64,000 bases of DNA from Polaribacter batillariae (GTDB lineage: Bacteria > Bacteroidota > Bacteroidia > Flavobacteriales > Flavobacteriaceae), in contig NZ_CP071795.1 of assembly GCF_017498485.1 (NCBI RefSeq), positions 1,922,001 through 1,986,000 on the forward strand. Reading direction: 5' to 3'. The notes below the pieces were generated by a model. The model saw only the letters and a program-made list of their open reading frames with translations, ran no database searches and was not told where the DNA came from. Made by a program: the position numbers and the translations under genes. Positions 1-64,000 of the stretch are shown in pieces (the first letter of the stretch is position 1; each line of letters begins with the position of its first letter).

Positions 1-563
1 GTTTTGATACCTATCAAAAAATATTGCAAGAAGCCATTGAAGAACTGAAAGAAAATGAGTTTGCAGATTTGTATCCAACAGACAGCTCCAAACCTAAAGA
101 ATATGTAAAAGAGGTACAAATAGATACCGATTTCGAAATTTTGTTTCCTGATGATTATGTAAATTCAGTTACTGAAAGATTGGCTTTATACAACAAATTA
201 GCAACGCTAAAAAAAGAAGAAGAATTACAAACTTTTGAAAAAGAAATTACAGACAGATTTGGAGAAATACCTAAGCAAGTCTGCGACCTCTTAGATTCTG
301 TAAGAATAAAATGGTTGGCAAAAGAATTGGGGATCGAAAAAATGATTCTAAAACAAAAAAGAATGCTTGGTTATTTTGTTGCAAATCAACAAAGTGATTT
401 TTACCAAACTGAAGCATTTTCTCGTGTGTTAAAATACGTGCAACAAAACCCAAAAAGTTGTGTGATGAAAGAAAAACAAACCAAAAACGGTTTGCGATTG
501 CTTATTACTTTTATAAAAATTGATTCTGTAAAAACGGGACTGAATATTTTACAGAAAATATAA
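1..563 (+). CDS. mfd: Transcription-repair coupling factor Mfd, C-terminal part (5' end outside window)
   Basis: The open frame enters from the left edge (codons start at position 3) and ends with TAA at 561-563, giving about 186 residues. They match the C-terminal TRCF domain of Mfd: it opens with FDTYQKILQEAIEELK, typical of the linker after the translocase motor, and continues with VNSVTERLALYNKLA and FGEIPKQVCDLL. Mfd is an ATP-driven translocase that removes stalled RNA polymerase and recruits UvrA. This domain contacts the UvrB-homology module and keeps Mfd autoinhibited. Helicase motifs lie upstream and cannot be seen. The gene runs opposite to the minus-strand array that follows it, so it marks the chromosomal edge of that array. 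Confidence 0.93.
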   Translation, partial: FDTYQKILQEAIEELKENEFADLYPTDSSKPKEYVKEVQIDTDFEILFPDDYVNSVTERLALYNKLATLKKEEELQTFEKEITDRFGEIPKQVCDLLDSVRIKWLAKELGIEKMILKQKRMLGYFVANQQSDFYQTEAFSRVLKYVQQNPKSCVMKEKQTKNGLRLLITFIKIDSVKTGLNILQKI

Positions 564-636
564 GTTTGTGATGTAAATGGCTCTATTTATTAGTTCTTAA
601 TGCACATTTTTTTAATTAATTTTATAGAGTTTTTCG

Positions 637-774
637 ACGTCTTTGTTTATGGAAAGTTACGTGTTTTAAACACTAAAGTTAGCAAGTAAATCACAGATAG
701 AAAATCCGCGAGGATTTTCGTAAAAAATTAATGAGTTTTTACTTGTTTTTTACCACAGTACTTTGCTAGGCACA
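637..774 (-). repeat. Cassette-boundary repeat R1 (family II)
   Basis: About 137 nt, nearly identical to R3 at 2453-2597 (roughly seven scattered differences by eye). It starts on the plus strand with ACGTCTTTGTTTATGG and ends with ACCACAGTACTTTGCTAGGC, abutting the stop codon of the protease gene at 776. The outer mfd-side core is degenerate (GACGTCG instead of GTTAGNC), as expected for the terminal copy of an array. It contains the short palindrome GTGTTTTAAACAC at 661-673. Confidence 0.8.
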
Positions 775-775
775 G

Positions 776-1708
776 TTATTTTCCCATAAGAAAATCATAG
801 TAGGGCGAGTGTAGATAATGATTAGGAGTAATATAAATAATATTATTTCCTAAAACATAAACGGCATTAAAGCGTTTCAAAAACCTGTTTCCAAATGCTC
901 CATCTACTTTTTTGGAGTCGTTAACATTTGATTCATTTGTCGTAAGCGTACAAGGAATTTTGTAAAACTCATAATCTCCAAGATTTACTTGATTAATTAA
1001 CCCTATTAGTTCTTTCGACATATTACCATCTGAACTTATAGACTCACTCTCTCCTAAAATTGGCATATCATAATATAGTTTGTTGTTTTCCGTGAATTGT
1101 GTTGTAAAATTGATATCTCCATTACTTCCTGTATCCCAACTCATTTGTCCTTTGTGATAGTATTTTCTTAATTTAAAAGTAAAGCCTACTGTCGGTATAT
1201 CATCTATGAATTTGACATTTAGTTTCTCTCCATTTCCATTGTAGTTATAATTTTCTTTATTATAAAATAGTATCATTTTTGAGTCATAATTAACTTCGAC
1301 TACATACTTTTTAATTATTTCACAGCCAATAATCCCGTCAAATTTCTTTTTTGTTGAATACGGAATAGAATATAGAGTTAAGTTGTCAATTTTTTGATTT
1401 CCAAAAATTAAAGTGTTTTTTGAGCTTGATTCTACGGTACTCTCTCCATAAGAGCCAATATTAATATCTTTTCCATCAAATTTCAACTTGAGACTATTTC
1501 GAGCAATGCTGTCAACTATAACTACTGATTTTGCTCCAGAGTCAAAAAGAAAGGTCAAAGTATCACTTTTATTAATCTTAGCTTTAATGTAAATTCTTCC
1601 ATCTTCTTTTAATTCAAATGGAATTGAAGTAATCAATTCATTTTTTTGTGCAAATAAATTTTGAAAAAATAATAGAAAAAAAAAGATAGTAAATGTTTTA
1701 GTCTTCAT
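776..1708 (-). CDS. Secreted retropepsin-like aspartic protease
   Basis: The protein has 310 residues with a signal peptide of about 20 residues (FFFLLFFQNLFA then QK). Two aspartyl-protease half-motifs are visible: DSGA at residues 56-59 and WDTGS at 191-195. They are followed by the hydrophobic motifs FDGIIGCEI (123-131) and VDGAFGNRF near 268. This is the layout of the bacterial 'aspartyl protease' families (PF13650/PF13975 type), with both lobes in one chain. It presumably acts in the periplasm or outside the cell; its substrate is unknown. The start lies 48 nt downstream of repeat R2 and the stop touches R1, so the gene fills one cassette of the array. I see no recognisable promoter in the short leader. 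Confidence 0.75.
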   Translation of the reverse strand: MKTKTFTIFFFLLFFQNLFAQKNELITSIPFELKEDGRIYIKAKINKSDTLTFLFDSGAKSVVIVDSIARNSLKLKFDGKDINIGSYGESTVESSSKNTLIFGNQKIDNLTLYSIPYSTKKKFDGIIGCEIIKKYVVEVNYDSKMILFYNKENYNYNGNGEKLNVKFIDDIPTVGFTFKLRKYYHKGQMSWDTGSNGDINFTTQFTENNKLYYDMPILGESESISSDGNMSKELIGLINQVNLGDYEFYKIPCTLTTNESNVNDSKKVDGAFGNRFLKRFNAVYVLGNNIIYITPNHYLHSPYYDFLMGK

Positions 1709-1755
1709 AAGGTTTAACTTTCGTATTATTGGTTGGGTGATTTTTTTTAATTCTG

Positions 1756-1887
1756 ACTAACGGTTTTATTTATAGAAAGTTGCGATTTTGCCTACTGCTG
1801 AATTTCCGAAGGAAATTCAGCAGTAGGCAAAAAAGCAACTAATTTTTATAAGGCTAAAAGTAGCAATTTTTTATAAACAGTGTTAGT
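1756..1887 (-). repeat. Cassette-boundary repeat R2 (family I) with a 22-bp perfect hairpin
   Basis: The outer ends are ACTAAC (1756-1761) and GTTAGT (1882-1887), perfect inverse complements. Inside, AGTTGC (1778-1783) pairs with GCAACT (1835-1840). The centre is a perfect 22-bp stem, 1786-1807 against 1811-1832, with a GAA loop. The remainder (TTTATAAACAGTGTTAG end) is shared with R7 and R8. The architecture, two short terminal cores with nested imperfect dyads, is that of an integron attC-type folded site. The resemblance is structural, and recombination is inferred. Confidence 0.8.
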
Positions 1888-1892
1888 AAATG

Positions 1893-2402
1893 TTATTTTT
1901 CTTTCCAATAATTCAATTCCCTATAAATTATTGAATCTTTATCGTTTTTCCAATTTAGTTGAATTTCTAATTTACTTTTTTCTTTAGAAATTTCGTTTAT
2001 GATTTGAACATAATTACTGCCATATTCCCCCAATTTTTGGTCGAGAAATTTGTAACCATACCTTTTTAATTCAGAATTTAATTCAGTAATTTGTTTATTC
2101 GAGATTTTCAATGAACGGATTTTGTCATAATCTTTCTCTCCCTTAATATTTAATGTGTCTAAAAAGTAATCAAATCCTTTTGCAACAACATTATTCCAAT
2201 CATCTACATAGATTTGATAATAGTTTCTCAATCTTCCTTCTTTTTGCCGTAAATTAAACCATCCACAACCAGCTGATATTGTATCGCAACCATCTTTCAC
2301 GACTTCTCTCATTGAAATATTAAACTTATTGTCAAAAGCATTATAAGTAGGTAAGGGCTTGCAACTATTCAGAGCAATAAAAATTAAAATACTCTTTCTC
2401 AT
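1893..2402 (-). CDS. Small lipoprotein, function unknown
   Basis: The protein has 169 residues. The N-terminus MRKSILIFIALNSCKPLP gives a very short signal sequence with a lipobox-like LNSC, so Cys14 is the probable lipidation site. The rest is soluble and charged and matches no family I recognise. It is a single-gene cassette: the stop lies 5 nt from R2 and the start about 50 nt from R3. Its size and lipobox resemble the other cargo of the array. The start codon is the only ATG that provides a signal sequence. Confidence 0.6.
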   Translation of the reverse strand: MRKSILIFIALNSCKPLPTYNAFDNKFNISMREVVKDGCDTISAGCGWFNLRQKEGRLRNYYQIYVDDWNNVVAKGFDYFLDTLNIKGEKDYDKIRSLKISNKQITELNSELKRYGYKFLDQKLGEYGSNYVQIINEISKEKSKLEIQLNWKNDKDSIIYRELNYWKEK

Positions 2403-2452
2403 TTTTCAATTTTTTATTCATTTAACCAGTTTGAGTGATTCCCGCAATATTT

Positions 2453-2597
2453 GCTAACGTTTTTGTTTATGGAAAGTTACGTGTTTTAAACACTAAAGTT
2501 AGCAAGTAAATCACAGATAGAAAATCTGCGAGGACTTTCTGTAAAAAACTAATGAGTTTTTACTTGTTTTTTACCACAGTACTTTGTTGGGCAATGG
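2453..2597 (-). repeat. Cassette-boundary repeat R3 (family II)
   Basis: Read on the minus strand, it starts with GCCCAAC, which fits the attC R-box consensus RYYYAAC exactly, and ends with CGTTAGCA. Internally AAGTAAA and TTTACTT can pair, and CAGATAGAAAATCTG forms a small hairpin (2515-2529). It is nearly identical to R1, and its left half recurs at 7761-7816. Confidence 0.8.
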
Positions 2598-2601
2598 CTT
2601 T

Positions 2602-3186
2602 TTAATTATCCCTTTTTTTTACTATTTCTTTTATATATATATCTTTCATCTCATTTGAACGAGTAGGGTCGCCCATTACTAAAATTTTGTTATTTTTATC
2701 AGTCAATACTGTTTTGAAATCATCTGATTTTACCATAAACGGGTTAAGCCTTATAAAATCCTTCTTTTTATCAAGAAAGAAAGGATAAATATATTTTTCT
2801 ATCTCATTAGTTTGACAGTAATACTTGAAGAGTTCAAAATCATCATCAGATTCTAGAACCAAAAAAAACTGAGTATTATAACGTTTAAATTCTCTGGATA
2901 ATTTATTCCATATGTTAATTTTATTGATACAAGCACCACAAGAAGCATTAATGTGGGTGTAAATTTTGTATTGTGAATTATTTACTCTGTTGCTATCGAT
3001 TATCTGTTTGGGGAATGGATTGTATTCAAATAAGCTGTCAGGAATTATTAATTCTTTATTTAAGGTGTTATTTACAATAAATTCTAGAGACTTCACTTTT
3101 TTATGAAAACCCTTGCCCTTACAAGACAAAATAGAAATGCTAATAATTCCAATTATTATTGAAAATTTTAAAAATTTAGTCATCAT
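2602..3186 (-). CDS. Thioredoxin-fold lipoprotein with CGAC motif
   Basis: The protein has 194 residues. The N-terminus ends in SILSCKGKG, so Cys22 is the likely lipidated residue. A CxxC motif, ASCGACINK, lies at residues 82-89 after a beta-strand (KIYTHIN), as expected for a thioredoxin-like active site; the downstream order of strands is compatible with that fold. It would act as a thiol-disulfide or redox-sensing lipoprotein in the periplasm. It follows the BF3164-like gene by only 5 nt and so forms an operon with it and the NVEALA-like gene. The whole trio sits between R3 and R4 as one multi-gene cassette. Confidence 0.6.
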   Translation of the reverse strand: MMTKFLKFSIIIGIISISILSCKGKGFHKKVKSLEFIVNNTLNKELIIPDSLFEYNPFPKQIIDSNRVNNSQYKIYTHINASCGACINKINIWNKLSREFKRYNTQFFLVLESDDDFELFKYYCQTNEIEKYIYPFFLDKKKDFIRLNPFMVKSDDFKTVLTDKNNKILVMGDPTRSNEMKDIYIKEIVKKRDN

Positions 3187-3191
3187 GTTTT

Positions 3192-4276
3192 CTAATTAAT
3201 TTTGGCTTCTATCAGATATCCTGTATTTATATCAAAAGAATATAAATTTTTGTCATTTTTAGATACACCAAGTGTATATATGTGTCTATCTAAGTCTAGT
3301 CTCTTAATGGGGTTTCCATTCCAGTCATATATATAAACATATTTACCATAAGACCACTTATACCTATCTTCTTCTGACCTGTTTTCTCTTTGATGTCCAG
3401 AATAGACTAAGTAAATATATTGATTTGTGACAGTGCCATTAATAAATGCTTTTTTAGTTTCCTTATTTTTACCCATATAAAAATATCCTGAAGTTTTTTC
3501 TTGTTTGAAGTTTACATCATATTTTTCAGGACCATGTATAGTAATACATTCTTCTGTTTCTAAATTATAAATTTCAATTATATCACTATATCTGTAACCT
3601 AGAACTATTTTTTTTTGAGTAGGATGAGAGTATATAACGGAAGTATGTATATCTCTTATTGTTTCAAGTTTTAGCTTGTCAGTTGGAATTTGATATTCTC
3701 CATATTTATTTAACACATCATTGGAAATTAGATTTACAATGTCTATTTTTGATTTAGATGAAGACCCAAAAGCCCCAATTCCACAAAAGTTTAAACTATC
3801 TATAAAGGCAATACTAGAATAAAAATTTTTTAGTTTATATTCTTTTGAAGGGTAAAAGGTGTTGTTCTTTATAATGTTTTTTACATTTGACTTAATTATC
3901 TTATTTAAAGTGCCGTCATACAGCCATATTTGACTACCTGTTATTCCTATTTTACATCCACCTATTGACTCATTTGGTCCCTTTCCTTTACTGACATATC
4001 CCTTTGAAAGCTTATTTTATTTAGAGAATAATTATTTAAGAAAAATCTACTTCTTTTATTGTTGTTAAAGATTATGAGAGTTGTATCTATTGGATAAATT
4101 TGAAAAGGTTCTCCAACTTTATATTCAATTAAGTTGTTAAATGTGACTTTATCTACACTAGGAAATTTATTAAATGTTTTAGCTTTATTATTTATAAAAT
4201 AAACACTATTTTCATTTTTACAGGATAGTAAAGATAAAATAGTAATTGAGATGAGATAGATTTTGTTTTTTTTCAT
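3192..4276 (-). pseudogene. BF3164-like six-bladed propeller lipoprotein, frameshifted
   Basis: Two frames together make one protein of about 360 residues. The first part (4276 down to about 4010) starts MKKNKIYLISITILSLLSCKNEN with a lipobox LSC. It runs out of frame near the AAAGGG at about 4011-4017, ending at a stop at 3962. From the same point a -1 (or +2) shifted frame reads GYVSKGKGPNESIGG, the family hallmark (GKGP.E). It stays open to the stop at 3192, through IWLYDGTLN, GIGAFGSSS, YGEYQIPTDKL and YIYDWNGNPIKRLDLD. BF3164-like proteins are Bacteroidota lipoproteins with a TolB-like propeller, often beside NVEALA peptides, as here. This is either a decayed gene, a sequencing error or recoding; I favour one of the first two. 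Confidence 0.7.
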
Positions 4277-4345
4277 ATTGGTTTTGAGATTTGATTCATG
4301 TGTATATAAATATGCAGACTTGTTTATAAAGCCTGCATATTTTCA

Positions 4346-4612
4346 TTAATAGCAGTCAGCTAATGTATACCATTTGTCAGGTTCACAATTATAAATGTGA
4401 TGCATCCATCCATTATTTTCAACATGACACCATTTATCTTGTTCAAGACTACACAAATCTCCATCTATAGCTTCGTCTCCTTCTGCGCTCGCAACATTCA
4501 TAGCAATCAAGCTTGCTAAGTCTGCATTATTCCTGTTTTGGATATTTGTATTTAAAAATAAGGTTATAGCAATTGCTACAACTCCTAATCCTGTTATAAA
4601 CTTTAGTTTCAT
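4346..4612 (-). CDS. NVEALA-like small secreted protein
   Basis: The protein has 88 residues. A hydrophobic N-terminal segment (ITGLGVVAIAITLFLNT) is followed by LASLIAMNVASAEGDE, which corresponds to the NVEALA motif region of PF14055-type proteins at about residues 39-43. A C-terminal domain with four cysteines follows (C54, C62, C76, C87). Such proteins are common in Bacteroidota next to BF3164-like lipoproteins and are presumed to be exported peptides; their role is not established. The frameshifted BF3164-like gene lies 69 nt downstream on the same strand. Identification rests on the leader pattern and on the neighbour. Confidence 0.6.
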   Translation of the reverse strand: MKLKFITGLGVVAIAITLFLNTNIQNRNNADLASLIAMNVASAEGDEAIDGDLCSLEQDKWCHVENNGWMHHIYNCEPDKWYTLADCY

Positions 4613-4829
4613 TATTATGAAGTTTTAATATTAATGGGAAAAATTACTTTCTCTAGAATGATTTTTTACTATTTACTCAGGTTCTGCAAGGCATTCAGCA
4701 TTTTAACTAAAACAAATTACCATAATTAAATAGTAATAATCTTCAATAGCAAAGATTTCCTCAAAGTTTCTACTTGTCAATTTGTCATAGGCATTGATTT
4801 TTTATGATTAATGTCAGTTTCTAGCTTTT
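4613..4829 (-). other. Upstream region of the NVEALA-like operon
   Basis: About 217 nt without an ORF separate the NVEALA-like start from repeat R4. This is the longest leader in the array, and the only cassette with obvious room for its own promoter. I could not find a clear TAnnTTTG element here, so the promoter itself is not called. Confidence 0.3.
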
Positions 4830-4976
4830 GCCCAACGTCAGTCTGTCCCAAAACCACCATTTGTTGTTGAATATAAGAAATTTAAATTATTTCAGAGCAG
4901 TTTAAGCAACTTTTAAAGGTTGAATTTTATGAAATTGGCAGACTAGCCATTAATTATACACCGCTTGTTGTGTATA
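4830..4976 (-). repeat. Cassette-boundary repeat R4 (family III)
   Basis: On the minus strand the distal end is GTTGGGC, a perfect GTTRRRY core (GCCCAAC at 4830-4836 on the plus strand); the proximal end carries ACACAAC. It shares GACTAGCCATTAATTATACA (4941-4960) with R5. Internal AGTCTG (4840-4845) can pair with CAGACT (4938-4943). Confidence 0.7.
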
Positions 4977-4981
4977 GTTTT

Positions 4982-5815
4982 TTACATTGGTGGAGGTGGA
5001 ACATTTTCAGTTAATTTCATTTTGCTCTCAAAAAAGGGAATCATTTCCGATGCTTTATTTACCACTTTTTGTATTATTCCATTTTTGTCTATAATAATGT
5101 GTGTTGGATAGATTTGTAAGTTTAGTGTTTTGACAATAAATTCTCTTTGATTAGATACTACTTTATATTCAAAAAACTTCTTTTGCAAAAATTCATCTAA
5201 TTCAAGTTTTGAGTCCAATGCCAAACTCAAAAAGATTATGTCATTACGGTTTTTGTATTTTTCAACTAATTCATTTAATTCAGGAAATTCCTTAACACAA
5301 GCCACACAGTTAATGAACCAAGTCTTTAAGACAATTATTTTTCCTTTTGTGTTTTTATTATTGTAATCATTATCATTAAGGTCGGTAAAATTAAACTTAG
5401 GAAATTCCGTGCTTTCCATTTTAAAGTGTTTAAGGGCCAACAACGATTTATTTTTTATTGTACTTCCAATACTTTTGTTAGCAAAAGAATCAAGCTCAAA
5501 AAGTTTATAAGTTTCAAGTCTTTCATTTGATTTTAACTTTATAGGAATATAATTGGAAGTAATTAATTTCTCCAAAAACTGTTTTTTCTCAATGGTATCT
5601 GACTTTTCGTTTAAACCTGTAAAATTTGAAGATAAAGTAATGTTCTTTGAGTGGTAAGTCCACCATTTCATAAAATCAGTTTCTAATTCAGTCAGATTAA
5701 CTTTTGGGTCAAGGTTTTCAACTTGTTCTGATAATTTAGTTTTTTCAGATTTTTCTTTACAGGAAAATACAAAAATGAATAGTAGTAAAATCGTAATTAT
5801 TTGATGTTTTTTCAT
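4982..5815 (-). CDS. TlpA-like thiol-disulfide oxidoreductase lipoprotein
   Basis: The protein has 277 residues with a lipobox FSCKEK (Cys19). The C-terminal half is a thioredoxin/redoxin domain: GKIIVLKTWFINCVACVKEF carries the CxxC (C170-V-A-C173), and IYPTHIIIDKNG near 236 supplies the cis-proline segment. The N-terminal about 140 residues are a helical extension of unknown role. It would reduce or exchange disulfides in the periplasm. The start is 15 nt from R5 and the stop 6 nt from R4, so there is no space for a private promoter. It is the second CxxC thioredoxin-fold protein of the array. Confidence 0.8.
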   Translation of the reverse strand: MKKHQIITILLLFIFVFSCKEKSEKTKLSEQVENLDPKVNLTELETDFMKWWTYHSKNITLSSNFTGLNEKSDTIEKKQFLEKLITSNYIPIKLKSNERLETYKLFELDSFANKSIGSTIKNKSLLALKHFKMESTEFPKFNFTDLNDNDYNNKNTKGKIIVLKTWFINCVACVKEFPELNELVEKYKNRNDIIFLSLALDSKLELDEFLQKKFFEYKVVSNQREFIVKTLNLQIYPTHIIIDKNGIIQKVVNKASEMIPFFESKMKLTENVPPPPM

Positions 5816-5829
5816 TTTTTTTAAATATG

Positions 5830-5961
5830 ACTAACGGCGGATATAAAATTAGTGGCGTGATTTAGCATGAAAGTTAACAAATAAAAACCGAATAGAATAT
5901 TTCTGCGGAATATTCGTAAGCAGGCTCGGACTAGCCATTAATTATACACCGGTTAACCAAC
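5830..5961 (-). repeat. Cassette-boundary repeat R5 (family III) with long outer stem
   Basis: The plus-strand left end TAACGGCGGATATAAAATTA pairs imperfectly with the right end GCCATTAATTATACACCGG, giving a stem of more than 20 bp with few gaps. An inner hairpin is GAATATT/AATATTC around 5894-5912. The distal core on the minus strand is GTTAGTC and the proximal end GGTTAACC. This copy shows the pairing of the two ends most plainly. Confidence 0.75.
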
Positions 5962-5964
5962 GTT

Positions 5965-6486
5965 TTAATTCCAATCATTTTTTAAATTATCTAATTCAGA
6001 AGTATTAGTTCCTACATAAATATTTCTCCAAAATATACTTCCATCTACTTTCACAAAAACCCTATAATAACCAATTTCTAAGCTTCTTAAATCTATTTTA
6101 ATTTTCGATAGACCTGAATTTGTTAGTTTTATTTTTGAATTTTTTTCAATTTCATTTTCAGAGTACAATTCAGAATTTAATATTGTTCCAAAATCAGTTT
6201 GTAAGTAATTTTTACTTGAATTTGCAGGTCTAATCCAAATTTCAGACATAATTCCCATTGAATACACATTCAAAATATCAACTGTTGGGTTTGGGTATAA
6301 ACCAAAATTAATAATATTTAATTCATTCGGATTTCCTAATTGACCTATTTTTCCGCCTGTGAAATCTATTAAATTAATTCCTGTAACCAAATTAATGTCT
6401 ATGTTATTTTCAGCGTTATCTATGTCTTCTTTCTCACTGCATCCAATTACAGATACAAAGGCTAAAAATATTATAATTCTCTTCAT
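5965..6486 (-). CDS. Small lipoprotein with a T9SS sorting-domain-like fold
   Basis: The protein has 173 residues and a lipobox VIGCSEK (Cys16). Residues from about 57 read NFGLYPNPTVDILNVYS and later IDLRSLEIGYYRVFVKVDG with WRNIYVG. This is the order of motifs in type-A T9SS C-terminal sorting domains (YPNP..., then L..G.Y.V.V...G). Here the domain makes up most of a lipoprotein and is followed by a 12-residue tail, so it is unlikely to work as an ordinary sorting signal; a free-standing beta-sandwich is more likely. It is a single-gene cassette, 12 nt from R6 and 4 nt from R5. Confidence 0.55.
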   Translation of the reverse strand: MKRIIIFLAFVSVIGCSEKEDIDNAENNIDINLVTGINLIDFTGGKIGQLGNPNELNIINFGLYPNPTVDILNVYSMGIMSEIWIRPANSSKNYLQTDFGTILNSELYSENEIEKNSKIKLTNSGLSKIKIDLRSLEIGYYRVFVKVDGSIFWRNIYVGTNTSELDNLKNDWN

Positions 6487-6498
6487 TTTTCTAATGTT

Positions 6499-6612
6499 GC
6501 CTAACGTCTTTGTTTATGGAAAGTTGCGATTTTGTCTGCGAGGAATTTCCGAAGGAAAATATTTTAAAAAATTGATTTAAATTAATGGGAAAGTGTCTGT
6601 TACAAACAGTTT
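6499..6612 (-). repeat. Cassette-boundary repeat R6 (family I, diverged right half)
   Basis: On the minus strand the distal core is GTTAGGC, a perfect GTTRRRY (GCCTAAC at 6499-6505 on the plus strand). The next 60 nt match R7 and R8 (GTTTATGGAAAGTTGCGATT, then TCTGCGAGGAATTTCCG). The other half is replaced by unrelated AT-rich sequence ending in TTGTAAC-like bases, so this copy is a hybrid. Confidence 0.7.
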
Positions 6613-6615
6613 ATC

Positions 6616-7239
6616 TTAGAATTTATAATTCATTCCTAATTGAATGACAGATGTATTTGAATTTTGGCGTTCTATAATTCCAAAATTATATCTCAACGAA
6701 ATTCCATAGTTAGCTGTAAGTAAATATTCTAATTCTAATCCAATTCCTATTTCAAAATTTTCCGAATTATCAATTAAACTTAAAACCTCTTTTGATAATT
6801 TCTCAAATTTAAACTCTCTATTTAATGAATATCCAAACTGAGGTCCAGCTCCAAAGTTTAATTTTTCATTTAATTTATATTCTAATATTATTGGGATATA
6901 AAGCATTGACTCTTTAATATTTCCTTCTACTGTATTTATATAAAACATACCTCCTACGCCATACGTAAGTATTCTAAGGTTATTAATTATAAGGTCGCTA
7001 TCTTGTTTTGAATATAATATCTCAGGTCTTATAGATAATTTTTCGTTAACTTTAAAAGAAAAAAAAGCTCCAATATGAAATCCAACTTTTCCTTTATAGT
7101 AAGTTGAAATTTCGTTATCATTATTACCAACGAAACTTGAGTAATTCAGTCCTCCTTTTATTCCAAAATCTGTTTTTTTCTGTCCATAAGATGCTAAAGT
7201 AAATAAAGTTATTCCAATAAGTAAAAGTGTTCTTTTCAT
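6616..7239 (-). CDS. Outer-membrane beta-barrel protein (PorT-like family)
   Basis: The protein has 207 residues with a signal peptide MKRTLLLIGITLFTLASYGQ. It then shows the pattern of small eight-stranded Bacteroidota barrels (PF13568 type): DFGIKGGLNYSSFVG, GFHIGAFFSFKVNEKLSIRP, ILYSKQ, then YIPIILEYKL and FGAGPQFGYSL. It ends with LGMNYKF, an aromatic C-terminus typical of outer-membrane proteins. The function is unknown. The cassette lies between R6 and R7, with the start 25 nt from R7. Confidence 0.8.
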   Translation of the reverse strand: MKRTLLLIGITLFTLASYGQKKTDFGIKGGLNYSSFVGNNDNEISTYYKGKVGFHIGAFFSFKVNEKLSIRPEILYSKQDSDLIINNLRILTYGVGGMFYINTVEGNIKESMLYIPIILEYKLNEKLNFGAGPQFGYSLNREFKFEKLSKEVLSLIDNSENFEIGIGLELEYLLTANYGISLRYNFGIIERQNSNTSVIQLGMNYKF

Positions 7240-7263
7240 TCGTAATGTTTATTTTAATTGTTT

Positions 7264-7384
7264 GTAGCGGGTTTGTATAAGAATAGTTGCGATTTTGTCT
7301 GCGAGGAATTTCCGCAGAAAATTCAAACGTAGGCAATTTTTATAAGGCTAAAAATAGAATTTTTTTATAAACAGTGCTAGCATT
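7264..7384 (-). repeat. Cassette-boundary repeat R7 (family I)
   Basis: It shares AGTTGCGATTTTGTCTGCGA and the terminal TTTTATAAACAGTG block with R2 and R8. The cores are altered (GTAGC on the left, GTGCTAGC on the right), so this copy may be inactive. It separates the beta-barrel cassette from an ORF-less stretch. Confidence 0.7.
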
Positions 7385-7760
7385 TCGTAGTTTTTTTAGT
7401 TTGTAATTCTGTTTTTTAGTGATTATTCCGCCAAGTTTTTGGTTCAGTATTAGAATGATTTTCCGCAATTCTGATTTTCTGCATTTTACTCAATTCTGCA
7501 AGTTTTTAAATTCAGCGTTTGTGTAAGAATTCCACCAAAATGATTTTCAGGACTTGAGTAAAATTTCTTTAATGTTTGATTTTTAGTGTTTTATAGTTTC
7601 AGCCGTTTGCAAAATTCTGCCTGAATTTTGCGAGCGAGAGAGTATTCCACATTTTTGGATTCAATTTTTTTTTTAGATTTCGAAACGGTAAAAAAACTAC
7701 TAAAACAGGTCTTTGCAATAGCAAAATCAGGATTAATATATGATGAAAATTATAAAAGTA
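7385..7760. other. ORF-less cassette with conserved hairpin motif
   Basis: This 376-nt stretch lies between two array repeats and has no credible ORF on either strand. Positions 7606-7656 are nearly identical to 8695-8744. The shared motif has a 9-bp stem, GCAAAATTC / GAATTTTGC with a TGCCT loop (7609-7631), followed by GCGAGCGAGAGAGTATTCCA. Weaker similarity extends upstream of the motif. It could encode a structured RNA or be a decayed cassette. Confidence 0.5.
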
Positions 7761-7816
7761 CTTTCGTAAAAAATTAATGAGTTTTTACTTGTTTTTTACC
7801 ACAGTACTTTGTTGTA
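7761..7816 (-). repeat. Partial family II boundary repeat, overlapping a coding end
   Basis: The sequence from TAAAAAATTAATGAG through ACCACAGTACTTTGTTG is almost identical to the right half of R1 and R3. The left half is missing. The stop codon of the neighbouring cassette gene (7785) lies inside it, so about nine C-terminal residues of that protein are encoded by repeat sequence. Confidence 0.7.
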
Positions 7817-8372
7817 ACACGTTTTTTATTCCGTTAAATATTTTATTCAATTCAATTTCTCGTTTTTCAATTCCGTCCATTTTGTCAATTTTCTGACCGA
7901 ATATTTTTTTCCAAAAACCTCTTTTTGTAAAGTCATAAGAATAACTAAAGTTCGAGTCAAATTCCGCAATGTAAAGTTTCGACTTCAGAATTTTGTCGTT
8001 TTTCACGAACTGAACTTCTTTACCTTTTAATCCTTTTTTGAGAATTGAGAGAATTCCGTTTCGATTCCGTTCATTAAATTCCAATGCTGGATTTCCATAA
8101 GTTTTTCCGTCGTCGCTAAAATCGTGTTGGTAAAAATATTCTCCCTCAACATATTTATTATAACCTGGAACAGTTGGATTAAAAATCTGTAAATAAATTA
8201 GTGAGTTTTTCTCCAAATATCCAACTCTAATTTCAGTCAAAGAGTTTTTGTCGGTTGATTTAAGTGTCTGGATTTCGGTTTGATTTATTAATTCAGAAGT
8301 TGAGTTTTCAAATTGTCCGCTGTCAATTAAAACTTGGTTAATAAACTCTTTCCAATTTCTGAATTCCTGCAT
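7785..8372 (-). CDS. Hypothetical protein of the cassette array
   Basis: The protein has 195 residues if it starts at the ATG at 8372 (MQEFRNWKEFINQVLID). An in-frame upstream extension to 8477 lies entirely inside repeat R8 and is not credible coding. There is no signal peptide or transmembrane segment, so it is probably cytoplasmic, unlike most cargo here. I recognise no family. The sequence is rich in aromatic and charged residues (GYLEKNSLIYLQIFNP, GEYFYQHDFSDDGKTYGNPA). The C-terminus (NVLQQSTVVKNK) is encoded by the partial repeat, which suggests that cassette exchange replaced the original end. Confidence 0.55.
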   Translation of the reverse strand: MQEFRNWKEFINQVLIDSGQFENSTSELINQTEIQTLKSTDKNSLTEIRVGYLEKNSLIYLQIFNPTVPGYNKYVEGEYFYQHDFSDDGKTYGNPALEFNERNRNGILSILKKGLKGKEVQFVKNDKILKSKLYIAEFDSNFSYSYDFTKRGFWKKIFGQKIDKMDGIEKREIELNKIFNGIKNVLQQSTVVKNK

Positions 8373-8395
8373 TTTCTTGATTTGGTCAAATGTGT

Positions 8396-8527
8396 TACAA
8401 CGTCTTTGTTTATGGAAAGTTGCGATTTTGTCTGCGAGGAATTTCCGAAGGAAATTCAGTAGTAGGCAAAAAAGCAACTAATTTTGATATGGCTAAAAGT
8501 AGCAATTTTTTATAAGCGGTGTTAGCA
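8396..8527 (-). repeat. Cassette-boundary repeat R8 (family I)
   Basis: It runs from ACAACGTCTTTGTTTATGG to the end GCGGTGTTAGCA. AGTTGC and GCAACT pair, GAATTTCC-GAA-GGAAATTC forms a central hairpin, and GTTTAT/ATAAGC form the outer stem. It is closely similar to R2, but R2's long perfect stem is shortened here because one arm reads GTCTGCGA. Confidence 0.75.
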
Positions 8528-8894
8528 AATGCGTGTTTTTATGTTTTTTTCAACGTTTTTTTGTTTTCCGCAAAGATTTTAATTATAAATTTTGCTTAAT
8601 TCCAAAAACGTTTTAAACTCAAAAATTGAGTAAGAATTCCGCGTTTAATTTTTTCAGAGTTTGAGTGAATTCACACGTTTTACAATTCCAACTATTTGCA
8701 AAATTCCGCCTGAATTTTGCGGGCGAGAGAGTGTTCCACATTTTAAAAATTCCTTTTCCTTCGTTTTAAAATTTAGAGTTTTAAATTACAATTTTTATAG
8801 AAAAACGGGCTTGAAGGACTTATGCCCTTTTTTTGATAAAATCAGCAGTTTTTGCTAACTGTTATTATTAAAAGTGTTCAAAATAAAAAGCAAG
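8528..8894. other. Second ORF-less cassette at the array edge
   Basis: There is no credible ORF in this 367-nt stretch. It carries the second copy of the hairpin motif (8695-8744) and resembles 7385-7760 along much of its length. A GCTAACTG sequence at 8855-8862 may be a degenerate terminal core, after which single-copy sequence resumes. Confidence 0.45.
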
Positions 8895-10208
8895 CTACTT
8901 CATAGGCACTTTTACAATTACAGTTTCTCCTCTTCCTTTTTCGTTAGCAATACTTTGTATGGTCCATAAATCTTTAAAATTGTCTCCATCTACAGTGGTT
9001 CCACTATAATCTCCCCACGAAGTTCCATTGGTTGCTCCTCTACCTTTACCTAAATTTACAATTTTTCTTAACGTTCCTTTTGGGTCATTTGCATATCTAA
9101 ATGCCATTCTTGGGCTTATAAACACCTCTGAATTTGTTTCTTGAAAACCAACCAAAACATCGTTATTTGCATTAACTCCAATGGTTGTTTGTATGTAATT
9201 TGTTCCTTTTTTATGAATTAAACCTGTTTGAACGATACTACCATCTGTTTTTATTTGATGCCACTGTACTCCAGAATTTCCTTCTACATTTACAGCCTGA
9301 GAAAACCAAATATAACCACCTTGCATTACCAAATTTTTGGGGTTTCTATCTCCAGAAGATGTTTTTTGATTGGTTCCTTTTTGCGGAGATTTTGGAGGAT
9401 AATTTATATATTTTAAATGATGAGGTTGGTTACCAACTTCTTCATAAACAGGAGAACCATCTTCTGTAGAAGTAACTTTATTAATTACAAAACTATTTCC
9501 TTTAATTTCGAAAAAATACAAATCTTCTGTATCGTCTTGAGTAAAAACAGGATGTCCTAAACTTCCTTTAAAATGATATATTGTGGCTGGTTTTCCAGAC
9601 TTTACTTCTTTAGATTTTAAAACAAATGTTTTTTCGTCTCCACCAGGAAAAGAATAAGCAATCCATTTTTTGCTATAACCAATTCCACCACCATCTACAC
9701 CTTTTGGAGTTGGAACAGGATAAATATTCCATGCTTTATTTGGATTATCAGTTTCTGAAACTGCAATATTTACAGGCTTCTTTTTCGATTTATCCCAAGG
9801 ATTCCATAAATCAAAAACAAACATTTTGTTGTGTGCATCGTAATACATTTTTGGGTCAATTCCGTTATTAAAACATTTTTGAGACACGCCATCTATATAA
9901 TTTCCGTTTTTGTCGTAAATAACCAAACCAGAGTTAGAACCGTGTAAAATGTAACCTCCACCAATGGCAATTTGCGGATCTACTTGTCTGTTTCCATCCA
10001 TACTTCCATTAAACTGCATGTAACCATTTACGGTTTTAGGGTTTCCACCTTGTACACGTTGTTTACATTTATCGTTTCTAAATTCGTTTTTATGAATTGG
10101 TAGAATCACTTCAGTTCTCGAAGGTGCAATTTGGTTTTGTGCAGATATTACTGTAGAAATTGATAAAACAATTCCTAAAACAGCAACGATTTGTTTTTTG
10201 AATGTCAT
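8895..10208 (-). CDS. Secreted hypothetical protein, probable beta-propeller
   Basis: The protein has 437 residues from the ATG at 10208, with a clear signal peptide (MTFKKQIVAVLGIVLSISTVISAQ). A longer start at 10238 exists, but a TAnnTTTG-type promoter element at 10236-10243 overlaps it, which favours 10208. The body has repeated strand-like segments (VDPQIAIGGGYILHGSNSG, KWIAYSFPGG, NLVMQGGYIWFSQ, NDVLVGFQ, TSWGDYSGTTVDGDNFKDLW). These are typical of secreted propeller proteins in which WGDYSG...D marks a blade. I see no catalytic motif and no T9SS tail. It is probably periplasmic or surface-exposed; the function is unknown. Confidence 0.65.
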   Translation of the reverse strand: MTFKKQIVAVLGIVLSISTVISAQNQIAPSRTEVILPIHKNEFRNDKCKQRVQGGNPKTVNGYMQFNGSMDGNRQVDPQIAIGGGYILHGSNSGLVIYDKNGNYIDGVSQKCFNNGIDPKMYYDAHNKMFVFDLWNPWDKSKKKPVNIAVSETDNPNKAWNIYPVPTPKGVDGGGIGYSKKWIAYSFPGGDEKTFVLKSKEVKSGKPATIYHFKGSLGHPVFTQDDTEDLYFFEIKGNSFVINKVTSTEDGSPVYEEVGNQPHHLKYINYPPKSPQKGTNQKTSSGDRNPKNLVMQGGYIWFSQAVNVEGNSGVQWHQIKTDGSIVQTGLIHKKGTNYIQTTIGVNANNDVLVGFQETNSEVFISPRMAFRYANDPKGTLRKIVNLGKGRGATNGTSWGDYSGTTVDGDNFKDLWTIQSIANEKGRGETVIVKVPMK

Positions 10209-10235
10209 ATTTTTTAGTGTGAAATGATTTTTTCT

Positions 10236-10243
10236 CAAAAGTA
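10236..10243 (-). promoter_or_regulatory. Putative -7 element (TACTTTTG)
   Basis: It matches the Bacteroidota TAnnTTTG -7 consensus on the minus strand, 28 nt upstream of the ATG at 10208. No clear -33 TTG is seen. It helps choose that start. Confidence 0.4.
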
Positions 10244-10438
10244 TTAAATAAACGCATTACTTAAGGTAGAGAATTTGTGCAAATAGTGGGGTTGTAACAG
10301 TCAGAGAAAAAAATTACGTAATTCTATTTGCAATAAAAAACTCTCTTAAAGAGTTGCTTTACAGGTAACAACTTATCTTATTTAACAAAATTTTAACTCT
10401 GGCATCTTCTTTGGTTTTAAACTCTAAAACCCAAGATT

Positions 10439-11292
10439 ATGAGCTCTAAATTTAAGATTATAATCCCTAAACCTTGTCATGAAGACTGGAACAAAATGAC
10501 ACCGACAGAAAAAGGAAGGTTTTGCAATTCTTGCGCTAAAACTGTCGTAGATTTTACCAAAAAATCTACTGAAGAAATTAAAGATTATTTGATTGAGAAT
10601 AGCCAACAAAAAGTTTGCGGACATTTCTACAAAAAGCAACTAGACACCATTATTATTGAAATTCCACAGATAACTTTCCATCAACAAATGTCTTTTAAGA
10701 AACTATTTATCTTGGCATTACTTTTTGTGATGGGTACAACATTGTTTAGTTGCCAATATGCAGATGGCAAGAAACAAAAAATAGAAAATGTTATTATTAA
10801 AGATTCTCTAAAAATTATTGAAGAAGATGTTGGTTTGATTTTTCCAGATGAAAAAACAGTAGATTCTTTGAAACTAAATGAAGAAATTGTAATAGATGGT
10901 TGGATTGAAGTTGGAGAGGTAGTAATTGAAGAAGAGATAGTAATGGATTTTATTATTATTGAAGAACCTCCAAGATTTCAAGATTCTAAAAATCTTTCCA
11001 AACAAGAAGCAAAAGAAGATTTTGATGTTAGAATAAAAGATTTTATTCTCAATAATTTCGATGATAACCTTACAAAAAACCTAGGTTTAAAAAAAATAAA
11101 TACAAAATTTATACTCAGTTTTTAATTAACGAAAAAGGAAATATTACAGATATTAAAGTAAGGGCTCCACACCCTAAATTAAAGAAAGAAGTCTTTAATA
11201 TAATCCAAAAACCCAAATTTATTCCAGGAAAACAAAATGGTAAAATTGTAAAAACAAGATATACTTTACCTATTTCTTTTGAAGTGGAGTAA
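10439..11292 (+). pseudogene. TonB-like energy transducer with N-terminal Cys motif, frameshifted at A8
   Basis: The N-terminal domain reads PKPCHEDWNKMTPTEKGRFC with CNSCAKTVVDFT, then VCGHF (C13, C29, C32, C60), a recurrent Bacteroidota module. A transmembrane segment follows (about residues 87-105, LFILALLFVMGTTLFSC) and an acidic linker. The first frame ends at 11125. Shifting frame at the A8 run (11089-11096) restores IYTQFLINEKGNITDIKV, then APHPKLKKEVFNII and PGKQNGKIVKTRYTLPISF, to a stop at 11290-11292. That is a standard TonB C-terminal domain. TonB domains couple proton-motive force to outer-membrane receptors. The break could be mutation, phase variation or slippage at A8, or a sequencing error. 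Confidence 0.75.
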
Positions 11293-11307
11293 GCAACTGT
11301 AACTTCT

Positions 11308-11345
11308 GCCTTTCGACTTCGCTCAAGATAAACTCAGGCAGGAAT
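11308..11345. repeat. Short flavobacterial intergenic repeat
   Basis: The string TTTCGACTTCGCTCAAGATA followed by AACTCAGGCAGG resembles a dispersed intergenic repeat I have seen in many flavobacterial genomes. Only this copy occurs in the window, so it is recognised from memory, not from repetition here. Confidence 0.35.
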
Positions 11346-11496
11346 CTATAATTAAGTAACTACAAAAGCGGTCACTTTTTAATGATATTTTTAACCAATT
11401 ACAGTTTGTATAATTTGGCTTGTTTAGATTCCTGTTTTCACGGAAATGACATAGTAAGTTTAAAAATTTGAGTGAGACACAAAAAGACACTTGGTG

Positions 11497-12564
11497 TCAA
11501 AACAACTCTTTGTTACTAATATCTAAATAGTTACGTTTTACAAAGGCCAAAATTGTTTCGAGAATTTCGCCCATATTTTGGCAATCTCTAAATTTTACAT
11601 CTCCCACATATTTTATTAAATGCGATTTTAAAAGCGCTACGTTTTCTGGAAAAGAAATCGTATCTGCTTTCATACATTTAATTAAACGTGCAGTTCTTCT
11701 TGGAGCAGTAATCATACGTTTTGCCATAAAAGAACGTTCTTCTATTTTATATTGTCTTATGGAACTGTTTTCTAATTTTTTACCCACCATTTCTATCATC
11801 TTAAAGTTTTCTTTCATAAACTGCAAGTTGTAAACTTTTAGGTTTCCTTCGAAAGATTGTTGGTCGAAATCTATGGCTCTAATCTTGTAAATAATATGGT
11901 CGAAATCGTGTGTTGGTGTAATTACATAGTTGTAAGATCGCATATCGCCTAACAAACGCACCAAACAACGTTCTTTAAATTTTACAAATTCTTTGGCGAT
12001 TTGTGCTTTTTCTAGTTCTGTACAGTGTGGTAAAAAATCGCTAATAAAATCGTCTCCTGGAATGCCTGCAATGTGTTCTTCGATTAAAGTGTCTTTGTAA
12101 ACGAGAAAGTTCATGTTATGTGGAGACAAAATATGCTCTAATTCTAAACCGTAAACTCTTGATGCATCTGCCTTTTTTACATAAAAATAAGTAAAATTAT
12201 CGTTTAAAATGTTTCTAATTTTTATTCTAAAGGGTTTCGAATTCCCGAATGTACAATAATCTATGGCATCTACATTTAAAAACGGAATGGCGTCGCTATT
12301 TCCATCTGAATGCAACATTGTATATACTTTTTTTAGACTTTTGTCTATCTCGTTTCTATCAGAATCTGAGTAATAGGTGCGAATCCAAAGTGTGTCTTCG
12401 TCGTTTTTATCGTAAACAGTAATAGAGCCTTGAAAACGCAATAAATCGTCGTAACAAATAGAATTTTTAATGGTTCTATTGTAGTTTTTTAAATACGCAT
12501 GCAACATTTCGTTTATAGGAAATGAAGGTTTTTTCTTGGACATCAATTTTTTTTCTACTGCCAT
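11497..12564 (-). CDS. Conserved hypothetical protein, possibly kinase-like
   Basis: The protein has 355 residues with no signal peptide or membrane segment. I do not recognise a named family. Two spaced motifs resemble the catalytic core of protein-kinase-like phosphotransferases: GDMRSYNYVI (206-215) and IRAIDFDQQS (228-237), comparable to the N of the catalytic loop and the DFG/DFD metal site. An upstream FYVKKADASRVYGLELEH (127-144) could be the nucleotide-binding lobe. This is an inference from pattern only. The start could also be the internal Met at 12543. A possible -7 element (TATTTTTG) lies at 12588-12595. Confidence 0.5.
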   Translation of the reverse strand: MAVEKKLMSKKKPSFPINEMLHAYLKNYNRTIKNSICYDDLLRFQGSITVYDKNDEDTLWIRTYYSDSDRNEIDKSLKKVYTMLHSDGNSDAIPFLNVDAIDYCTFGNSKPFRIKIRNILNDNFTYFYVKKADASRVYGLELEHILSPHNMNFLVYKDTLIEEHIAGIPGDDFISDFLPHCTELEKAQIAKEFVKFKERCLVRLLGDMRSYNYVITPTHDFDHIIYKIRAIDFDQQSFEGNLKVYNLQFMKENFKMIEMVGKKLENSSIRQYKIEERSFMAKRMITAPRRTARLIKCMKADTISFPENVALLKSHLIKYVGDVKFRDCQNMGEILETILAFVKRNYLDISNKELF

Positions 12565-12680
12565 CTCTCTTTTCTATTGATTTTCCTCAAAAATAAGAAT
12601 TAAAACTTATATTTTATCTTTAACATAATTTTAAAACGGAAGTTGCACTCATTCGTTATTTTTATAAAAATTTATTTTTG

Positions 12681-13400
12681 ATGAAATATTATCATGTACT
12701 TATTGTATTGATGTTTATTAATTGTTCTAAGTCTGAAATAAAATCCTTAGAAAGTAAACAAATAATAGCCAAAAGCATTCAAAAACACGACCCTAAAAAA
12801 CAATGGGAAACTACAAGTTTTAAAGTACATATTCAGGAACCTAGAAATAAAAATCCGCATAGATATTCAATCGTAGATTTAAACAATAAAACTGGCCATT
12901 TCGAACTACAAAGAAACAGAGAAGCCTTTATTTCTAAACATATTATTGACGAGAATGGCAATGCGAAAACATTTTTAGATCATAAAATTGTTGTAGATAC
13001 TTTAATGATTCAAAAATATAGATTAAACCCCAAAATAAACGTTCGCTACAAACGTTTTTATCAACTTTTATTAGGGTTACCAATGTCTTTACAAAGTGAA
13101 AAAGTTATTATAAAAGATAAGATAGAACCTACACTTTACAATAAAAAAGAGGTTTATAAAATAAATATTGAACTAAAAGAACCATTATTCTCTAAATATT
13201 GGAATTTATATTTTTCTCAAGAAGATTACATGCTTTTAGGCGTGGAAATGATGTTCCCTGATAATCCTAAAAAAGGAGAAAGATTGTTTTTTGATGGAAT
13301 TATTAAAATTGATGAAATTCTAGTGCCAAGAATGCGTCATTGGTATAATATGGAAGATGTTTATACAGGTTCTGATATTATTCTTACAGAAATTAAATAA
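12681..13400 (+). CDS. DUF6503-like lipoprotein
   Basis: The protein has 239 residues starting MKYYHVLIVLMFINCSKSE, with Cys15 as the probable lipidated residue. The pattern IIAKSIQKHDPKKQWE, then HFELQRNREA, YKINIELKEPLFSKYW and GVEMMFPDNPKKGE fits the flavobacterial lipoprotein family annotated as DUF6503. Its likely fold is an LolA/LolB-like half-barrel, and its function is not known. The start at the ATG is preferred to an adjacent TTG at 12678. A TATTTTTG element ends directly before the ATG, so a very short leader is possible. Confidence 0.6.
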   Translation: MKYYHVLIVLMFINCSKSEIKSLESKQIIAKSIQKHDPKKQWETTSFKVHIQEPRNKNPHRYSIVDLNNKTGHFELQRNREAFISKHIIDENGNAKTFLDHKIVVDTLMIQKYRLNPKINVRYKRFYQLLLGLPMSLQSEKVIIKDKIEPTLYNKKEVYKINIELKEPLFSKYWNLYFSQEDYMLLGVEMMFPDNPKKGERLFFDGIIKIDEILVPRMRHWYNMEDVYTGSDIILTEIK

Positions 13401-13595
13401 GTTCGAACAGCTTTTCTGGTAAAGGTTTTAAAACAGTTTTTATTTCCTTTTGTAATAAAATAGATGATTGTCGAAAAACTAAGAATATTACATTCTTCTC
13501 GCCTACTTTTAAAAATCCACGAAGATTTTATATTCGGTTTTTATTTACTAATTTTAATCACATAAATTCGTACCAACAAAACTAGACATTCCATT
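13401..13595. other. Intergenic stretch without a recognised gene
   Basis: AT-rich sequence between the lipoprotein gene and the glyoxalase-family remnant. I see no ORF, repeat or clear terminator in it. Confidence 0.4.
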
Positions 13596-13782
13596 ATGAA
13601 AGCAGAAGGCTATAAACCTTCATCTAATGGTGTAACCATTTATTTAAATGGTGGAGATAATCTTCAAACTATTTGGTGGAGAAATAATCGTTCCAAAATC
13701 ACTTCACGCAGATGAGAGTGGTTATTACGCTCTGTTTCTTGACTCAGAAGGAAATAAAATAGGTTTGCATTCCCCAAACTAA
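13596..13782 (+). pseudogene. Remnant of a VOC/glyoxalase-family gene
   Basis: One frame reads MKAEGYKPSSNGVTIYLNGG, then DNLQT. A shifted frame continues GGEIIVPKSLHADESGYYAL, then FLDSEGNKIGLHSPN and a stop at 13780-13782. Both parts match the C-terminal half of PhnB-like VOC proteins (YLN...DL, GG.I..PK..., GYYA.F.D.EGN.IGLHS.N). The helix that normally joins them is missing and the N-terminal half is absent, so this is a truncated gene with an internal deletion and frame change. A terminator follows directly. Confidence 0.8.
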
Positions 13783-13801
13783 ACGCAGTTAAAGAAGAAA
13801 C

Positions 13802-13832
13802 AAAAAAAGCTGCTTAAAAGCAGCTTTTTTTT
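13802..13832. terminator. Bidirectional rho-independent terminator
   Basis: AAGCTGCTT and AAGCAGCTT form a 9-bp stem with an AA loop, flanked by A7 on the left and T8 on the right. It can therefore act for the plus-strand remnant and for the minus-strand OmpA-family operon converging on it. Confidence 0.85.
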
Positions 13833-13853
13833 GTTAAGGGAGATTTTTTATTT

Positions 13854-14561
13854 CTAGTTTTCTCCGGCTTGTTTTTTAACGTCTTCAATCATCTTATCGT
13901 TAGGAACAATTGCTACGTTTACTCTTCTGTTTTTAGCTCTACCTTCTGCAGTTGAATTGTCGTATTTTGGTTTTTCTTCTCCATACCAAAGTGTATTAAA
14001 ACGACTGCTAGCCAAACCTTTATTTACTAAAAAGTTGGTTACAGATTTTGCTCTTTTTTCAGATAAAGCCATGTTATAAGCGGCTTTACCACTGCTATCT
14101 GTATGACCAACAACTAAAATGTTGGTATCTGGAAATTCTAAAAACACTTTAGAAAGTTTGTTTAGTGTTTCTTGAGATTTCGCATTGATATTCGATTTGT
14201 TTGTATCGAAATAAACACCACTATTTTCATCGAAAGTAACAACAATACCATTATCTACTCTTTCTACTTTGGCTCCAGGAACTTCTGTTTCAATTTTTTT
14301 CGCTTGGTCGTCCATTTTCTTACCAATTAAAACACCAGCTCCACCACCAATTACACCACCAATTACGGCTCCAAGTTTTCCGTTTTTTCCACTTCCAACA
14401 TTGTTTCCAATAATAGCACCAATAATAGCGCCAGCACCAGCACCTATAACACCACCTTTTTGTTTATTGTTTGCGTTTTTAGTAGCTTCACAACTAGAAA
14501 AACCTAGTGTTAGTGAAACTGCCAATGTAAAAACAGATATTTTTTTGATTACGTTTTTCAT
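13854..14561 (-). CDS. OmpA-family lipoprotein with glycine zipper (YiaD-like)
   Basis: The protein has 235 residues. The lipobox is FSSCEATK (Cys24). Residues about 36-80 are a glycine zipper (GGVIGAGAGAIIGAIIGNNV and GAVIGGVIGGGAGVLIGKK), likely membrane-associated. The C-terminal half is an OmpA peptidoglycan-binding domain: YFDTNKSNI, ILVVGHTDSSGKAAYNMALS, and GRAKNRRVNVAI with the conserved Asp and Arg. It tethers the outer membrane to peptidoglycan. It is the downstream gene of a two-gene operon, starting 5 nt after the lipocalin-like stop, and a bidirectional terminator follows. Confidence 0.9.
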   Translation of the reverse strand: MKNVIKKISVFTLAVSLTLGFSSCEATKNANNKQKGGVIGAGAGAIIGAIIGNNVGSGKNGKLGAVIGGVIGGGAGVLIGKKMDDQAKKIETEVPGAKVERVDNGIVVTFDENSGVYFDTNKSNINAKSQETLNKLSKVFLEFPDTNILVVGHTDSSGKAAYNMALSEKRAKSVTNFLVNKGLASSRFNTLWYGEEKPKYDNSTAEGRAKNRRVNVAIVPNDKMIEDVKKQAGEN

Positions 14562-14566
14562 AATAT

Positions 14567-15025
14567 TTATTGTTTAGTAAAGTTCATATTAATAATAAAA
14601 GGATTCCCATTTACGGTTAAGTTTTGTTGCCAAGTCATAAAATTATCTGATAATTGAGACAATTCTACTCTAAAACCTATATTGTTTTCGTTGTTTTTTG
14701 GTTTTAGTAAGAAATCGTAATAGCCAGAATCTTCGTTAATTTCTTGAATTACGAAAATAAATTCTCTTTCTCCTGTGTTGCAACCTTGATTGCTTACTGT
14801 ATATACTCCAGAGTTATTATTGGGTACAAATTTCCAGCTACTTCCTTCTAAACACTCTTTAGAAGCGTCGTTAAAAAGGGTTACATTATAGTCGCCTGTT
14901 TTACTGTAGGTAATTTTATTAAGTACCCAGTTTCCTTTTATCGTTTTCTCTTTAGATCTTACGTTTTTAGATGCACCACAAGAAAAAAGTGTTAGTGCAA
15001 ATATAAAAATCATTATTTTTTTCAT
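14567..15025 (-). CDS. Lipocalin-like lipoprotein
   Basis: The protein has 152 residues from the ATG at 15025 (MKKIMIFIFALTLFSCGASK; Cys16 lipidated). An upstream in-frame ATG at 15055 would add ten charged residues before the signal sequence and is less likely. The opening KGNWVLNKITYS (GxW), with later CLEGSSWKFVPNNNSG and SQGCNTG, follows the Bacteroidota lipocalin-like family (PF13648 type), an eight-stranded barrel that may bind a small hydrophobic ligand. The pairing with an OmpA-family protein points to an envelope role. Confidence 0.75.
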   Translation of the reverse strand: MKKIMIFIFALTLFSCGASKNVRSKEKTIKGNWVLNKITYSKTGDYNVTLFNDASKECLEGSSWKFVPNNNSGVYTVSNQGCNTGEREFIFVIQEINEDSGYYDFLLKPKNNENNIGFRVELSQLSDNFMTWQQNLTVNGNPFIINMNFTKQ

Positions 15026-15055
15026 AATTATTATTTCTTTTTTTAATTGTTGCAA

Positions 15056-15357
15056 ATAAACGACAGAATTCGTTATAAATATAACTCAAAAGCAAAAAAA
15101 ATGAATGCATATAAGTTTTAATTTTTAACATTTAAGGTGGAGTTCGAAATTTAAGAATTCACCAAAACTAAGTTTTTAGTTTTGGCGATTCTTAGTAAAT
15201 TGATAAAGGCTATATTAGGGGCATTTTGTATAGCTTTATAAATTATCTCTTGTAAGACAGGTACAAAGATATTCATAAAAGACAATTTTGTTTTTATTTT
15301 TTCTATCACTAGAAGTAATCAACCGATAAACGGGCATAAAAACACTTTAAAAGGTTT
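15056..15357. other. Intergenic region with a hairpin, no gene called
   Basis: About 300 nt. A 10-bp dyad, CCAAAACTAA / TTAGTTTTGG, lies at 15162-15186 without a T-tract. A minus-strand frame of 42 codons (15151-15276) exists but has no supporting features and is not called. Confidence 0.4.
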
Positions 15358-16260
15358 TTAAAAGTAAATTTCTTGAGCAAGCCTAAAGGTGTTTGCGTGT
15401 GCATTTACAATAATATTAATGTCTTTCGAATAACCACCACCCATAGAACACATAATAGGAATGCTATTTTTAAAGCAAGTTTCCAATACAAATTGGTCTC
15501 TTTCTTTACATCCTTTAACGGTTAGTGCTAATTTTCCTAGTTTATCGGTTTCAATAACATCTACACCACATAAATAATATACAAAATCGGGTTTTTCTTT
15601 GGCAATAAGTTTTGGAAATATGTTTTTTAAGATTGATAAATATTCTGCATCTTTTGTACTATTTTCTAGAGGAATATCTAAATCGCTTTTTTCTTTGATG
15701 AAAGGATAATTGCTTTTTCCATGCATAGAAAATGTAAAAACAGATTTGTCTTTTTTAAAAATTTCTGCAGTTCCATTTCCTTGATGCACATCTAAATCTA
15801 CAATTAAAATTTTCTTTGCCAAACCTTTATTTTGAAGGTATTTTGCACCAATTGCTTGGTCATTTAACATACAAAAAGCTTCTCCGCGATTCGAAAAAGC
15901 ATGATGCGTTCCGCCAGCAATATTCATCGCAATTCCGTTTTGTATGGCAAATTCAGAAGCTCTCATAGTTCCATCTGCAATAACCATTTCTCTTTCTACA
16001 AGTATTTCAGAAATAGGAAAGCCAATTTTTCTTGCTTCTTTTTGTGAAAGTTGTATGTTTAATAAATCGAAAAAATATTCTGGATCGTGAACTGTAAAAA
16101 AATGTTTATTATTTGGTATTTCTGGTTCGAAGAAATTTTCTTCTACGCAAGTTCCTTCGTACAATAATTGTTGGGGCAAAAGATTGTATTTTTCCATGGG
16201 AAAACGATGACCTGCTGGTAATTCGTGTTTGTATATGGGATGGTATGCTATTTTGAGCAT
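15358..16260 (-). CDS. Histone-deacetylase-family (AcuC/HDAC-like) hydrolase
   Basis: The protein has 300 residues from MLKIAYHPIY; an ATG three codons upstream (16269) would overlap the previous stop as ATGA. The HDAC catalytic set is present: HH in GGTHHAF (119-120), zinc ligands D157 and H159 in DLDVHQGNGT, the third zinc Asp in IETDKLGKL (D239), and a C-terminal GGYSKD tyrosine. These enzymes remove acyl groups from lysines or acetylpolyamines; the substrate here is unknown. It follows the two-gene ATPase module on the same strand, probably by coincidence of insertion. Confidence 0.9.
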   Translation of the reverse strand: MLKIAYHPIYKHELPAGHRFPMEKYNLLPQQLLYEGTCVEENFFEPEIPNNKHFFTVHDPEYFFDLLNIQLSQKEARKIGFPISEILVEREMVIADGTMRASEFAIQNGIAMNIAGGTHHAFSNRGEAFCMLNDQAIGAKYLQNKGLAKKILIVDLDVHQGNGTAEIFKKDKSVFTFSMHGKSNYPFIKEKSDLDIPLENSTKDAEYLSILKNIFPKLIAKEKPDFVYYLCGVDVIETDKLGKLALTVKGCKERDQFVLETCFKNSIPIMCSMGGGYSKDINIIVNAHANTFRLAQEIYF

Positions 16261-16265
16261 ATTAA

Positions 16266-16814
16266 TCATAAGGAAATATAGTTTCCTTCATGTAATTCAG
16301 TATAACCACAAAGATGTTGAAACTCTAAAATTCTAGCTTGAGAAGATGTTGTCGGAATATTTGTAGGCATGCTCAAAAGGGGAAATGGAGGAAAACAAAT
16401 CAAACCAGCTACAAGAAACCCTGTAAAATTAATACCTTTATTTTTGAAATCATTTATAGTTGAAGCTAATTGTTTTACTGCTTTTTTTCTATGATTTTTT
16501 TTTCTTTTACTAAATTGAATTCTTGTACCTGATTGATCAATTTCTTTTAATTCAATGAACCATATTATGTTACCTTTAGTAACTAAAGCATCACATTTTT
16601 GAATTGTAGTCTCAGCGATTAAACAATCATCAATTGCAACAAAATCAATTTCAGTTTTATCTACATTTTCGATAAAACAAGTTGCGTTTTTAAAAGTTAA
16701 AGATGATGAACACTTGCCATTTAAATTATCATTAATATAAAAAGACGTTATATGAGTTTCATTACATGAATTGCTCCCATAGCTCAAATATGCCTGCTTT
16801 ATTTGATTAATCAT
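16266..16814 (-). CDS. Putative PD-(D/E)XK-like nuclease partner of an ATPase
   Basis: The protein has 182 residues and I do not recognise a named family. The segment KCDALVTKGNIIWFIELKE (73-91) has the spacing of a PD-(D/E)XK core: D75, then E88-L-K90 at the end of a hydrophobic strand. A basic helix follows (KRKKNHRKKAVKQLAST, 103-119) with Q115 in the usual place. The N-terminal half contains five cysteines (17, 35, 46, 64, 74). The gene overlaps the ATPase gene by 8 nt, so the two are translationally coupled and probably form one complex. The nuclease assignment is an inference from motif spacing. Confidence 0.5.
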   Translation of the reverse strand: MINQIKQAYLSYGSNSCNETHITSFYINDNLNGKCSSSLTFKNATCFIENVDKTEIDFVAIDDCLIAETTIQKCDALVTKGNIIWFIELKEIDQSGTRIQFSKRKKNHRKKAVKQLASTINDFKNKGINFTGFLVAGLICFPPFPLLSMPTNIPTTSSQARILEFQHLCGYTELHEGNYISL

Positions 16815-18129
16815 TGATAGAGGCGATTTCTTTGAAGTCTTCCATAATTATTTCAGAAACTTCATCAATAATGGTATCTTCTATTAATTTGCTCTTATAA
16901 TTAAATATTTTCTCCACACCACCATCTTTAACTTCATAAGCATTGAAATTAAAAGGGTTAATCCAACTTTCTTTATCTATAATTTTATTTATCTTTTCAG
17001 AAGAGGTTTGTCCTTTCTTATATGACAACAACAAATTATTTATTGATGCAAGAATGTAGGGGCTATGAGTTGTAATAATTAAGTTTTTTGATTGTACTTT
17101 ATGGTCAGTTTCTAAACAATTTTTAACCAAATGTTTTATTAATTCGTATTGGGCTTCAGGATATAAGTTGAGTTCGGGTTCTTCAACAACATAATTTAAA
17201 TTAATGTAATTTTCAGTTTTGTTAGAAGATTCAATTAAAAGCAAAATAGGAAGAATACTCTGCACGCCAGAAGAAGCTTCCCTTAAAAAAACCTTTTGAT
17301 TTCTATTATGATAGATATATGATTTTCCTCCATTTCTTTTGAACCTTAAATTACCAATAATATTTAAGTCGAAGTTATCTACAATTTGTAAACTTTTTTC
17401 AAATTCTTGAACAGCATGAAGAACGTAATAAGGCATTAGCACTTTATTATTAATTAAACCTGCTATATTATTTACTATAAGTGGAATTATTGTTCTTTCA
17501 GCTGGAATGTACATGGAGTCTAAAGGTCTTATAAAAGAAAAGACACTTCTAACTTTGGAACCTAATTCTGTTAACTCGGTAAGATTTATTTTTTTATTAT
17601 AAACTTTTAAAAGGTTTTCTATTATTTTTTCACGATTATTAATATTTTTTAAATCAAAAATAGAATCTAATTCGTCTGAAAACCCGAAATAATCATCCTT
17701 TTGTAATTCTCTTTTTAAAATATGAGATTTCCCATCAAAAACAATTGCGCTTACCATAAGACCGAGAATTATTTTAATTGTTTTAAGATCATCTTTATCA
17801 GGATTAATCTTAGACATAAAATGTTTTAAAAATTCGTTATAGTCAAACTTACTTTCGTTCTTATTAGTGTAAGTATATGTAAAATAAAGAGATTTATATT
17901 CGATTAACGTATTTTTTTTTAGAAAAGATTTTAAATTATATTTTTCTAATTCATTCTCAAGTTTATTAGAAAAATTTTGTCTAAAATTAAAATCATTTAA
18001 AATTGTTATTAATTTAGCTAAAGTACTTTTTCCACTTGATTGAGCACCAATAAAAACCATCATGTCTTTTACCTCTATTTCTGCATCTCGAATTGGTCCA
18101 AAATTTTTGATAGTTAATTTTTCAGTCAT
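16807..18129 (-). CDS. AAA/ABC-type ATPase (OLD/AAA_15-like), probable defence ATPase
   Basis: The protein has 440 residues. The N-terminus LTIKNFGPIRDAEIEVKD is the RecF/SMC-like strand pair. Walker A is GAQSSGKST (28-36). A signature-like REASSGVQS lies at 283-291. Walker B with the catalytic Glu is VVEEPELNL (314-322), and the H-loop is TTHSPY (353-358). This is the one-polypeptide SMC-like ATPase of OLD nucleases, Septu, Gabija and PARIS modules, here without a TOPRIM domain: the last about 70 residues show none. The effector could be the overlapping downstream protein. The pair sits between metG and a deacetylase gene. Confidence 0.8.
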   Translation of the reverse strand: MTEKLTIKNFGPIRDAEIEVKDMMVFIGAQSSGKSTLAKLITILNDFNFRQNFSNKLENELEKYNLKSFLKKNTLIEYKSLYFTYTYTNKNESKFDYNEFLKHFMSKINPDKDDLKTIKIILGLMVSAIVFDGKSHILKRELQKDDYFGFSDELDSIFDLKNINNREKIIENLLKVYNKKINLTELTELGSKVRSVFSFIRPLDSMYIPAERTIIPLIVNNIAGLINNKVLMPYYVLHAVQEFEKSLQIVDNFDLNIIGNLRFKRNGGKSYIYHNRNQKVFLREASSGVQSILPILLLIESSNKTENYINLNYVVEEPELNLYPEAQYELIKHLVKNCLETDHKVQSKNLIITTHSPYILASINNLLLSYKKGQTSSEKINKIIDKESWINPFNFNAYEVKDGGVEKIFNYKSKLIEDTIIDEVSEIIMEDFKEIASIND

Positions 18130-18161
18130 TATAATATAATTTTTTATAAAAATAGTTTTTT

Positions 18162-20234
18162 TTAACTAACCTCTTGTCCGTTTTTAACTTTTTTCTCTGG
18201 CTCTACAAAAGCTAATTTTCCATCTGGAGTGTCTGTCATTAAAATCATTCCTTGGCTTTCTACACCTTTAATTTTTCTTGGAGCCAAATTTACCAATACA
18301 GAAACCTGTTGACCAATGATATTTTCAGGTAAAAAACTCTCTGCAATTCCTGAAACGATTGTTCTGGTATCGATACCAACATCTACCTTTAGTTTTAAAA
18401 GTTTTTTTGTTTTAGGCACTTTTTCTGCTTCTAAAATAGTTCCTATTCGAATATCTAATTTTGTAAAATCTTCAAAATCGATGGTTTCTTTTTGTGGAAC
18501 AATCGTTTTTTTCTCTTGTTCGTTTGCTTTTTTTGTTGCAATTAACTTTTGAAGCTGTTCTTCGATGGTTTTGTCTTCGATTTTAGAAAATAATAATGAT
18601 GCTTTGTTAATTTGATGACCATCTGAAATTAAAATATCCTTTTTAGAAATATCTTCCCAAGAAAGAGGTTCTTCCATTTTTGTCGGAATGAGATTAAGGA
18701 TAGATTTTAATTTATTGGAAGTAAAAGGTAAAAATGGTTCAGATAAAACTGCCAAAGCTGTTGAGATTTGCAACGCAACATACATAATGGTTTGTACGCG
18801 TTCTTTATCTACTTTTATTACTTTCCAAGGCTCTTCGTCTGCCAAATACTTGTTGCCAAGTCTTGCCAAGTTCATTAATTCTTGCGATGCTTCTCTAAAA
18901 CGATATCTTTCAATAGATTTTCCAATAATGTTTGGGTACTCTTTTACAGCCGCCAAAACATCTTCGTCGGTTTCTAAAAAATCGTTCGGAGCAGGAATAA
19001 TTCCTTGGTAGTATTTATTGGTTAACACCACAACTCTGTTGATAAAATTACCGAAAATGGCAACCAATTCGTTGTTATTTTTTGCTTGAAAATCTTTCCA
19101 AGTAAAATCGTTGTCTTTACTTTCTGGTGCGTTTGCAGTTAATGTATAGCGCAACACATCTTGCTGGTTTGGAAATTCTTCTAAATATTCGTGCAACCAA
19201 ACTGCCCAGTTTTTAGAGGTCGATAATTTGTTTCCTTCTAAATTTAAAAATTCGTTGGCAGGCACATTGTCAGGCAAAATATAATCTCCATGCGCTTTTA
19301 ACATCGATGGAAAAATAATACAGTGAAAAACAATGTTGTCTTTTCCGATAAAATGCACCAATTTGGTATCGCTTTTTTTCCAATAATCTTCCCAATTTTT
19401 TCCTTCTCTTGCAGCCCATTCTTTGGTAGATGAAATGTAACCAATTGGCGCATCAAACCACACATACAATACTTTTCCTTGGCCACCTTCTACAGGAACT
19501 GGAATACCCCAATCTAAATCTCTGGTTACAGCTCTTGGTCTTAAACCATCTTCTACCCAAGATTTTACTTGCCCATAAACATTTGGTTTCCAGTCTTTTT
19601 TATGCCCTTTTAAAATCCATTCACGTAAAAAACCTTCGTGTTTGTCTAAAGGTAAAAACCAATGTTTGGTTTCTTTTACTGTGGGTATATTTCCAGTAAT
19701 TGCCGATTTTGGGTTGATTAAATCAGTCGCATTATGCGAAGTTCCACAGTTTTCGCACTGGTCGCCATAACTTTCTTCGAAACCACATTTTGGGCAAGTT
19801 CCTACCACAAAACGATCTGCTAAAAACTGATTCGCTTCTGCATCGTACAACTGTTCTGTAACTTCTTCTATAAATTCGCCTTTGTTATATAAATCAATAA
19901 AAAATTCGGAAGCAGTTTCGTGATGAATTTTCGAAGAAGTTCTCGAATAATTATCGAAAGAAATGCCAAAATCTGCAAAAGATTTTTGGATGATATTATG
20001 ATATTTATTAATAATATCTTGTGGAGAAACGCCTTCTTTTTTTGCTCTCATTGGAATGGCAACTCCATGTTCGTCTGAACCACAAATATAAGCAACATCT
20101 TTACCTGTTAAACGTAAATAACGTGCATAAATATCTGCAGGAACATAAACACCTGCCAAATGCCCAATATGAATAGGCCCATTTGTGTAAGGTAAAGCTG
20201 CTGTAATTGTATATCTTTTTGGAGCACTCATCAT
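18162..20234 (-). CDS. metG: Methionyl-tRNA synthetase
   Basis: The protein has 690 residues. The HIGH box is [10 protein letters not shown] (H22-H25), and a four-Cys zinc knuckle reads [18 protein letters not shown]. The KMSKS loop appears as KLSTSKNW. The C-terminus carries an EMAP/tRNA-binding OB domain ([18 protein letters not shown], later [20 protein letters not shown]). It charges tRNA-Met and the initiator tRNA in the cytoplasm. The length and domain order are those of Bacteroidota MetG with the fused C-terminal domain. The second Met (20231) is an equally good start. A TACTTTTG element at 20252-20259 may be its -7 box. Confidence 0.97.
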
Positions 20235-20297
20235 TAGAAAATTTAGTTGTGCAAAAGTAAAGATATTTTAGTTGATTTTGTTGATGAAAGTCTTCAA

Positions 20298-20897
20298 TTA
20301 ATCTTCAAAAATTTCGCCAACAGTAAAAGATAAATCAGAAAAAATAGAACTTGTAGCGATTTCTTCTGCAATTAATGGTTTTAAACCGATATAAATACCC
20401 TCTTTTAAAACATATCTATGGATGGTTTTGTACACATAATCTACAATCCAATACGCTCTTACTCCATTTTCTTCGTACAATTCGTACTTGTTTTTCATCT
20501 CTCTATTGGAGTTACTTGGAGATAAAATTTCAATAATTAAATCTGGTGCACCAATACAGCCCTTATCATCTAGTTTATTCTTATCACAAATAACACACAA
20601 ATCTGGTTGAAAAACCGTAATAATATCTTCGTCTTTCGTAGAGTTTTTTCTTTTATCAACCAAACGAACATCAAAAGGAGCGATGTAAACTTCGCAGTCT
20701 GTTTTATGAAAAAAATTGACAAAAATTCTACTTAATTCTCTTGAGGTAAATTGATGATTTCTTGCAGAAGTAGGAGACATTTTAAAAACTTTACCTTTTA
20801 TAATCTCTATTCTTTCTTTAAATCGCCATTGTAAATAATCTGCATATGTATATACTTTTCCGTAATCTAAAACTGATTCTTCAACAGTATTTTCCAT
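20298..20897 (-). CDS. Uma2-family (DUF820) putative restriction-endonuclease-fold protein
   Basis: The protein has 199 residues. The Uma2 hallmarks are KVFKMSPTSARNHQFTSREL, VYIAPFDVRL, FQPDLCVICDKNKL, APDLIIEILSPSN, and later YELYEENGVRAYWIVDYVYK. The family has a PD-(D/E)XK fold, with the acidic residues in PDL...IIEILSPSN; biological roles are mostly unknown. It stands alone on the minus strand upstream of metG, separated by about 60 nt. Many genomes carry solitary copies like this. Confidence 0.9.
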   Translation of the reverse strand: MENTVEESVLDYGKVYTYADYLQWRFKERIEIIKGKVFKMSPTSARNHQFTSRELSRIFVNFFHKTDCEVYIAPFDVRLVDKRKNSTKDEDIITVFQPDLCVICDKNKLDDKGCIGAPDLIIEILSPSNSNREMKNKYELYEENGVRAYWIVDYVYKTIHRYVLKEGIYIGLKPLIAEEIATSSIFSDLSFTVGEIFED

Positions 20898-20986
20898 ATC
20901 GTTTAATTTGTTACAAACTACAAATTATTGATTTATCTACAAAATAAAGATTGTTTTAGTATTTTTGATCGATTTTAAACTTTAAA

Positions 20987-21583
20987 ATGAAAAATATCAC
21001 TTTTTTACTCTTTCTGATGATTTTTTCATCTGTAAACGCACAAGAAAATTTAGATTATTTAAACACTAAGAACAATCCAATAATTTATATGGGAATGAAT
21101 TTAGGTTTTACAAGTGGTGAATTAGGGGAATTTAATGCCAGTTTCGATTTAAACTATCAACATAAAAACAATCTTTTTACATTTAAATACAGTACAATTT
21201 TAGATGTTGAAAATATTAGGTCTTTATATTTTGTTCCGATTCCAAATTTAAAATTAGAAACAAAAGAATATTCTTTATTGTATGGAAAAAGATATATTAA
21301 AGATAAATTTTCGTATCATTTTTCTGGTGGAATTTCTTATAGTAGTACAAATGATAAAAATCTAAATGAAACGTTTAATTATATTGGTTTTCCTTTAGAA
21401 ATAGGTGTTAATTGGTTTAAGCCTAAAAAGAAAAAGTTTAGCGTTTTATTTGGTTTAATTCCTGTTGGAAAACCTACAGGTTTTGGACGCTCCTTTGGTG
21501 TAAAATTATACGCAAATATTGCCAAAAAATCTTATGTAGGATTGGGCTTGAATTTTAGCTTAGGCTGGCATAAAAAATATTAA
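20987..21583 (+). CDS. Secreted hypothetical protein, probable outer-membrane barrel
   Basis: The protein has 198 residues with a signal peptide MKNITFLLFLMIFSSVNAQ. Alternating strand-like segments (IIYMGMNLGFTSGELGEFNA, NLFTFKYSTI, KEYSLLYGKRYI, FSYHFSGGISYSS, KSYVGLGLNFSLGW) suggest a small beta-barrel, although it ends in HKKY instead of a terminal aromatic residue. I recognise no named family. It lies 2 nt upstream of the LD-carboxypeptidase gene, so the two are co-transcribed and may share an envelope role. Confidence 0.6.
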   Translation: MKNITFLLFLMIFSSVNAQENLDYLNTKNNPIIYMGMNLGFTSGELGEFNASFDLNYQHKNNLFTFKYSTILDVENIRSLYFVPIPNLKLETKEYSLLYGKRYIKDKFSYHFSGGISYSSTNDKNLNETFNYIGFPLEIGVNWFKPKKKKFSVLFGLIPVGKPTGFGRSFGVKLYANIAKKSYVGLGLNFSLGWHKKY

Positions 21584-21585
21584 AT

Positions 21586-22569
21586 ATGAAAAGTAACATA
21601 TTATTAATACTATTTTTAACACTATACTCATCAATAAAAGCACAAGAAAAATTAATAACTCCACCTTACTTAAAAGCAGGAAATACCATTGCCATTGTAG
21701 CACCTGCAGGAATTTTAAAAAACCGACAAGCAACCATTGCAAAAGCTAAGAAATTAGTAGAAACTTGGGGGTTAAAAGTAGTTTTAGGAGAGAACTTATT
21801 CAACCAAAATAATCATTTTGCTGGTACAGATATAGAGCGTTGTGAAGATTTTCAACAAGCTTTAGACAACCCGAATATTAAGGCAATTTGGGCAGCAAGA
21901 GGGGGTTATGGTTCTGTAAGAATTTTAGATATGTTAGACTTTACGAAGTTTAAAAAACATCCGAAATGGATCGTTGGTTATTCAGATATTACTGCGTTTC
22001 ACAATCATATAAATAATTTAGGTGTAGAAACCATTCATGCAATGATGGCAACCAGTTTAGAAGAAGAACCAACAGAAATTATAGAAACTATTGCAAGTTT
22101 TAAGAAAGCACTTTTTGGAGAAGAAATTGCCTATAAAATAGCATCATTAAAATACAATCGTGTTTTTTCTAAAGAAATAGAAGGCGAAATTATTGGCGGA
22201 AATATTGCCATTTTAGCATCGATGTTGGGTTCTAAAAGTCAAATTAATACAGAAAATAAAATTTTATTTATTGAAGAAATTGGCGAATATAAATATTCCG
22301 TTGATAGAATGCTACAAAGCTTAAAACGTGCTGGATATTTTAATAAAGTAAATGCTGTTATTGTTGGAAATATGACCTCTATAAAAAAGAATTCTACCAA
22401 ATGGGGAAGTTCAATTGAACAATTAATTTTAGAGGCTGTTCCAGAAAATATTCCTGTTTTATTCGATTTTCCTGCAGGTCATGAAGCAGATAATAGAGCT
22501 TTAATTTTTGGAAGAAACGTTAAGATTGTCGTTGGCAGTAAGCAATATTTAGTTACGTTTACTGATTAA
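21586..22569 (+). CDS. LD-carboxypeptidase (S66 family)
   Basis: The protein has 327 residues with a signal peptide (MKSNILLILFLTLYSSIKAQ). The S66 (LdcA/MccF) catalytic triad is visible: Ser133 in WIVGYSDIT, Glu230 in ILFIEEIGEY and His299 in FPAGHEADNR. The N-terminal LKAGNTIAIVAPAG and AARGGYGSVRILD are also typical. Periplasmic members trim the terminal D-Ala from tetrapeptide stems during peptidoglycan recycling. The signal peptide fits that location. A terminator-like hairpin follows at 22614. Confidence 0.92.
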   Translation: MKSNILLILFLTLYSSIKAQEKLITPPYLKAGNTIAIVAPAGILKNRQATIAKAKKLVETWGLKVVLGENLFNQNNHFAGTDIERCEDFQQALDNPNIKAIWAARGGYGSVRILDMLDFTKFKKHPKWIVGYSDITAFHNHINNLGVETIHAMMATSLEEEPTEIIETIASFKKALFGEEIAYKIASLKYNRVFSKEIEGEIIGGNIAILASMLGSKSQINTENKILFIEEIGEYKYSVDRMLQSLKRAGYFNKVNAVIVGNMTSIKKNSTKWGSSIEQLILEAVPENIPVLFDFPAGHEADNRALIFGRNVKIVVGSKQYLVTFTD

Positions 22570-22613
22570 TTTTTTTTTATTTTAAAAATTAATTGCCGCG
22601 AATTTACAAATTA

Positions 22614-22639
22614 GACCTTCCTGCAAGGTCTTTTTTTTT
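22614..22639 (+). terminator. Rho-independent terminator after the LD-carboxypeptidase gene
   Basis: GACCTT and AAGGTC form a 6-bp stem around CCTGC, followed by nine T. It also forms the left part of a composite repeat. Confidence 0.6.
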
Positions 22640-22722
22640 GACCTTGTAGGTATTTATGAAAAAAGTTATTATTTATCATAAAAAATATACCTACAAGGTT
22701 TTTGAAACCTTGCAGGAAAAAA
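22614..22722. repeat. Composite palindromic intergenic (REP-like) element
   Basis: Three variants of a CCTGCAAGG / CCTTGTAGG word occur in alternating orientation. ACCTTGTAGGTAT (22641-22653) pairs perfectly over 13 bp with ATACCTACAAGGT (22687-22699). AAGGTTT-TTG-AAACCTT then forms a second hairpin (22695-22711). Such CCTGCAAGG palindromes are common between flavobacterial genes. Confidence 0.65.
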
Positions 22723-22839
22723 ATATGTAGAAAGTAAATAATAATCTGTAAATTAACACTTTGGTAATTCAAAGCACAAATTTTAAACCCACAAAATTTT
22801 TGACTGAATACTACCAACTGAAGATTGAAGACTAAAAAA

Positions 22840-23199
22840 ATGGCAGATCATAACGAACTTGGTAAAAAAGGAGAAAAACTCGCCATCGATTTTTTAATTA
22901 AAAACGATTATAAAATTCTTGAAAAAAACTATCGTTATTTAAAAGCGGAAGTAGATATTATTGCTCAAAAAGGTGCTTTTTTAATAGGTGTTGAGGTAAA
23001 AACCAGAAGCTCAGATTATTTTGGAGATCCACAAGATTTTATTACACCTAAAAAAATAAAATTATTAGTTTCTGCCATCGATTATTATGTAGTTCAAAAA
23101 GATTTAGATGTAGAAGTTCGGTTTGATATTATTGCGATTTTAATCAACAAAAAAGTCTCGAAATTAGAGCATATAGAAGATGCTTTTCTGTATTTTTAA
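22840..23199 (+). CDS. YraN/UPF0102 family protein
   Basis: The protein has 119 residues from the ATG at 22840 (MADHNELGKKGEKLAIDFL); a TTG five codons upstream is not needed. The family pattern is complete: G..GE..A..FL, YKILEKNYRYLKAEVDIIAQ, and GVEVKTRSSDYFGDP. This is a small PD-(D/E)XK (Holliday-resolvase-like) fold with D..E.K residues in EVDII and VEVKTR. Its cellular role is not firmly known. Confidence 0.93.
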   Translation: MADHNELGKKGEKLAIDFLIKNDYKILEKNYRYLKAEVDIIAQKGAFLIGVEVKTRSSDYFGDPQDFITPKKIKLLVSAIDYYVVQKDLDVEVRFDIIAILINKKVSKLEHIEDAFLYF

Positions 23200-23347
23200 A
23201 ACATCCAAAACAACATTTCTTAAATTGTTAAATTCCGTTTTTTTACTACCAACATCAAAATAAGAAAAACAACCTTATTTTTTGTAAAATTTTCGATCAC
23301 ATCTATTGTAGAAATAGCAGTAAAAAATAAGCGAAATTTTTTAAGCA

Positions 23348-24712
23348 TTATTCTTTAGTAAAAAATGCCTTTAGATCTTCTAATGTTTCTGGTTTTGCAA
23401 TAATTTTTTTGTTTTTATCTAAAATAAAATAGGTAGGTGTAGCCATAATATTATAGGTTCTCGCAATTTTATTTTCCCATTTATTCAACCCTAAAATATG
23501 GTGCCAATTTGGTAATGTGGCTTTCATGTTTTTCCAACCAAAATCGTTTTTTTCTAAAGAAAAAGCAACCACTTTTACACCTGTTTTGTCTTGCAAAAAT
23601 TTATGCAATAATGGAATTTCTTTTAAACAATGAGAACAGCCTGTACTCCAAAAAACCAACACATATTTTTCGGCATCGTTTAAGGTAGAAAGTTTTAAAT
23701 CTTTACCATTTTCTTTCCAAGAAAAATCGGGAGCAATTCTACCCACCTCAGTAGCAAAAAGTGCTTTTTTCTCTTTTAAATAATCTTTATTTTGTAAGCC
23801 TTCTGGAAGTTTTTCGTAATAGTTTTCAAAAAGAAAATCAATCAATTCTAAATTTTTAGTATTTTCGAATTGCGCTACTAAAAATTCAATTACATCTTTT
23901 TTAAATGGCAAATTTTCTATTTTAGAAAGTACCGTTTTTACAGACTCTTTATACAGTTTTTGTTGCACATCTTTATTTTCGGAATAATTAATATAGAAAA
24001 CATAATCTGTAATTCTATCTACTAAAAAAGAAGAGTTTATAAGAGTTTTGTCCTTAAAATCCATATGGTCGAAAAAAGTACTGGTTATATTCGACATATA
24101 ATCTTTCGCAGTTGTTTTTATTTCTGAAGGATTTGCCCTTAATGTAGCCTTAATAAAAGGCTGTACATACATTCCGTTTGTGTTTTTTAAATACGTATTC
24201 TGAATTACATTTACCTGATTAAAAGCAGCTTTATAGTTTGCATTTAAATCTAAATTAGGGTTTTTAATGGCAGTAATTTGAAGTGAATCTAACTTCTGCT
24301 GCGCTTTAGAAATTTCGTTCAGATAATTTTTATAGATAATATTTTCGTTAGATTTAGAAAAAGTAACCGATTGTTCTGGATAATCTGGATGAAATGTAAA
24401 ACTTACATCTTCGTTATTATAAATAAAATCTACAAAATTGGGGCTATTTGTTCTATAGGTAATTCTGTAAAAACCCGCCTTCGAAGTTTGTGGTATTTGA
24501 AATTGAAAAGTACCAATTATTTGATTTTTACCATCAATTATAATCGTATCTTTTTTAATGGTAGAATTTTGTACAAATTGTTGCCTTGCCCCTTTAATCT
24601 TGTATAAAATTACCCAATCTGTTTCCAAAGCATTTGTCATTGTTCCGCTAACAGTGTGTTGAGCTTGTGTTATAGAAGAAACTAAAAATATAAATACGAG
24701 TAATTTTTTCAT
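23348..24712 (-). CDS. TlpA-like disulfide reductase with N-terminal DUF4369-like domain
   Basis: The protein has 454 residues from the ATG at 24712, which starts a good signal peptide (MKKLLVFIFLVSSITQAQ). A longer start at 24784 would put 24 charged residues in front of it. The N-terminal about 110 residues (HTVSGTMTNALETDWVILYK... FQFQIPQTSKAGFYRITY) look like DUF4369. The C-terminal 130 residues are a thioredoxin domain with CSHC in FWSTGCSHCLKEIPLL and the cis-Pro in MATPTYFILDKNKK. It should reduce periplasmic disulfides. The gene is monocistronic. Confidence 0.85.
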   Translation of the reverse strand: MKKLLVFIFLVSSITQAQHTVSGTMTNALETDWVILYKIKGARQQFVQNSTIKKDTIIIDGKNQIIGTFQFQIPQTSKAGFYRITYRTNSPNFVDFIYNNEDVSFTFHPDYPEQSVTFSKSNENIIYKNYLNEISKAQQKLDSLQITAIKNPNLDLNANYKAAFNQVNVIQNTYLKNTNGMYVQPFIKATLRANPSEIKTTAKDYMSNITSTFFDHMDFKDKTLINSSFLVDRITDYVFYINYSENKDVQQKLYKESVKTVLSKIENLPFKKDVIEFLVAQFENTKNLELIDFLFENYYEKLPEGLQNKDYLKEKKALFATEVGRIAPDFSWKENGKDLKLSTLNDAEKYVLVFWSTGCSHCLKEIPLLHKFLQDKTGVKVVAFSLEKNDFGWKNMKATLPNWHHILGLNKWENKIARTYNIMATPTYFILDKNKKIIAKPETLEDLKAFFTKE

Positions 24713-24820
24713 TTTTTTATGTTGATTTTTTTTTGTTCTTGTAAACCACTTTTCAAGAAGCATACCAAAAGTACTATTTCTCAATCAAAAAGGGTATATT
24801 GTGGCATAAAAATATGATAA

Positions 24821-25615
24821 ATGAGTTTTTCTAACAAAGTAATTTGGATTACTGGAGCATCTTCTGGAATTGGAAAAGCATTGGCAATTGCGCTTGCGAA
24901 TAAAAATGCCAAATTAATTCTTTCTTCAAGAAAAAAAGAAGCACTAGAATTGGTTAAAAACGAATGCAAAAAAAGTAAGAATATTAAAATTATTACACTC
25001 GATTTAGAAGATTATAATAATTTACAATCTAAAGCAGAAGATGCGATTGCTAGTTTTGGAAAAATAGATATTTTAATAAATAATGGAGGTATCAGCCAAC
25101 GTTCGTTAGTAGCAAACACACAAATTTCTGTCGATAAACGCATTATAAACATCAATTATTTAGGCACAGTTGCACTTACGAAAGCTGTTTTGCCTCATTT
25201 TATAAAAAACAACAATGGCCAATTTGTAGTAACTACTAGTATTGTTGGTAAAATTGGTACTCCTTTGCGCTCTAGTTACGCAGCAAGTAAGCATGCATTG
25301 CATGGTTTTTTCGATTGCTTACGAGCAGAAAATCATCACAATAATATTACAGTTACCTTAGTGTGTCCTGGGTTTATAAACACAAATGTTTCTAAAAATG
25401 CCTTAACAGGAAATGGCACTCCGCAAGGCAAAATGGATGCTGCTACTAAAAAAGGAATGTCGCCAGAACGTTTCGCAAAATTGATGGTTAACGCAATCGA
25501 AAAGAAAAAAGAAGAAGTGTATATCGCAGGCGCAAAAGAGAAATTGGGTGTTTATGTAAAAAGATTTTTTCCAAAACTATTTTCTATTTTAGTTAGAAAA
25601 ATAAGCGTAACTTAA
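24821..25615 (+). CDS. Short-chain dehydrogenase/reductase
   Basis: The protein has 264 residues. The Rossmann motif is TGASSGIG (11-18), and NNGG lies in ILINNGGIS. The catalytic Ser140, Tyr153 and Lys157 are in VVTTSIVGK and SSYAASKHA. The C-terminus (PERFAKLMVNAIEKKKEEVY, then a basic stretch) matches the DHRS7-like or membrane-associated SDR subgroup. The substrate is unknown. It is divergent from the TlpA-like gene, with a gap of about 110 nt. Confidence 0.92.
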   Translation: MSFSNKVIWITGASSGIGKALAIALANKNAKLILSSRKKEALELVKNECKKSKNIKIITLDLEDYNNLQSKAEDAIASFGKIDILINNGGISQRSLVANTQISVDKRIININYLGTVALTKAVLPHFIKNNNGQFVVTTSIVGKIGTPLRSSYAASKHALHGFFDCLRAENHHNNITVTLVCPGFINTNVSKNALTGNGTPQGKMDAATKKGMSPERFAKLMVNAIEKKKEEVYIAGAKEKLGVYVKRFFPKLFSILVRKISVT

Positions 25616-25623
25616 AAAGAATA

Positions 25624-25980
25624 TTACTCGAAATAGTTTAAAGAGTCGAAATAGTTAATTATAGCCTCTTTCATTAAAACGGTTTGTTCTCCAGGTTTTA
25701 AATTAGGTAATTCTGTAAGTATTTTGTAATGTGGCCAGCCTTCATCATCAAAAAAATCAAACTCATAATAACCATATGGCTCTAATAATTTACAAATGGC
25801 AATGTGCATTAGATTTACTTTTTCGTCTTTTTTAAAGGTTCTATACCCTTGCCCAAGTTCTTGTACTCCTATTAAATAAATAATACCGTCTATATTTAAC
25901 TCATCTCCATCTGCAAATTGATGGGTTAATTTTTCGATTAAGAAATTCCATTTTTCTTTAAGATTACTTATTTTTGGCAT
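25624..25980 (-). CDS. Conserved hypothetical protein
   Basis: The protein has 118 residues, acidic and soluble, without a signal peptide. Motifs such as NIDGIIYLIGVQELGQGYRT and YYEFDFFDDEGWPHY look like a conserved flavobacterial family, but I cannot name it. It converges on the SDR gene (8-nt gap) and is divergent from cvpA. Confidence 0.55.
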   Translation of the reverse strand: MPKISNLKEKWNFLIEKLTHQFADGDELNIDGIIYLIGVQELGQGYRTFKKDEKVNLMHIAICKLLEPYGYYEFDFFDDEGWPHYKILTELPNLKPGEQTVLMKEAIINYFDSLNYFE

Positions 25981-26061
25981 ATTGCTTCAATTTTTCTGTA
26001 AAGATACAACCGACATTTTTAAAATTTAAAAAAAAGATGTAGGTTTGGGTAAATTTTTTTA

Positions 26062-26589
26062 ATGAATATTTTTGATATTATTATAGCTGCACTATTACTC
26101 TTTGGGTTTGTTAGAGGAATAATGAAAGGGCTTTTTGTAGAAATTGCCTCTTTGGTAGCTTTAGTAGCTGGGGTTTATGGAGCGATACATTTTTCGTATT
26201 TTATTGGAGATTCTTTAAAAGAATCCGTATCTTGGGAACAAGAATACATTTCTTTAGTTTCCTTTGCAGCAACCTTTGTTATAATTATAATAATTATTGC
26301 TTTATTAGGTAAAATGCTAACAAAATTAGCAGATTTTGCTTCTTTGGGCATTATAAATAAAGTATTAGGAGGGGTTTTTGGTGCTCTAAAAATTGGGTTG
26401 ATTTTAAGTGTCGTATTTATATTTTTTGGAAAAATGAACAACACAATCCCTTTTATTGAAAAGGAAACCATTAAAAAATCTATCTTATTTGAGCCTGTAA
26501 AAAAAATAGCTCCAACTATTTTCCCTTCAATTATAAAAGAAGAAATAGAAGAAAAAGAGGAAAAATCCTATAAAAATACAATCATATAA
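26062..26589 (+). CDS. CvpA-family membrane protein
   Basis: The protein has 175 residues with four hydrophobic segments (about 3-20, 27-50, 63-88 and 102-125). The family motifs are IFDIIIAALLLFGFVRGIMKGL at the start and GIINKVLGGVFGALKIGLIL, then a charged tail EEIEEKEEK. CvpA-like proteins are inner-membrane proteins linked to envelope homeostasis and colicin V secretion. A TAGGTTTG element at 26040-26047 is a plausible -7 box, 15 nt before the ATG. Confidence 0.88.
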   Translation: MNIFDIIIAALLLFGFVRGIMKGLFVEIASLVALVAGVYGAIHFSYFIGDSLKESVSWEQEYISLVSFAATFVIIIIIIALLGKMLTKLADFASLGIINKVLGGVFGALKIGLILSVVFIFFGKMNNTIPFIEKETIKKSILFEPVKKIAPTIFPSIIKEEIEEKEEKSYKNTII

Positions 26590-26628
26590 TCTATGGCAAT
26601 TTTTTATATTGCCCCAAATAAATAATTA

Positions 26629-27021
26629 ATGAAAAACATTTTTCCCTTATTAGCTATTCTCAGCTCTTTTATTTTTATCTCTTTTACTACAGAAAATGAT
26701 TGTACAATACTAAAAAACAATACATTTTCTTATAAAACTCAAGGTGAAAATGTTGTTGTTATTTTTAAGGGAAATAAGCATATAGAATACCATAATAAAA
26801 GAAAAAATTTTATAAAATCGGATATCGAATGGATAAGCGATTGTGAGTATTATTTAATTATTCGAGAAAATACTTTACCCAATTTTCCTTTTAAAATGGG
26901 CACAAAAATGCATATAAAAATAAATAAAGTAAGAGGCAAAAAAGTTTATTATACCTCTACTTTAGGAGGTAGGTCTTGGGATGGAAGGTTAACAAAAATA
27001 AAACAAGCGAAATACGAATAA
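26629..27021 (+). CDS. Secreted hypothetical protein
   Basis: The protein has 130 residues with a signal-like N-terminus (MKNIFPLLAILSSFIFISFTT). It contains two Cys (DCTILKN and WISDCEYYLI) and a basic C-terminal half. The order of segments (NTFSYKTQGENVVVIFKG, IEWISDCEYYLIIRENTLP) resembles small flavobacterial proteins of unknown function. It lies 39 nt after cvpA and may be co-transcribed with it. Its stop codon touches the 27021-27201 element. Confidence 0.6.
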   Translation: MKNIFPLLAILSSFIFISFTTENDCTILKNNTFSYKTQGENVVVIFKGNKHIEYHNKRKNFIKSDIEWISDCEYYLIIRENTLPNFPFKMGTKMHIKINKVRGKKVYYTSTLGGRSWDGRLTKIKQAKYE

Positions 27022-27201
27022 AAGAAGCTGTCTCGAAAGTATTAAAACTTATCATTTAGACGGTAATGGAGAAATCTTATTTATTGAATTTCAGAAATTT
27101 AGATTTTTCGATAACTTCGTTAGCTACTTTCAATCAAAATATATTTTGATTTTAGCAATGCTTAAAATGACTGTTAAATTTACTTTCGAGACAGCTTCTT
27201 T
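27021..27201. mobile_element. MITE-like element with 21-bp perfect terminal inverted repeats
   Basis: Positions 27021-27041 and 27181-27201 are perfect inverse complements (core AGAAGCTGTCTCGAAAGTA). The 139-nt interior has no ORF. The ends resemble GGCTGTCTC...AAAGT ends of IS1182-type elements, so this may be a non-autonomous derivative or deletion remnant. I see no clear target-site duplication. It may also work as a bidirectional terminator. Confidence 0.65.
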
Positions 27202-27227
27202 GTTTTTTTACAACTTAAAAGGTTTCT

Positions 27228-27857
27228 TTACAAAATAGTAACCTCGCCTGTTTGCAAAGAATACACGCCACCTACTATTTTAATGTCTCCATTATCTTCC
27301 ATTTCTTGAAGAATTGAACTTTTTTCGCGGATTCTATCTATCGTTAACAATACATTATTTTCTACAGTTTTTGCAACAAATTCTTTATTTGTAGAGTTTG
27401 CTTCTCCATCTACTTCTTCCGAAGATTTTTTAACTGCAGGTACAATATTGTTTAACATCGCTGTTATATTGCCTAATTCTACGCCATCGCAAGCTGCTTT
27501 AACAGCACCACAACTTTCGTGCCCTAATACTAAAATTAGTTTACTTCCTGCAACTGCACAAGAATATTCTAAGCTCCCTAAAATATCGGTGTTTTCGAAG
27601 TTTCCAGCAACTCTTGCAACAAAAATATCGCCAATCGTTTGGTCGAAAACTTGCTCTACAGGTACTCTAGAGTCGATACAAGATAAAACAACGGCTTTTG
27701 GGTATTGCCCACCAACAGTGCCTTTAACTAAAGCGTTATAATCTACACTTTCTAAAGAATTGTTTATAAATCTTTTATTTCCTTGTAAAAGGTTTGCTAA
27801 GACATCATTTGGGTTTAAGTTGTCTTGTGCGTTTTTATTTAATGCTAATGTTCTCAT
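27228..27857 (-). CDS. Beta-class carbonic anhydrase
   Basis: The protein has 209 residues. The zinc and catalytic residues are Cys60, Asp62 and Arg64 in CIDSRVP, and His113 and Cys116 in LGHESCGAVKAACDG. It interconverts CO2 and bicarbonate in the cytoplasm. It lies 12 nt downstream of a SulP transporter gene on the same strand. This arrangement is known from bicarbonate-uptake loci and suggests that the transporter carries bicarbonate. Confidence 0.95.
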   Translation of the reverse strand: MRTLALNKNAQDNLNPNDVLANLLQGNKRFINNSLESVDYNALVKGTVGGQYPKAVVLSCIDSRVPVEQVFDQTIGDIFVARVAGNFENTDILGSLEYSCAVAGSKLILVLGHESCGAVKAACDGVELGNITAMLNNIVPAVKKSSEEVDGEANSTNKEFVAKTVENNVLLTIDRIREKSSILQEMEDNGDIKIVGGVYSLQTGEVTIL

Positions 27858-27869
27858 AATTTTTAATTT

Positions 27870-29732
27870 TTAAAATTCGTCTTTTACATTTTCTTTTACC
27901 CATTTTACACAAGTATCGAAATTTTTGAAAACGTGCTCTTTGGGTATAAAATCTGGAATGATATCAATTCGTTCCATCATATATCTTGGTTGTTTTAATA
28001 AATTTACAAACAAGACTTCTATATTCTTTTTCTTTAAATCTTGCAACATATCTTCCATAGCATACAAACCAGATTGGTCCATATATTGCATTCTTCCTAA
28101 GCGCATAATTACTATTCTTGCAGTTGGCGGAATTTGCTGTGAAAGCGCTTGAAATTCGCTTGTAGAACCAAAAAATAAAGGTCCTTTTATGTGTTTTATA
28201 AAAACTTCTTCTCTTAAATTCTGAGGAAAATCGAACTCGTCTGCCCAAGATTCTTCCTTTAAAGATTTTACGTCAGATCTTTCTGCTGTTAAATCTCCAA
28301 TTTTTTTCATAAACATTAAAGAGGCAATTACCAACCCTATTCCAACTGCATATACCAAGTTCCAAAAAGTAGATAGTATTAAAACAACCATCATAATTAA
28401 AACTTCTGAGCTTAATTTAATGGGGCCAATTTTAATATCTTTTGGCAAATATGGTATGGCTTTTAAGCCTTTATAATCCATTACTCCTATACCAACTGTA
28501 ATTAATATTCCTGCTAAAACTGCTGCTGGAATTTTAGATGCAACTGGCCCTAAACCTAACATAATTACCAATAGCATAATACCAGCAATCATTCCAGAGA
28601 GTTTGGTTTTTCCGCCAGCATTAATATTTACAACGGTTCTAATGGTTGCTCCTGCACCAGGAATTCCACCAAATATTGCAGCAATACTGTTTCCAATTCC
28701 TTGCCCTACCAATTCTTTATTGGGTTGGTGTTTGGTTTTGGTCATATTATCTGCAACAACACTTGTTAAAAGTGAGTCTATGGCGCCTAAAAGAGATAAT
28801 GTTAGGGCTGTAAAAATATAAGGGGTAAGACTTGCTAAAGAAAAATTAGAAAAAATTTCCCATTTAATTTCTGGAATTCCACTTGGTATTTCTTGTATGG
28901 TTCTATAGTCTAAATCGAAACCAACTGCAATTCCAGAAACTACAATTAAAGCAACGAGTGTGCTCGGAATTTTTGTGGTAATTCGTTTAAAGCCATAGAT
29001 AATAAAAATGGTTCCTAAAGCGAGTAATAGCTCCAATAAATTAATATGCTGTATGGCTCGCGGAAACACTTTTATAGCTCCCAAAGCTCCAGAAGCTTCT
29101 TTTGCCGCTAAAGTTTGAGATTCTTTTAAAATATCTGCAGATGTAATTTTTTTTGCTCTTCTTATTGTTTCTTCGAAGTTTTCTAAAACTAAAATATTTT
29201 CGCCAGCTTCTTCTTTTAGAATATTTTCTAAAATTACTTCTTCTGCTTGTGGTTTAAATTGAGATACGAACGCTGTATCTTCTTTGGGATAGTATCCTAA
29301 AGATGGTAATACTTGGGTTAGTAAAATAATAACACCAATGGCAGTCATAAAACCAGAAACTACTGGATATGGAATATATCTAATATACTTACCCAAACCA
29401 ATAACTCCTAAAATAATTTGAAACAGCCCTGCCAATAAGAAAACTGTTAAAATTGCTGGTAGTGCTTTAGAAACATCACCATCGTTAGCTGCAATTATAC
29501 CAGCAATAACAACCATACTTACAGCTGTCATTGGGGCAGTTGGCCCAGAAATTTGAGTGTTGGTTCCTCCAAAAAGAGCGGCGAAAAAACTAATAAATAT
29601 AGCTCCGTATAAACCTGCACTTGGTCCTAACCCAGAGGAAACACCAAATGCTAAAGCTAATGGCAATGCTACAATTCCGGCAGTTATTCCACCGAAAGCA
29701 TCTCCTTTAATATTTGAAAATAAGTTTTTCAT
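27870..29732 (-). CDS. SulP-family anion (probably bicarbonate) transporter with STAS domain
   Basis: The protein has 620 residues. The SulP core starts GDAFGGITAGIVALPLALAFG, with later GTNTQISGPTAPMTAVS, IPGAGATIRTVVNINAGGKT and many membrane spans. The C-terminal STAS domain (about 510-610) contains IVIMRLGRMQYMDQSGLYAM. Between residues about 150 and 230 there is an extra hydrophilic, charged insertion (EEVILENILKEEAGENILV...) that is absent from the second SulP gene at 30606. Coupling to carbonic anhydrase favours bicarbonate over sulfate as substrate, by inference. Confidence 0.9.
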   Translation of the reverse strand: MKNLFSNIKGDAFGGITAGIVALPLALAFGVSSGLGPSAGLYGAIFISFFAALFGGTNTQISGPTAPMTAVSMVVIAGIIAANDGDVSKALPAILTVFLLAGLFQIILGVIGLGKYIRYIPYPVVSGFMTAIGVIILLTQVLPSLGYYPKEDTAFVSQFKPQAEEVILENILKEEAGENILVLENFEETIRRAKKITSADILKESQTLAAKEASGALGAIKVFPRAIQHINLLELLLALGTIFIIYGFKRITTKIPSTLVALIVVSGIAVGFDLDYRTIQEIPSGIPEIKWEIFSNFSLASLTPYIFTALTLSLLGAIDSLLTSVVADNMTKTKHQPNKELVGQGIGNSIAAIFGGIPGAGATIRTVVNINAGGKTKLSGMIAGIMLLVIMLGLGPVASKIPAAVLAGILITVGIGVMDYKGLKAIPYLPKDIKIGPIKLSSEVLIMMVVLILSTFWNLVYAVGIGLVIASLMFMKKIGDLTAERSDVKSLKEESWADEFDFPQNLREEVFIKHIKGPLFFGSTSEFQALSQQIPPTARIVIMRLGRMQYMDQSGLYAMEDMLQDLKKKNIEVLFVNLLKQPRYMMERIDIIPDFIPKEHVFKNFDTCVKWVKENVKDEF

Positions 29733-29829
29733 TACTCTTTTTTAAATGGTAAATAGTAAGTTAATCATTCTATTCTAATCTACAAGCTTTTATATTAATG
29801 GTGTAACCTGTAATTGAGCTGCTAATTAT

Positions 29830-30594
29830 TTAACTTAACATTAAAGAGCAGTTTATGCTGCGAACCCAATTTGCTACTTTAGAGTTTGTGTTTTTTTCTC
29901 TATTTAAAAACAAAAGGTTAATGTTATTTTTAGTTAGGTAGCTGCTCATATTTTTAATGGCATTGTCTCCATCTTCAAATACATATTTAATGGTATCTTT
30001 AGGAATTAAAACTTTTTCTTCAGCAGATTTTACATCTATTTGAAAAGATTTTAGAGGCTTTTTAGAATAAGATACTAAGGTTTCCATAAATTTATTTGAA
30101 GATAAATTTACATTATTTAGCAAACCGATAGAAATTTCTTCGTTTACTTCTAATAAATTTTCTTCTGAAACAATTAAAATAGTTCCTGAAAATTCTTTTA
30201 AAAGAAAATCGATAATATTATCTCCTAAAAAAGAGAATACTTTCGGTTTTCTTTTTCCTAAAAGAACAATATCTGGCTTTGTTTCTTTTAATTGGTTGGA
30301 AATTTCGTCTTTTAAATTTCCAAATGAAATTTTGTGGCTTATTTTAATGTTATTTTTTATAGAAACATCGTCTATCATTTTTTTAATTTGATTGTCTGTT
30401 TCTATAAACTTTTTATTAATAGACCTCATTGCAGAAAGCTGGCTTTCTTTTGCGACAACATCTGTAGGTTTTTTTACACAAAAAAAATCGATTTCTGCGT
30501 CGATTACTTTTGCTAAATCTACTCCTTTTTTTAGAATTTCTTTTGTCGATTTATCGACATCAGAAAGTACTAAAATTTTACATTTATTATTCAT
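29830..30594 (-). CDS. Universal stress protein (two-domain)
   Basis: The protein has 254 residues. The first UspA fold begins CKILVLSDVDKSTKEILKKG and has the ATP-loop-like ILLGKRKPK replaced as IVLLGKRKPKVFSFLGDNI with GTILIVSEE. The second half is a degenerate USP domain ending NWVRSINCSLMLS. The gene is 11 nt downstream of the 527-residue SulP gene and 97 nt upstream of the 620-residue one, so it is probably co-expressed with the transporters. It may be a regulatory subunit. Confidence 0.8.
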   Translation of the reverse strand: MNNKCKILVLSDVDKSTKEILKKGVDLAKVIDAEIDFFCVKKPTDVVAKESQLSAMRSINKKFIETDNQIKKMIDDVSIKNNIKISHKISFGNLKDEISNQLKETKPDIVLLGKRKPKVFSFLGDNIIDFLLKEFSGTILIVSEENLLEVNEEISIGLLNNVNLSSNKFMETLVSYSKKPLKSFQIDVKSAEEKVLIPKDTIKYVFEDGDNAIKNMSSYLTKNNINLLFLNREKNTNSKVANWVRSINCSLMLS

Positions 30595-30605
30595 AATTGT
30601 TTGTT

Positions 30606-32189
30606 TTAAGCAGATTTTTTAGGTCTTAAATTAAAAAACTCGATATAACTAGGAGGGTTCTTTACAATGCCTCTTTCAGAAATTAATTGAATATCTATAT
30701 TTCTTTCTTTTGCCTTAATTGCAAAGTCTTCTAAGATTTCGATAATATCGTTATCTAAATATCTTGTTTTTCGAACATCTAATTCTAAAAATGTATCTTT
30801 TGGTAAACTGTCTAATTCTTTTAAGATGGCTCCTTTGTTAAAGAAGGTTACCTCTTCTGCCAATGTCATTTTAATTTTATGTTTTCCATTACTTTTATCT
30901 TCGATATGTAAAAAGTGCGAATTTTGGAAACTCTTAATTAAAATTACTACAATACCAACAGCTAAACCTAAACCTATACCCACTAATAAATCGGTAAAAA
31001 CAATACCAATAACTGTTACAAAAAACGGTACCCATTGTTTCCACCCTAATTGAATCATTTCTTTAAATAATGATGGTTTTGCTAGTTTATAACCCACAAT
31101 TAGTAAAATTGCAGCCAAAACAGATAAAGGAATTTTATTTAATAAAGTCGGAATTAAGATTACAGAAATTAGTAATAAAAAACCATGAATAATTGCAGAT
31201 AATTTGGTTCTACCACCAGATTGTATATTTGCAGAACTTCTTACAATTACTTGTGTAATAGGCAAACCACCAATAAAACCAGAAATTACGTTTCCTGTTC
31301 CTTGTGCTAATAATTCTCTATTTGTTGGAGTAACATTTTTATGTGGGTCTAACTTATCTGTAGCTTCTACGCATAATAAAGTTTCTAAACTTGCTACCAA
31401 AGCAATGGTAAATGCTGTTACCCAAATTTCTGGGTTTGTAATGGCACTAAAATTAGGAAAACTAAATTGCCCTAAAAAAGAATCGAAACTATCGGGTACT
31501 GGAACACTTACTAAATGTTCTGAATTAATACCGTATTTAGAGTTTTCGGTAGTCATAAAATAATATACAATACCTGCAACAACAGCAACTAATGGCCCTT
31601 GAATTATCTGAAAAATTTTTCCTTTTTTAGAAAGTACATTGCTCCAAAGTAATAAAATACCCAAACCAATAAAACCAATAATGGTAGATCCTAAAGTAAT
31701 ATTATCTGTAATATTTAAAATGGCAGAAAATGTATTTTCTCCTGAAGCTTCGATAAAACTGTCTGCACCTTCTGGTTCTGAATCGTAACCAAAAAAGTGT
31801 GGAATTTGTTTTAAAATAATAATAATTCCAATACCTGTTAACATTCCTTTAATTACAGAAGATGGAAAATAATAACCAATAATTCCTGCTTTTAATAAAC
31901 CGAAAATAACCTGAATAATTCCTCCTAAAACGACAGCAACTAAAAAGTTTTCGTAACCACCTAATGCACCAATTGCGGTTAAAACAATTGCAGCCAAACC
32001 TGCTGCTGGACCACTTACGCCAATTTTAGAGCCACTTAAGCTTCCAACGACAATACCTCCAACAATTCCTGCAATTAATCCAGAAAAAAGAGGTGCACCA
32101 CTTGCTAATGCAATACCTAAACATAAAGGCAATGCTACGAAAAATACCACAATACTAGCTGGTAAATCGCTTTTAATGTGTTTAAACAT
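30606..32189 (-). CDS. SulP-family anion transporter, second copy
   Basis: The protein has 527 residues. The SulP motifs are DLPASIVVFFVALPLCLGIALASG, GSKIGVSGPAAGLAAIV, GGLPITQVIVRSSANIQSGG and a short C-terminal STAS-like segment (about 430-520, LDVRKTRYLDNDIIEILEDF). It is shorter than the neighbouring copy and lacks its insertion. It heads the run SulP, USP, SulP, carbonic anhydrase. Bicarbonate transport is the likeliest role but is not shown by the sequence. Confidence 0.9.
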   Translation of the reverse strand: MFKHIKSDLPASIVVFFVALPLCLGIALASGAPLFSGLIAGIVGGIVVGSLSGSKIGVSGPAAGLAAIVLTAIGALGGYENFLVAVVLGGIIQVIFGLLKAGIIGYYFPSSVIKGMLTGIGIIIILKQIPHFFGYDSEPEGADSFIEASGENTFSAILNITDNITLGSTIIGFIGLGILLLWSNVLSKKGKIFQIIQGPLVAVVAGIVYYFMTTENSKYGINSEHLVSVPVPDSFDSFLGQFSFPNFSAITNPEIWVTAFTIALVASLETLLCVEATDKLDPHKNVTPTNRELLAQGTGNVISGFIGGLPITQVIVRSSANIQSGGRTKLSAIIHGFLLLISVILIPTLLNKIPLSVLAAILLIVGYKLAKPSLFKEMIQLGWKQWVPFFVTVIGIVFTDLLVGIGLGLAVGIVVILIKSFQNSHFLHIEDKSNGKHKIKMTLAEEVTFFNKGAILKELDSLPKDTFLELDVRKTRYLDNDIIEILEDFAIKAKERNIDIQLISERGIVKNPPSYIEFFNLRPKKSA

Positions 32190-32278
32190 ATGTAAATAAT
32201 TTTTACTCTGAGCTAAAAATGCCTAGAGTTGGTTTTAATAAATAAAGATTGATTTTTTTTTGTTGAACGAATGCGAAA

Positions 32279-32587
32279 TTATAACACAAACTTGGGTGGA
32301 GGTGTGGTAACCTTAGAGTATTTAGAAATGTAATTTTTAGAATAAAAACGAATGTTTTTATTCACTTGAAAATCGCCTGCCAAAATCGTATTTAAAAAGC
32401 TAGAAGAATGAACTTTTAGTTTAGAATCTACCTTAGATTCTTCCTTTCCATTGTTTTCTTCTTCTTCTTCATTAAAATTATAAAAATAAGAGACATCTTG
32501 CGACGCATCCATTAAACTAATAATGGTTGGCGTTACAATAAGACTAACGAATATTATAGAAAAGAAAATTGCGATTCTTACTTTCAA
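32279..32587 (-). CDS. Small membrane-anchored hypothetical protein
   Basis: The protein has 102 residues with one N-terminal membrane segment (IAIFFSIIFVSLIVTPTIISL), then an acidic, low-complexity stretch (NEEEEENNGKEE) and a basic C-terminal part ending VTTPPPKFVL. I recognise no family. It lies between the SulP operon and the Bat operon, on the same strand as both. Confidence 0.5.
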   Translation of the reverse strand: MKVRIAIFFSIIFVSLIVTPTIISLMDASQDVSYFYNFNEEEEENNGKEESKVDSKLKVHSSSFLNTILAGDFQVNKNIRFYSKNYISKYSKVTTPPPKFVL

Positions 32588-32652
32588 AAATTAAATATTT
32601 TAATAAAAACGCAAACATAAGAAAGGTTTTTTAATTTTTTGTTAATTTATAA

Positions 32653-33411
32653 TTAAAAATCGTTCAACATTTTTATTTCGCTTGAGATTATCCAACCTAA
32701 CTTACCATCTGCTAGTTTAATTTTTTTCCAATTATCTACAGCATCTAAAACATATACCTTCGTACCTTCATGTAAGGTAAAAACTTCTTCCGAATTTAAA
32801 GTTGGCGCATTTCTAACTTCTGTTTTTTCTGCAAAAATAATTGCTTCTTTAATATTTTTAGCCTGTTTGTATTGGTTGTAAGTAATAAAAATCGTAGCAA
32901 TTAAGAGTATAAAACTAATAATACTTGTTGTAAAATAAATTCTTTTTTTACTTGGAGTGTGCGCAAAATAAAACAGTAAAAACAATAAAGAGGCTACAAA
33001 AGAAAGCACCACCACAATTATAGCCCATTGGTTGTAAGATAATTTTTGAAGGTAATTTGCATTAAATTTCTGTAAAACCGTTTTTGGAACTTCTTCGATA
33101 TTATCTAAAGCCAAACGTTTTGCAAAAATTAAATTGTTTTTTACATCTTCGTTTAAGGGGTCTATTTTTAATGCTTTTTCGTAATAGAAAATAGTAGGCC
33201 CAACTTTATTTAATTTGTAATAAGCGTTTCCTAAATTGTAATATAGTTCTGATGAAATTACGTTTTTAGATTCAATTTTTTTATATTTTTTTATAGCCTC
33301 TTCAAATTGTCCGTTTTTGTAGTTTTCATTTGCAGTAACAAACAAACTATCTACATTCTGGGCATTTGCAGAACTGGCAATTATCAACAATAAAAATAGT
33401 ATTTTTTTCAT
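32653..33411 (-). CDS. batE: BatE-like TPR/SH3 protein
   Basis: The protein has 252 residues with a signal peptide (ILFLLLIIASSANAQ). Two TPR units are visible (residues 25-95: NYKNGQFEEAIKKYKKIES, ELYYNLGNAYYKLNK). Two membrane segments follow (about 131-155 and 160-185), then a C-terminal SH3-like domain (EVRNAPTLNSEEVFTLHEGT, WKKIKLADGKLGWI). This is the standard BatE layout, and it is the last gene of the Bat operon, 2 nt after batD. Confidence 0.85.
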   Translation of the reverse strand: MKKILFLLLIIASSANAQNVDSLFVTANENYKNGQFEEAIKKYKKIESKNVISSELYYNLGNAYYKLNKVGPTIFYYEKALKIDPLNEDVKNNLIFAKRLALDNIEEVPKTVLQKFNANYLQKLSYNQWAIIVVVLSFVASLLFLLFYFAHTPSKKRIYFTTSIISFILLIATIFITYNQYKQAKNIKEAIIFAEKTEVRNAPTLNSEEVFTLHEGTKVYVLDAVDNWKKIKLADGKLGWIISSEIKMLNDF

Positions 33412-33413
33412 TT

Positions 33414-35174
33414 TTATAATTGTTTATCTAATTGAACAATCACTTGTTTTGCACGCTCGAACTCTTCTTTCATTTGAGTGGCAGTAAATGGTGTATAACG
33501 TGCAAAATCCGAGCTTTTTAAAACTTCTATAAATTGCTGTATGGTGTTTGCATCTACCTTTTTATTTTCTAAAATTTCAGTAATTCTTTCTTTGCTAATT
33601 TCAGAAGTTTCTATGCCTAATTTTGCTTTTAAATAATTATGAAGCGCACGTTCTAAAGCTTCGTAAAAAGCCTCTTTTTTACCCAATTGCTTTTGTGCTT
33701 CAGACAAGTATTTTTTGGCTAATTTGTTTGCTTTTCTTAGCTTATTACCAACGACATCGTTATTTCTTGCTTCGTTTCTTTTTCCTATAAAAATTCCGAT
33801 TGGAATTGCAATTAATGGCAATAAAAGTAAGATGTAGAACAAATTCGACTTAAAAAAATCTACTTTTTTTGCAGCTTCGAAAGTAGTTCTTGTGGCAATA
33901 TATCTAAAGTTTTTACCTGTTGTAACCACTTCTTTTTTATTTACAGAAGAGGTATCTATAGTAACCAATTCTTTTCCTTCTTGTACATCTACAAATAAAT
34001 CTTCGGTAGCAATTGTTTTGTATTTTTTTTCTTTTGGATTAAAGTAAGAGAAAGAAACACTTGGTATTTTGTATTTTCCTTTATATTGCGGAACCACTGT
34101 GTAAGTATCTGCTACAGAACCAGAAATTCCATTAGAATGCACGTTTACTTTTTCTTTTCTTTCTGGTTGATAAATTTCTAGTTCGGCAGGAGTTTCTATG
34201 GTTGGTAATTCAAATAACTTTAAATTTCCTTTTCCGGAAACGGCTACTTTAATTTCTGAAGTTTCGTTGGCTTTTAAAATGTCTTTACTTAAAGAAACAT
34301 CAAAATCGAATTCTCCAACAGCGCCATTAAAATTTTCTGGTTTGCCTTCTAAAGGAAGACTTTTAGGGTAAATTAATTTTTTTTCTGACGTAAACTCTTT
34401 ACGAACATTACTGGTAATTGCATTGCCAAAGAAATCGGCTCTTCCTGTAGGAACACCAATAATAATGTCCATTTTCATGGGTTCGATTTCTAATTTTCCA
34501 GATTTTGTAGGAATTAATAATGCTTTCTGTAATACAATATATCTATAATCTTCGCCATTGTATTTTCCCATTTTTACAGGGTATCCATTTATTTTAATAT
34601 CCTGATTCCAAAACCCATTATATTTAGGTGCTTCTGTTACATTTGTATCGTAAACACTAACGTTTTCGCTTACATATAAACGGTATTCGACATAAATTCC
34701 TTCGCCTACATATGGGTTAGATTTAGAAATTTCGGCAACTAAATGAATATTTTGTTGTGCTACATAATTAGGGTCGTTTGGATCTTTAGGAATCTCTACC
34801 GGATCTAGAACAATAATTTTTAATGGATCCGATTTTATGGTTTTTCCGCCAATTTGCACGCTTGCAGCACCAATGGAAAGTTCTCCTTTTCTTGTTGGTT
34901 GAATGATGTAGGTATATGATTGAGAAAATGTTGTTTTTCCATTAATCCAAGATTGGCTTACAGATTGACTAGGACCACCTACTACTTTAAAATTAGCAAA
35001 GTTTGGAGGGGTAAAATTTTCTCCACCTTGTTTATTTATAGAAAAAACGATTCGCAAACGTTGGTTTAAACCCAATTTGTTTTTACTAACTTTTGCTTGT
35101 ATAGTTGCATCTTGTGCTACCAAGCTTGTCGTTACAATAAAAAGTAGTATCGATATGTAAAATTTCAACTTCAT
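33414..35174 (-). CDS. batD: BatD oxygen-tolerance protein
   Basis: The protein has 586 residues with a signal peptide (FYISILLFIVTTSLVAQ). Ig-like repeats follow (ATIQAKVSKNKLGLNQRLRI, GGPSQSVSQSWINGKTTFSQ, and a second family set from about 270). One membrane segment lies near 440-460 (NLFYILLLLPLIAIPIGIFI), then a cytoplasmic helical tail. BatD proteins act in the periplasm with VWA proteins BatA/BatB; the operon is linked to aerotolerance and envelope stress in Bacteroides. Confidence 0.93.
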   Translation of the reverse strand: MKLKFYISILLFIVTTSLVAQDATIQAKVSKNKLGLNQRLRIVFSINKQGGENFTPPNFANFKVVGGPSQSVSQSWINGKTTFSQSYTYIIQPTRKGELSIGAASVQIGGKTIKSDPLKIIVLDPVEIPKDPNDPNYVAQQNIHLVAEISKSNPYVGEGIYVEYRLYVSENVSVYDTNVTEAPKYNGFWNQDIKINGYPVKMGKYNGEDYRYIVLQKALLIPTKSGKLEIEPMKMDIIIGVPTGRADFFGNAITSNVRKEFTSEKKLIYPKSLPLEGKPENFNGAVGEFDFDVSLSKDILKANETSEIKVAVSGKGNLKLFELPTIETPAELEIYQPERKEKVNVHSNGISGSVADTYTVVPQYKGKYKIPSVSFSYFNPKEKKYKTIATEDLFVDVQEGKELVTIDTSSVNKKEVVTTGKNFRYIATRTTFEAAKKVDFFKSNLFYILLLLPLIAIPIGIFIGKRNEARNNDVVGNKLRKANKLAKKYLSEAQKQLGKKEAFYEALERALHNYLKAKLGIETSEISKERITEILENKKVDANTIQQFIEVLKSSDFARYTPFTATQMKEEFERAKQVIVQLDKQL

Positions 35175-35196
35175 CTTCTTTTTTACAGCTATAAAT

Positions 35197-36006
35197 TTAC
35201 CAATCTTTTTCTTGTTTTATTTTTTTACCCTTTGCTTTTTTAGCATTCATTTTCTTTTGGGTTTTTTTCTCCTCGTTATTTAAACTTTCTAATAACTGTT
35301 TTACTTGTTGAGGCGTCATTTGACCTGGTTTTGGCTTTGGCTTTTGCTGGTCTTTTTTATCGTCTTTTTTAGGGTCTTTGTTTTTATCTTTGTCTTTATC
35401 GCCTTTTCCGTCTTTATCTTTGTCTTCGTCTTTCTTGTTTTTATCTTCTCCGTCTTTTTTGTCTTTATTTTTATCTTTGTTTTTGTCGTCTTTATCTTTA
35501 TTATCTTTCTTGTCTTTGTTTTTGTCGTTTTTATTTTGCTGATTTTGTTTGTCTAACATTTTTTGAGCGACTGCCAAATTGTAACGAGTTTCATCGTCAT
35601 TAGGATTATTTCTTAATGCATTTTTATAAGCATCTACAGCACCTTGGTAGTTTTTTGCTTCCATATGTGCATTGCCAAGATTATGAAAAGCTTCTGCCTT
35701 GGTAAACTTGTCTGTTGCTGTTTTTGCCGTTAATTCGTATTGTGGAATTGCTTCTTTAAAGTTTTTGTTTTGATAAAAAGCGTTTCCTAAGTTGTAAGCT
35801 GCTTTATCGTAATTAGAATTGTTCCCTAAAGCTTTTTGGTATGCTACAGAAGCATCTGTAAATTGTTGTTTTTGGTACAATTCATTTCCTTGACGCAACA
35901 TTTTTCTTGCCTTTCTTTGCAATGCAATCGTATCTTTTTGCGCTGCTATTTCTTTTGTTGAAAAGAGCAATAAAAAGATAATAAGTGTGTATTTTAATTT
36001 TTTCAT
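35197..36006 (-). CDS. batC: BatC TPR protein with extreme Lys/Asp-rich tract
   Basis: The protein has 269 residues with a signal peptide ending in EIAAQ. Three TPR units follow (residues 30-150: GNELYQKQQFTDASVAYQKA, AAYNLGNAFYQNKNFKEAIP, AFHNLGNAHMEAKNYQGAVD). Residues about 155-230 are almost entirely K, D, N and G. A short conserved C-terminus (MTPQQVKQLLESLNNEEKKT) ends the protein. The C-terminal motif is typical of BatC. The low-complexity tract is unusually long and may be an extended spacer. Confidence 0.9.
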   Translation of the reverse strand: MKKLKYTLIIFLLLFSTKEIAAQKDTIALQRKARKMLRQGNELYQKQQFTDASVAYQKALGNNSNYDKAAYNLGNAFYQNKNFKEAIPQYELTAKTATDKFTKAEAFHNLGNAHMEAKNYQGAVDAYKNALRNNPNDDETRYNLAVAQKMLDKQNQQNKNDKNKDKKDNKDKDDKNKDKNKDKKDGEDKNKKDEDKDKDGKGDKDKDKNKDPKKDDKKDQQKPKPKPGQMTPQQVKQLLESLNNEEKKTQKKMNAKKAKGKKIKQEKDW

Positions 36007-36007
36007 C

Positions 36008-37054
36008 TTATTTTTTATTCTTTTCTTCGTTAAATAAATCTACTTTTCGTAACCATTTTGTTTTCTTATCAAATAAGAAAATATCTACAATTAAGAATAG
36101 CAAACCTAATGCCAAAAACCATTGAAACTGATCTTTATAATCTGAAAATTGTTTGGTTTCAAATTCATTTTTTTCTGCATTTGCAATAATTTCTGAAATT
36201 TCGTTTACTGGGTTTTCAGTAATATTTCCATCGATATATTTTCCGTCGGCAATTTCTGCAATTCCTTGTAAAACCTCTGGTTTGCGTTTGGTAATTACGG
36301 TTTCGCCTTTGTTGTTTTTTTTGTAGCCAATAATAGCGTTATTTACTCGAATAGGAATTGGACTACCTCTTTCTGTACCAACACCAATGGTATAAACTTT
36401 TACTCCTTCGTTTGTTAAGTTTTGTGCGACTTGTTTTGTTTCTTCTTGATGGTCTTCGCCATCTGAAATAATAACTAGAAAACGGTTTGTTTGCTCGTCG
36501 TTATTATAAAATGTTTTGGCTAATTCTAAGGCTTCGTTAATTGCTGTTCCTTGGCTAGAAACCATATCTGGATTCGCATTTTGTAAAAACATATTTGCAG
36601 CTCCATGATCTGTTGTTATGGGTAATAATGGATACGAATTGCCAGCATATACAATAATACCAACCCTATCTGAACCTAGTTTGTCTATTATTTTAGAGAT
36701 AATTTGTTTCGATTTTTCTAAGCGATTTGGGGCAATATCTTCTGCCAACATACTTTTAGAAACATCTAATGCAAAAACAACATCTACACCTTCTCTTTTT
36801 ACCGTTTTTAGTTTGGTACCCATTTTGGGGTTTACCAAAGAAACCACTAAAAAAGTAATTCCTAAAAGTAGCATCACTAATTTTAAAACCGATTTGAAAG
36901 TGGACGTATTAGGTGCCAGTTTTTGAAGTAAATTTGCATCAGAAAATTTACGTTGTGTTCTTTTTTTCCACCATAAAACCAATAGAAATAGTACAACTAT
37001 TGCTGGAATAATTGCGAGTAGGTAAAAATAAATTGGTTCTTCTATACGATACAT
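36008..37054 (-). CDS. batB: BatB VWA-domain membrane protein
   Basis: The protein has 348 residues with two N-terminal membrane segments (about 8-29 and 56-73) and a C-terminal one (about 313-330). The von Willebrand A domain has a complete MIDAS: DVSKS (97-101), later TTDHGAANMF, and ISDGEDH. It binds a metal and probably partners BatA and BatD at the inner membrane. It is separated from batA by an inserted four-helix-bundle gene. Confidence 0.92.
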   Translation of the reverse strand: MYRIEEPIYFYLLAIIPAIVVLFLLVLWWKKRTQRKFSDANLLQKLAPNTSTFKSVLKLVMLLLGITFLVVSLVNPKMGTKLKTVKREGVDVVFALDVSKSMLAEDIAPNRLEKSKQIISKIIDKLGSDRVGIIVYAGNSYPLLPITTDHGAANMFLQNANPDMVSSQGTAINEALELAKTFYNNDEQTNRFLVIISDGEDHQEETKQVAQNLTNEGVKVYTIGVGTERGSPIPIRVNNAIIGYKKNNKGETVITKRKPEVLQGIAEIADGKYIDGNITENPVNEISEIIANAEKNEFETKQFSDYKDQFQWFLALGLLFLIVDIFLFDKKTKWLRKVDLFNEEKNKK

Positions 37055-37098
37055 TGTGAATAGGTGTAACTGTGTAATTGTTTAATTGTTTAATTGAG
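37055..37098. repeat. Left flank repeat of the inserted four-helix gene
   Basis: GTGTAATTGTTTAATTG is repeated with slips. The inverse complement of the same word family (CAATTACACGATTAAACAA) flanks the gene on the other side at 37450-37490. A solo palindrome of this family is at 40465-40554. Confidence 0.55.
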
Positions 37099-37444
37099 AT
37101 TTTCTTAAAGCATTCAACATATTTGATATTTTGTAAATACGCTGCCTTATGTCGTTATAAGTAGTCTCATCAATAAATTTTAATTTGTAACATAAAATAA
37201 TATGATTTAAAACTTCCATTGTTGTACTAAAAGCAATTGTTGAAAAATGTGCCTTGTCTTTATTTGTAATTCTTGATGTTCCTTCTGCAATATTCGCAGA
37301 AATTGAATTTGTTGCTCTTTTTAATTGACTTGTAATTCCATATTTTTCATCAGCAGGAAAATTTATAGATATACTGTAAACTTCCATAGACAAATCAATA
37401 GCTTCTTGCCATACTTTTAATTTCTCAAATGAAAATACATACAT
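37082..37444 (-). CDS. Four-helix-bundle protein (23S rRNA intervening-sequence protein family)
   Basis: The protein has 120 residues. The family signature is complete: FEKLKVWQEAIDLSMEVYSI, FPADEKYGITSQLKRATNSI, SANIAEGTSR, and later LNHIILCYKLKFI. These proteins form four-helix bundles (TIGR02436 type) and are often found in rRNA intervening sequences or as solitary genes; the function is unknown. Here the gene splits the Bat operon between batA and batB on the same strand. It is flanked by short AATTGTTTAA-type repeats on both sides, which suggests a mobile or recently inserted unit. Confidence 0.9.
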   Translation of the reverse strand: MYVFSFEKLKVWQEAIDLSMEVYSISINFPADEKYGITSQLKRATNSISANIAEGTSRITNKDKAHFSTIAFSTTMEVLNHIILCYKLKFIDETTYNDIRQRIYKISNMLNALRKSQLNN

Positions 37445-37490
37445 ATTTTTACAATTACACGATTAAACAATTCAACAATTACCCTCTCTT
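37445..37490. repeat. Right flank repeat of the inserted four-helix gene
   Basis: It contains CAATTACACGATTAAACAAT, then TCAACAATTACCC, the inverse complement of the word family found on the left flank at 37055-37098. Confidence 0.55.
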
Positions 37491-38498
37491 TTATATAAAA
37501 CTCTTAAATAATGTGTTTCTCAACAAGAATTCTAATACTAATAAACCAAGAGCAAAAAAGACGAAAATTCTAAATTTTTCTTGATAATTATAGTATTTAA
37601 ATTCTTCTATTTTTGTTTTTTCGAGCGTATCAATTTCATCATAAATTTCTTTTAAAGATGAATTGTCTGTGGCTCTAAAATATTTTCCTTCTGTTTCTGA
37701 AGCAATGTCTTTTAATAAAGCTTCGTCTATTTCTACTTGTTGTTTTCTAAAGTTTAATTTTCCTGTTCTTGGGTCTCTACTCCAAGGAAAATCGGCCATT
37801 CCATTGGTTCCAATTCCAATGGTATAAACTTTAATTTTTAATTCTTTTGCGAGTTCTGTTGCGGTTCTAGGGTCGATATTTCCAGAGTTATTTACCCCAT
37901 CTGTTAGTAAAATAATTACTTTGCTTTTTGCTTTGCTTTCTTTTAATCTGTTAACACCAGAACCTAAACCCATTCCAATGGCTGTTCCGCCTTCTAATTG
38001 CCCCCATTTTAATTCGGAAATGGTTCTTTTTACAATGCTTTTATCGCTTGTAATTGGCGTTTGTGTAAAACTTTCACCTGCGTAAACAACAATTCCTATT
38101 CTATCATTGGGTCTTCTATCTACAAAATTAATCGCCACTTTTTTAAGAGCTTCTAACCTGTTTGGCTTTAAATCTCTTGCCAACATACTTGCAGAAACAT
38201 CAATTGCCATTACAATATCGATTCCTCTATTTGTTTTTGTTTTTTTACTAACAGAAACATTTCTTGGTCTTGCCAGTGCCACAATTATTGCAGCTAAAGC
38301 CAATAACCTTAATATGTATAAAAGTGGTTTTAATTTAGATAAAATAGAAGACGTTACTTTAAACCCTTTTACACTTGGCATGGTTAAAACAGCCGCGTCT
38401 TTTTTGCGCATAAAATAATGCCAAACTGCGAGTAGTGGAACTAAAATTAGCAACCACAAAAATTCAGGATTATAAAACTCGAAATTATTCCAATTCAT
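37491..38498 (-). CDS. batA: BatA VWA-domain membrane protein
   Basis: The protein has 335 residues. The N-terminal membrane segments are at about 12-28 and 59-76, and a C-terminal one is near 312-328. The VWA MIDAS is AIDVSASML (D100, S102, S104), then GGTAIGMGLGSG and LLTDGVNNSG. Its start overlaps the upstream gene by 14 nt, indicating tight coupling. It is a core component of the Bat complex, acting from the inner membrane. Confidence 0.92.
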   Translation of the reverse strand: MNWNNFEFYNPEFLWLLILVPLLAVWHYFMRKKDAAVLTMPSVKGFKVTSSILSKLKPLLYILRLLALAAIIVALARPRNVSVSKKTKTNRGIDIVMAIDVSASMLARDLKPNRLEALKKVAINFVDRRPNDRIGIVVYAGESFTQTPITSDKSIVKRTISELKWGQLEGGTAIGMGLGSGVNRLKESKAKSKVIILLTDGVNNSGNIDPRTATELAKELKIKVYTIGIGTNGMADFPWSRDPRTGKLNFRKQQVEIDEALLKDIASETEGKYFRATDNSSLKEIYDEIDTLEKTKIEEFKYYNYQEKFRIFVFFALGLLVLEFLLRNTLFKSFI

Positions 38499-39504
38499 CT
38501 TCTTCTTTAATAATTGGTTTAGGTTTTAAGTTACTCACAATTTCTTGCGCATCTTTTCGGTTTTCTTCTATTTCTAAAGCCAAAGGTTTCGATTTTGCAA
38601 ATTTTACCAAGTCTGCCTCTCTTAATAGACTTTTTAATTTATCTAAAGTGTCTTGCGAAGTTTGTATGGTATCTGCTTTTTTGAAATCTCTTAGCATTTC
38701 TAAAACTTCGTCTGTAGTGTTTTCTAACGCAGGTACATTTAACTCGCGTTCTATATAACCACGTACAATTTCTGTTAATTCGCTGTAATATTCTTTTACT
38801 TTATTGTTTTGCCACAATAATTTTTCGTCCAATTCATTTAACCTTAAAATGGCTTCTTCGTAAGGAGGCAATGTTCTATAAGTTGGTGCTTCTATTTCTT
38901 CTTTTCTTTTTCGAATTACAAACCAATAAATCCAAAAACCAATAATTGCCAAAGCCGCTAAAAGCATGTAAAGGTATATTTTAAAATCGTCGAAAGTGTA
39001 CGGTTCTGTTTTTATTGATTTTATGGGAAATTTTTTCACTTTTGTAGTATCTATGGCAACTGTAGCCACGTTTACCAATAAAGAATCTGTAAAATAGGCT
39101 CTGTTTTTTACAAAGATTTGTTGTTGTGGTATGTAAAACGCACCACTATCGAAACCCGTTAAAATGTATTTTTTAATTAGTGAATTTTTAATTGTATCGA
39201 CTTTTGTAGAATCTACAACTTCTAAACCTTTTAAGTGTAATTTTGGAATGATTACATTTTTGGTTTCATCTACAGAAATTTTTAACTGAAATTGCTCGCC
39301 AATTCTAATATTTGTAGTATCTATTTCTGCTTTTACCATTGTTTCTTGGGCGAAACTAGAAAAAAAGAATAGAGAAAAGAGGAAAAAGAAAAAGACTGTG
39401 CTATTTGACAAGGCAACATGCTCCCTTGCTTCTAAAAGAAGACATTTAGCCTTTGATTTTTCATCGCTCTTTTGAAAATTGATATTTCTATTAATTTTTT
39501 TCAA
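38485..39504 (-). CDS. BatD-related/DUF4381-like membrane protein of the Bat operon
   Basis: The protein has up to 339 residues. The mature part starts near QETMVKAEIDTTNIRIGEQF, an Ig-like domain as in BatD. It has a membrane segment at about 175-190 (IYLYMLLAALAIIGFWIYWF) and a cytoplasmic helical domain (YRTLPPYEEAILRLNELDEK). The N-terminus is odd: the only upstream ATG gives 35 charged residues before the signal peptide (STVFFFFLFSLFFFSSFAQ). A TTG just before SNSTVFF (about 39407) is a plausible alternative start. Confidence 0.75.
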   Translation of the reverse strand: MKKINRNINFQKSDEKSKAKCLLLEAREHVALSNSTVFFFFLFSLFFFSSFAQETMVKAEIDTTNIRIGEQFQLKISVDETKNVIIPKLHLKGLEVVDSTKVDTIKNSLIKKYILTGFDSGAFYIPQQQIFVKNRAYFTDSLLVNVATVAIDTTKVKKFPIKSIKTEPYTFDDFKIYLYMLLAALAIIGFWIYWFVIRKRKEEIEAPTYRTLPPYEEAILRLNELDEKLLWQNNKVKEYYSELTEIVRGYIERELNVPALENTTDEVLEMLRDFKKADTIQTSQDTLDKLKSLLREADLVKFAKSKPLALEIEENRKDAQEIVSNLKPKPIIKEEDELE

Positions 39505-39592
39505 CTTTAATATTATATTTTATTTAAACAGTTTTCAGTCTTATTTTTCGCAACAGTTTCTCTTCTCTTTGGAAAAGATAGGATGGACTTTT

Positions 39593-40462
39593 TTACCTTC
39601 CTTTGTGTTTAAAATAGCCTAACATTTTTTTTACGTAACTTTCATCTACTCTTGTGCTAATTGTACCAGCACCACTTCTTTTAAAAGTATTTATATAGTA
39701 ATCTTGTAGGCGTAAAGCGTTTGCTTTGTAGCTTGTTCTTACAGATTTTGATGCGGTATTTATCAACTGAACGTCGCCTGTTTCTGCATCTAACATGGGC
39801 ACCATTCCTAAATTCGGAATTTCTTGATCGCGTTTATCAAAGACACGAATTCCTGTTAAATCGTGTTTTTTAGCGGCAATTTTTATTGTTTTTTCGTAAT
39901 CATCATCCATAAAATCCGATAGCATAAAAACAATGGCTCTTTTCTTTAAAACACTTGATAAAAATTTTAATGCAATTGCAATATTTGTTTTTTTACTCTT
40001 GGGTTTAAATTCTATTAATTCTCTAATAATTCTTAAAACATGGCTTTTTCCTTTTTTAGGAGGAATAAAGAGTTCTATATCATTAGAAAAAAGAATTAAA
40101 CCAACTTTGTCGTTATTTTGTGTGGCAGAAAAAGCCAAGGTGGCAGCAATTTCTGTAATGGTGTCTTTTTTAAATTGTGTAGAGGTTCCAAAAGATTCTG
40201 AGCCAGAAATATCTACCATTAACATCATTGTAAGTTCGCGTTCTTCTTCGAAAACTTTTACGTAAGGTTCGCTGTAACGTGCTGTAACATTCCAATCGAT
40301 GGTTCTTATGTCGTCGCCAAATTGGTATTGGCGTACTTCAGAAAAAGTCATACCACGTCCTTTGAAAGACGAATGGTATTCGCCTCCAAAAATATGATCA
40401 GACAAACGACGTGTCTTAATCTCTATTTTACGAACTTTTTTTAGTATTTCTTTAGTTTGCAA
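39593..40462 (-). CDS. DUF58 domain protein
   Basis: The protein has 289 residues. The DUF58 signature is complete: SFKGRGMTFSEVRQYQFGDD, IRTIDWNVTARYSEPYVKVF, EERELTMMLMVDISGS with a VWA-like DISGS, and FMLSDFMDD. The family partners MoxR ATPases and VWA proteins. It lies between the moxR-like gene (92-nt gap) and the Bat genes, in standard order. Confidence 0.93.
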   Translation of the reverse strand: MQTKEILKKVRKIEIKTRRLSDHIFGGEYHSSFKGRGMTFSEVRQYQFGDDIRTIDWNVTARYSEPYVKVFEEERELTMMLMVDISGSESFGTSTQFKKDTITEIAATLAFSATQNNDKVGLILFSNDIELFIPPKKGKSHVLRIIRELIEFKPKSKKTNIAIALKFLSSVLKKRAIVFMLSDFMDDDYEKTIKIAAKKHDLTGIRVFDKRDQEIPNLGMVPMLDAETGDVQLINTASKSVRTSYKANALRLQDYYINTFKRSGAGTISTRVDESYVKKMLGYFKHKGR

Positions 40463-40464
40463 CG

Positions 40465-40554
40465 TGTAACTGTTTAATTGTTTAAAAGTGTAATTGTTTT
40501 TTGCGTGTAATTGTTAACATTTAAACAATTACACGATTACCCGTTTACACAATT
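40465..40554. repeat. Solo palindromic repeat between moxR-like and DUF58 genes
   Basis: CGTGTAATTGTT (40504-40515) and AACAATTACACG (40524-40535) form a perfect 12-bp stem with an 8-nt loop. Outer GTGTAACTGTTTAATTGTTT and its imperfect inverse complement extend the dyad. The same words flank the four-helix gene at 37082. It may be an empty copy of the inserting unit. Confidence 0.55.
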
Positions 40555-41544
40555 CTAAGGTACTTCAACTTCGTTAATTATAGAATTGATAATATCTACA
40601 GAAGTTACATTTTCTGCTTCTGCTTCGTAGGTAATACCAATTCTGTGACGTAAAACATCGCCAACAACTGCTCTAACATCTTCTGGAATTACATAGCCTC
40701 TTCGTTTTATAAAAGCATAACATTTTGCGGCTTTTGCTAAGTTGATACTTCCACGAGGCGATGCTCCAAAACTAATTAAATCTTTTAATTGTGGTAGGTT
40801 GTATTTTTCTGGATAACGAGTGGCAAAGATAATGTCGAGAATGTATTTTTCGATTTTCTCGTCCATATATACTTCATCTACAACTTCTCTTGCTTTTATA
40901 ATTTGGTCTGTAGAAATAACGGGGTTTACTGTTGAGTAATCGCCTGTTAAATTTTGACGCATAATAATTTGCTCGTCTTGTAATTTTGGGTAATCGATAA
41001 CCACTTTTAACATAAACCTATCTACTTGTGCTTCTGGCAAAGGGTATGTACCTTCTTGTTCTACAGGGTTTTGAGTTGCCATTACTAAAAATGGTTCGTC
41101 TAACTTAAAAGTAGTATCTCCAATAGTTATTTGGCGTTCTTGCATGGCTTCTAACAAAGCCGATTGTACTTTTGCGGGTGCTCTGTTTATCTCGTCTGCC
41201 AATACAAAATTTGCGAAAATGGGTCCTTTTTTAATAGAGAAATCATTTTCTTTCATATTGTAAATCATCGTTCCAACAACATCTGCAGGTAATAAATCTG
41301 GTGTAAATTGAACTCTACTAAAACTTGCTTGAACGGCTTTAGATAAGGTATTAATTGCTAAGGTTTTTGCTAAACCAGGAACCCCTTCTAAAAGAATATG
41401 CCCATTTCCTAGCAAACCAATTAACAAACTTTCTATCATTTGTTTTTGCCCAACAATTACTTTATTCATTTCTAAAGTAAGAATGTCTATAAAGGCACTT
41501 TCTCTTTCAATTTTCTCGTTAATAGCTCTTACATCTACATCCAT
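40555..41544 (-). CDS. MoxR-family AAA ATPase
   Basis: The protein has 329 residues. Walker A is GVPGLAKT (54-61), Walker B is FVLADEINRAP (D117, E118), and sensor 1 is VMATQNP. The lid domain is at about 230-320 (SFGASPRGSINLAKAAKCYA). MoxR ATPases act as chaperones for VWA proteins, which the following genes supply. It is the first gene of the Bat operon. A TAGCTTTG element upstream (41582-41589) is a plausible -7 box. Confidence 0.95.
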   Translation of the reverse strand: MDVDVRAINEKIERESAFIDILTLEMNKVIVGQKQMIESLLIGLLGNGHILLEGVPGLAKTLAINTLSKAVQASFSRVQFTPDLLPADVVGTMIYNMKENDFSIKKGPIFANFVLADEINRAPAKVQSALLEAMQERQITIGDTTFKLDEPFLVMATQNPVEQEGTYPLPEAQVDRFMLKVVIDYPKLQDEQIIMRQNLTGDYSTVNPVISTDQIIKAREVVDEVYMDEKIEKYILDIIFATRYPEKYNLPQLKDLISFGASPRGSINLAKAAKCYAFIKRRGYVIPEDVRAVVGDVLRHRIGITYEAEAENVTSVDIINSIINEVEVP

Positions 41545-41581
41545 TGTATTGTGTATTAGGTGTTAATTTTTTTAATGCAAA

Positions 41582-41589
41582 CAAAGCTA
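41582..41589 (-). promoter_or_regulatory. Putative -7 element of the moxR/Bat operon
   Basis: TAGCTTTG matches TAnnTTTG on the minus strand, 37 nt upstream of the ATG at 41544. The -33 region is not clear. Confidence 0.4.
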
Positions 41590-41661
41590 CAATTTTAACA
41601 AAATTATTTTGTTAAAACAAGGTTAAAGGTTTAATGGATAAGTAGCTGTTTAACGTTGTTT

Positions 41662-42426
41662 TTAGTTAAACTCTGTTAATTTAACATTGGTACCATCGAA
41701 TGTAGCGAAAGTGTCGTATTTAATCCAGTCTCCAAGATTAATATAGGTACTGTTTTCTTGTAATTTTATTTCTAAAGGAAGGTGTCTGTGACCGAAAATA
41801 AAATAATCGAAATGTTGTTCTGTGAGTTTTTTCTTGCAGTATAAAACCAGCCATTCGTTTTCTTCTCCTAAAAATTTAGCGTCTTCGTCACCAGAAATTA
41901 GTTTGTTTTTTACAGACATGTATTGGCCTAATTTAACGCCCAAATCTGGGTGCAACCACCTAAACATCCATTTAAATAGTGGAAAAGTAAATACTTTTTT
42001 CATGCGTTTGTATCCTTGGTCTCCAGGACCTAAACCATCTCCATGGCCAATTAAAAATTTTTTATTGTTGATGAGAAATTCTTGTGGAGAATGATATACA
42101 GGAATATTGAGTTCTTTTTCGAAATAATCGTTCATCCATAAATCGTGATTTCCTACAAAGAAATAAATAGGAATTCCGCTGTCTCTTATTTCTGCTAATT
42201 TGCCTAAAACTCTTACAAATCCTTTTGGAACAACGGTTTTATATTCGAACCAAAAATCGAACAAATCGCCTAATAAAAAGATGGCTTCTGCATCTTTTTT
42301 AATTTTATCTAACCAAGCTACAAACTTTTTTTCACGAGGGAAACTTGTTTCTGGCGTGGGCGCTCCTAAATGTTGGTCGGAAGCAAAATAGACTTTTTTA
42401 TCTTTAGAAGTTGTAATTGTAATCAT
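41662..42426 (-). CDS. lpxH: UDP-2,3-diacylglucosamine diphosphatase (LpxH-type)
   Basis: The protein has 254 residues. The metallophosphoesterase motifs are in order: FASDQHLGAP (D17, H19), LLGDLFDFWFEY, FVGNHDLWMNDY, IGHGDGLG and IFGHRHLPLE. The DxxDFW... segment with NHDLW is typical of LpxH, which makes lipid X in lipid A synthesis at the inner-membrane face. It starts just upstream of the Bat operon and 15 nt after the protease gene stop. Confidence 0.9.
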   Translation of the reverse strand: MITITTSKDKKVYFASDQHLGAPTPETSFPREKKFVAWLDKIKKDAEAIFLLGDLFDFWFEYKTVVPKGFVRVLGKLAEIRDSGIPIYFFVGNHDLWMNDYFEKELNIPVYHSPQEFLINNKKFLIGHGDGLGPGDQGYKRMKKVFTFPLFKWMFRWLHPDLGVKLGQYMSVKNKLISGDEDAKFLGEENEWLVLYCKKKLTEQHFDYFIFGHRHLPLEIKLQENSTYINLGDWIKYDTFATFDGTNVKLTEFN

Positions 42427-42441
42427 TGGTACAAAGAAACG

Positions 42442-44013
42442 TTATTCCTCTTTACTTTCCAACTCTAGCACTTTTTGTAGCATTTTATCTTCTTCGTGAA
42501 TAATTCTGTAGAAACCAACGTCGCCAAAAAGTACGTTTGCAATGGATGCTTTTAAATATTTTTGAATGGTTTGTTTTGTTTTAAATGAAGGTGTAACCTT
42601 GTCTTTTATAGAGCTTAAATAAGTGTCGAAAACAGCATTGTTTTTATCGAAATCTTCGACAAAAGTATCTATTTTCCATTTTTCTAATTTTTTACGATTG
42701 TTATCTACATAATCGAATGCAAAATTATTGATAGAGTTAAAATAAAAACTCGACATGTAAGAAGTGGTGTCTATGGCTACAAAAACATCTGGAATTATGC
42801 CTCCACCACCATAAACAATTTTTCCTTTTGGAGTAGTGTACTTTAAAGAATCTATCACTTTTATGCTGTCTTTGCTTAACAACTCTCCACTTGCAATTCT
42901 TTTTTGATAATCTTGGTAATAGTTTTTATTGCCTTCGTGATCGTAAGGTTTTTGAATAGAGCGCCCTGTTGGTGTGTAATATCTTGCAGTTGTTAAGCGA
43001 ACTGCAGAACCATCTCCTAAATCCATTTCTATTTGTACCAATCCTTTTCCGAAAGAACGTCGTCCAATAATAGTACCTTTATCGTTATCTTGTAAGGCGC
43101 CTGCTACAATTTCTGAGGCAGATGCAGAGTTTTCATTTATCAACACATACAAACCGCCTTTTTCGAAATCTCCTTTAGAGGTTGCAAACGACTCGTCTAT
43201 TTGCCCTTTGTTGTTTTTAGTGAAAACGATTAATTTATCATCTTCTAAAAATTCATCAACAATTTTATTGGCAATATCTATAAAACCTCCCCCATTATCG
43301 CGAAGGTCTAAAACCAAATCTGTCATTCCATCGTCTATTAAATTATCTAAAGACGTTTTAAATTCGGAATAGGTATTTCTGGCAAAACGATCTAATTTTA
43401 TGTACCCAATAGAATCGTTTATCATGTAAGCTAAATCGACACTTTTTAGGTTTACTTTTCCACGGGTTACATCTACTGTAAAAAGAGAATCGTTACTTTT
43501 TCTATAGACTTGAAGCGATACTTTTGTGTTGGGTTTTCCTTTTAAATATCGAGGAACTGCACCACTTAAGATGTCTTTTCCAAACAAAGTGTCTTTATTT
43601 GCCATTAAAATTCTGTCTCCTGCTTTAATGCCCATTTTTATACTTGGACCACCTTTTATTGGCTGAATTACGGTAATTGTGTCGGAAATCATTCTAAATT
43701 GCACACCAATTCCAACGAAATTGCCTTGCATATTTTCTTTTACACTTTGTAGGTTTTCTTTAGGAATATATACAGAATGTGGGTCTAATTTTCCTAGCAT
43801 TTGTGTAATTGCATCATCTAAGAGGTTGTCTGTATTTACGGTATCTACATAGTCTCTTTCAATAAAATTAATAAGTCTTTTAATTTTTTTTTCTGAGGAA
43901 GAATTTTTTCCAAAAGACAACATTTCTGGTGTGCTTCCACCCAAAGACATTCCTATAAAAATACCGAAAACTACTGCAATTGCTAAAAAAAGAGGAAGTT
44001 TATTTTTATTCAT
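42442..44013 (-). CDS. S41-family C-terminal processing peptidase
   Basis: The protein has 523 residues. The N-terminal membrane anchor is LPLFLAIAVVFGIFIGMSL. The PDZ domain spans about 90-175 (NFVGIGVQFRMISDTITVIQ, GPSIKMGIKAGDRILM). The catalytic part has DLRDNGGG, the nucleophile Ser in NENSASASEIVAG, and Lys in RRSFGKGLVQ. It cleaves periplasmic proteins at their C-termini. It overlaps the deaminase gene by 8 nt. A second, related protease is encoded at 51234. Confidence 0.93.
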   Translation of the reverse strand: MNKNKLPLFLAIAVVFGIFIGMSLGGSTPEMLSFGKNSSSEKKIKRLINFIERDYVDTVNTDNLLDDAITQMLGKLDPHSVYIPKENLQSVKENMQGNFVGIGVQFRMISDTITVIQPIKGGPSIKMGIKAGDRILMANKDTLFGKDILSGAVPRYLKGKPNTKVSLQVYRKSNDSLFTVDVTRGKVNLKSVDLAYMINDSIGYIKLDRFARNTYSEFKTSLDNLIDDGMTDLVLDLRDNGGGFIDIANKIVDEFLEDDKLIVFTKNNKGQIDESFATSKGDFEKGGLYVLINENSASASEIVAGALQDNDKGTIIGRRSFGKGLVQIEMDLGDGSAVRLTTARYYTPTGRSIQKPYDHEGNKNYYQDYQKRIASGELLSKDSIKVIDSLKYTTPKGKIVYGGGGIIPDVFVAIDTTSYMSSFYFNSINNFAFDYVDNNRKKLEKWKIDTFVEDFDKNNAVFDTYLSSIKDKVTPSFKTKQTIQKYLKASIANVLFGDVGFYRIIHEEDKMLQKVLELESKEE

Positions 44014-44431
44014 AAGGTAAATGCATTATTTGAACGCCTGCTTTTTCTAAAAATTTTAAACCAGAATCATCTTTATAGGAATTTGCGTAAACCACACGTT
44101 TTATACCTGCTTGATGAATGAGTTTGCTGCATTGTGTACAAGGCGATAATGTAATGTATAATGTAGCGTTTTTGGCAGATTGTGTAGAAGATGCAACTTT
44201 TAAGATGGCATTTGCTTCTGCATGTAAAACCTCCCATTTTGTAACTCCGTTTTCGTCTTCACAACAATTATCGAAACCTGTTGGGGTTCCGTTAAAACCG
44301 TCGGAAATAATCATTCTATCTTTTACAATTAAAGCACCTACTTGTTTGCGTTTGCAATGCGAAAGTTTGCCCCATTCGTAGGCCATTTTTAAGTAAGCTT
44401 TATCGTATTTTAATTGTTTTTTTTCTGTCAT
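44006..44431 (-). CDS. dCMP/deoxycytidylate deaminase-family protein
   Basis: The protein has 141 residues. The zinc site is HAEANAIL (His70, Glu72) with PCTQCSKLIHQAG (two Cys). The CEDENG segment and SDGFNGTP match ComE-type dCMP deaminases, which produce dUMP for thymidylate synthesis. It is the first gene of the pair with the S41 protease, an arrangement common in flavobacteria. Confidence 0.92.
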   Translation of the reverse strand: MTEKKQLKYDKAYLKMAYEWGKLSHCKRKQVGALIVKDRMIISDGFNGTPTGFDNCCEDENGVTKWEVLHAEANAILKVASSTQSAKNATLYITLSPCTQCSKLIHQAGIKRVVYANSYKDDSGLKFLEKAGVQIMHLPYE

Positions 44432-44488
44432 AGATTACGAAAGTAACAAGATTAATAGAATTGAAACGTTAATAATTAGACAAAATTT

Positions 44489-45070
44489 CTACCAAAATAC
44501 ACGATCTAGCATCATTTGTATGGCAAAACCAATTACAATGGAAGAGCATACTAAAATCCAATCTCTTCGAGTTACTCTAAAAAAGTTTTGAAGAATGGTG
44601 CCAACAATTAAAATCCCTAACACAATAATTATTTGTGCGGCTTCGATTCCTAAAGCAAATTCTAATAATGGTAATAATTTATCTTCTTCTTTACCAATCA
44701 TCATTTTAAAGTAATTCGAAAAACCCAAACCGTGAATGAGCCCAAAAAACAAGGCAAAAACTAAGTTGGTGTTTTCTTTTCCTAAAGAAGATTTTTTGGC
44801 TGTTATTACATTAATAACTCCTGTAATAAAAATGGTTAATGGAATTAGAAATTCAATTAATTTCATTTTAATATTTAGAATTCCGTAGGCAGACAAAGCA
44901 AGTGTAACAGAATGCCCAACCGTAAAAAGGGTTACCAACCATAATACTTTTTTAAATTGATTGAAGCTAAAAACAACTGCCAACACAATTAAAAATAAAA
45001 TATGATCGTAAGCACTAAGGTCTAATACGTGGTAGAGACCCATTTTGAAGTAGAGAATAAAATCGTCCAT
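44489..45070 (-). CDS. HupE/UreJ-like membrane protein
   Basis: The protein has 193 residues with about six hydrophobic segments. The HupE/UreJ_2 pattern is GLYHVLDLSAYDHILFLIVL, FTVGHSVTLALSAYGIL and LFFGLIHGLGFSNYF, with conserved histidines in transmembrane helices. Characterised relatives transport nickel or cobalt or act as hydrogenase accessory proteins; the substrate here is unknown. A TATATTTG element at 45096-45103 is a plausible -7 box. Confidence 0.85.
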   Translation of the reverse strand: MDDFILYFKMGLYHVLDLSAYDHILFLIVLAVVFSFNQFKKVLWLVTLFTVGHSVTLALSAYGILNIKMKLIEFLIPLTIFITGVINVITAKKSSLGKENTNLVFALFFGLIHGLGFSNYFKMMIGKEEDKLLPLLEFALGIEAAQIIIVLGILIVGTILQNFFRVTRRDWILVCSSIVIGFAIQMMLDRVFW

Positions 45071-45259
45071 TTTTCTTTAAATTTTAGAGGATTTCAAATA
45101 TATAAAAAGAAAAAAGGCTGACCATATTTGTTTTATTAAATTTAATCGAAAAGAATTCCTAGAGATTCTGCCTCAAGGTCGCTGGTTTCAAGAAATTGTT
45201 TATTATTTTAAAAAACAGCAAAAATTAGAAATTTATTTTTATTTGTTCTAAATAAGAAT

Positions 45260-45267
45260 TATATTTG
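45260..45267 (+). promoter_or_regulatory. Putative -7 element (TATATTTG)
   Basis: It matches TAnnTTTG, 16 nt upstream of the cysteine-rich miniprotein ATG. The nearest TTG (45243-45245) is only 14 nt away, shorter than usual. Confidence 0.4.
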
Positions 45268-45283
45268 CACTTTAATATTAAGA

Positions 45284-45460
45284 ATGATTGTTTTTTATAC
45301 TTCCGAAAAACCAACAATTACATTACCAAACACGAGTATTTGCGATAATGTATGTTCTTCTAGTTGTTTAACTCCAAAAAGTAAGTGTTGTAACAAATAC
45401 AAGAAAAAAGGCATCAATTGCAAAAGATGCCCAAATGTTTTGTTACAGGTTGCATCGTAG
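45284..45460 (+). CDS. Cysteine-rich miniprotein
   Basis: A 58-codon frame starts at an ATG at 45284 and ends with TAG at 45458-45460. The C-terminal half is rich in Cys and Lys (CDNVCSSSC, then SKCCNKYKKKGINCKRCP), with eight cysteines in all. The KCC.KYKKKG..CK.CP pattern resembles short metal-binding proteins that I have seen near flavobacterial genes, so the ORF is likely real. A TATATTTG promoter element lies 16 nt upstream. It is divergent from hupE and converges on the large PEPCK-like gene. Confidence 0.6.
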   Translation: MIVFYTSEKPTITLPNTSICDNVCSSSCLTPKSKCCNKYKKKGINCKRCPNVLLQVAS

Positions 45461-45602
45461 ATTTTAAATCTAAATGTTTACAATCTAGCTAAACATGTGG
45501 TTTTCTATTTTTTTAAAGTTTGTTATCAATCGCACTTGTTGCAATATCTCTAGAAGTTAATTCTTCATGGTTATCGCAGTAAAGTACCTTTGTAATTTCC
45601 TA

Positions 45603-45740
45603 ATACCATTTCTTGTTTGAAATTACCGTGATAAAACGGCCTTCTCTTCATTTCTTCATTATAAAGAAAAAAAAATCATCATTTTCTTTTGCAGTAACTT
45701 CAAACAATAAAAACGGTATAAAATAGACAAATATTTTTTA
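45603..45740. repeat. Diverged repeat downstream of the PEPCK-like gene
   Basis: ATACCATTTCTTGTTTGAAA, then TTACCGTGATAAAA... and a terminal GGTATAAAATA, resemble 49399-49485 (ATACCATTTATCAATTGAAT, TTACCGTCATAAAA, AGTATAAAAT). The ends ATACC/GGTAT are inverse. Both copies lie just 3' of minus-strand genes. Confidence 0.5.
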
Positions 45741-45741
45741 T

Positions 45742-48700
45742 TTAATTAAAATTTGATGTTTTTTTATATAGGAAATCTGCACCAATGGTTCCATTTAAAC
45801 TCTCTAAATATTTACTAGATTTTACTTTTAAATACTCTTTTTTTAATTTTACCAAACGATTATTTAGGTTCATTTCTAAGATAATCCTTTCGTTTTTTGA
45901 ATTATTAATAAAGTCTTCTAAATATTTAATTTGGTTTTTATAGAAGGCAATATCTTGTTGCTGTTTTAAAACTAATCTTTCTTTATACCAGTCGCTGTTT
46001 ATAACGTAATCTCTATTAAAAAGTTTTCGTAATTCTGGATCGCTAATATCTTTTCCTTTATAATTGCCATAAGCCATAATATTTAATAGTACTTTTAAAG
46101 GAGGTATTGCTGCCTCTACACTTCCATCTTCAAAATAGTTTAAAGCTACTTTTTGTTGTGCTTCTACTATATTTTTAATTCCATCTACATAGTCTTCTAG
46201 CCCTTGTAATTCTGGTTTTAGCATTCTCTCACTAAAAACGGCAGTAGGTTCGTCAAAAATTCTATTCATACATCTGTAAGAGAAGTTTTTTGTAATTCTA
46301 TATCCTAATCTACTTGCTAAAATTGTTTCTCCTTTGTAAACAAAATCTTCAATTTTTTCTAAAGAACCATTTTTAATTAAAGTTTTTGGATCTCTGTCTT
46401 CAGGTTCTAATCTTGCCCAAATTTCTGGTATTAATAAACTTACATCGTGGTCTATTTTATTTTCTGCACCTATATAACCTGCAGCAGTACTAAACCCATG
46501 AGATTCTGTTAATATATGAGATAATAGTGCATTGTTTAAATCTGTTGTTGGTGTTAACATATTAAATGGTGCTTTTGTTAGAGCACCTTCAGAACCTGCT
46601 CCTGTTGTAGATGGAGATTTGCCAGTTAAACTGCAAATAAAGTCCATAAATAATTCTGGAGTTTCTTGGTAATGAATTGGGTTATATACTGCAAGTGGTC
46701 TAATGCCTGCGGCTTTGTCTATAGGATTATTTCTTCTGCCTGGTAAAACGGCATTTACCACATGATTTATAGGTTCGTTTCGTTTAATTTTTCTTACTAA
46801 ACGTACCCCTAAATCACCTAAATAAGAAGCTTCAGTTTCGTTAACAAACCTATTTGGTTCTAAATAACGCGGGTTTTTTGTAGGTTCTCCATTTACAATT
46901 CTTGTGTGCGAAGGCACAGCAAAATATTCTTCTTCTTTATTACTATTTACAATGCTTTTAATAAAATCTTTTACGGGTTGTGTATATTTATCGAAGTTAA
47001 TGGTGTCTTCATACAATGCAATGGCATCTTCTTTTTTAAGTAATTCGTAATTTGTTAAAAAACGACCTTCGGTTACCAAATCTAATTCTGCACCTTTGTC
47101 ATAACCTCTAACAACTGCTTCATCTGGTCTTTGAAACAAATGCGCTTCGCAGTTGGTAAGAATTTTTAAACTTTTATTGGAAAATTCTGAATTTAAGTTT
47201 TTTAATTGATTTCTAGGAATTGTGATAGATGCTGTGATATCGTCTTCGTTTTGAATTTTTTCACACGGAGAGAAATCTGAACGTAATTTATTTAGCATCC
47301 AATTGCCTTTTTGGTTAAATCCAATTCTTACGTAACTACCAACAACTGGTGTGTTATTGTGTAAAAGACCGGTTCCTTTTTTTCCGTTGATAATTTCAAC
47401 AGACATATAATCTTTCCAATTTAATTTACCATGAGCTTGCCTATATAGGCGCTTTACAAATAAAACTAAAGAACGAATATGTACAGGAATTTCTTTTAGA
47501 AATGTATTAAATTCATCAGAATTTTCTTCGGAAGGAGTTAACAGTTTTACAGCGGAACTTAAAGATCTTTTTTCACTTAAAAACGATCTAGATTTAGGCC
47601 TGTTTGGGTCTTTAACTTTCCAACGATTAGAATAATCGAATTCTATAATTTCGTCTGCTTTTTTAAAATCTTCATCTATATCTTGGATGTTAAAATTGCT
47701 ATAAGTAATGGCATTTTGCATAGATTTAGAAATCTCAGATTTACCACCACCAGAAACTGTACAGGGTTTATGGCAAAAAACGCCTTCTGCAAAAGTATCT
47801 ACTATTCTCCATAAATCTACAGATTTGTGTTTTTCTAGTTTAAATTTGTTTCCTGTTGGATGAATGTATGTTTTGTAAGGAGAAAGTGTTAATTTTTGCT
47901 CTTTACTATTATGCATCCAAGTAATGCTATTTGTATTAATATTTACATAGGAAAATTCGGGAATGTAGATAATATTTGGGTATTTTTTATCTACTGCATA
48001 ATTTTCTGGTTTTACATCAATGCTATCGCCTAAGAGTTCTTTTACCTCTTCGAAAGTATGTTTAAAATTATGAAATTCGGAATAGTCTTTACCATCTAAA
48101 GTGTCTCCCATAATTCTTCTTGCAAAAGCAATGGCACCACCTGCGTGTTCTTCTTCTACCAAACCAAATAAGTTGGCAGAATAACTAATTTGCGTTTTAA
48201 TTTCTTTTTTAGAATAGCCATAGTAATTATCTGCAATTAAGGTAATTACAACCCCGTTTTCGTCTCTACAAGTAATTTTAAAAGCGCCACCATTGTTGTA
48301 CAGTTCGTTTTCATCTTTCCAACACATGCCGTCTTTTCTTTGACGTTCTGTAGCCTTATTAAAATGAGGCAAACCAACATCTATCTTTCTTAATTGTTTT
48401 AATTGTGGAGCTAAAATAATGCAACCTGTATGCCCTGTCCAATGTTCTGGGTCTAAAGCAGCATCATTTTGTGCTAGATTAGGGTCACCTGCATTGCCAA
48501 AAATAGATTCTACAAAATCTAAATTACTTACTAAATTTCCAGGAACAAAGAACCGAACTTCTAAAGATTTTTTTGAAATTACCCCTTTTACTTCCGGACA
48601 AACAGTAGGTCTTAAAAGCATAGAAACCATTACTTTTGCTTGCTCTTTTTGAGTTGAAGTAAAAGGTAATGTTTTTAAGTCTTCTGAAGGATTAAAGGCT

Positions 48701-49203
48701 GCGTTTAATAAATGGGCAAAAGTTTCTTTTGGAACTTCGAACTTGTCTAAAGGAACTGGTAAGTTTCCTTCTACAATATGAAAAGTACCTTTTGTGGTTC
48801 TTTTATCGTTTAATGGATTGTTTAAAATACCTTGTTTTATTCTGCTAGAGGTTACCAAATCGCTTTTAAAAGAATTTCCGTCTGGTGGTAAGCTTATTTC
48901 ACGAGCTTGGCCCTTTTTTGCAAGAATTAATGTGTTATTTGGTAATTTTAAAGATTTATTTATAGAAACATCTTTTAAATAAGTATCTATAAATTGTTGA
49001 ATTCTTGCATCTACAGGGCAATAATGGTCAGACAACAAGCGAGATTTTGCTTGAAGACTTTTTACGAGCCCTGCTGTTAATTCTTCGAATTTACTATCTA
49101 AAAATTTTTCGGTACTTTCTGGTTTGTCTTTAAAAACAGGTTGTCCTAAAGAAGCAAGTTGTAAATTAATAAATTGAATAGTGTCTTTTCTTGATTCTTT
49201 CAT
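45742..49203 (-). CDS. Probable PPi-dependent phosphoenolpyruvate carboxykinase
   Basis: The protein has 1153 residues and no signal peptide. Its length and motifs match the PPi-type PEPCK family, first described in Entamoeba and Propionibacterium and often annotated hypothetical. The motifs are the P-loop-like kinase motif TVSGGGKSEISKS (482-494), IADNYYGYSKKEIKTQISYS (323-342), and EEEHAGGAIAF (350-360). The enzyme interconverts PEP + CO2 + Pi with oxaloacetate + PPi, linking glycolysis and the TCA cycle. Residues about 1060-1120 are a predicted coiled coil. A TAACTTTG element lies at 49239-49246. The family call is from memory of these motifs, not from an alignment. Confidence 0.7.
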   Translation of the reverse strand: MKESRKDTIQFINLQLASLGQPVFKDKPESTEKFLDSKFEELTAGLVKSLQAKSRLLSDHYCPVDARIQQFIDTYLKDVSINKSLKLPNNTLILAKKGQAREISLPPDGNSFKSDLVTSSRIKQGILNNPLNDKRTTKGTFHIVEGNLPVPLDKFEVPKETFAHLLNAAFNPSEDLKTLPFTSTQKEQAKVMVSMLLRPTVCPEVKGVISKKSLEVRFFVPGNLVSNLDFVESIFGNAGDPNLAQNDAALDPEHWTGHTGCIILAPQLKQLRKIDVGLPHFNKATERQRKDGMCWKDENELYNNGGAFKITCRDENGVVITLIADNYYGYSKKEIKTQISYSANLFGLVEEEHAGGAIAFARRIMGDTLDGKDYSEFHNFKHTFEEVKELLGDSIDVKPENYAVDKKYPNIIYIPEFSYVNINTNSITWMHNSKEQKLTLSPYKTYIHPTGNKFKLEKHKSVDLWRIVDTFAEGVFCHKPCTVSGGGKSEISKSMQNAITYSNFNIQDIDEDFKKADEIIEFDYSNRWKVKDPNRPKSRSFLSEKRSLSSAVKLLTPSEENSDEFNTFLKEIPVHIRSLVLFVKRLYRQAHGKLNWKDYMSVEIINGKKGTGLLHNNTPVVGSYVRIGFNQKGNWMLNKLRSDFSPCEKIQNEDDITASITIPRNQLKNLNSEFSNKSLKILTNCEAHLFQRPDEAVVRGYDKGAELDLVTEGRFLTNYELLKKEDAIALYEDTINFDKYTQPVKDFIKSIVNSNKEEEYFAVPSHTRIVNGEPTKNPRYLEPNRFVNETEASYLGDLGVRLVRKIKRNEPINHVVNAVLPGRRNNPIDKAAGIRPLAVYNPIHYQETPELFMDFICSLTGKSPSTTGAGSEGALTKAPFNMLTPTTDLNNALLSHILTESHGFSTAAGYIGAENKIDHDVSLLIPEIWARLEPEDRDPKTLIKNGSLEKIEDFVYKGETILASRLGYRITKNFSYRCMNRIFDEPTAVFSERMLKPELQGLEDYVDGIKNIVEAQQKVALNYFEDGSVEAAIPPLKVLLNIMAYGNYKGKDISDPELRKLFNRDYVINSDWYKERLVLKQQQDIAFYKNQIKYLEDFINNSKNERIILEMNLNNRLVKLKKEYLKVKSSKYLESLNGTIGADFLYKKTSNFN

Positions 49204-49238
49204 AATATCAAAGTCTGTGGTTCGTTTAATTTCTGTAA

Positions 49239-49246
49239 CAAAGTTA
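49239..49246 (-). promoter_or_regulatory. Putative -7 element of the PEPCK-like gene
   Basis: TAACTTTG on the minus strand matches TAnnTTTG, 35 nt upstream of the ATG at 49203. Confidence 0.4.
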
Positions 49247-49398
49247 AAAAGATACCAGAAAGAAAAACATGCGTAATGTCATGTTTTGTAATAAGTTAAG
49301 AAAACGATGTAGTGGATGTTTTTATAAATTAAAATGTGTTTATTTCAACAATTTTTTAGAATTGTTACCCACTTTTCGTTGCATTATTTATCAATTTA

Positions 49399-49487
49399 TA
49401 CCATTTATCAATTGAATTTACCGTCATAAAAAGCTCTTTCTCATTTACTACCTCAAAAATAATAAATAGTATAAAATATTTTTTTTA
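49399..49487. repeat. Diverged repeat downstream of the acyl-CoA dehydrogenase gene
   Basis: Partner of the copy at 45603-45740 (ATACCATTT...TTACCGT.ATAAAA...GTATAAAAT). With that copy it brackets the PEPCK-like gene. Confidence 0.5.
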
Positions 49488-49490
49488 ATG

Positions 49491-50669
49491 TTACTTAAAA
49501 GCATTAAAACCAGTAATGTCTAACCCAGTAATTAATAAATGAATATCGTGTGTACCTTCGTAAGTAATTACACTTTCTAAATTCATCATATGGCGCATTA
49601 TGGAATATTCGCCCGTAATTCCCATTCCACCCAACATTTGCCTTGCCTCTCTAGCAATGTGTATGGCCATATTTACATTATTTCTTTTTGCCATAGAAAT
49701 TTGTGCAGAAGTTGCTTTTCCATCATTTTTTAAGGTTCCTAATCGCCAAGCCAATAATTGTGCTTTGGTAATTTCGGTAATCATTTCTGCTAATTTTTTC
49801 TGCTGCAATTGAAATTGACCAATAGGTTTTCCAAATTGTTCGCGTTCTTTACAGTAACGTAAAGCAGTATCGTAGCAATCCATAGCTGCACCAATGGCGC
49901 CCCACGCAATTCCATATCTAGCAGAATCTAAACAACCTAATGGAGCGCCTAAACCAGATTTGTTAGGTAATACGTTTTCTTTTGGCACTTTTACATTATC
50001 GAAAATTAATTCTCCAGTAGCAGAAGCACGTAAAGACCATTTGTTATGTGTTTCTGGTGTAGAGAAACCTTCCATGCCGCGTTCTACAATTAAACCGTGA
50101 ATTCTACCTTCTTCATTTTTTGCCCAAACCACTGCAACTTGTGCAAAAGGCGCATTCGAAATCCACATTTTGGCTCCATTTAATAAATAATGGTCGCCCA
50201 TATCTTTAAACTTGGTTTCCATTCCTGCAGGATTCGAACCGTGGTTTGGTTCTGTTAATCCGAAGCAACCCATCCATTCTCCAGAAGCTAGTTTTGGCAA
50301 GTATTTTTTACGTTGTTCTTCGGTTCCGTATGCAAAAATAGGATACATCACTAAAGAAGATTGTACAGAAGCTGTAGAGCGTACACCAGAATCGCCACGT
50401 TCTATTTCTTGCATAAGTAAACCGTAAGAAATTTGGTCTAAACCTGCGCCTCCATATGCTTCTGGAATGTATGGCCCAAAAGCACCAATTTCTGCCAAAC
50501 CAGCAATAATTTGGGTGGGAAATTCAGCTTTTTGAGCATATGCTTCGATAATTGGAGAAACGTCGCGTTTTACCCAATTGCGAGCGGCTTCGCGAATTAA
50601 TAAATGTTCTTCCGTTAATAAATCGTCTATATTATAATAGTCTGGCGCTTGAAATAAATCTGGTTTCAT
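49491..50669 (-). CDS. Acyl-CoA dehydrogenase, glutaryl-CoA dehydrogenase type
   Basis: The protein has 392 residues. The FAD-dependent fold is shown by GCFGLTEPNHGSNPAGMETK and KMWISNAPFAQVAVVWAK. The catalytic Glu is in VITYEGTHDIHLLITG near residue 372. That ending, with the two N-terminal motifs, is characteristic of glutaryl-CoA dehydrogenases, which oxidise and decarboxylate glutaryl-CoA to crotonyl-CoA in lysine and tryptophan breakdown. A strong promoter lies upstream (TTG-N18-TAGATTTG). Confidence 0.9.
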   Translation of the reverse strand: MKPDLFQAPDYYNIDDLLTEEHLLIREAARNWVKRDVSPIIEAYAQKAEFPTQIIAGLAEIGAFGPYIPEAYGGAGLDQISYGLLMQEIERGDSGVRSTASVQSSLVMYPIFAYGTEEQRKKYLPKLASGEWMGCFGLTEPNHGSNPAGMETKFKDMGDHYLLNGAKMWISNAPFAQVAVVWAKNEEGRIHGLIVERGMEGFSTPETHNKWSLRASATGELIFDNVKVPKENVLPNKSGLGAPLGCLDSARYGIAWGAIGAAMDCYDTALRYCKEREQFGKPIGQFQLQQKKLAEMITEITKAQLLAWRLGTLKNDGKATSAQISMAKRNNVNMAIHIAREARQMLGGMGITGEYSIMRHMMNLESVITYEGTHDIHLLITGLDITGFNAFK

Positions 50670-50700
50670 AAAATTGGGTTCAGTAAAATGTTAAAATAAA

Positions 50701-50729
50701 CAAATCTATCAAAATTTGTTTTATATCAA
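50701..50729 (-). promoter_or_regulatory. Promoter of the acyl-CoA dehydrogenase gene
   Basis: On the minus strand, TTG (50727-50729), an 18-nt spacer and TAGATTTG (50701-50708) match the Bacteroidota consensus fully. It lies 31 nt upstream of the start codon. Confidence 0.6.
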
Positions 50730-50803
50730 ACAAATAATGTTTGTAAATAATTATAGAATATTACATAAAAATACGCATCTTTTTTAAAGATAGGCTTTAG
50801 AAA

Positions 50804-50836
50804 TTGTTAAAAAGTGTTCGTTTTCTATTAAGTTTG
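50804..50836 (+). promoter_or_regulatory. Promoter of rnpA with very short leader
   Basis: TTG (50804-50806), a 22-nt spacer and TAAGTTTG (50829-50836). Only 5 nt separate the -7 box from the ATG at 50842, so the transcript would start at or beside the start codon. Confidence 0.5.
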
Positions 50837-50841
50837 TAATA

Positions 50842-51231
50842 ATGAAGTACACTTTAGGGAAAAAAGAACGTTTAAAAAGTAGAAAGCTCATAGAAAAGCT
50901 TTATGAAGAAGGAAAATCTGTAAAAGCATTTCCTTTAAGAATGATGTTTGTTCAAACAGAACACACTTCCGATTTTCCAGTACAAATGGGTGTTTCTGTC
51001 GCAAAGAGAAATTTTAAAAGAGCTGTAGATAGAAATAGAATAAAAAGATTATTGCGCGAATGTTACAGGCTTCAAAAAGAAATTGTTTACAAAAATGTAG
51101 ATAAACCCTATGTTTTTATGATTTCGTATCTTGGGAAAGAAGTATGGTCGTATGAAGATTTATTTCCTAAAATGGAAAAGTTACTGCATCTTTTTATAGA
51201 ACAAACTAAAAATAATGATTTAAAAGAATAG
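50842..51231 (+). CDS. rnpA: Ribonuclease P protein component
   Basis: The protein has 129 residues. The RNR motif region is complete: VSVAKRNFKRAVDRNRIKRL, then LRECYR (51-76). The N-terminus TLGKKERLKSRKLIEKLYEE is typical. It binds the RNase P RNA and helps mature tRNA 5' ends. The usual neighbour rpmH is absent, as often in Bacteroidota. It lies 2 nt upstream of the S41 protease gene, a common flavobacterial pairing. Confidence 0.95.
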   Translation: MKYTLGKKERLKSRKLIEKLYEEGKSVKAFPLRMMFVQTEHTSDFPVQMGVSVAKRNFKRAVDRNRIKRLLRECYRLQKEIVYKNVDKPYVFMISYLGKEVWSYEDLFPKMEKLLHLFIEQTKNNDLKE

Positions 51232-51233
51232 AG

Positions 51234-52865
51234 ATGAAAAAATTCAATTTTAAAAAAAGAACCATAATTATTTTACTGGTTGGAGCCGTTTTTATGACGT
51301 ACTCTTTCAAATCGAAGTTTTTTGAGGTTGCCAAACAAATAGAAATTTACAATACATTATTTAAAGAGTTAAATATGTATTATGTAGATGAAATAAACCC
51401 TGCAGAATTTACGGATAAAGCCATTAAAAATACACTTAAAGATTTAGATCCGTACACAAATTTTTACAACGAACAAGATGTAGAAACTGCAAGAATTCGA
51501 AGAGCTGGAGAATATGGTGGCATTGGCGTTTCTGTACATTACACCAAAAAAGGAATTGAAATAAGCGAAATTTACAAAGATTTTTCTGCAGATAAAGCCA
51601 ATTTAAAAGTCGGAGATATAATTACTTCTGTAGATGGGCAATCTTTAAAAAATATGGATAAAGAGCAACTCGCTACATTTTTAAAAGGCGTACCTAATAG
51701 TACAATTAAAGTAACCATTGAAAGACAAGGACAAATTTTTAAGAAAGAAATTACCAGAGATAAAGTAGTTGTAAACCCAGTACCGTTTGCAGAAATGGTT
51801 AACGAAGACACAGGTTATATTACGTTAACACGTTTTAATGAAAAAGCTTCTTCCGAAGTTAAAAAAGCGTTTAGGAAATTAGAAAAACAAGGAATGAAAA
51901 AATTAGTATTCGACCTTCGTTCGAACCCTGGAGGTTCTTTATTAGAATCGATAAATATTTGTAATTTCTTTCTACCAAAAGGAAAAACAATTGTAACAAC
52001 CAAAGCAAAAATTAAAAAATGGAGCAATACCTATAAAACTACCAACGAGCCTTTAGACCTCGAGATTCCTATTGTGGTGTTGGTAAACGAAAGATCTGCC
52101 TCTGCATCTGAAATTGTAAGTGGTGCTTTGCAAGATTACGATAGAGCTGTAATTATGGGAAAACGCTCTTTTGGTAAGGGTTTGGTACAACGTTACAGAC
52201 CTTTAACTTACGGCACCCAATTAAAAGTTACCATTTCTAAGTATTATACACCAAGTGGAAGATGCATTCAAGAACTAGATTATGCCAATAGAGATAAAAA
52301 CGGAAAAGTGCCAAAATTTTCGGATCGTGGTATAAATGCTTTTAAAACAGAAAACGGAAGAACTGTTTACGATGGTGGTGGAGTTTTACCTGATGTTGTT
52401 ATAGAAACTTCCGATAGAAATAAAGCCACAGAAGCATTATTAAAATCGAAAGCGATTTTTAATTTTGCAACAAAATATTATTACGAAAACCCTACAATTG
52501 GTAGTGCAACAGATTTCGATTTTAAAAATAGCGATTTCAATACGTTTAAAAACTACTTAAAAATCGATACTACCTTTTTAACCAAACAAGAAAATTTATT
52601 TAAAAAAGCTTATTTGGCTTCAAACAAAAACAGGATTTCTAAAGAATATAAAAACATTAAAGAAAAACTTTTTGATGTAAAAATTGAAGAAATTTCTAAA
52701 AATGAAGACATTCTTACAAATCTCATAAAAGAAGAAATTTTACACCGTTATTTTTATCGAGAAGGAGTTTATGAACATCAATTAAAGAAAGACAAAACAA
52801 TTTCTAAAGCAGTAGATTTGTTAAATAATCAAACAAAATATTCAAAAATATTATCGAGTAATTAA
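51234..52865 (+). CDS. S41-family C-terminal processing peptidase
   Basis: The protein has 543 residues. A membrane anchor (RTIIILLVGAVFMTYSF) is followed by a PDZ domain (GEYGGIGVSVHYTKKGIEIS, SADKANLKVGDIITSVDG). The catalytic core has DLRSNPGGSL, nucleophile Ser in NERSASASEIVSG and Lys in KRSFGKGLVQ. It is a paralogue of the protease at 42442, with a longer helical C-terminus. It is translated from the rnpA transcript. Confidence 0.93.
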   Translation: MKKFNFKKRTIIILLVGAVFMTYSFKSKFFEVAKQIEIYNTLFKELNMYYVDEINPAEFTDKAIKNTLKDLDPYTNFYNEQDVETARIRRAGEYGGIGVSVHYTKKGIEISEIYKDFSADKANLKVGDIITSVDGQSLKNMDKEQLATFLKGVPNSTIKVTIERQGQIFKKEITRDKVVVNPVPFAEMVNEDTGYITLTRFNEKASSEVKKAFRKLEKQGMKKLVFDLRSNPGGSLLESINICNFFLPKGKTIVTTKAKIKKWSNTYKTTNEPLDLEIPIVVLVNERSASASEIVSGALQDYDRAVIMGKRSFGKGLVQRYRPLTYGTQLKVTISKYYTPSGRCIQELDYANRDKNGKVPKFSDRGINAFKTENGRTVYDGGGVLPDVVIETSDRNKATEALLKSKAIFNFATKYYYENPTIGSATDFDFKNSDFNTFKNYLKIDTTFLTKQENLFKKAYLASNKNRISKEYKNIKEKLFDVKIEEISKNEDILTNLIKEEILHRYFYREGVYEHQLKKDKTISKAVDLLNNQTKYSKILSSN

Positions 52866-52868
52866 TTT

Positions 52869-52876
52869 TATATTTG
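52869..52876 (+). promoter_or_regulatory. Putative -7 element (TATATTTG)
   Basis: It matches TAnnTTTG, 16 nt upstream of the ATG at 52893. This gene may therefore be transcribed separately from the protease gene. Confidence 0.4.
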
Positions 52877-52892
52877 TGCTTTAAAACAACCA

Positions 52893-54581
52893 ATGTCCGA
52901 ATTTAAAAAAATAGATAGAACAAGAGCCCAAGAATCTACAAATGCTATAGAAAAATTATACATCTCTATGCGCCATTTATTTAGTAGAGGTTTTTACAAA
53001 CCTATGGGAATTTCTGGTGAAACGCTGCGAAAATCGCTATTACTACTTAGACCAGAAATCTATGGATCTATTGCAGAAGAAAGAATCGAATTAAATGGTT
53101 TAGCCTACGTAATAGAAAGACTTCCAGAAGGAATTGAAGAATGCCAATACATAAATTTAACGGCAGACGAAGGCTATAAAAACTCTCACTTTACCCCTAT
53201 TGTTCCTTTAAAAAGAAGAAGAAATTGTTATAGAATAGACAAAGATCAAATGAATATCGAGATTACCAGAGGAAGATCGGAAATCTATGACATTCTAACA
53301 CATTTAACTTTTTTATTTATAGAATCGCATAAAATTCAGCAAAGAGTTACGTTAAACGATGGAGAAGATTTTACAAGAGAATGGAAACATTTAGAAGACA
53401 TTGTAATTTATCAAAAAGAAGTTTCCGAAGAAGAAAAAGAGGTAACCATTGTTCATTTAGGAAATATTTTAGGAAGAACTTTCGATGAAGTTTTAACGAT
53501 TTATAAAACATTTTCTACGAAAGAAAACCCACATCGTTTTTTTCAATTAATTTATTGGTTGGGTAAATTAGCCATTAACGAAGTTTTCGAAAATAATAAA
53601 AGAACAGTTACTTTTAGTTCTGTTTTGGTCGAAGAAATAGGGCATCATATTTATGGAGAAATTTGGGCAAATCATATAAAAAAGGTTTTAAAACAAAATA
53701 ACTTATTAGAAAGACCTGTACACATTATTAGTGCAAACATGCACAGTGTATTAAACTCTATATACGCGAAAAATGCACTTCCAAAAGAAGGAAAAGACTT
53801 AAAGGGTTTTGAATTGTACCAACTTTTAAGCAACTCGAACAGCAAACCTTTGCAAAAGAAAGTAAAAGAATTTGCCTCTTCTAATGGTTTATTATATATA
53901 AAAGATACCTCTGGCACCAATATCGATGTTCAAATAATAGATACTGCTAAAATAAATTTTAATGTTTTAACGTTCTCTAAAAAAGAAAAATTAGAAGATA
54001 ACGCCGTAATTATTGTTATGGACTATGCTTTTGGTGAACAAGCCTATGAAACCATGGACGAGTTGTTAAAACCATATACTTGCGAGAAAAATACAAAAAC
54101 GCATTTAGATGTAAAATCGATCTCTATAATGGGTAAAGCTGGTATTTTAGAAGGCGGAAAAGGAGATATTATGATTCCTTCTGCTCATATTTTTGAAGGA
54201 ACAGCAGACAATTATCCTTTTAGAAACGAACTTTCTAAAGAAGATTTACAAGGTTTTGGAATCGAAGTTTTTGATGGTCCCATGATTTCGGTTTTAGGGA
54301 CATCGTTACAAAATAAAGATTTATTAAAATTCTTTCACGAATCTACATGGAATGTAATTGGCTTAGAAATGGAAGGCGCACATTACCAAAAAGCCATACA
54401 ATCTGCTTCGAAAATTAGAGGAAATGTATCTAAAGACATAAAAGTAAGATACGCATATTATGCTTCTGATAATCCTTTAGAAACTGGAGCAACATTGGCC
54501 TCTGGAGGATTAGGAATGACAGGGGTTACACCAACGTATGCCATCACTCAAAAAATATTAGAGCAAATTTTTAGCAACTAA
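52893..54581 (+). CDS. DUF6909-like protein with nucleoside-phosphorylase-like C-terminus
   Basis: The protein has 562 residues and no signal peptide. The N-terminal about 260 residues are helical and conserved in flavobacteria (RAQESTNAIEKLYISMRHLF, SRGFYKPMGISGETLRKSLL). The C-terminal part resembles purine-nucleoside phosphorylases or AMP nucleosidase: VKSISIMGKAGILEGGKGDI, MIPSAHIFEGTADNYPF, and NVIGLEMEGAHYQKAIQ with the MEGA motif. The last segment, YYASDNPLETGATLASGGLG, is distinctive. It may act on nucleosides or nucleotides in the cytoplasm. The family name is recalled with moderate confidence. Confidence 0.65.
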   Translation: MSEFKKIDRTRAQESTNAIEKLYISMRHLFSRGFYKPMGISGETLRKSLLLLRPEIYGSIAEERIELNGLAYVIERLPEGIEECQYINLTADEGYKNSHFTPIVPLKRRRNCYRIDKDQMNIEITRGRSEIYDILTHLTFLFIESHKIQQRVTLNDGEDFTREWKHLEDIVIYQKEVSEEEKEVTIVHLGNILGRTFDEVLTIYKTFSTKENPHRFFQLIYWLGKLAINEVFENNKRTVTFSSVLVEEIGHHIYGEIWANHIKKVLKQNNLLERPVHIISANMHSVLNSIYAKNALPKEGKDLKGFELYQLLSNSNSKPLQKKVKEFASSNGLLYIKDTSGTNIDVQIIDTAKINFNVLTFSKKEKLEDNAVIIVMDYAFGEQAYETMDELLKPYTCEKNTKTHLDVKSISIMGKAGILEGGKGDIMIPSAHIFEGTADNYPFRNELSKEDLQGFGIEVFDGPMISVLGTSLQNKDLLKFFHESTWNVIGLEMEGAHYQKAIQSASKIRGNVSKDIKVRYAYYASDNPLETGATLASGGLGMTGVTPTYAITQKILEQIFSN

Positions 54582-54604
54582 AAACAACAATACTTTATAA
54601 AAAT

Positions 54605-55645
54605 ATGTCAACCAATCAACAAAAAAATAACGAAGAAGAAGTAGATTTAGGCTCGTTATTTGTAATTATAGGAAAAGGTTTTAAAAAAATTTTCAACTTT
54701 ATAGGAGCTATTTTTGAAGGAATTTTTCATGCAATTATTTCTATCTTAATTTTCTTAAAAGATAATATCGTAAAAATTGCAATTGCTACTGCCATTGGTT
54801 TTGCTATTGGTCTTTTTTTACAGATAACAACCACAGATAGGTTTGAATCTGATATGTTAGTACAACCTAATTTTAAGAGTTCCAGACAATTGTATAATAA
54901 CGTAAATTATTATAACGATTTAGTAAAACAAAAAGACACACTGGGCCTACAAAATACGTTTCACTTAAGTAAAGAAGAAGCTGCTTCTTTAAGAAAATTT
55001 ACAATCGAACCAGTAGCAAATCAAAACGATGTTATAAATTCTTACAACAATTTTGTTAAATCTGTAGATACCACAACTGTAAAAAGCTATTCTTTCGAAG
55101 AATTTGAAGCTTCGTTTACAGACTTAGATTATAAAATTCATAAAATAAATGTTGTCGCAGAAAAAAACGACATCTTTGATAAATTAGGCGATGTTATGAT
55201 CTCTTCTGTTGTAAAAAACAAATATTTTAATCGCCTAAAGGAGTTAACAAACGAAAATTTAAATAGAACAGATTCTATTTTAAGACAAAATTTAACGCAA
55301 ATAGATACTTTACGAAGAGTATATATGCAAGTAATGGTCGAAGAAGCTAAAAAACAAACCAATGGAACTAGTATAGATTTGGGTGGCGAAAAAAGAACTA
55401 CAAAAGAGTTAGAATTATTTGAAACCAATAAAAGAATTAATAATAATTTAAAAGATATTGCGATTGATAAATCCGAAAAATACGAAATCATTAATGTAAT
55501 TTCTAATTTTCAACCAATAGGAACAAAAATTTCTGGAATAACTAAAAATAAAGCAGTACAATTAGGGGTTATAGGCGCTTTTTTAATAATTTTTATACTA
55601 CTACTTCTAAAGTTAAATACTTTTTTAAACACTTATAAAAAATAA
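54605..55645 (+). CDS. Wzz-like chain-length-determinant protein
   Basis: The protein has 346 residues. The N-terminal hydrophobic region (about 18-75) contains IVKIAIATAIGFAIGLFLQI. A large periplasmic coiled-coil domain spans about 80-320. A C-terminal membrane segment is VIGAFLIIFILLLLKLNTFL. This layout is that of Wzz/PCP proteins that set polysaccharide chain length, although the usual proline-rich motif is not obvious. It starts the polysaccharide cluster, 2 nt before rfbB. Confidence 0.7.
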   Translation: MSTNQQKNNEEEVDLGSLFVIIGKGFKKIFNFIGAIFEGIFHAIISILIFLKDNIVKIAIATAIGFAIGLFLQITTTDRFESDMLVQPNFKSSRQLYNNVNYYNDLVKQKDTLGLQNTFHLSKEEAASLRKFTIEPVANQNDVINSYNNFVKSVDTTTVKSYSFEEFEASFTDLDYKIHKINVVAEKNDIFDKLGDVMISSVVKNKYFNRLKELTNENLNRTDSILRQNLTQIDTLRRVYMQVMVEEAKKQTNGTSIDLGGEKRTTKELELFETNKRINNNLKDIAIDKSEKYEIINVISNFQPIGTKISGITKNKAVQLGVIGAFLIIFILLLLKLNTFLNTYKK

Positions 55646-55647
55646 GA

Positions 55648-56661
55648 ATGAAAACAATTCTTATTACTGGAGGCGCAGGTTTTATAGGCGCCAATTTTAT
55701 TCCTTATTTTCTTAAAAAAAATAAAGAAATAAACGTTGTAAACTTAGATTTATTAACTTACGCAGGAGATTTAAATAACTTAAAAGAAATCGAAAACCAT
55801 CCAAGATATATTTTTGTAAAAGGCGATATTTGTAACAGAAGTTTGGTCGAAAAATTGTTTGAAAGCCATAATTTTTCTGGGGTTATTCATTTTGCAGCAG
55901 AATCGCATGTAGATAATTCTATTAAAAATCCAGATGCATTTGTACAAACCAATGTATTTGGCACATTTAATTTGTTAGATGTCGCTAAAAATTATTGGAT
56001 GCAAGCGCCAAATCATTATAAAAAAGGATTTGAAAAAGCTAGATTCCATCATATTTCTACAGACGAAGTTTACGGAACTTTAGGCGAAACAGGTTTGTTT
56101 ACAGAAAAAACTCCTTATGCTCCTAACAGCCCTTATAGTGCATCAAAAGCATCGTCTGATTTTATGGTAAGAAGTTATTTTCATACCTATGGAATGAATG
56201 TGGTTACTACAAATTGTTCTAACAACTATGGTCCCAAACAACATAACGAAAAATTAATTCCTACTATTATTAGAAAAGCAATTTCTGGAGAACAAATTCC
56301 CATTTATGGAGATGGAAAAAATATTAGAGATTGGTTATATGTTTTAGATCATTGTAGCGGAATAGAAATGGTTTACAAAAAAGGTAAATTAGGAGAAACC
56401 TACAATATTGGAGGAAAAAATGAACGAAACAATTTATATATAGCCGAAAAAATTTGCGAAATTTTAGACAAAATTAAACCCACAAAAAAATCTTATAAAA
56501 ACCAAATAACGTTTGTAAAAGATAGACCTGGTCATGATTTTAGATACGCCATAGATGCTTCTAAATTAGAAACCGAATTGGGTTGGAAAGCAAGTGAGAA
56601 TTTCGAATCTGGAATTTTAAAAACCATTCAATGGTATTTAGAAAAAAATAACAAAAAATGA
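55648..56661 (+). CDS. rfbB: dTDP-glucose 4,6-dehydratase
   Basis: The protein has 337 residues. NAD binding is [10 protein letters not shown] (7-16). The active-site motifs are [12 protein letters not shown] and [11 protein letters not shown] (YxxxK), with [14 protein letters not shown] and [17 protein letters not shown] typical of RfbB/RmlB. It makes dTDP-4-keto-6-deoxyglucose. The stop overlaps the start of rfbA (ATGA). Confidence 0.96.
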
Positions 56662-57512
56662 AAGGCATCGTTTTAGCAGGAGGTTCTGGTACAAGATTAC
56701 ACCCGTTAACATTAGCAGTTAGCAAACAGTTAATGCCAGTATATGATAAACCAATGATTTATTACCCAATTTCAACGTTAATTTCAGCAGGAATAAAAGA
56801 TATTCTAATTATTTCTACACCACAAGATTTACCACTTTTTAAAAAATTATTGGGAGATGGAGCTCAAATAGGATGTAATTTCGAGTATGAAGTACAAGAA
56901 AATCCTAATGGTTTGGCAGAAGCATTTATTATTGGCGAAAAATTTATTGGTAAAGATAAAGTCGCTTTAATTTTAGGAGACAATATTTTTTATGGCTCAG
57001 GATTATCAGATTTATTAAAAGCAAATAACAATCCAGATGGAGGTATTGTGTATGCATACCATGTAAACGATCCAGAAAGATATGGGGTTGTTGAGTTTGA
57101 CGAGCAAAAGAATGTGATTTCAATTGAAGAAAAACCGCTAAAACCAAAATCGAACTTTGCAGTTCCAGGAATTTATTTTTACGATAACAACGTTGTAAAT
57201 ATTGCTAAAAACATAAAACCTAGTAAAAGAGGAGAATTAGAAATTACAGAAATTAACAATATTTATCTAAAACAAGGAAAACTATCAGTAGAAATATTGG
57301 ATAGAGGAACAGCTTGGTTAGATACTGGAACATTTGATTCTTTAATGCAAGCAGGCCAATTCGTGCAGGTAATAGAAGAAAGACAAGGCTTAAAAGTTGG
57401 TTCTATTGAAGAAGCTGCATTTAGAGCTGGTTTTATTACTAAAAAAGAAATGACCGATTTAACAGAACCACTTTTAAAAAGTGGGTATTCTAATAATTTA
57501 TTAAAAATTTAA
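56658..57512 (+). CDS. rfbA: Glucose-1-phosphate thymidylyltransferase
   Basis: The protein has 284 residues. The nucleotidyltransferase motif is [13 protein letters not shown] (6-18), with [30 protein letters not shown], and [20 protein letters not shown]. It activates glucose-1-phosphate with dTTP, the first step of the dTDP-sugar pathway. It overlaps rfbB by 4 nt and rfbC by 1 nt. Confidence 0.96.
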
Positions 57513-58057
57513 TGAAAGTAACAGAAACTTTTTTAAAAGGTTGTTTTGTCATAGAACCAACTGTTTTTGGAGATAAAAGAGGTCGTTTTTTTGAAGTTTT
57601 TAATAAAAAAATATTTGAAGAAAAAACGGGTTTAAATATAGAATTTGTTCAAGATAACCAGTCTATTTCGCAAAGAGGCGTTTTAAGAGGTTTGCATTTA
57701 CAAAAAGGCGAGCATGCGCAAGCCAAACTCGTTAGAGTAATTCAAGGTAAAGTTTTAGACGTAATTGTCGATGTTAGAAAAAATTCACCTACTTATGGGA
57801 AACATTTTTCGATAGAATTATCCGAAGAAAATAATAAACAATTATTTATACCAAGAGGGTTTTTACATGGTTTTTCTACTTTAGAAGACAACACTATTTT
57901 TTCTTATAAATGCGATAATTATTACAACAAAAAAGCAGAAGATGGAGTTATTTATAATGATAAAGCTTTAAATATAGATTGGAGATTGGAAAAGAATGAA
58001 ATTTTAATATCAGAAAAAGATAAAATTCTAACTACTTTTTTAGAGTTTAGAAAGTAA
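57512..58057 (+). CDS. rfbC: dTDP-4-dehydrorhamnose 3,5-epimerase
   Basis: The protein has 181 residues. The cupin-fold epimerase motifs are FVQDNQSISQRGVLRGLHLQ with the catalytic His in GLHLQ, LVRVIQGKVLDVIVDVRKNS, and FIPRGFLHGFSTLED. It converts dTDP-4-keto-6-deoxyglucose to the L-rhamno form. The reductase that finishes dTDP-L-rhamnose (rfbD) is not next in the operon or elsewhere in the window. Confidence 0.95.
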   Translation: MKVTETFLKGCFVIEPTVFGDKRGRFFEVFNKKIFEEKTGLNIEFVQDNQSISQRGVLRGLHLQKGEHAQAKLVRVIQGKVLDVIVDVRKNSPTYGKHFSIELSEENNKQLFIPRGFLHGFSTLEDNTIFSYKCDNYYNKKAEDGVIYNDKALNIDWRLEKNEILISEKDKILTTFLEFRK

Positions 58058-58114
58058 ATGAAACTCTAAAAACGTATTATAAATCAAAGCCATCTATTTT
58101 AGGTATCGAAAATG

Positions 58115-58122
58115 TATATTTG
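58115..58122 (+). promoter_or_regulatory. Putative -7 element before gmd (TATATTTG)
   Basis: It matches TAnnTTTG, 35 nt upstream of the gmd start, in the 100-nt gap after rfbC. It may give gmd-fcl independent transcription. Confidence 0.4.
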
Positions 58123-58157
58123 TCAATCAACTTTACTATAAGAAAAATGAATATAAG

Positions 58158-59273
58158 ATGAATAAAATTGCTTTAATTACTGGAGTTACTGGTCAAGATG
58201 GAGCTTATTTAACCGAGCTATTATTAAAAAAAGGGTATGAAGTTCATGGAATTAAAAGAAGAGCTTCTAGTTTTAATACACAAAGAATAGATCATTTATA
58301 CCAAGACCCACATATCGAAAACAGAAAACTCTTTTTGCATTATGGAGATATGACAGATACTTCTAATTTAATTAGAATTATACAAGAAGTAAAGCCAGAT
58401 GAGATCTATAATTTAGCAGCAATGAGCCATGTACATGTTTCTTTCGAAACACCAGAATATACTGCCAATGTAGATGGTTTAGGCACCTTAAGATTGTTAG
58501 AAGCCATTCGAATCTTAAATCTCGAAAAGAAAACGAAAATTTACCAAGCATCAACATCAGAATTGTATGGTAAAGTACAAGAAGTACCACAAACAGAAAC
58601 AACCCCTTTTTACCCAAGAAGCCCTTATGGCGTTGCAAAAATTTATGCTTATTGGATTACTGTAAATTACAGAGAAGCCTATAACTTATTTGCTTGTAAT
58701 GGAATTCTATTCAATCACGAATCTCCAATTAGAGGCGAAACTTTTGTAACAAGAAAAATTACAAGAGCCGTTTCTAAAATAGCATTAAATTTACAAGATA
58801 AAGTATATTTAGGAAATTTAGATGCGAAAAGAGATTGGGGGCATGCCAAAGATTACGTAAGAATGATGTGGATGATTTTGCAGGCAGAAAAACCAGAAGA
58901 TTGGGTAATTGCCACAGGAAAAACAACTACAGTTAGAGATTTTGTTAAATTCGCCTTTGCAGAAGTTGGCGTTACTTTAGAGTTTAAAGGAGAAGGAGAA
59001 AATGAAAAAGGCTATATAAAATCTTGTACAAATACCGCTTATAATTTAGAAATAGGAAAAGAAGTAGTTGCAGTAGATTCACATTATTATAGACCTACAG
59101 AGGTAGATCTATTAATAGGAGATGCTACAAAGGCAAAAGAAAAATTAGGTTGGGAGCCAGAATTTACACTGCAAGATTTGGTAAAAGATATGATGAAAAA
59201 CGACTTGAGTTTAATGAAAAAAGAAATCTATCTTAAAAAAGGCGGACACGATATTTTAAATAATTATGAATAA
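58158..59273 (+). CDS. gmd: GDP-mannose 4,6-dehydratase
   Basis: The protein has 371 residues. NADP binding is [20 protein letters not shown]; the active-site motifs are [20 protein letters not shown] and [11 protein letters not shown], with [20 protein letters not shown]. It makes GDP-4-keto-6-deoxymannose, the precursor of GDP-L-fucose. It overlaps fcl by 8 nt. Confidence 0.97.
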
Positions 59274-60306
59274 AAATGATAAAATATTTCTTGCAGGACA
59301 TAGAGGTTTGGTTGGAAGTGCACTTCTAAAAAACCTACAAAAAAGAGGTTTTAAAAACATAATTACCAAAACGCATAAAGAACTAGACTTAACAAATCAG
59401 CAAGCAACTGCTGATTTTTTTGCGAATGAAAAACCAGATTATGTCTTTTTAGCCGCTGCTAAAGTTGGCGGTATTGTTGCAAACAATACTTATAGGGCAG
59501 ATTTTATTTATCATAATTTAATGATTCAAAACAATGTAATTCACGAAAGTTATGTTTCTGGTGTAAAAAAACTCCTATTTTTAGGAAGCACTTGTATTTA
59601 TCCTAAAAATGCAATACAACCAATTAAAGAAGAATCGTTATTAACCAATGTTTTAGAATATACAAACGAACCTTATGCGATTGCAAAAATTGCAGGAATA
59701 AAACTGTGTGAAAGTTATAATTTGCAATACGGAACTAACTTTATTTCTGTAATGCCAACAAACTTATATGGCCCTAATGACAATTTCGATTTAGAAAAAT
59801 CTCATGTTTTACCTGCACTTATAAAGAAAATTCATTTAGCAAAATTGTTAGAAGAAGATAAAAAAGAAGCTGTTGTAAAAGATTTAGATGTTTCTAATTT
59901 TAGTGAAGCAGCAATTATTTTGTCTAAATTCGGAATTTCATCAGAAAAAATAGAAATCTGGGGAACAGGAAAGCCGATGCGAGAATTTTTATGGTCGGAA
60001 GATATGGCAGATGCCTGTGTACATATAATGCAAAACGTAGATTTTAAATATTTAATAAAAGATAAAAAAGAAGTTCGAAACACACACATAAATATTGGTA
60101 CAGGAAACGATATTACTATTAAAGATTTAGCAAATCTTATAAAAGAAGTTGTTGGTTATAAAGGTGAATTTGTTTTTAATTCAGACAAACCAGATGGCAC
60201 CATGCGTAAAGTTACAGATGTTTCTAAATTAAAGAAATTAGGTTGGCAACATTCTGTAAAATTAGAAGAAGGTGTACAAATAATGTATGATTGGTATTTG
60301 AAGTAA
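59266..60306 (+). CDS. fcl: GDP-L-fucose synthase
   Basis: The protein has 346 residues. [20 protein letters not shown] binds [24 protein letters not shown] and [19 protein letters not shown] hold the catalytic residues, and [20 protein letters not shown] is typical. It is about 30 residues longer than enterobacterial Fcl because of a charged insertion near 188-225 ([15 protein letters not shown]...). It epimerises and reduces the Gmd product to GDP-L-fucose. Confidence 0.95.
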
Positions 60307-60310
60307 AATT

Positions 60311-61549
60311 ATGCTAAAAAAAATAAGTTCAGACAATTTAATTATACTTAAAAACCTCTCCTTTTTATCTGTGTTGAGGTTTTTTAATATTGGTGTAAAA
60401 TTTTTATTAGTTGCTTATTTAGTAAGGGTATTAGGGAAGATTAATTATGGAGTTTTAACATGGGTTGATTCTGCAATTCAATATTTTATTATTTTTATAA
60501 ATTTTGGTTTTAATGTTTATGCAGCAAAATATATTGTAGATAATAGAAGTTCTAAAAGTAATTTAAATAAAATTACTTCTGGCGTTTTTACTGTAAAGGC
60601 AATTCTTTTTTTAACTAGTTTTATTATTCTTTTTTTTCTTACCTACTTAGATGTTTTTGCAATCTATAAAAACTACCTTTTTCTAATGCTATTTATGGGA
60701 ATAGGAGAAGTTTTTTTTCCTGTTTGGTATTTTCAGGGAGTAGAAAAATTAAAATTAGCAACTTACATAACGATTATCTCTAGGTTAGTTCTTATAATTG
60801 GTACACTTCTGTTTGTATTGTATCCAGAAGATTTAAAAATTCATATATATTTATTAATTGTTTCGAGTTCTTTAATGGGACTTTTAGGCTATTTTACACT
60901 TGTTCGTAAATTCGATTTTAAATTTTTGTGGGTGGGCTATTCAACTTTATTAAAATTGTTTAAAGAGGCCTATATGTTTTTTTTAGGAAGGTTTTTATCT
61001 TTAACCTTTAACTTTATGACCATTTTTTTAATAGGAGTATATTACACGATGGATTATGTAACTGGTTTCGACATAGCCTTAAAAATAGTTTTAGTTTGTA
61101 TAATTCCTTTCGACATGTTACAGCAGGCTGTTTTTCCAACAATAACAAGAACCAAAAATAAATCACTCATTAAAAAATTAATATTTGTTAGTGTGTTTCT
61201 TGGAATTATTCTGTCTATTATTCTTTATTTTTTTTCTACAGAATTGCTACAACTTTTTGGAGGTAAAGAAGTTACAAGTTATAGTAATGTTTTAGAAACG
61301 TTAGCTATTATCCCTCCATTTGTAGCGTTAACTTTTATTTTAGGAACCTGTACTTTAGTTGCATTTGGCTATAATAAACAGTTTAACCAATCTTTAATAA
61401 TTTCCTCTTTAATTTATATCTTTATCGTTCTAATCTTACATATGTTCGATATTCTTACTTTTTGGAACCTTGTTTATTTGAGAGTTTTGTCTGACGTTCT
61501 TTTGGCATTAATTAGAGTTTATTATGTGTTTGAAAAACAAATTCTTTAA
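60311..61549 (+). CDS. Wzx-type polysaccharide flippase
   Basis: The protein has 412 residues with 12 or so hydrophobic segments. The RfbX/Wzx pattern is present: NLSFLSVLRFFNIGVKFLLV, INYGVLTWVDSAIQYFIIFI, NFGFNVYAAKYI and PVWYFQGVEKL. It should translocate the undecaprenyl-linked repeat unit across the inner membrane. It starts 4 nt after fcl. Confidence 0.85.
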   Translation: MLKKISSDNLIILKNLSFLSVLRFFNIGVKFLLVAYLVRVLGKINYGVLTWVDSAIQYFIIFINFGFNVYAAKYIVDNRSSKSNLNKITSGVFTVKAILFLTSFIILFFLTYLDVFAIYKNYLFLMLFMGIGEVFFPVWYFQGVEKLKLATYITIISRLVLIIGTLLFVLYPEDLKIHIYLLIVSSSLMGLLGYFTLVRKFDFKFLWVGYSTLLKLFKEAYMFFLGRFLSLTFNFMTIFLIGVYYTMDYVTGFDIALKIVLVCIIPFDMLQQAVFPTITRTKNKSLIKKLIFVSVFLGIILSIILYFFSTELLQLFGGKEVTSYSNVLETLAIIPPFVALTFILGTCTLVAFGYNKQFNQSLIISSLIYIFIVLILHMFDILTFWNLVYLRVLSDVLLALIRVYYVFEKQIL

Positions 61550-61554
61550 GTCTT

Positions 61555-62808
61555 ATGGGGTTTAAAAAAATACATGGAGTAGTTTTTAAATATCTTATTA
61601 GTTTGTTTGTGTTTGACATTTTGGTGGTTTTTATACTTAATTCAATTTTCGAGAAAGCATTTGCATACATTCCTTATTATAGACTCTCTATAATTCTATT
61701 TACGTTTACTTTTTTTACACCTATTTTTCTTATAAAGTTGCAAAAATTTAAATTTAGGAAAGTTAAAAATGAAGATTACATAGTCATATTATGGTTTTTA
61801 TTTGCTTTTATAGAATTTATACATGGAGCTCTTTTAGGAAACCCTAAATTGTATTTGTTTGCAGATTTTATTTATATAATTTTTGGAGGTTACATTTACA
61901 TTATGCTTAGCAACTTAATTTCTAGTAGTAAAAGTACTAAAGGAAGTTTAGTGAATTTTGCAAAGTGGTTAATTTTAGTTTTTGTTTTATTCTACTTTAT
62001 AAATGGGTCTTTTTCTGAAAATTATTATTTTATCCTCTTAAGTTTAGGGTATATATTTTTAATTAAAAAAAAATATTGGTTTAGTGCATTTGTTTTAATT
62101 CCTTTTTTAATACAAATTAAAGATTCAAATAGAGCTTTACTAATATGTTTTGTAACGGTAGTTATTTTTTATTTTATTTACAAAATAGGTTTGTATTTAA
62201 AAAAACAAGATCGAATATTTATTTTTACATTTTTATTTTTTTTCTTAGTTTTTTTTAGTCAAGAGTTGTTATCTATTTTATTTGAGATAGTGCCTAAAGG
62301 GTCTGGTTTACATTTTAGAATAAAGCAAGCCTTAGATATATTTAACAAGGGTATAGATTTTAATAACCCACAACATATATCTATCGCTCAAAGAATTGTA
62401 GAGGCTAAGGTTGTTGTTAGTTTGTGGTTAAACAACATAGTATCTTTTCTCTTTGGATGTGGTTTAGGTGGAGTCATAGATGGTAAACTTTTTATAGACC
62501 CATCTGTTACAACAACGGCTTTAATGGGTAGTAAATCTATACATAATATTCACTTATTACCATTTGCTTTAATACATAAATACGGTTTATTGGGGTTGAT
62601 AATTTTCTTTATGTTGGTAATTGATTTATTAAATTCTTTTAGGAATATTTTTAAGAAAAATCAGAGTATTGTTTTTATATTTTGGAATCTCATTTTTATT
62701 TTAATCTTTGTGTATTCATTACCAGCAGCATCTTTTTTATGGGCATCTCCTCTATTTTGGATCTCCTTATCAATGAAAAGAAAAGCTATCTATAAAAAAC
62801 CATTTTAA
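61555..62808 (+). CDS. Wzy/O-antigen-polymerase-like membrane protein
   Basis: The protein has 417 residues with about ten hydrophobic segments. The long extracytoplasmic loop near residues 240-320 contains GSGLHFRIKQ and SIHNIHLLPFALIHKYGLLG, like the HN.. loop of the Wzy_C/O-antigen-ligase superfamily. It probably polymerises or ligates the glycan. Ordered sequence identity is always low in this family, so the exact role is uncertain. Confidence 0.7.
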   Translation: MGFKKIHGVVFKYLISLFVFDILVVFILNSIFEKAFAYIPYYRLSIILFTFTFFTPIFLIKLQKFKFRKVKNEDYIVILWFLFAFIEFIHGALLGNPKLYLFADFIYIIFGGYIYIMLSNLISSSKSTKGSLVNFAKWLILVFVLFYFINGSFSENYYFILLSLGYIFLIKKKYWFSAFVLIPFLIQIKDSNRALLICFVTVVIFYFIYKIGLYLKKQDRIFIFTFLFFFLVFFSQELLSILFEIVPKGSGLHFRIKQALDIFNKGIDFNNPQHISIAQRIVEAKVVVSLWLNNIVSFLFGCGLGGVIDGKLFIDPSVTTTALMGSKSIHNIHLLPFALIHKYGLLGLIIFFMLVIDLLNSFRNIFKKNQSIVFIFWNLIFILIFVYSLPAASFLWASPLFWISLSMKRKAIYKKPF

Positions 62809-64000
62809 ATGAATAAGCAAAAGATATTAGGTTTTAGTTTTCTATTGTTTTCTATATTTCCATTGATACCTAATCGAATAAAAGGTTTACCTGTAATACT
62901 ATTCTTTTTAAGTTCTATTTATCTTGCAAAGAAATATAAATGTAAAGTCTTAAATATTAGAAAAACCATTTTTTTAAGTAGTTTATTTTTATTAATATTA
63001 ATTAGCCTTCTTTATACTGAAAATTTTAATAAAATAGATCAAATTTTATCGACAAGACTCTCATTAATAGTATTTCCTGTATCTTTTTCATTAATAGAAT
63101 CAACAAAGATTAAACTACAAAAAAAATATGTTTTGTGGTTTTCTAAAATTTTTATTTTTTCTACAATTTTATTTAGCCTCTTAATTTTTTATAAAATTTA
63201 CAGTTTAGGTTATTATCACGATAAAGTAAATATTAATGATGTTTACAACAACTTAACTAATAATGTTTTTGGAGTTCAGCAACATCCTATTTACAGCTCT
63301 ATTTTTATTTCTTTGGCTTTATTCTTTTTACTTAAGGAAATAGTTAATAAAAATATGTATTTAAAAATTCTTCATTTTTGTGGAATTATATTTCTTTGTT
63401 ATATACTTTTCTTTCTTTCAAGAAGGGGAACCTTAATAGCGTTGGCAGTTAGTTTAATTTCTGTTTTTTTACTAAGATTTAAAAAGTTATCAATTAAGAA
63501 AATTGCTGTAATTGGTATTTTGGCAGTTTTTGGCATAACTTTTTTTACACCCGTTTTAAAAAAAAGATTTAAAGAGGTATTTTATAATATTACCTATAAA
63601 GAAGTTAATTCAGACAATTCTTCTAGTATTAGATACGGAGTTTATGACTGTGTCACGAAAGTTATTAAAAATAATTGGTGGATAGGTTATGGAATTGGAG
63701 ACGTACAAGACGAATTAGTAAAATGCTATGCTTCGAAATCTAAAATTCTTGTAGAAGGAAAATATAATTCGCACAACCAATATTTTAGTTTTATGTTAAG
63801 TAACGGATTACTTGGAGCAATTTTTTTAATTTGGATTCTAATAAAAACCTTAAAATTAGGTATTAGAAACAATGAAGTAATTATTGTTTCTTTAATGATT
63901 TTTTACTCTATTGTTTTGCTATTTGAGAATATTTTGGAAAGACAGTCTGGTATTATATTATTTATGTTTTTTCTTTCATATTTTAATTTTAAAGACTACA
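62809..64000 (+). CDS. O-antigen ligase/polymerase-like protein, 3' end outside window
   Basis: An ATG at 62809, directly after the previous stop, opens a frame with no stop through position 64000 (397 codons so far). It has many hydrophobic segments and the loop motif YNSHNQYFSFMLSNGLLGA, a common Wzy_C/WaaL signature, with FFLSRRGTLIALAVSL earlier. It is a second polymerase/ligase-like protein in tandem; one may polymerise and the other ligate. Confidence 0.75.
   Translation, partial: MNKQKILGFSFLLFSIFPLIPNRIKGLPVILFFLSSIYLAKKYKCKVLNIRKTIFLSSLFLLILISLLYTENFNKIDQILSTRLSLIVFPVSFSLIESTKIKLQKKYVLWFSKIFIFSTILFSLLIFYKIYSLGYYHDKVNINDVYNNLTNNVFGVQQHPIYSSIFISLALFFLLKEIVNKNMYLKILHFCGIIFLCYILFFLSRRGTLIALAVSLISVFLLRFKKLSIKKIAVIGILAVFGITFFTPVLKKRFKEVFYNITYKEVNSDNSSSIRYGVYDCVTKVIKNNWWIGYGIGDVQDELVKCYASKSKILVEGKYNSHNQYFSFMLSNGLLGAIFLIWILIKTLKLGIRNNEVIIVSLMIFYSIVLLFENILERQSGIILFMFFLSYFNFKDY

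Follow-up and report, generated by a model that had tools for sequence, protein, structure and literature searches.

Introduction

Integrons, the best-known platform for gene capture in bacteria, have been described as nearly absent from Bacteroidetes, for which IntegronFinder 2.0 found one complete integron (PMC9024848). The IntI-specific additional domain around patch III defines an integron integrase and is used by IntegronFinder (PMC9668308). Off-target insertion by an integrase located elsewhere in the genome is a published route to CALIN (PMC8618304). A CALIN is carried by Polaribacter phage P12002L; one of its attC sites was recombined with attI1 by IntI1, and no integrase has been assigned to it (PMC9892861).

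Analysis of a 64-kb stretch of DNA (the window) indicates that positions 637-8859 are very likely (probability about 0.92) a satellite array; the integron to which it belongs is of a Bacteroidota type, with its complete platform elsewhere in the chromosome. Recombination is inferred, without an assay. This integron type is not described in the open-access PMC literature that was searched (preprints excluded).

Cassettes and attC-like sites of the window array

Positions 637-8859 were found to hold nine gene cassettes. All lie on the minus strand, and an attC-like site closes each of them. The preliminary description, made from the sequence alone, had reported nine repeats separating genes that all point the same way; both observations held, and the repeats are at the positions given there. 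Its array limits of 637-8530 held in part: an outer cassette without an ORF (8402-8859) lies ahead of the repeat at 8396, so the array extends to 8859. A further correction concerns the cassette at 2459-4836, which carries four ORFs. In the list below, the own arm is the edge of the cassette's own attC-like site; scores are from covariance model R1, whose 46 training sites come from 20 other loci and include none of the window's genome.

8852..8890, plus strand: EamA-type transporter remnant, last 13 residues, truncated at the cassette start
8402..8859, minus strand: cassette W1, ORF-less, copies of the same cassette type in the main array and array B; start GTTAGCAAAA, own arm ATTTGCTAAC at 8521-8530, 9/10 paired
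8399..8523, minus strand: attC-like site of W1 (repeat 8396), R1 81.7 bits, E 5e-14
7811..8401, minus strand: cassette W2, ORF within 7785-8477, ATG probably near 8372; start GTTGTAACAC, own arm GTGTTACAAC at 7811-7820, 10/10 paired
7735..7820, minus strand: decayed attC-like site of W2 (repeat 7761), missed by R1
about 7268-7740, minus strand: cassette W3, decayed, ORF-less
7266..7378, minus strand: attC-like site of W3, R1 39.6 bits, E 2e-5
6506..7268, minus strand: cassette W4, gene 6616-7239 for an outer-membrane beta-barrel protein (Pfam PF13568, 1e-15); start GCTACAAACA, own arm TGTTTGTAAC at 6599-6608, 9/10 paired
6503..6611, minus strand: attC-like site of W4, R1 34.1 bits, E 2e-4
5836..6505, minus strand: cassette W5 with a lipoprotein-like gene at 5965-6486 (no Pfam match); start GTTAGGCAAC, 8/10 paired with own arm at 5952-5961
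5833..5954, minus strand: attC-like site of W5, R1 42.0 bits, E 5e-6
4837..5835, minus strand: cassette W6, gene 4982-5815 for a thioredoxin-fold (AhpC/TSA) lipoprotein (Pfam PF00578, 1e-13); own arm poorly preserved, 3/7
4833..4976, minus strand: attC-like site of W6 (repeat 4830), of a different type, missed by R1
2459..4836, minus strand: cassette W7, multi-gene, ORFs 4346-4612, 3962-4276, 3192-3716 (TolB-like, Pfam PF15869, 2e-24) and 2602-3186; start GTTGGGCAAA, own arm ATTGCCCAAC at 2586-2595, 9/10 paired
2456..2568, minus strand: attC-like site of W7, R1 34.9 bits, E 1.5e-4
1762..2458, minus strand: cassette W8 with a gene at 1893-2402 (no Pfam match); start GTTAGCAAAT, 9/10 paired with own arm ATTTACTAAC at 1882-1891
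1759..1884, minus strand: attC-like site of W8, R1 72.5 bits, E 4e-12
637..1761, minus strand: cassette W9, final one of the array, gene 776-1708 for a retropepsin-like aspartyl protease (Pfam PF13650, 1e-9); own arm 765-774, 7/10 paired
637..747, minus strand: attC-like site of W9, distal array end adjoining mfd, R1 25.6 bits, E 0.012

A covariance-model check, performed with R1 and not with IntegronFinder, matched seven of the nine repeats, on the correct (minus) strand only (637-747, 1759-1884, 2456-2568, 5833-5954, 6503-6611, 7266-7378 and 8399-8523). No further site was found at E≤0.1 in the remaining ~55 kb of the window, and no Rfam family matches the window. Repeats 4830 (the other type) and 7761 (a decayed fragment) escape R1, and their cassette edges are still visible; the former and the site at 5929 have a 26-nt end in common, and the latter is 88-91% like the sites at 715 and 2536. 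Cassette W1 is 93.5% identical to main-array cassette c5 over its full length. The satellite is partly decayed, the arms of W3, W6 and W9 being poorly preserved. With seven R1 sites and the integrase ~620 kb away, the window meets the CALIN criterion of at least two attC sites without an adjacent integrase.

Analysis of the attC stem revealed compensatory changes in 12 of 17 pairs, with 94.2% of cells paired compared to 27-37% when slid; none of 500 shuffles reached this value. Full or partial repeat copies, 81-98% alike, are present at many places in the genome, some of them single.

Complementarity between cassette start and own arm

In 252 cassettes from 23 loci of this family, the opening 10 nt were found to be reverse-complementary to the edge of the cassette's own attC. 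The cores that had been described as degenerate are mostly cassette-specific arms pairing with the first 10 nt of their own cassette, and that part of the preliminary description is corrected. Own-arm chains comprise up to 23 cassettes, compared to at most two on the reverse strand and at most three in shuffles. The chain parser was the strict CGTT version. Owing to the symmetry of start and arm, the relaxed any-GTT version chains on both strands, so that the reverse strand is a valid control for the strict version only. At least six of seven variable positions match between start and own arm in 44 of 57 cassettes, against 3/53 within the same repeat; among other pairs the figure is 32/741. 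Hand-set site edges were used for this count, and a later parser without a hand-set edge gave the same signal. For the window alone, only 2 of 40,320 permutations of start-arm pairings attain the own-pair score.

Among 238 distinct cassettes the longest ORF is co-directional in 164 and opposite in five, and stop codons lie mostly 10-20 nt ahead of the arm. The attC-like sites are strongly co-directional, downstream of the recombinase and attI-like site.

Complete platform and its recombinase

The absence of an integrase holds for the window only. A genome-wide search for the repeats and for a tyrosine recombinase found both, the latter with an attI-like site and array. This integrase, a 386-aa tyrosine recombinase (G000:C1:1300980-1302140), is followed by a promoter-like box, an attI-like ATATAAC-NN-GTTR and at least 20 cassettes. 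The catalytic set R-K-HxxR-H-Y is intact in all 26 recombinases (26/26; PF00589, 3e-38). Of 45 named loci, 35 have an attI-like ATAACNNGTTR no more than 150 nt from the integrase stop (expected 0.12; upstream control 1); the site is present as sequence, and its activity is inferred. Among 16 contigs whose end lies within 200 nt of this stop codon, eight end exactly at the AGTT(G) crossover. A TAnnTTTG-like box lies ahead of attI in 24 of 35 loci as a loose pattern only, its promoter activity being inferred.

The linked recombinase is without the IntI-specific insertion and so fails the usual IntI definition. Between matched stretches there are 62 residues in IntI4 (2a3v) compared to 20 in the linked recombinase, and from the patch III lysine region to HxLRH 107 residues compared to 65-66 in the linked recombinase. 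TIGR02249 matches it in two stretches at 213.6 bits, under the cut-off of 265. In the tree, whose root is unresolved, IntI forms its own clade (SH-aLRT 99-100) and the linked recombinase family forms other clades; a topology that unites IntI with clade I and leaves clade II outside was not rejected (p-AU 0.5). By sequence and by fold, the catalytic part is closest to XerA/XerC-like archaeal recombinases (PDB 4a8e, 5hxy; NCBIfam NF040815).

The linked recombinase carries an extra N-terminal domain of ~85 residues, which resembles HARP/XPB structure-specific DNA-binding domains (fold Z 6.8 and 4.0). Used alone against PDB sequences it gave nothing significant. Because both Z values are below 8 and there is a single Pfam match at 8e-4, this likeness is a possible lead only.

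Distribution in Bacteroidota

The linked recombinase precedes an attI-like site and array in dozens of genera, and some of the arrays hold over 100 attC-like sites. The link between sites and integrase is not strict, since some congeners have attC-like sites without a clade I integrase (20 sites in G452, 64 in G464). Canonical IntI (TIGR02249) was found in 84 of 296 genomes of the phylum, and neither the window's genome nor the listed genomes of its family gave a match above the cut-off. Our analysis suggests that a related platform is common in many Bacteroidota genera and has probably gone unnoticed, since detection methods depend on the IntI-specific domain.

The cassette genes include those for restriction enzymes and SIR2-like defence proteins.

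Cassette reshuffling and proposed insertion site

Whole cassettes, 100% identical and in changed order, are shared by the main array and an array 2.5 Mb away, and the edges of duplicated and reshuffled cassettes fall at GTT. Some of this identity may stem from homologous recombination between repeats. Scattered repeats without cassette turnover would have refuted the integron reading; this was not observed, because of that recurrence of whole cassettes. The interpretation of the repeats as attC sites of integron cassettes held, given the folding covariation, R''/R' complementarity, reshuffling and the linked recombinase with its attI-like site; that the sites recombine is still inferred, as it was in the preliminary description.

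Comparison of the mfd locus, proposed there for close strains and made here with congeners, revealed that the outer junction cuts an EamA-type transporter gene which is intact in G450 and G457, between mfd and a 437-aa gene. The remnant is 69% identical to the end of this 285-aa gene. The junction lies at AATAACAG, which was compared with the attI ATATAAC-NA-GTTR. Most of the EamA gene is absent; therefore, insertion must have preceded a deletion or rearrangement. No integrase remnant was found beside the window array.

Alternative explanations

The repeats might be palindromes of an ordinary REP/MITE-like family, dispersed between genes by a transposase or homologous recombination, with gene order merely following. 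Their scattered, partly single copies and the 81-98% likeness among them favour this explanation. However, it is very unlikely and already contradicted: the pairing that is kept joins the cassette start to the far edge of its own repeat and not positions within a repeat (44/57 against 3/53), whole gene-plus-repeat units move, and the sites are strongly co-directional behind a recombinase and attI-like site. It is equally hard to sustain that these are canonical arrays served by an ordinary IntI elsewhere, with the linked recombinase a bystander (Xer or phage integrase). Cassette and attC anatomy is integron-like, canonical IntI exists in the phylum, and IntI1 recombined a Polaribacter phage attC (PMC9892861); yet no TIGR02249 match exceeds the cut-off in the window's genome or the listed genomes of its family, and the recombinase heads an attI-like site and array in dozens of genera, with contigs breaking exactly at attI.

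A less remote, though still unlikely, alternative is that the window array is the relic of a complete integron that stood there and lost its integrase, and not an off-target insertion. The decay of W3, W6 and W9 is in its favour, whereas the lack of an adjacent integrase remnant and an outer junction at AATAACAG, in a gene that two congeners have intact at this position, speak against it.

Proposed mechanism and significance

The preferred reading remains a satellite array of a Bacteroidota-type integron. The units, their edges, folding covariation, shuffling, linked enzyme and attI-like site are shown by sequence; catalysis by the linked recombinase, the choice of strand, the activity of the promoter and whatever part the N-terminal domain plays are inferred. 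The cassette unit would run from GTT to GTT. The single-stranded attC-like site would fold into a hairpin with a cassette-specific ~10-bp stem, an internal loop that is asymmetric and a second stem that covaries, and the recombinase would join this hairpin at G^TT to the attI-like ATATAAC-NN-GTTR behind its own gene, so that a new cassette would land directly behind the TAnnTTTG-like promoter box. Another attC-like site or an attI-like chromosomal sequence may serve as alternative target, and repeated capture, excision and duplication would yield arrays whose size ranges from a few cassettes to over 100. For the window array, the start would have been an off-target insertion into the EamA transporter gene, its cassettes probably moved by the linked recombinase, as inferred from sequence.

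We consider it likely that this is an unrecognised, widespread integron type, recombination being inferred. In a bolder reading, which we judge more apt to be wrong than right, Bacteroidota have an integron lineage of their own: a Xer-type recombinase gained recognition of folded attC without the IntI-specific domain, and the HARP/XPB-like N-terminal domain reads the single-/double-strand junction of the hairpin. If true, folded-site gene capture evolved more than once, or an ancestral form without the IntI domain is represented. If the platform works as proposed, it offers a large unexamined pool of cassette genes and a second enzyme for asking what a recombinase needs to read folded single-stranded DNA, and the origin of integrons becomes testable.

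Comparison with known systems

Like sedentary chromosomal integrons (superintegrons, IntI), the platform has a recombinase gene, an adjacent attI, a promoter-like box and a long array of co-directional compact cassettes, with attC hairpins showing R''/R' complementarity and a GTT crossover, ORF-less cassettes and integrase-less satellite clusters. Unlike in superintegrons, the recombinase is without the IntI-specific insertion and has the additional N-terminal domain; its gene is upstream of, and co-directional with, the cassettes, and the attI-like site follows the stop codon. The attC, about 140 nt, has a cassette-specific arm of ~10 nt, and GTTRRRY is not obligatory. XerA/XerC-like archaeal recombinases match the catalytic part best, but the matched structures are without the extra N-terminal domain. 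The P12002L CALIN (PMC9892861) shares short attC-flanked cassettes, the host family and complementarity between start and own arm, but its attC is of a short type unmatched by R1. The window array is itself a cluster of the CALIN kind, and its junction fits the published off-target route (PMC8618304); the difference is that the integrase is not IntI by the usual definition.

Repeats of the window and of the genome

The preliminary description had claimed nine repeats (window positions 637, 1756, 2453, 4830, 5830, 6499, 7264, 7761 and 8396), separating genes of one direction, without an integrase in view. All nine were found at these positions, and the genes between them all lie on the minus strand. 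A covariance search was run with R1, a model of the attC-like site; seven window repeats were recovered, on the minus strand, with no further site anywhere in the window. The complete Polaribacter batillariae genome (G000, 3.89 Mb; window at C1:1922001-1986000) contains 63 R1 sites, and each of three relatives at least 118 (count cut at 118). Very large arrays were observed at G473:C1:1079-1222 kb and G113:C1:173-240 kb, with attC-like sites over about 140 kb and about 70 kb, respectively, and at least 118 in each genome.

A genome-wide search for the repeats and a tyrosine recombinase, also proposed there, revealed clustered repeats and a linked recombinase. Whole-genome sequence search gave 42 matches to repeat 8396, mostly clustered on one strand.

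Clusters of repeat 8396 (whole-genome search)
about 1304-1339 kb, cluster on one strand
3830-3839 kb, cluster on one strand
2243-2250 kb, cluster on one strand
window, cluster on one strand

The absence of an integrase held for the window only: among six Phage_integrase matches in G000, one (1300980-1302140, 386 aa) directly precedes the largest repeat cluster, elsewhere in the same chromosome.

Integrase and attI-like site

Catalytic residues are kept in 26 of 26 members of this recombinase family. The IntI-specific insertion, a defining feature of integron integrases (PMC9668308), is absent from the integrase, and hence the recombinase should not be named IntI. Trees place IntI in its own clade and leave the relation of the family to IntI unresolved. 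By fold, the catalytic part is best matched by archaeal XerA and IntI4. The N-terminal domain (84 residues, mean pLDDT 87 in the predicted structure) has as its nearest match the XPB damage-recognition domain (Z 6.8, 1.9 A over 58). The SMARCAL1 HARP domain is a further match (Z 4.0), and Pfam HARP was matched by 1 of 26 members, at 8e-4. This likeness is a possible lead, no more. In-frame stops were observed in the integrase genes of loci L056 and L062 and of G025:C1:1171577-1172479, which may reflect decay of some platforms.

Downstream of the integrase stop codon, TATATTTG is followed by GATATAACTAGTTGTGAGC, and the first repeat unit starts at that GTTG. The attI-like ATATAAC-NN-GTTR also occurs downstream of the integrase gene in most loci inspected, and ATAACNNGTTR lies within 150 nt past the stop in 35 of 45 named loci (shuffles expect 0.12; upstream control 1). 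Eight of the 16 contigs terminating within 200 nt past an integrase stop terminate exactly at AGTT(G) of this site; contigs with their last bases at its GTT (L125, L129, L134, L137, L146, L148, L152 and L153) are from separate assemblies. Our inference is that such ends could be the assembly branch point expected where attI is followed by more than one sequence or where the first cassette recurs; they might signal a heterogeneous array in the cultures or samples that were sequenced, or a repeated first cassette. In contig G001:C13, the family integrase (65561-66370, plus strand) lies on the opposite strand to attC-like sites located upstream (1980-63033, minus strand), which is the divergent layout of classical integrons.

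Cassette structure and folding

Every cassette unit begins with GTTR. The repeat of the unit has at its edge a 10-nt stretch ending in YAAC (own arm), which is reverse-complementary to the first 10 nt of that unit. Across four arrays, 44/57 own pairs match at six or more of seven variable positions, against 3/53 for pairs within the same repeat and 32/741 for other pairs; in the window, 45 of 56 positions match, equalled by 2 of 40,320 permutations. A chain parser applied to 31 loci found up to 23 consecutive units (reverse strand at most 2, shuffles at most 3), and 252 units in the 23 loci having chains of four or more.

Among 238 distinct cassettes, the longest ORF was co-directional in 164 and opposite in 5, while 69 had no ORF of 60 aa or more; ORF stops concentrate 10-20 nt ahead of the arm. 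ORF-less cassettes of about 460-510 bp occur at window 7390-7740 and 8531-8859 and in locus L031 at 12171, 13841, 15330 and 15789. Past the first 80-115 nt, three such types are about 75% alike; many of the copies are identical, and the palindrome GCAAAATTCnGCCTGAATTTTGC is kept; they are conceivably promoter or regulatory cassettes. Other L031 cassettes carry defence-like genes. The one at 12637 (three identical copies) encodes a protein that weakly matches DrmC/ZacB models, and the one at 17632 has an HTH gene together with a type IIG restriction-methylation protein. A SIR2-like cassette, also defence-like, is present in genome G465.

Folding of the attC-like site was analyzed on the R1 training set (46 non-redundant sites, 20 loci, none from G000). 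Compensatory changes occur at 12 of 17 stem pairs, and 94.2% of stem cells pair, against 27-37% with partners slid (0/500 shuffles reach the score). Pair types are almost all Watson-Crick, fitting the expectation for folded DNA. In predicted bottom-strand folds of the circular form, an outer stem of 10 bp is followed by an asymmetric internal loop and then by a second stem.

Inferred cassette movement and proposed origin of the window array

The alternative that these are scattered repeats without cassette turnover was not borne out, since whole cassettes recur, reordered between arrays. GTT-to-GTT cassettes of 459-1204 bp are repeated at 100% identity inside the main array. Those among them that measure 459-512 bp are also 100% identical in the 3.83 Mb array, on the other strand and in different order. 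The first window cassette is a 93.5% copy of one of these cassettes.

In two congeners (G450 and G457), an intact 285-aa EamA transporter gene lies between mfd and a 437-aa gene.

Neighbour of the EamA gene in congeners
window 8895-10238, 437-aa gene

The window retains just the last 13 residues of the EamA gene, truncated at a cassette start, and the empty sequence, AATAACAGTCAAC, is similar to attI. This fits off-target insertion, one proposed route to integrase-less clusters (PMC8618304), followed by loss of the remaining gene; this origin is likely, although inferred from sequence alone. Several window-array cassettes show decay.

Distribution in the phylum

The nearest named homologues of the integrase are from Polaribacter, and homologues (at least 40% identity over most of the length) occur in roughly one third of 149 sampled Flavobacteriaceae genomes, nearly all of different genera. 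In the phylum, 69 of 394 genomes encode a member of the recombinase family (E<=1e-85), and 58 of 198 have R1 sites. A second integrase clade (about 40% identity; Flavobacterium, Algoriphagus, Cyclobacterium and Kaistella) likewise heads cassette chains in members with enough downstream sequence; several have TATAnACAAGTTR as attI-like site, and two are on Chryseobacterium plasmids. In three second-clade loci (L155, L169 and L161), one or two hairpins (e.g. ATCTACCCAAATTTAGGTGTAT) were observed between integrase stop and attI-like site, 0-150 nt after the stop. Canonical IntI was found in 84 of 296 phylum genomes, none of them a listed Flavobacteriaceae genome.

Comparison with known integrons

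For Bacteroidetes proper, IntegronFinder 2.0 reported only one complete integron, that of Salinibacter ruber (PMC9024848). No description of this enzyme, its attI or the co-directional layout was found in the open papers searched (preprints and subscription journals were outside the search). Short attC sites are known from a Polaribacter phage, one of them recombined by IntI1 (PMC9892861); this supports shared chemistry, but no flavobacterial integrase was named there. In this phage, P12002L (L246, 29237-32494), we observed that the short attC cassettes have the same complementarity of start and own arm, 8/8 nt in three cases.

Pairing of cassette start and own arm corresponds to the R''/R' complementarity that circular integron cassettes show, and the predicted fold has its parts in the same order as attC. 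Very likely (probability about 0.92 for the main reading, with recombination inferred without an assay), this system functions as integrons do. It falls outside the accepted definition of IntI-type integrons.
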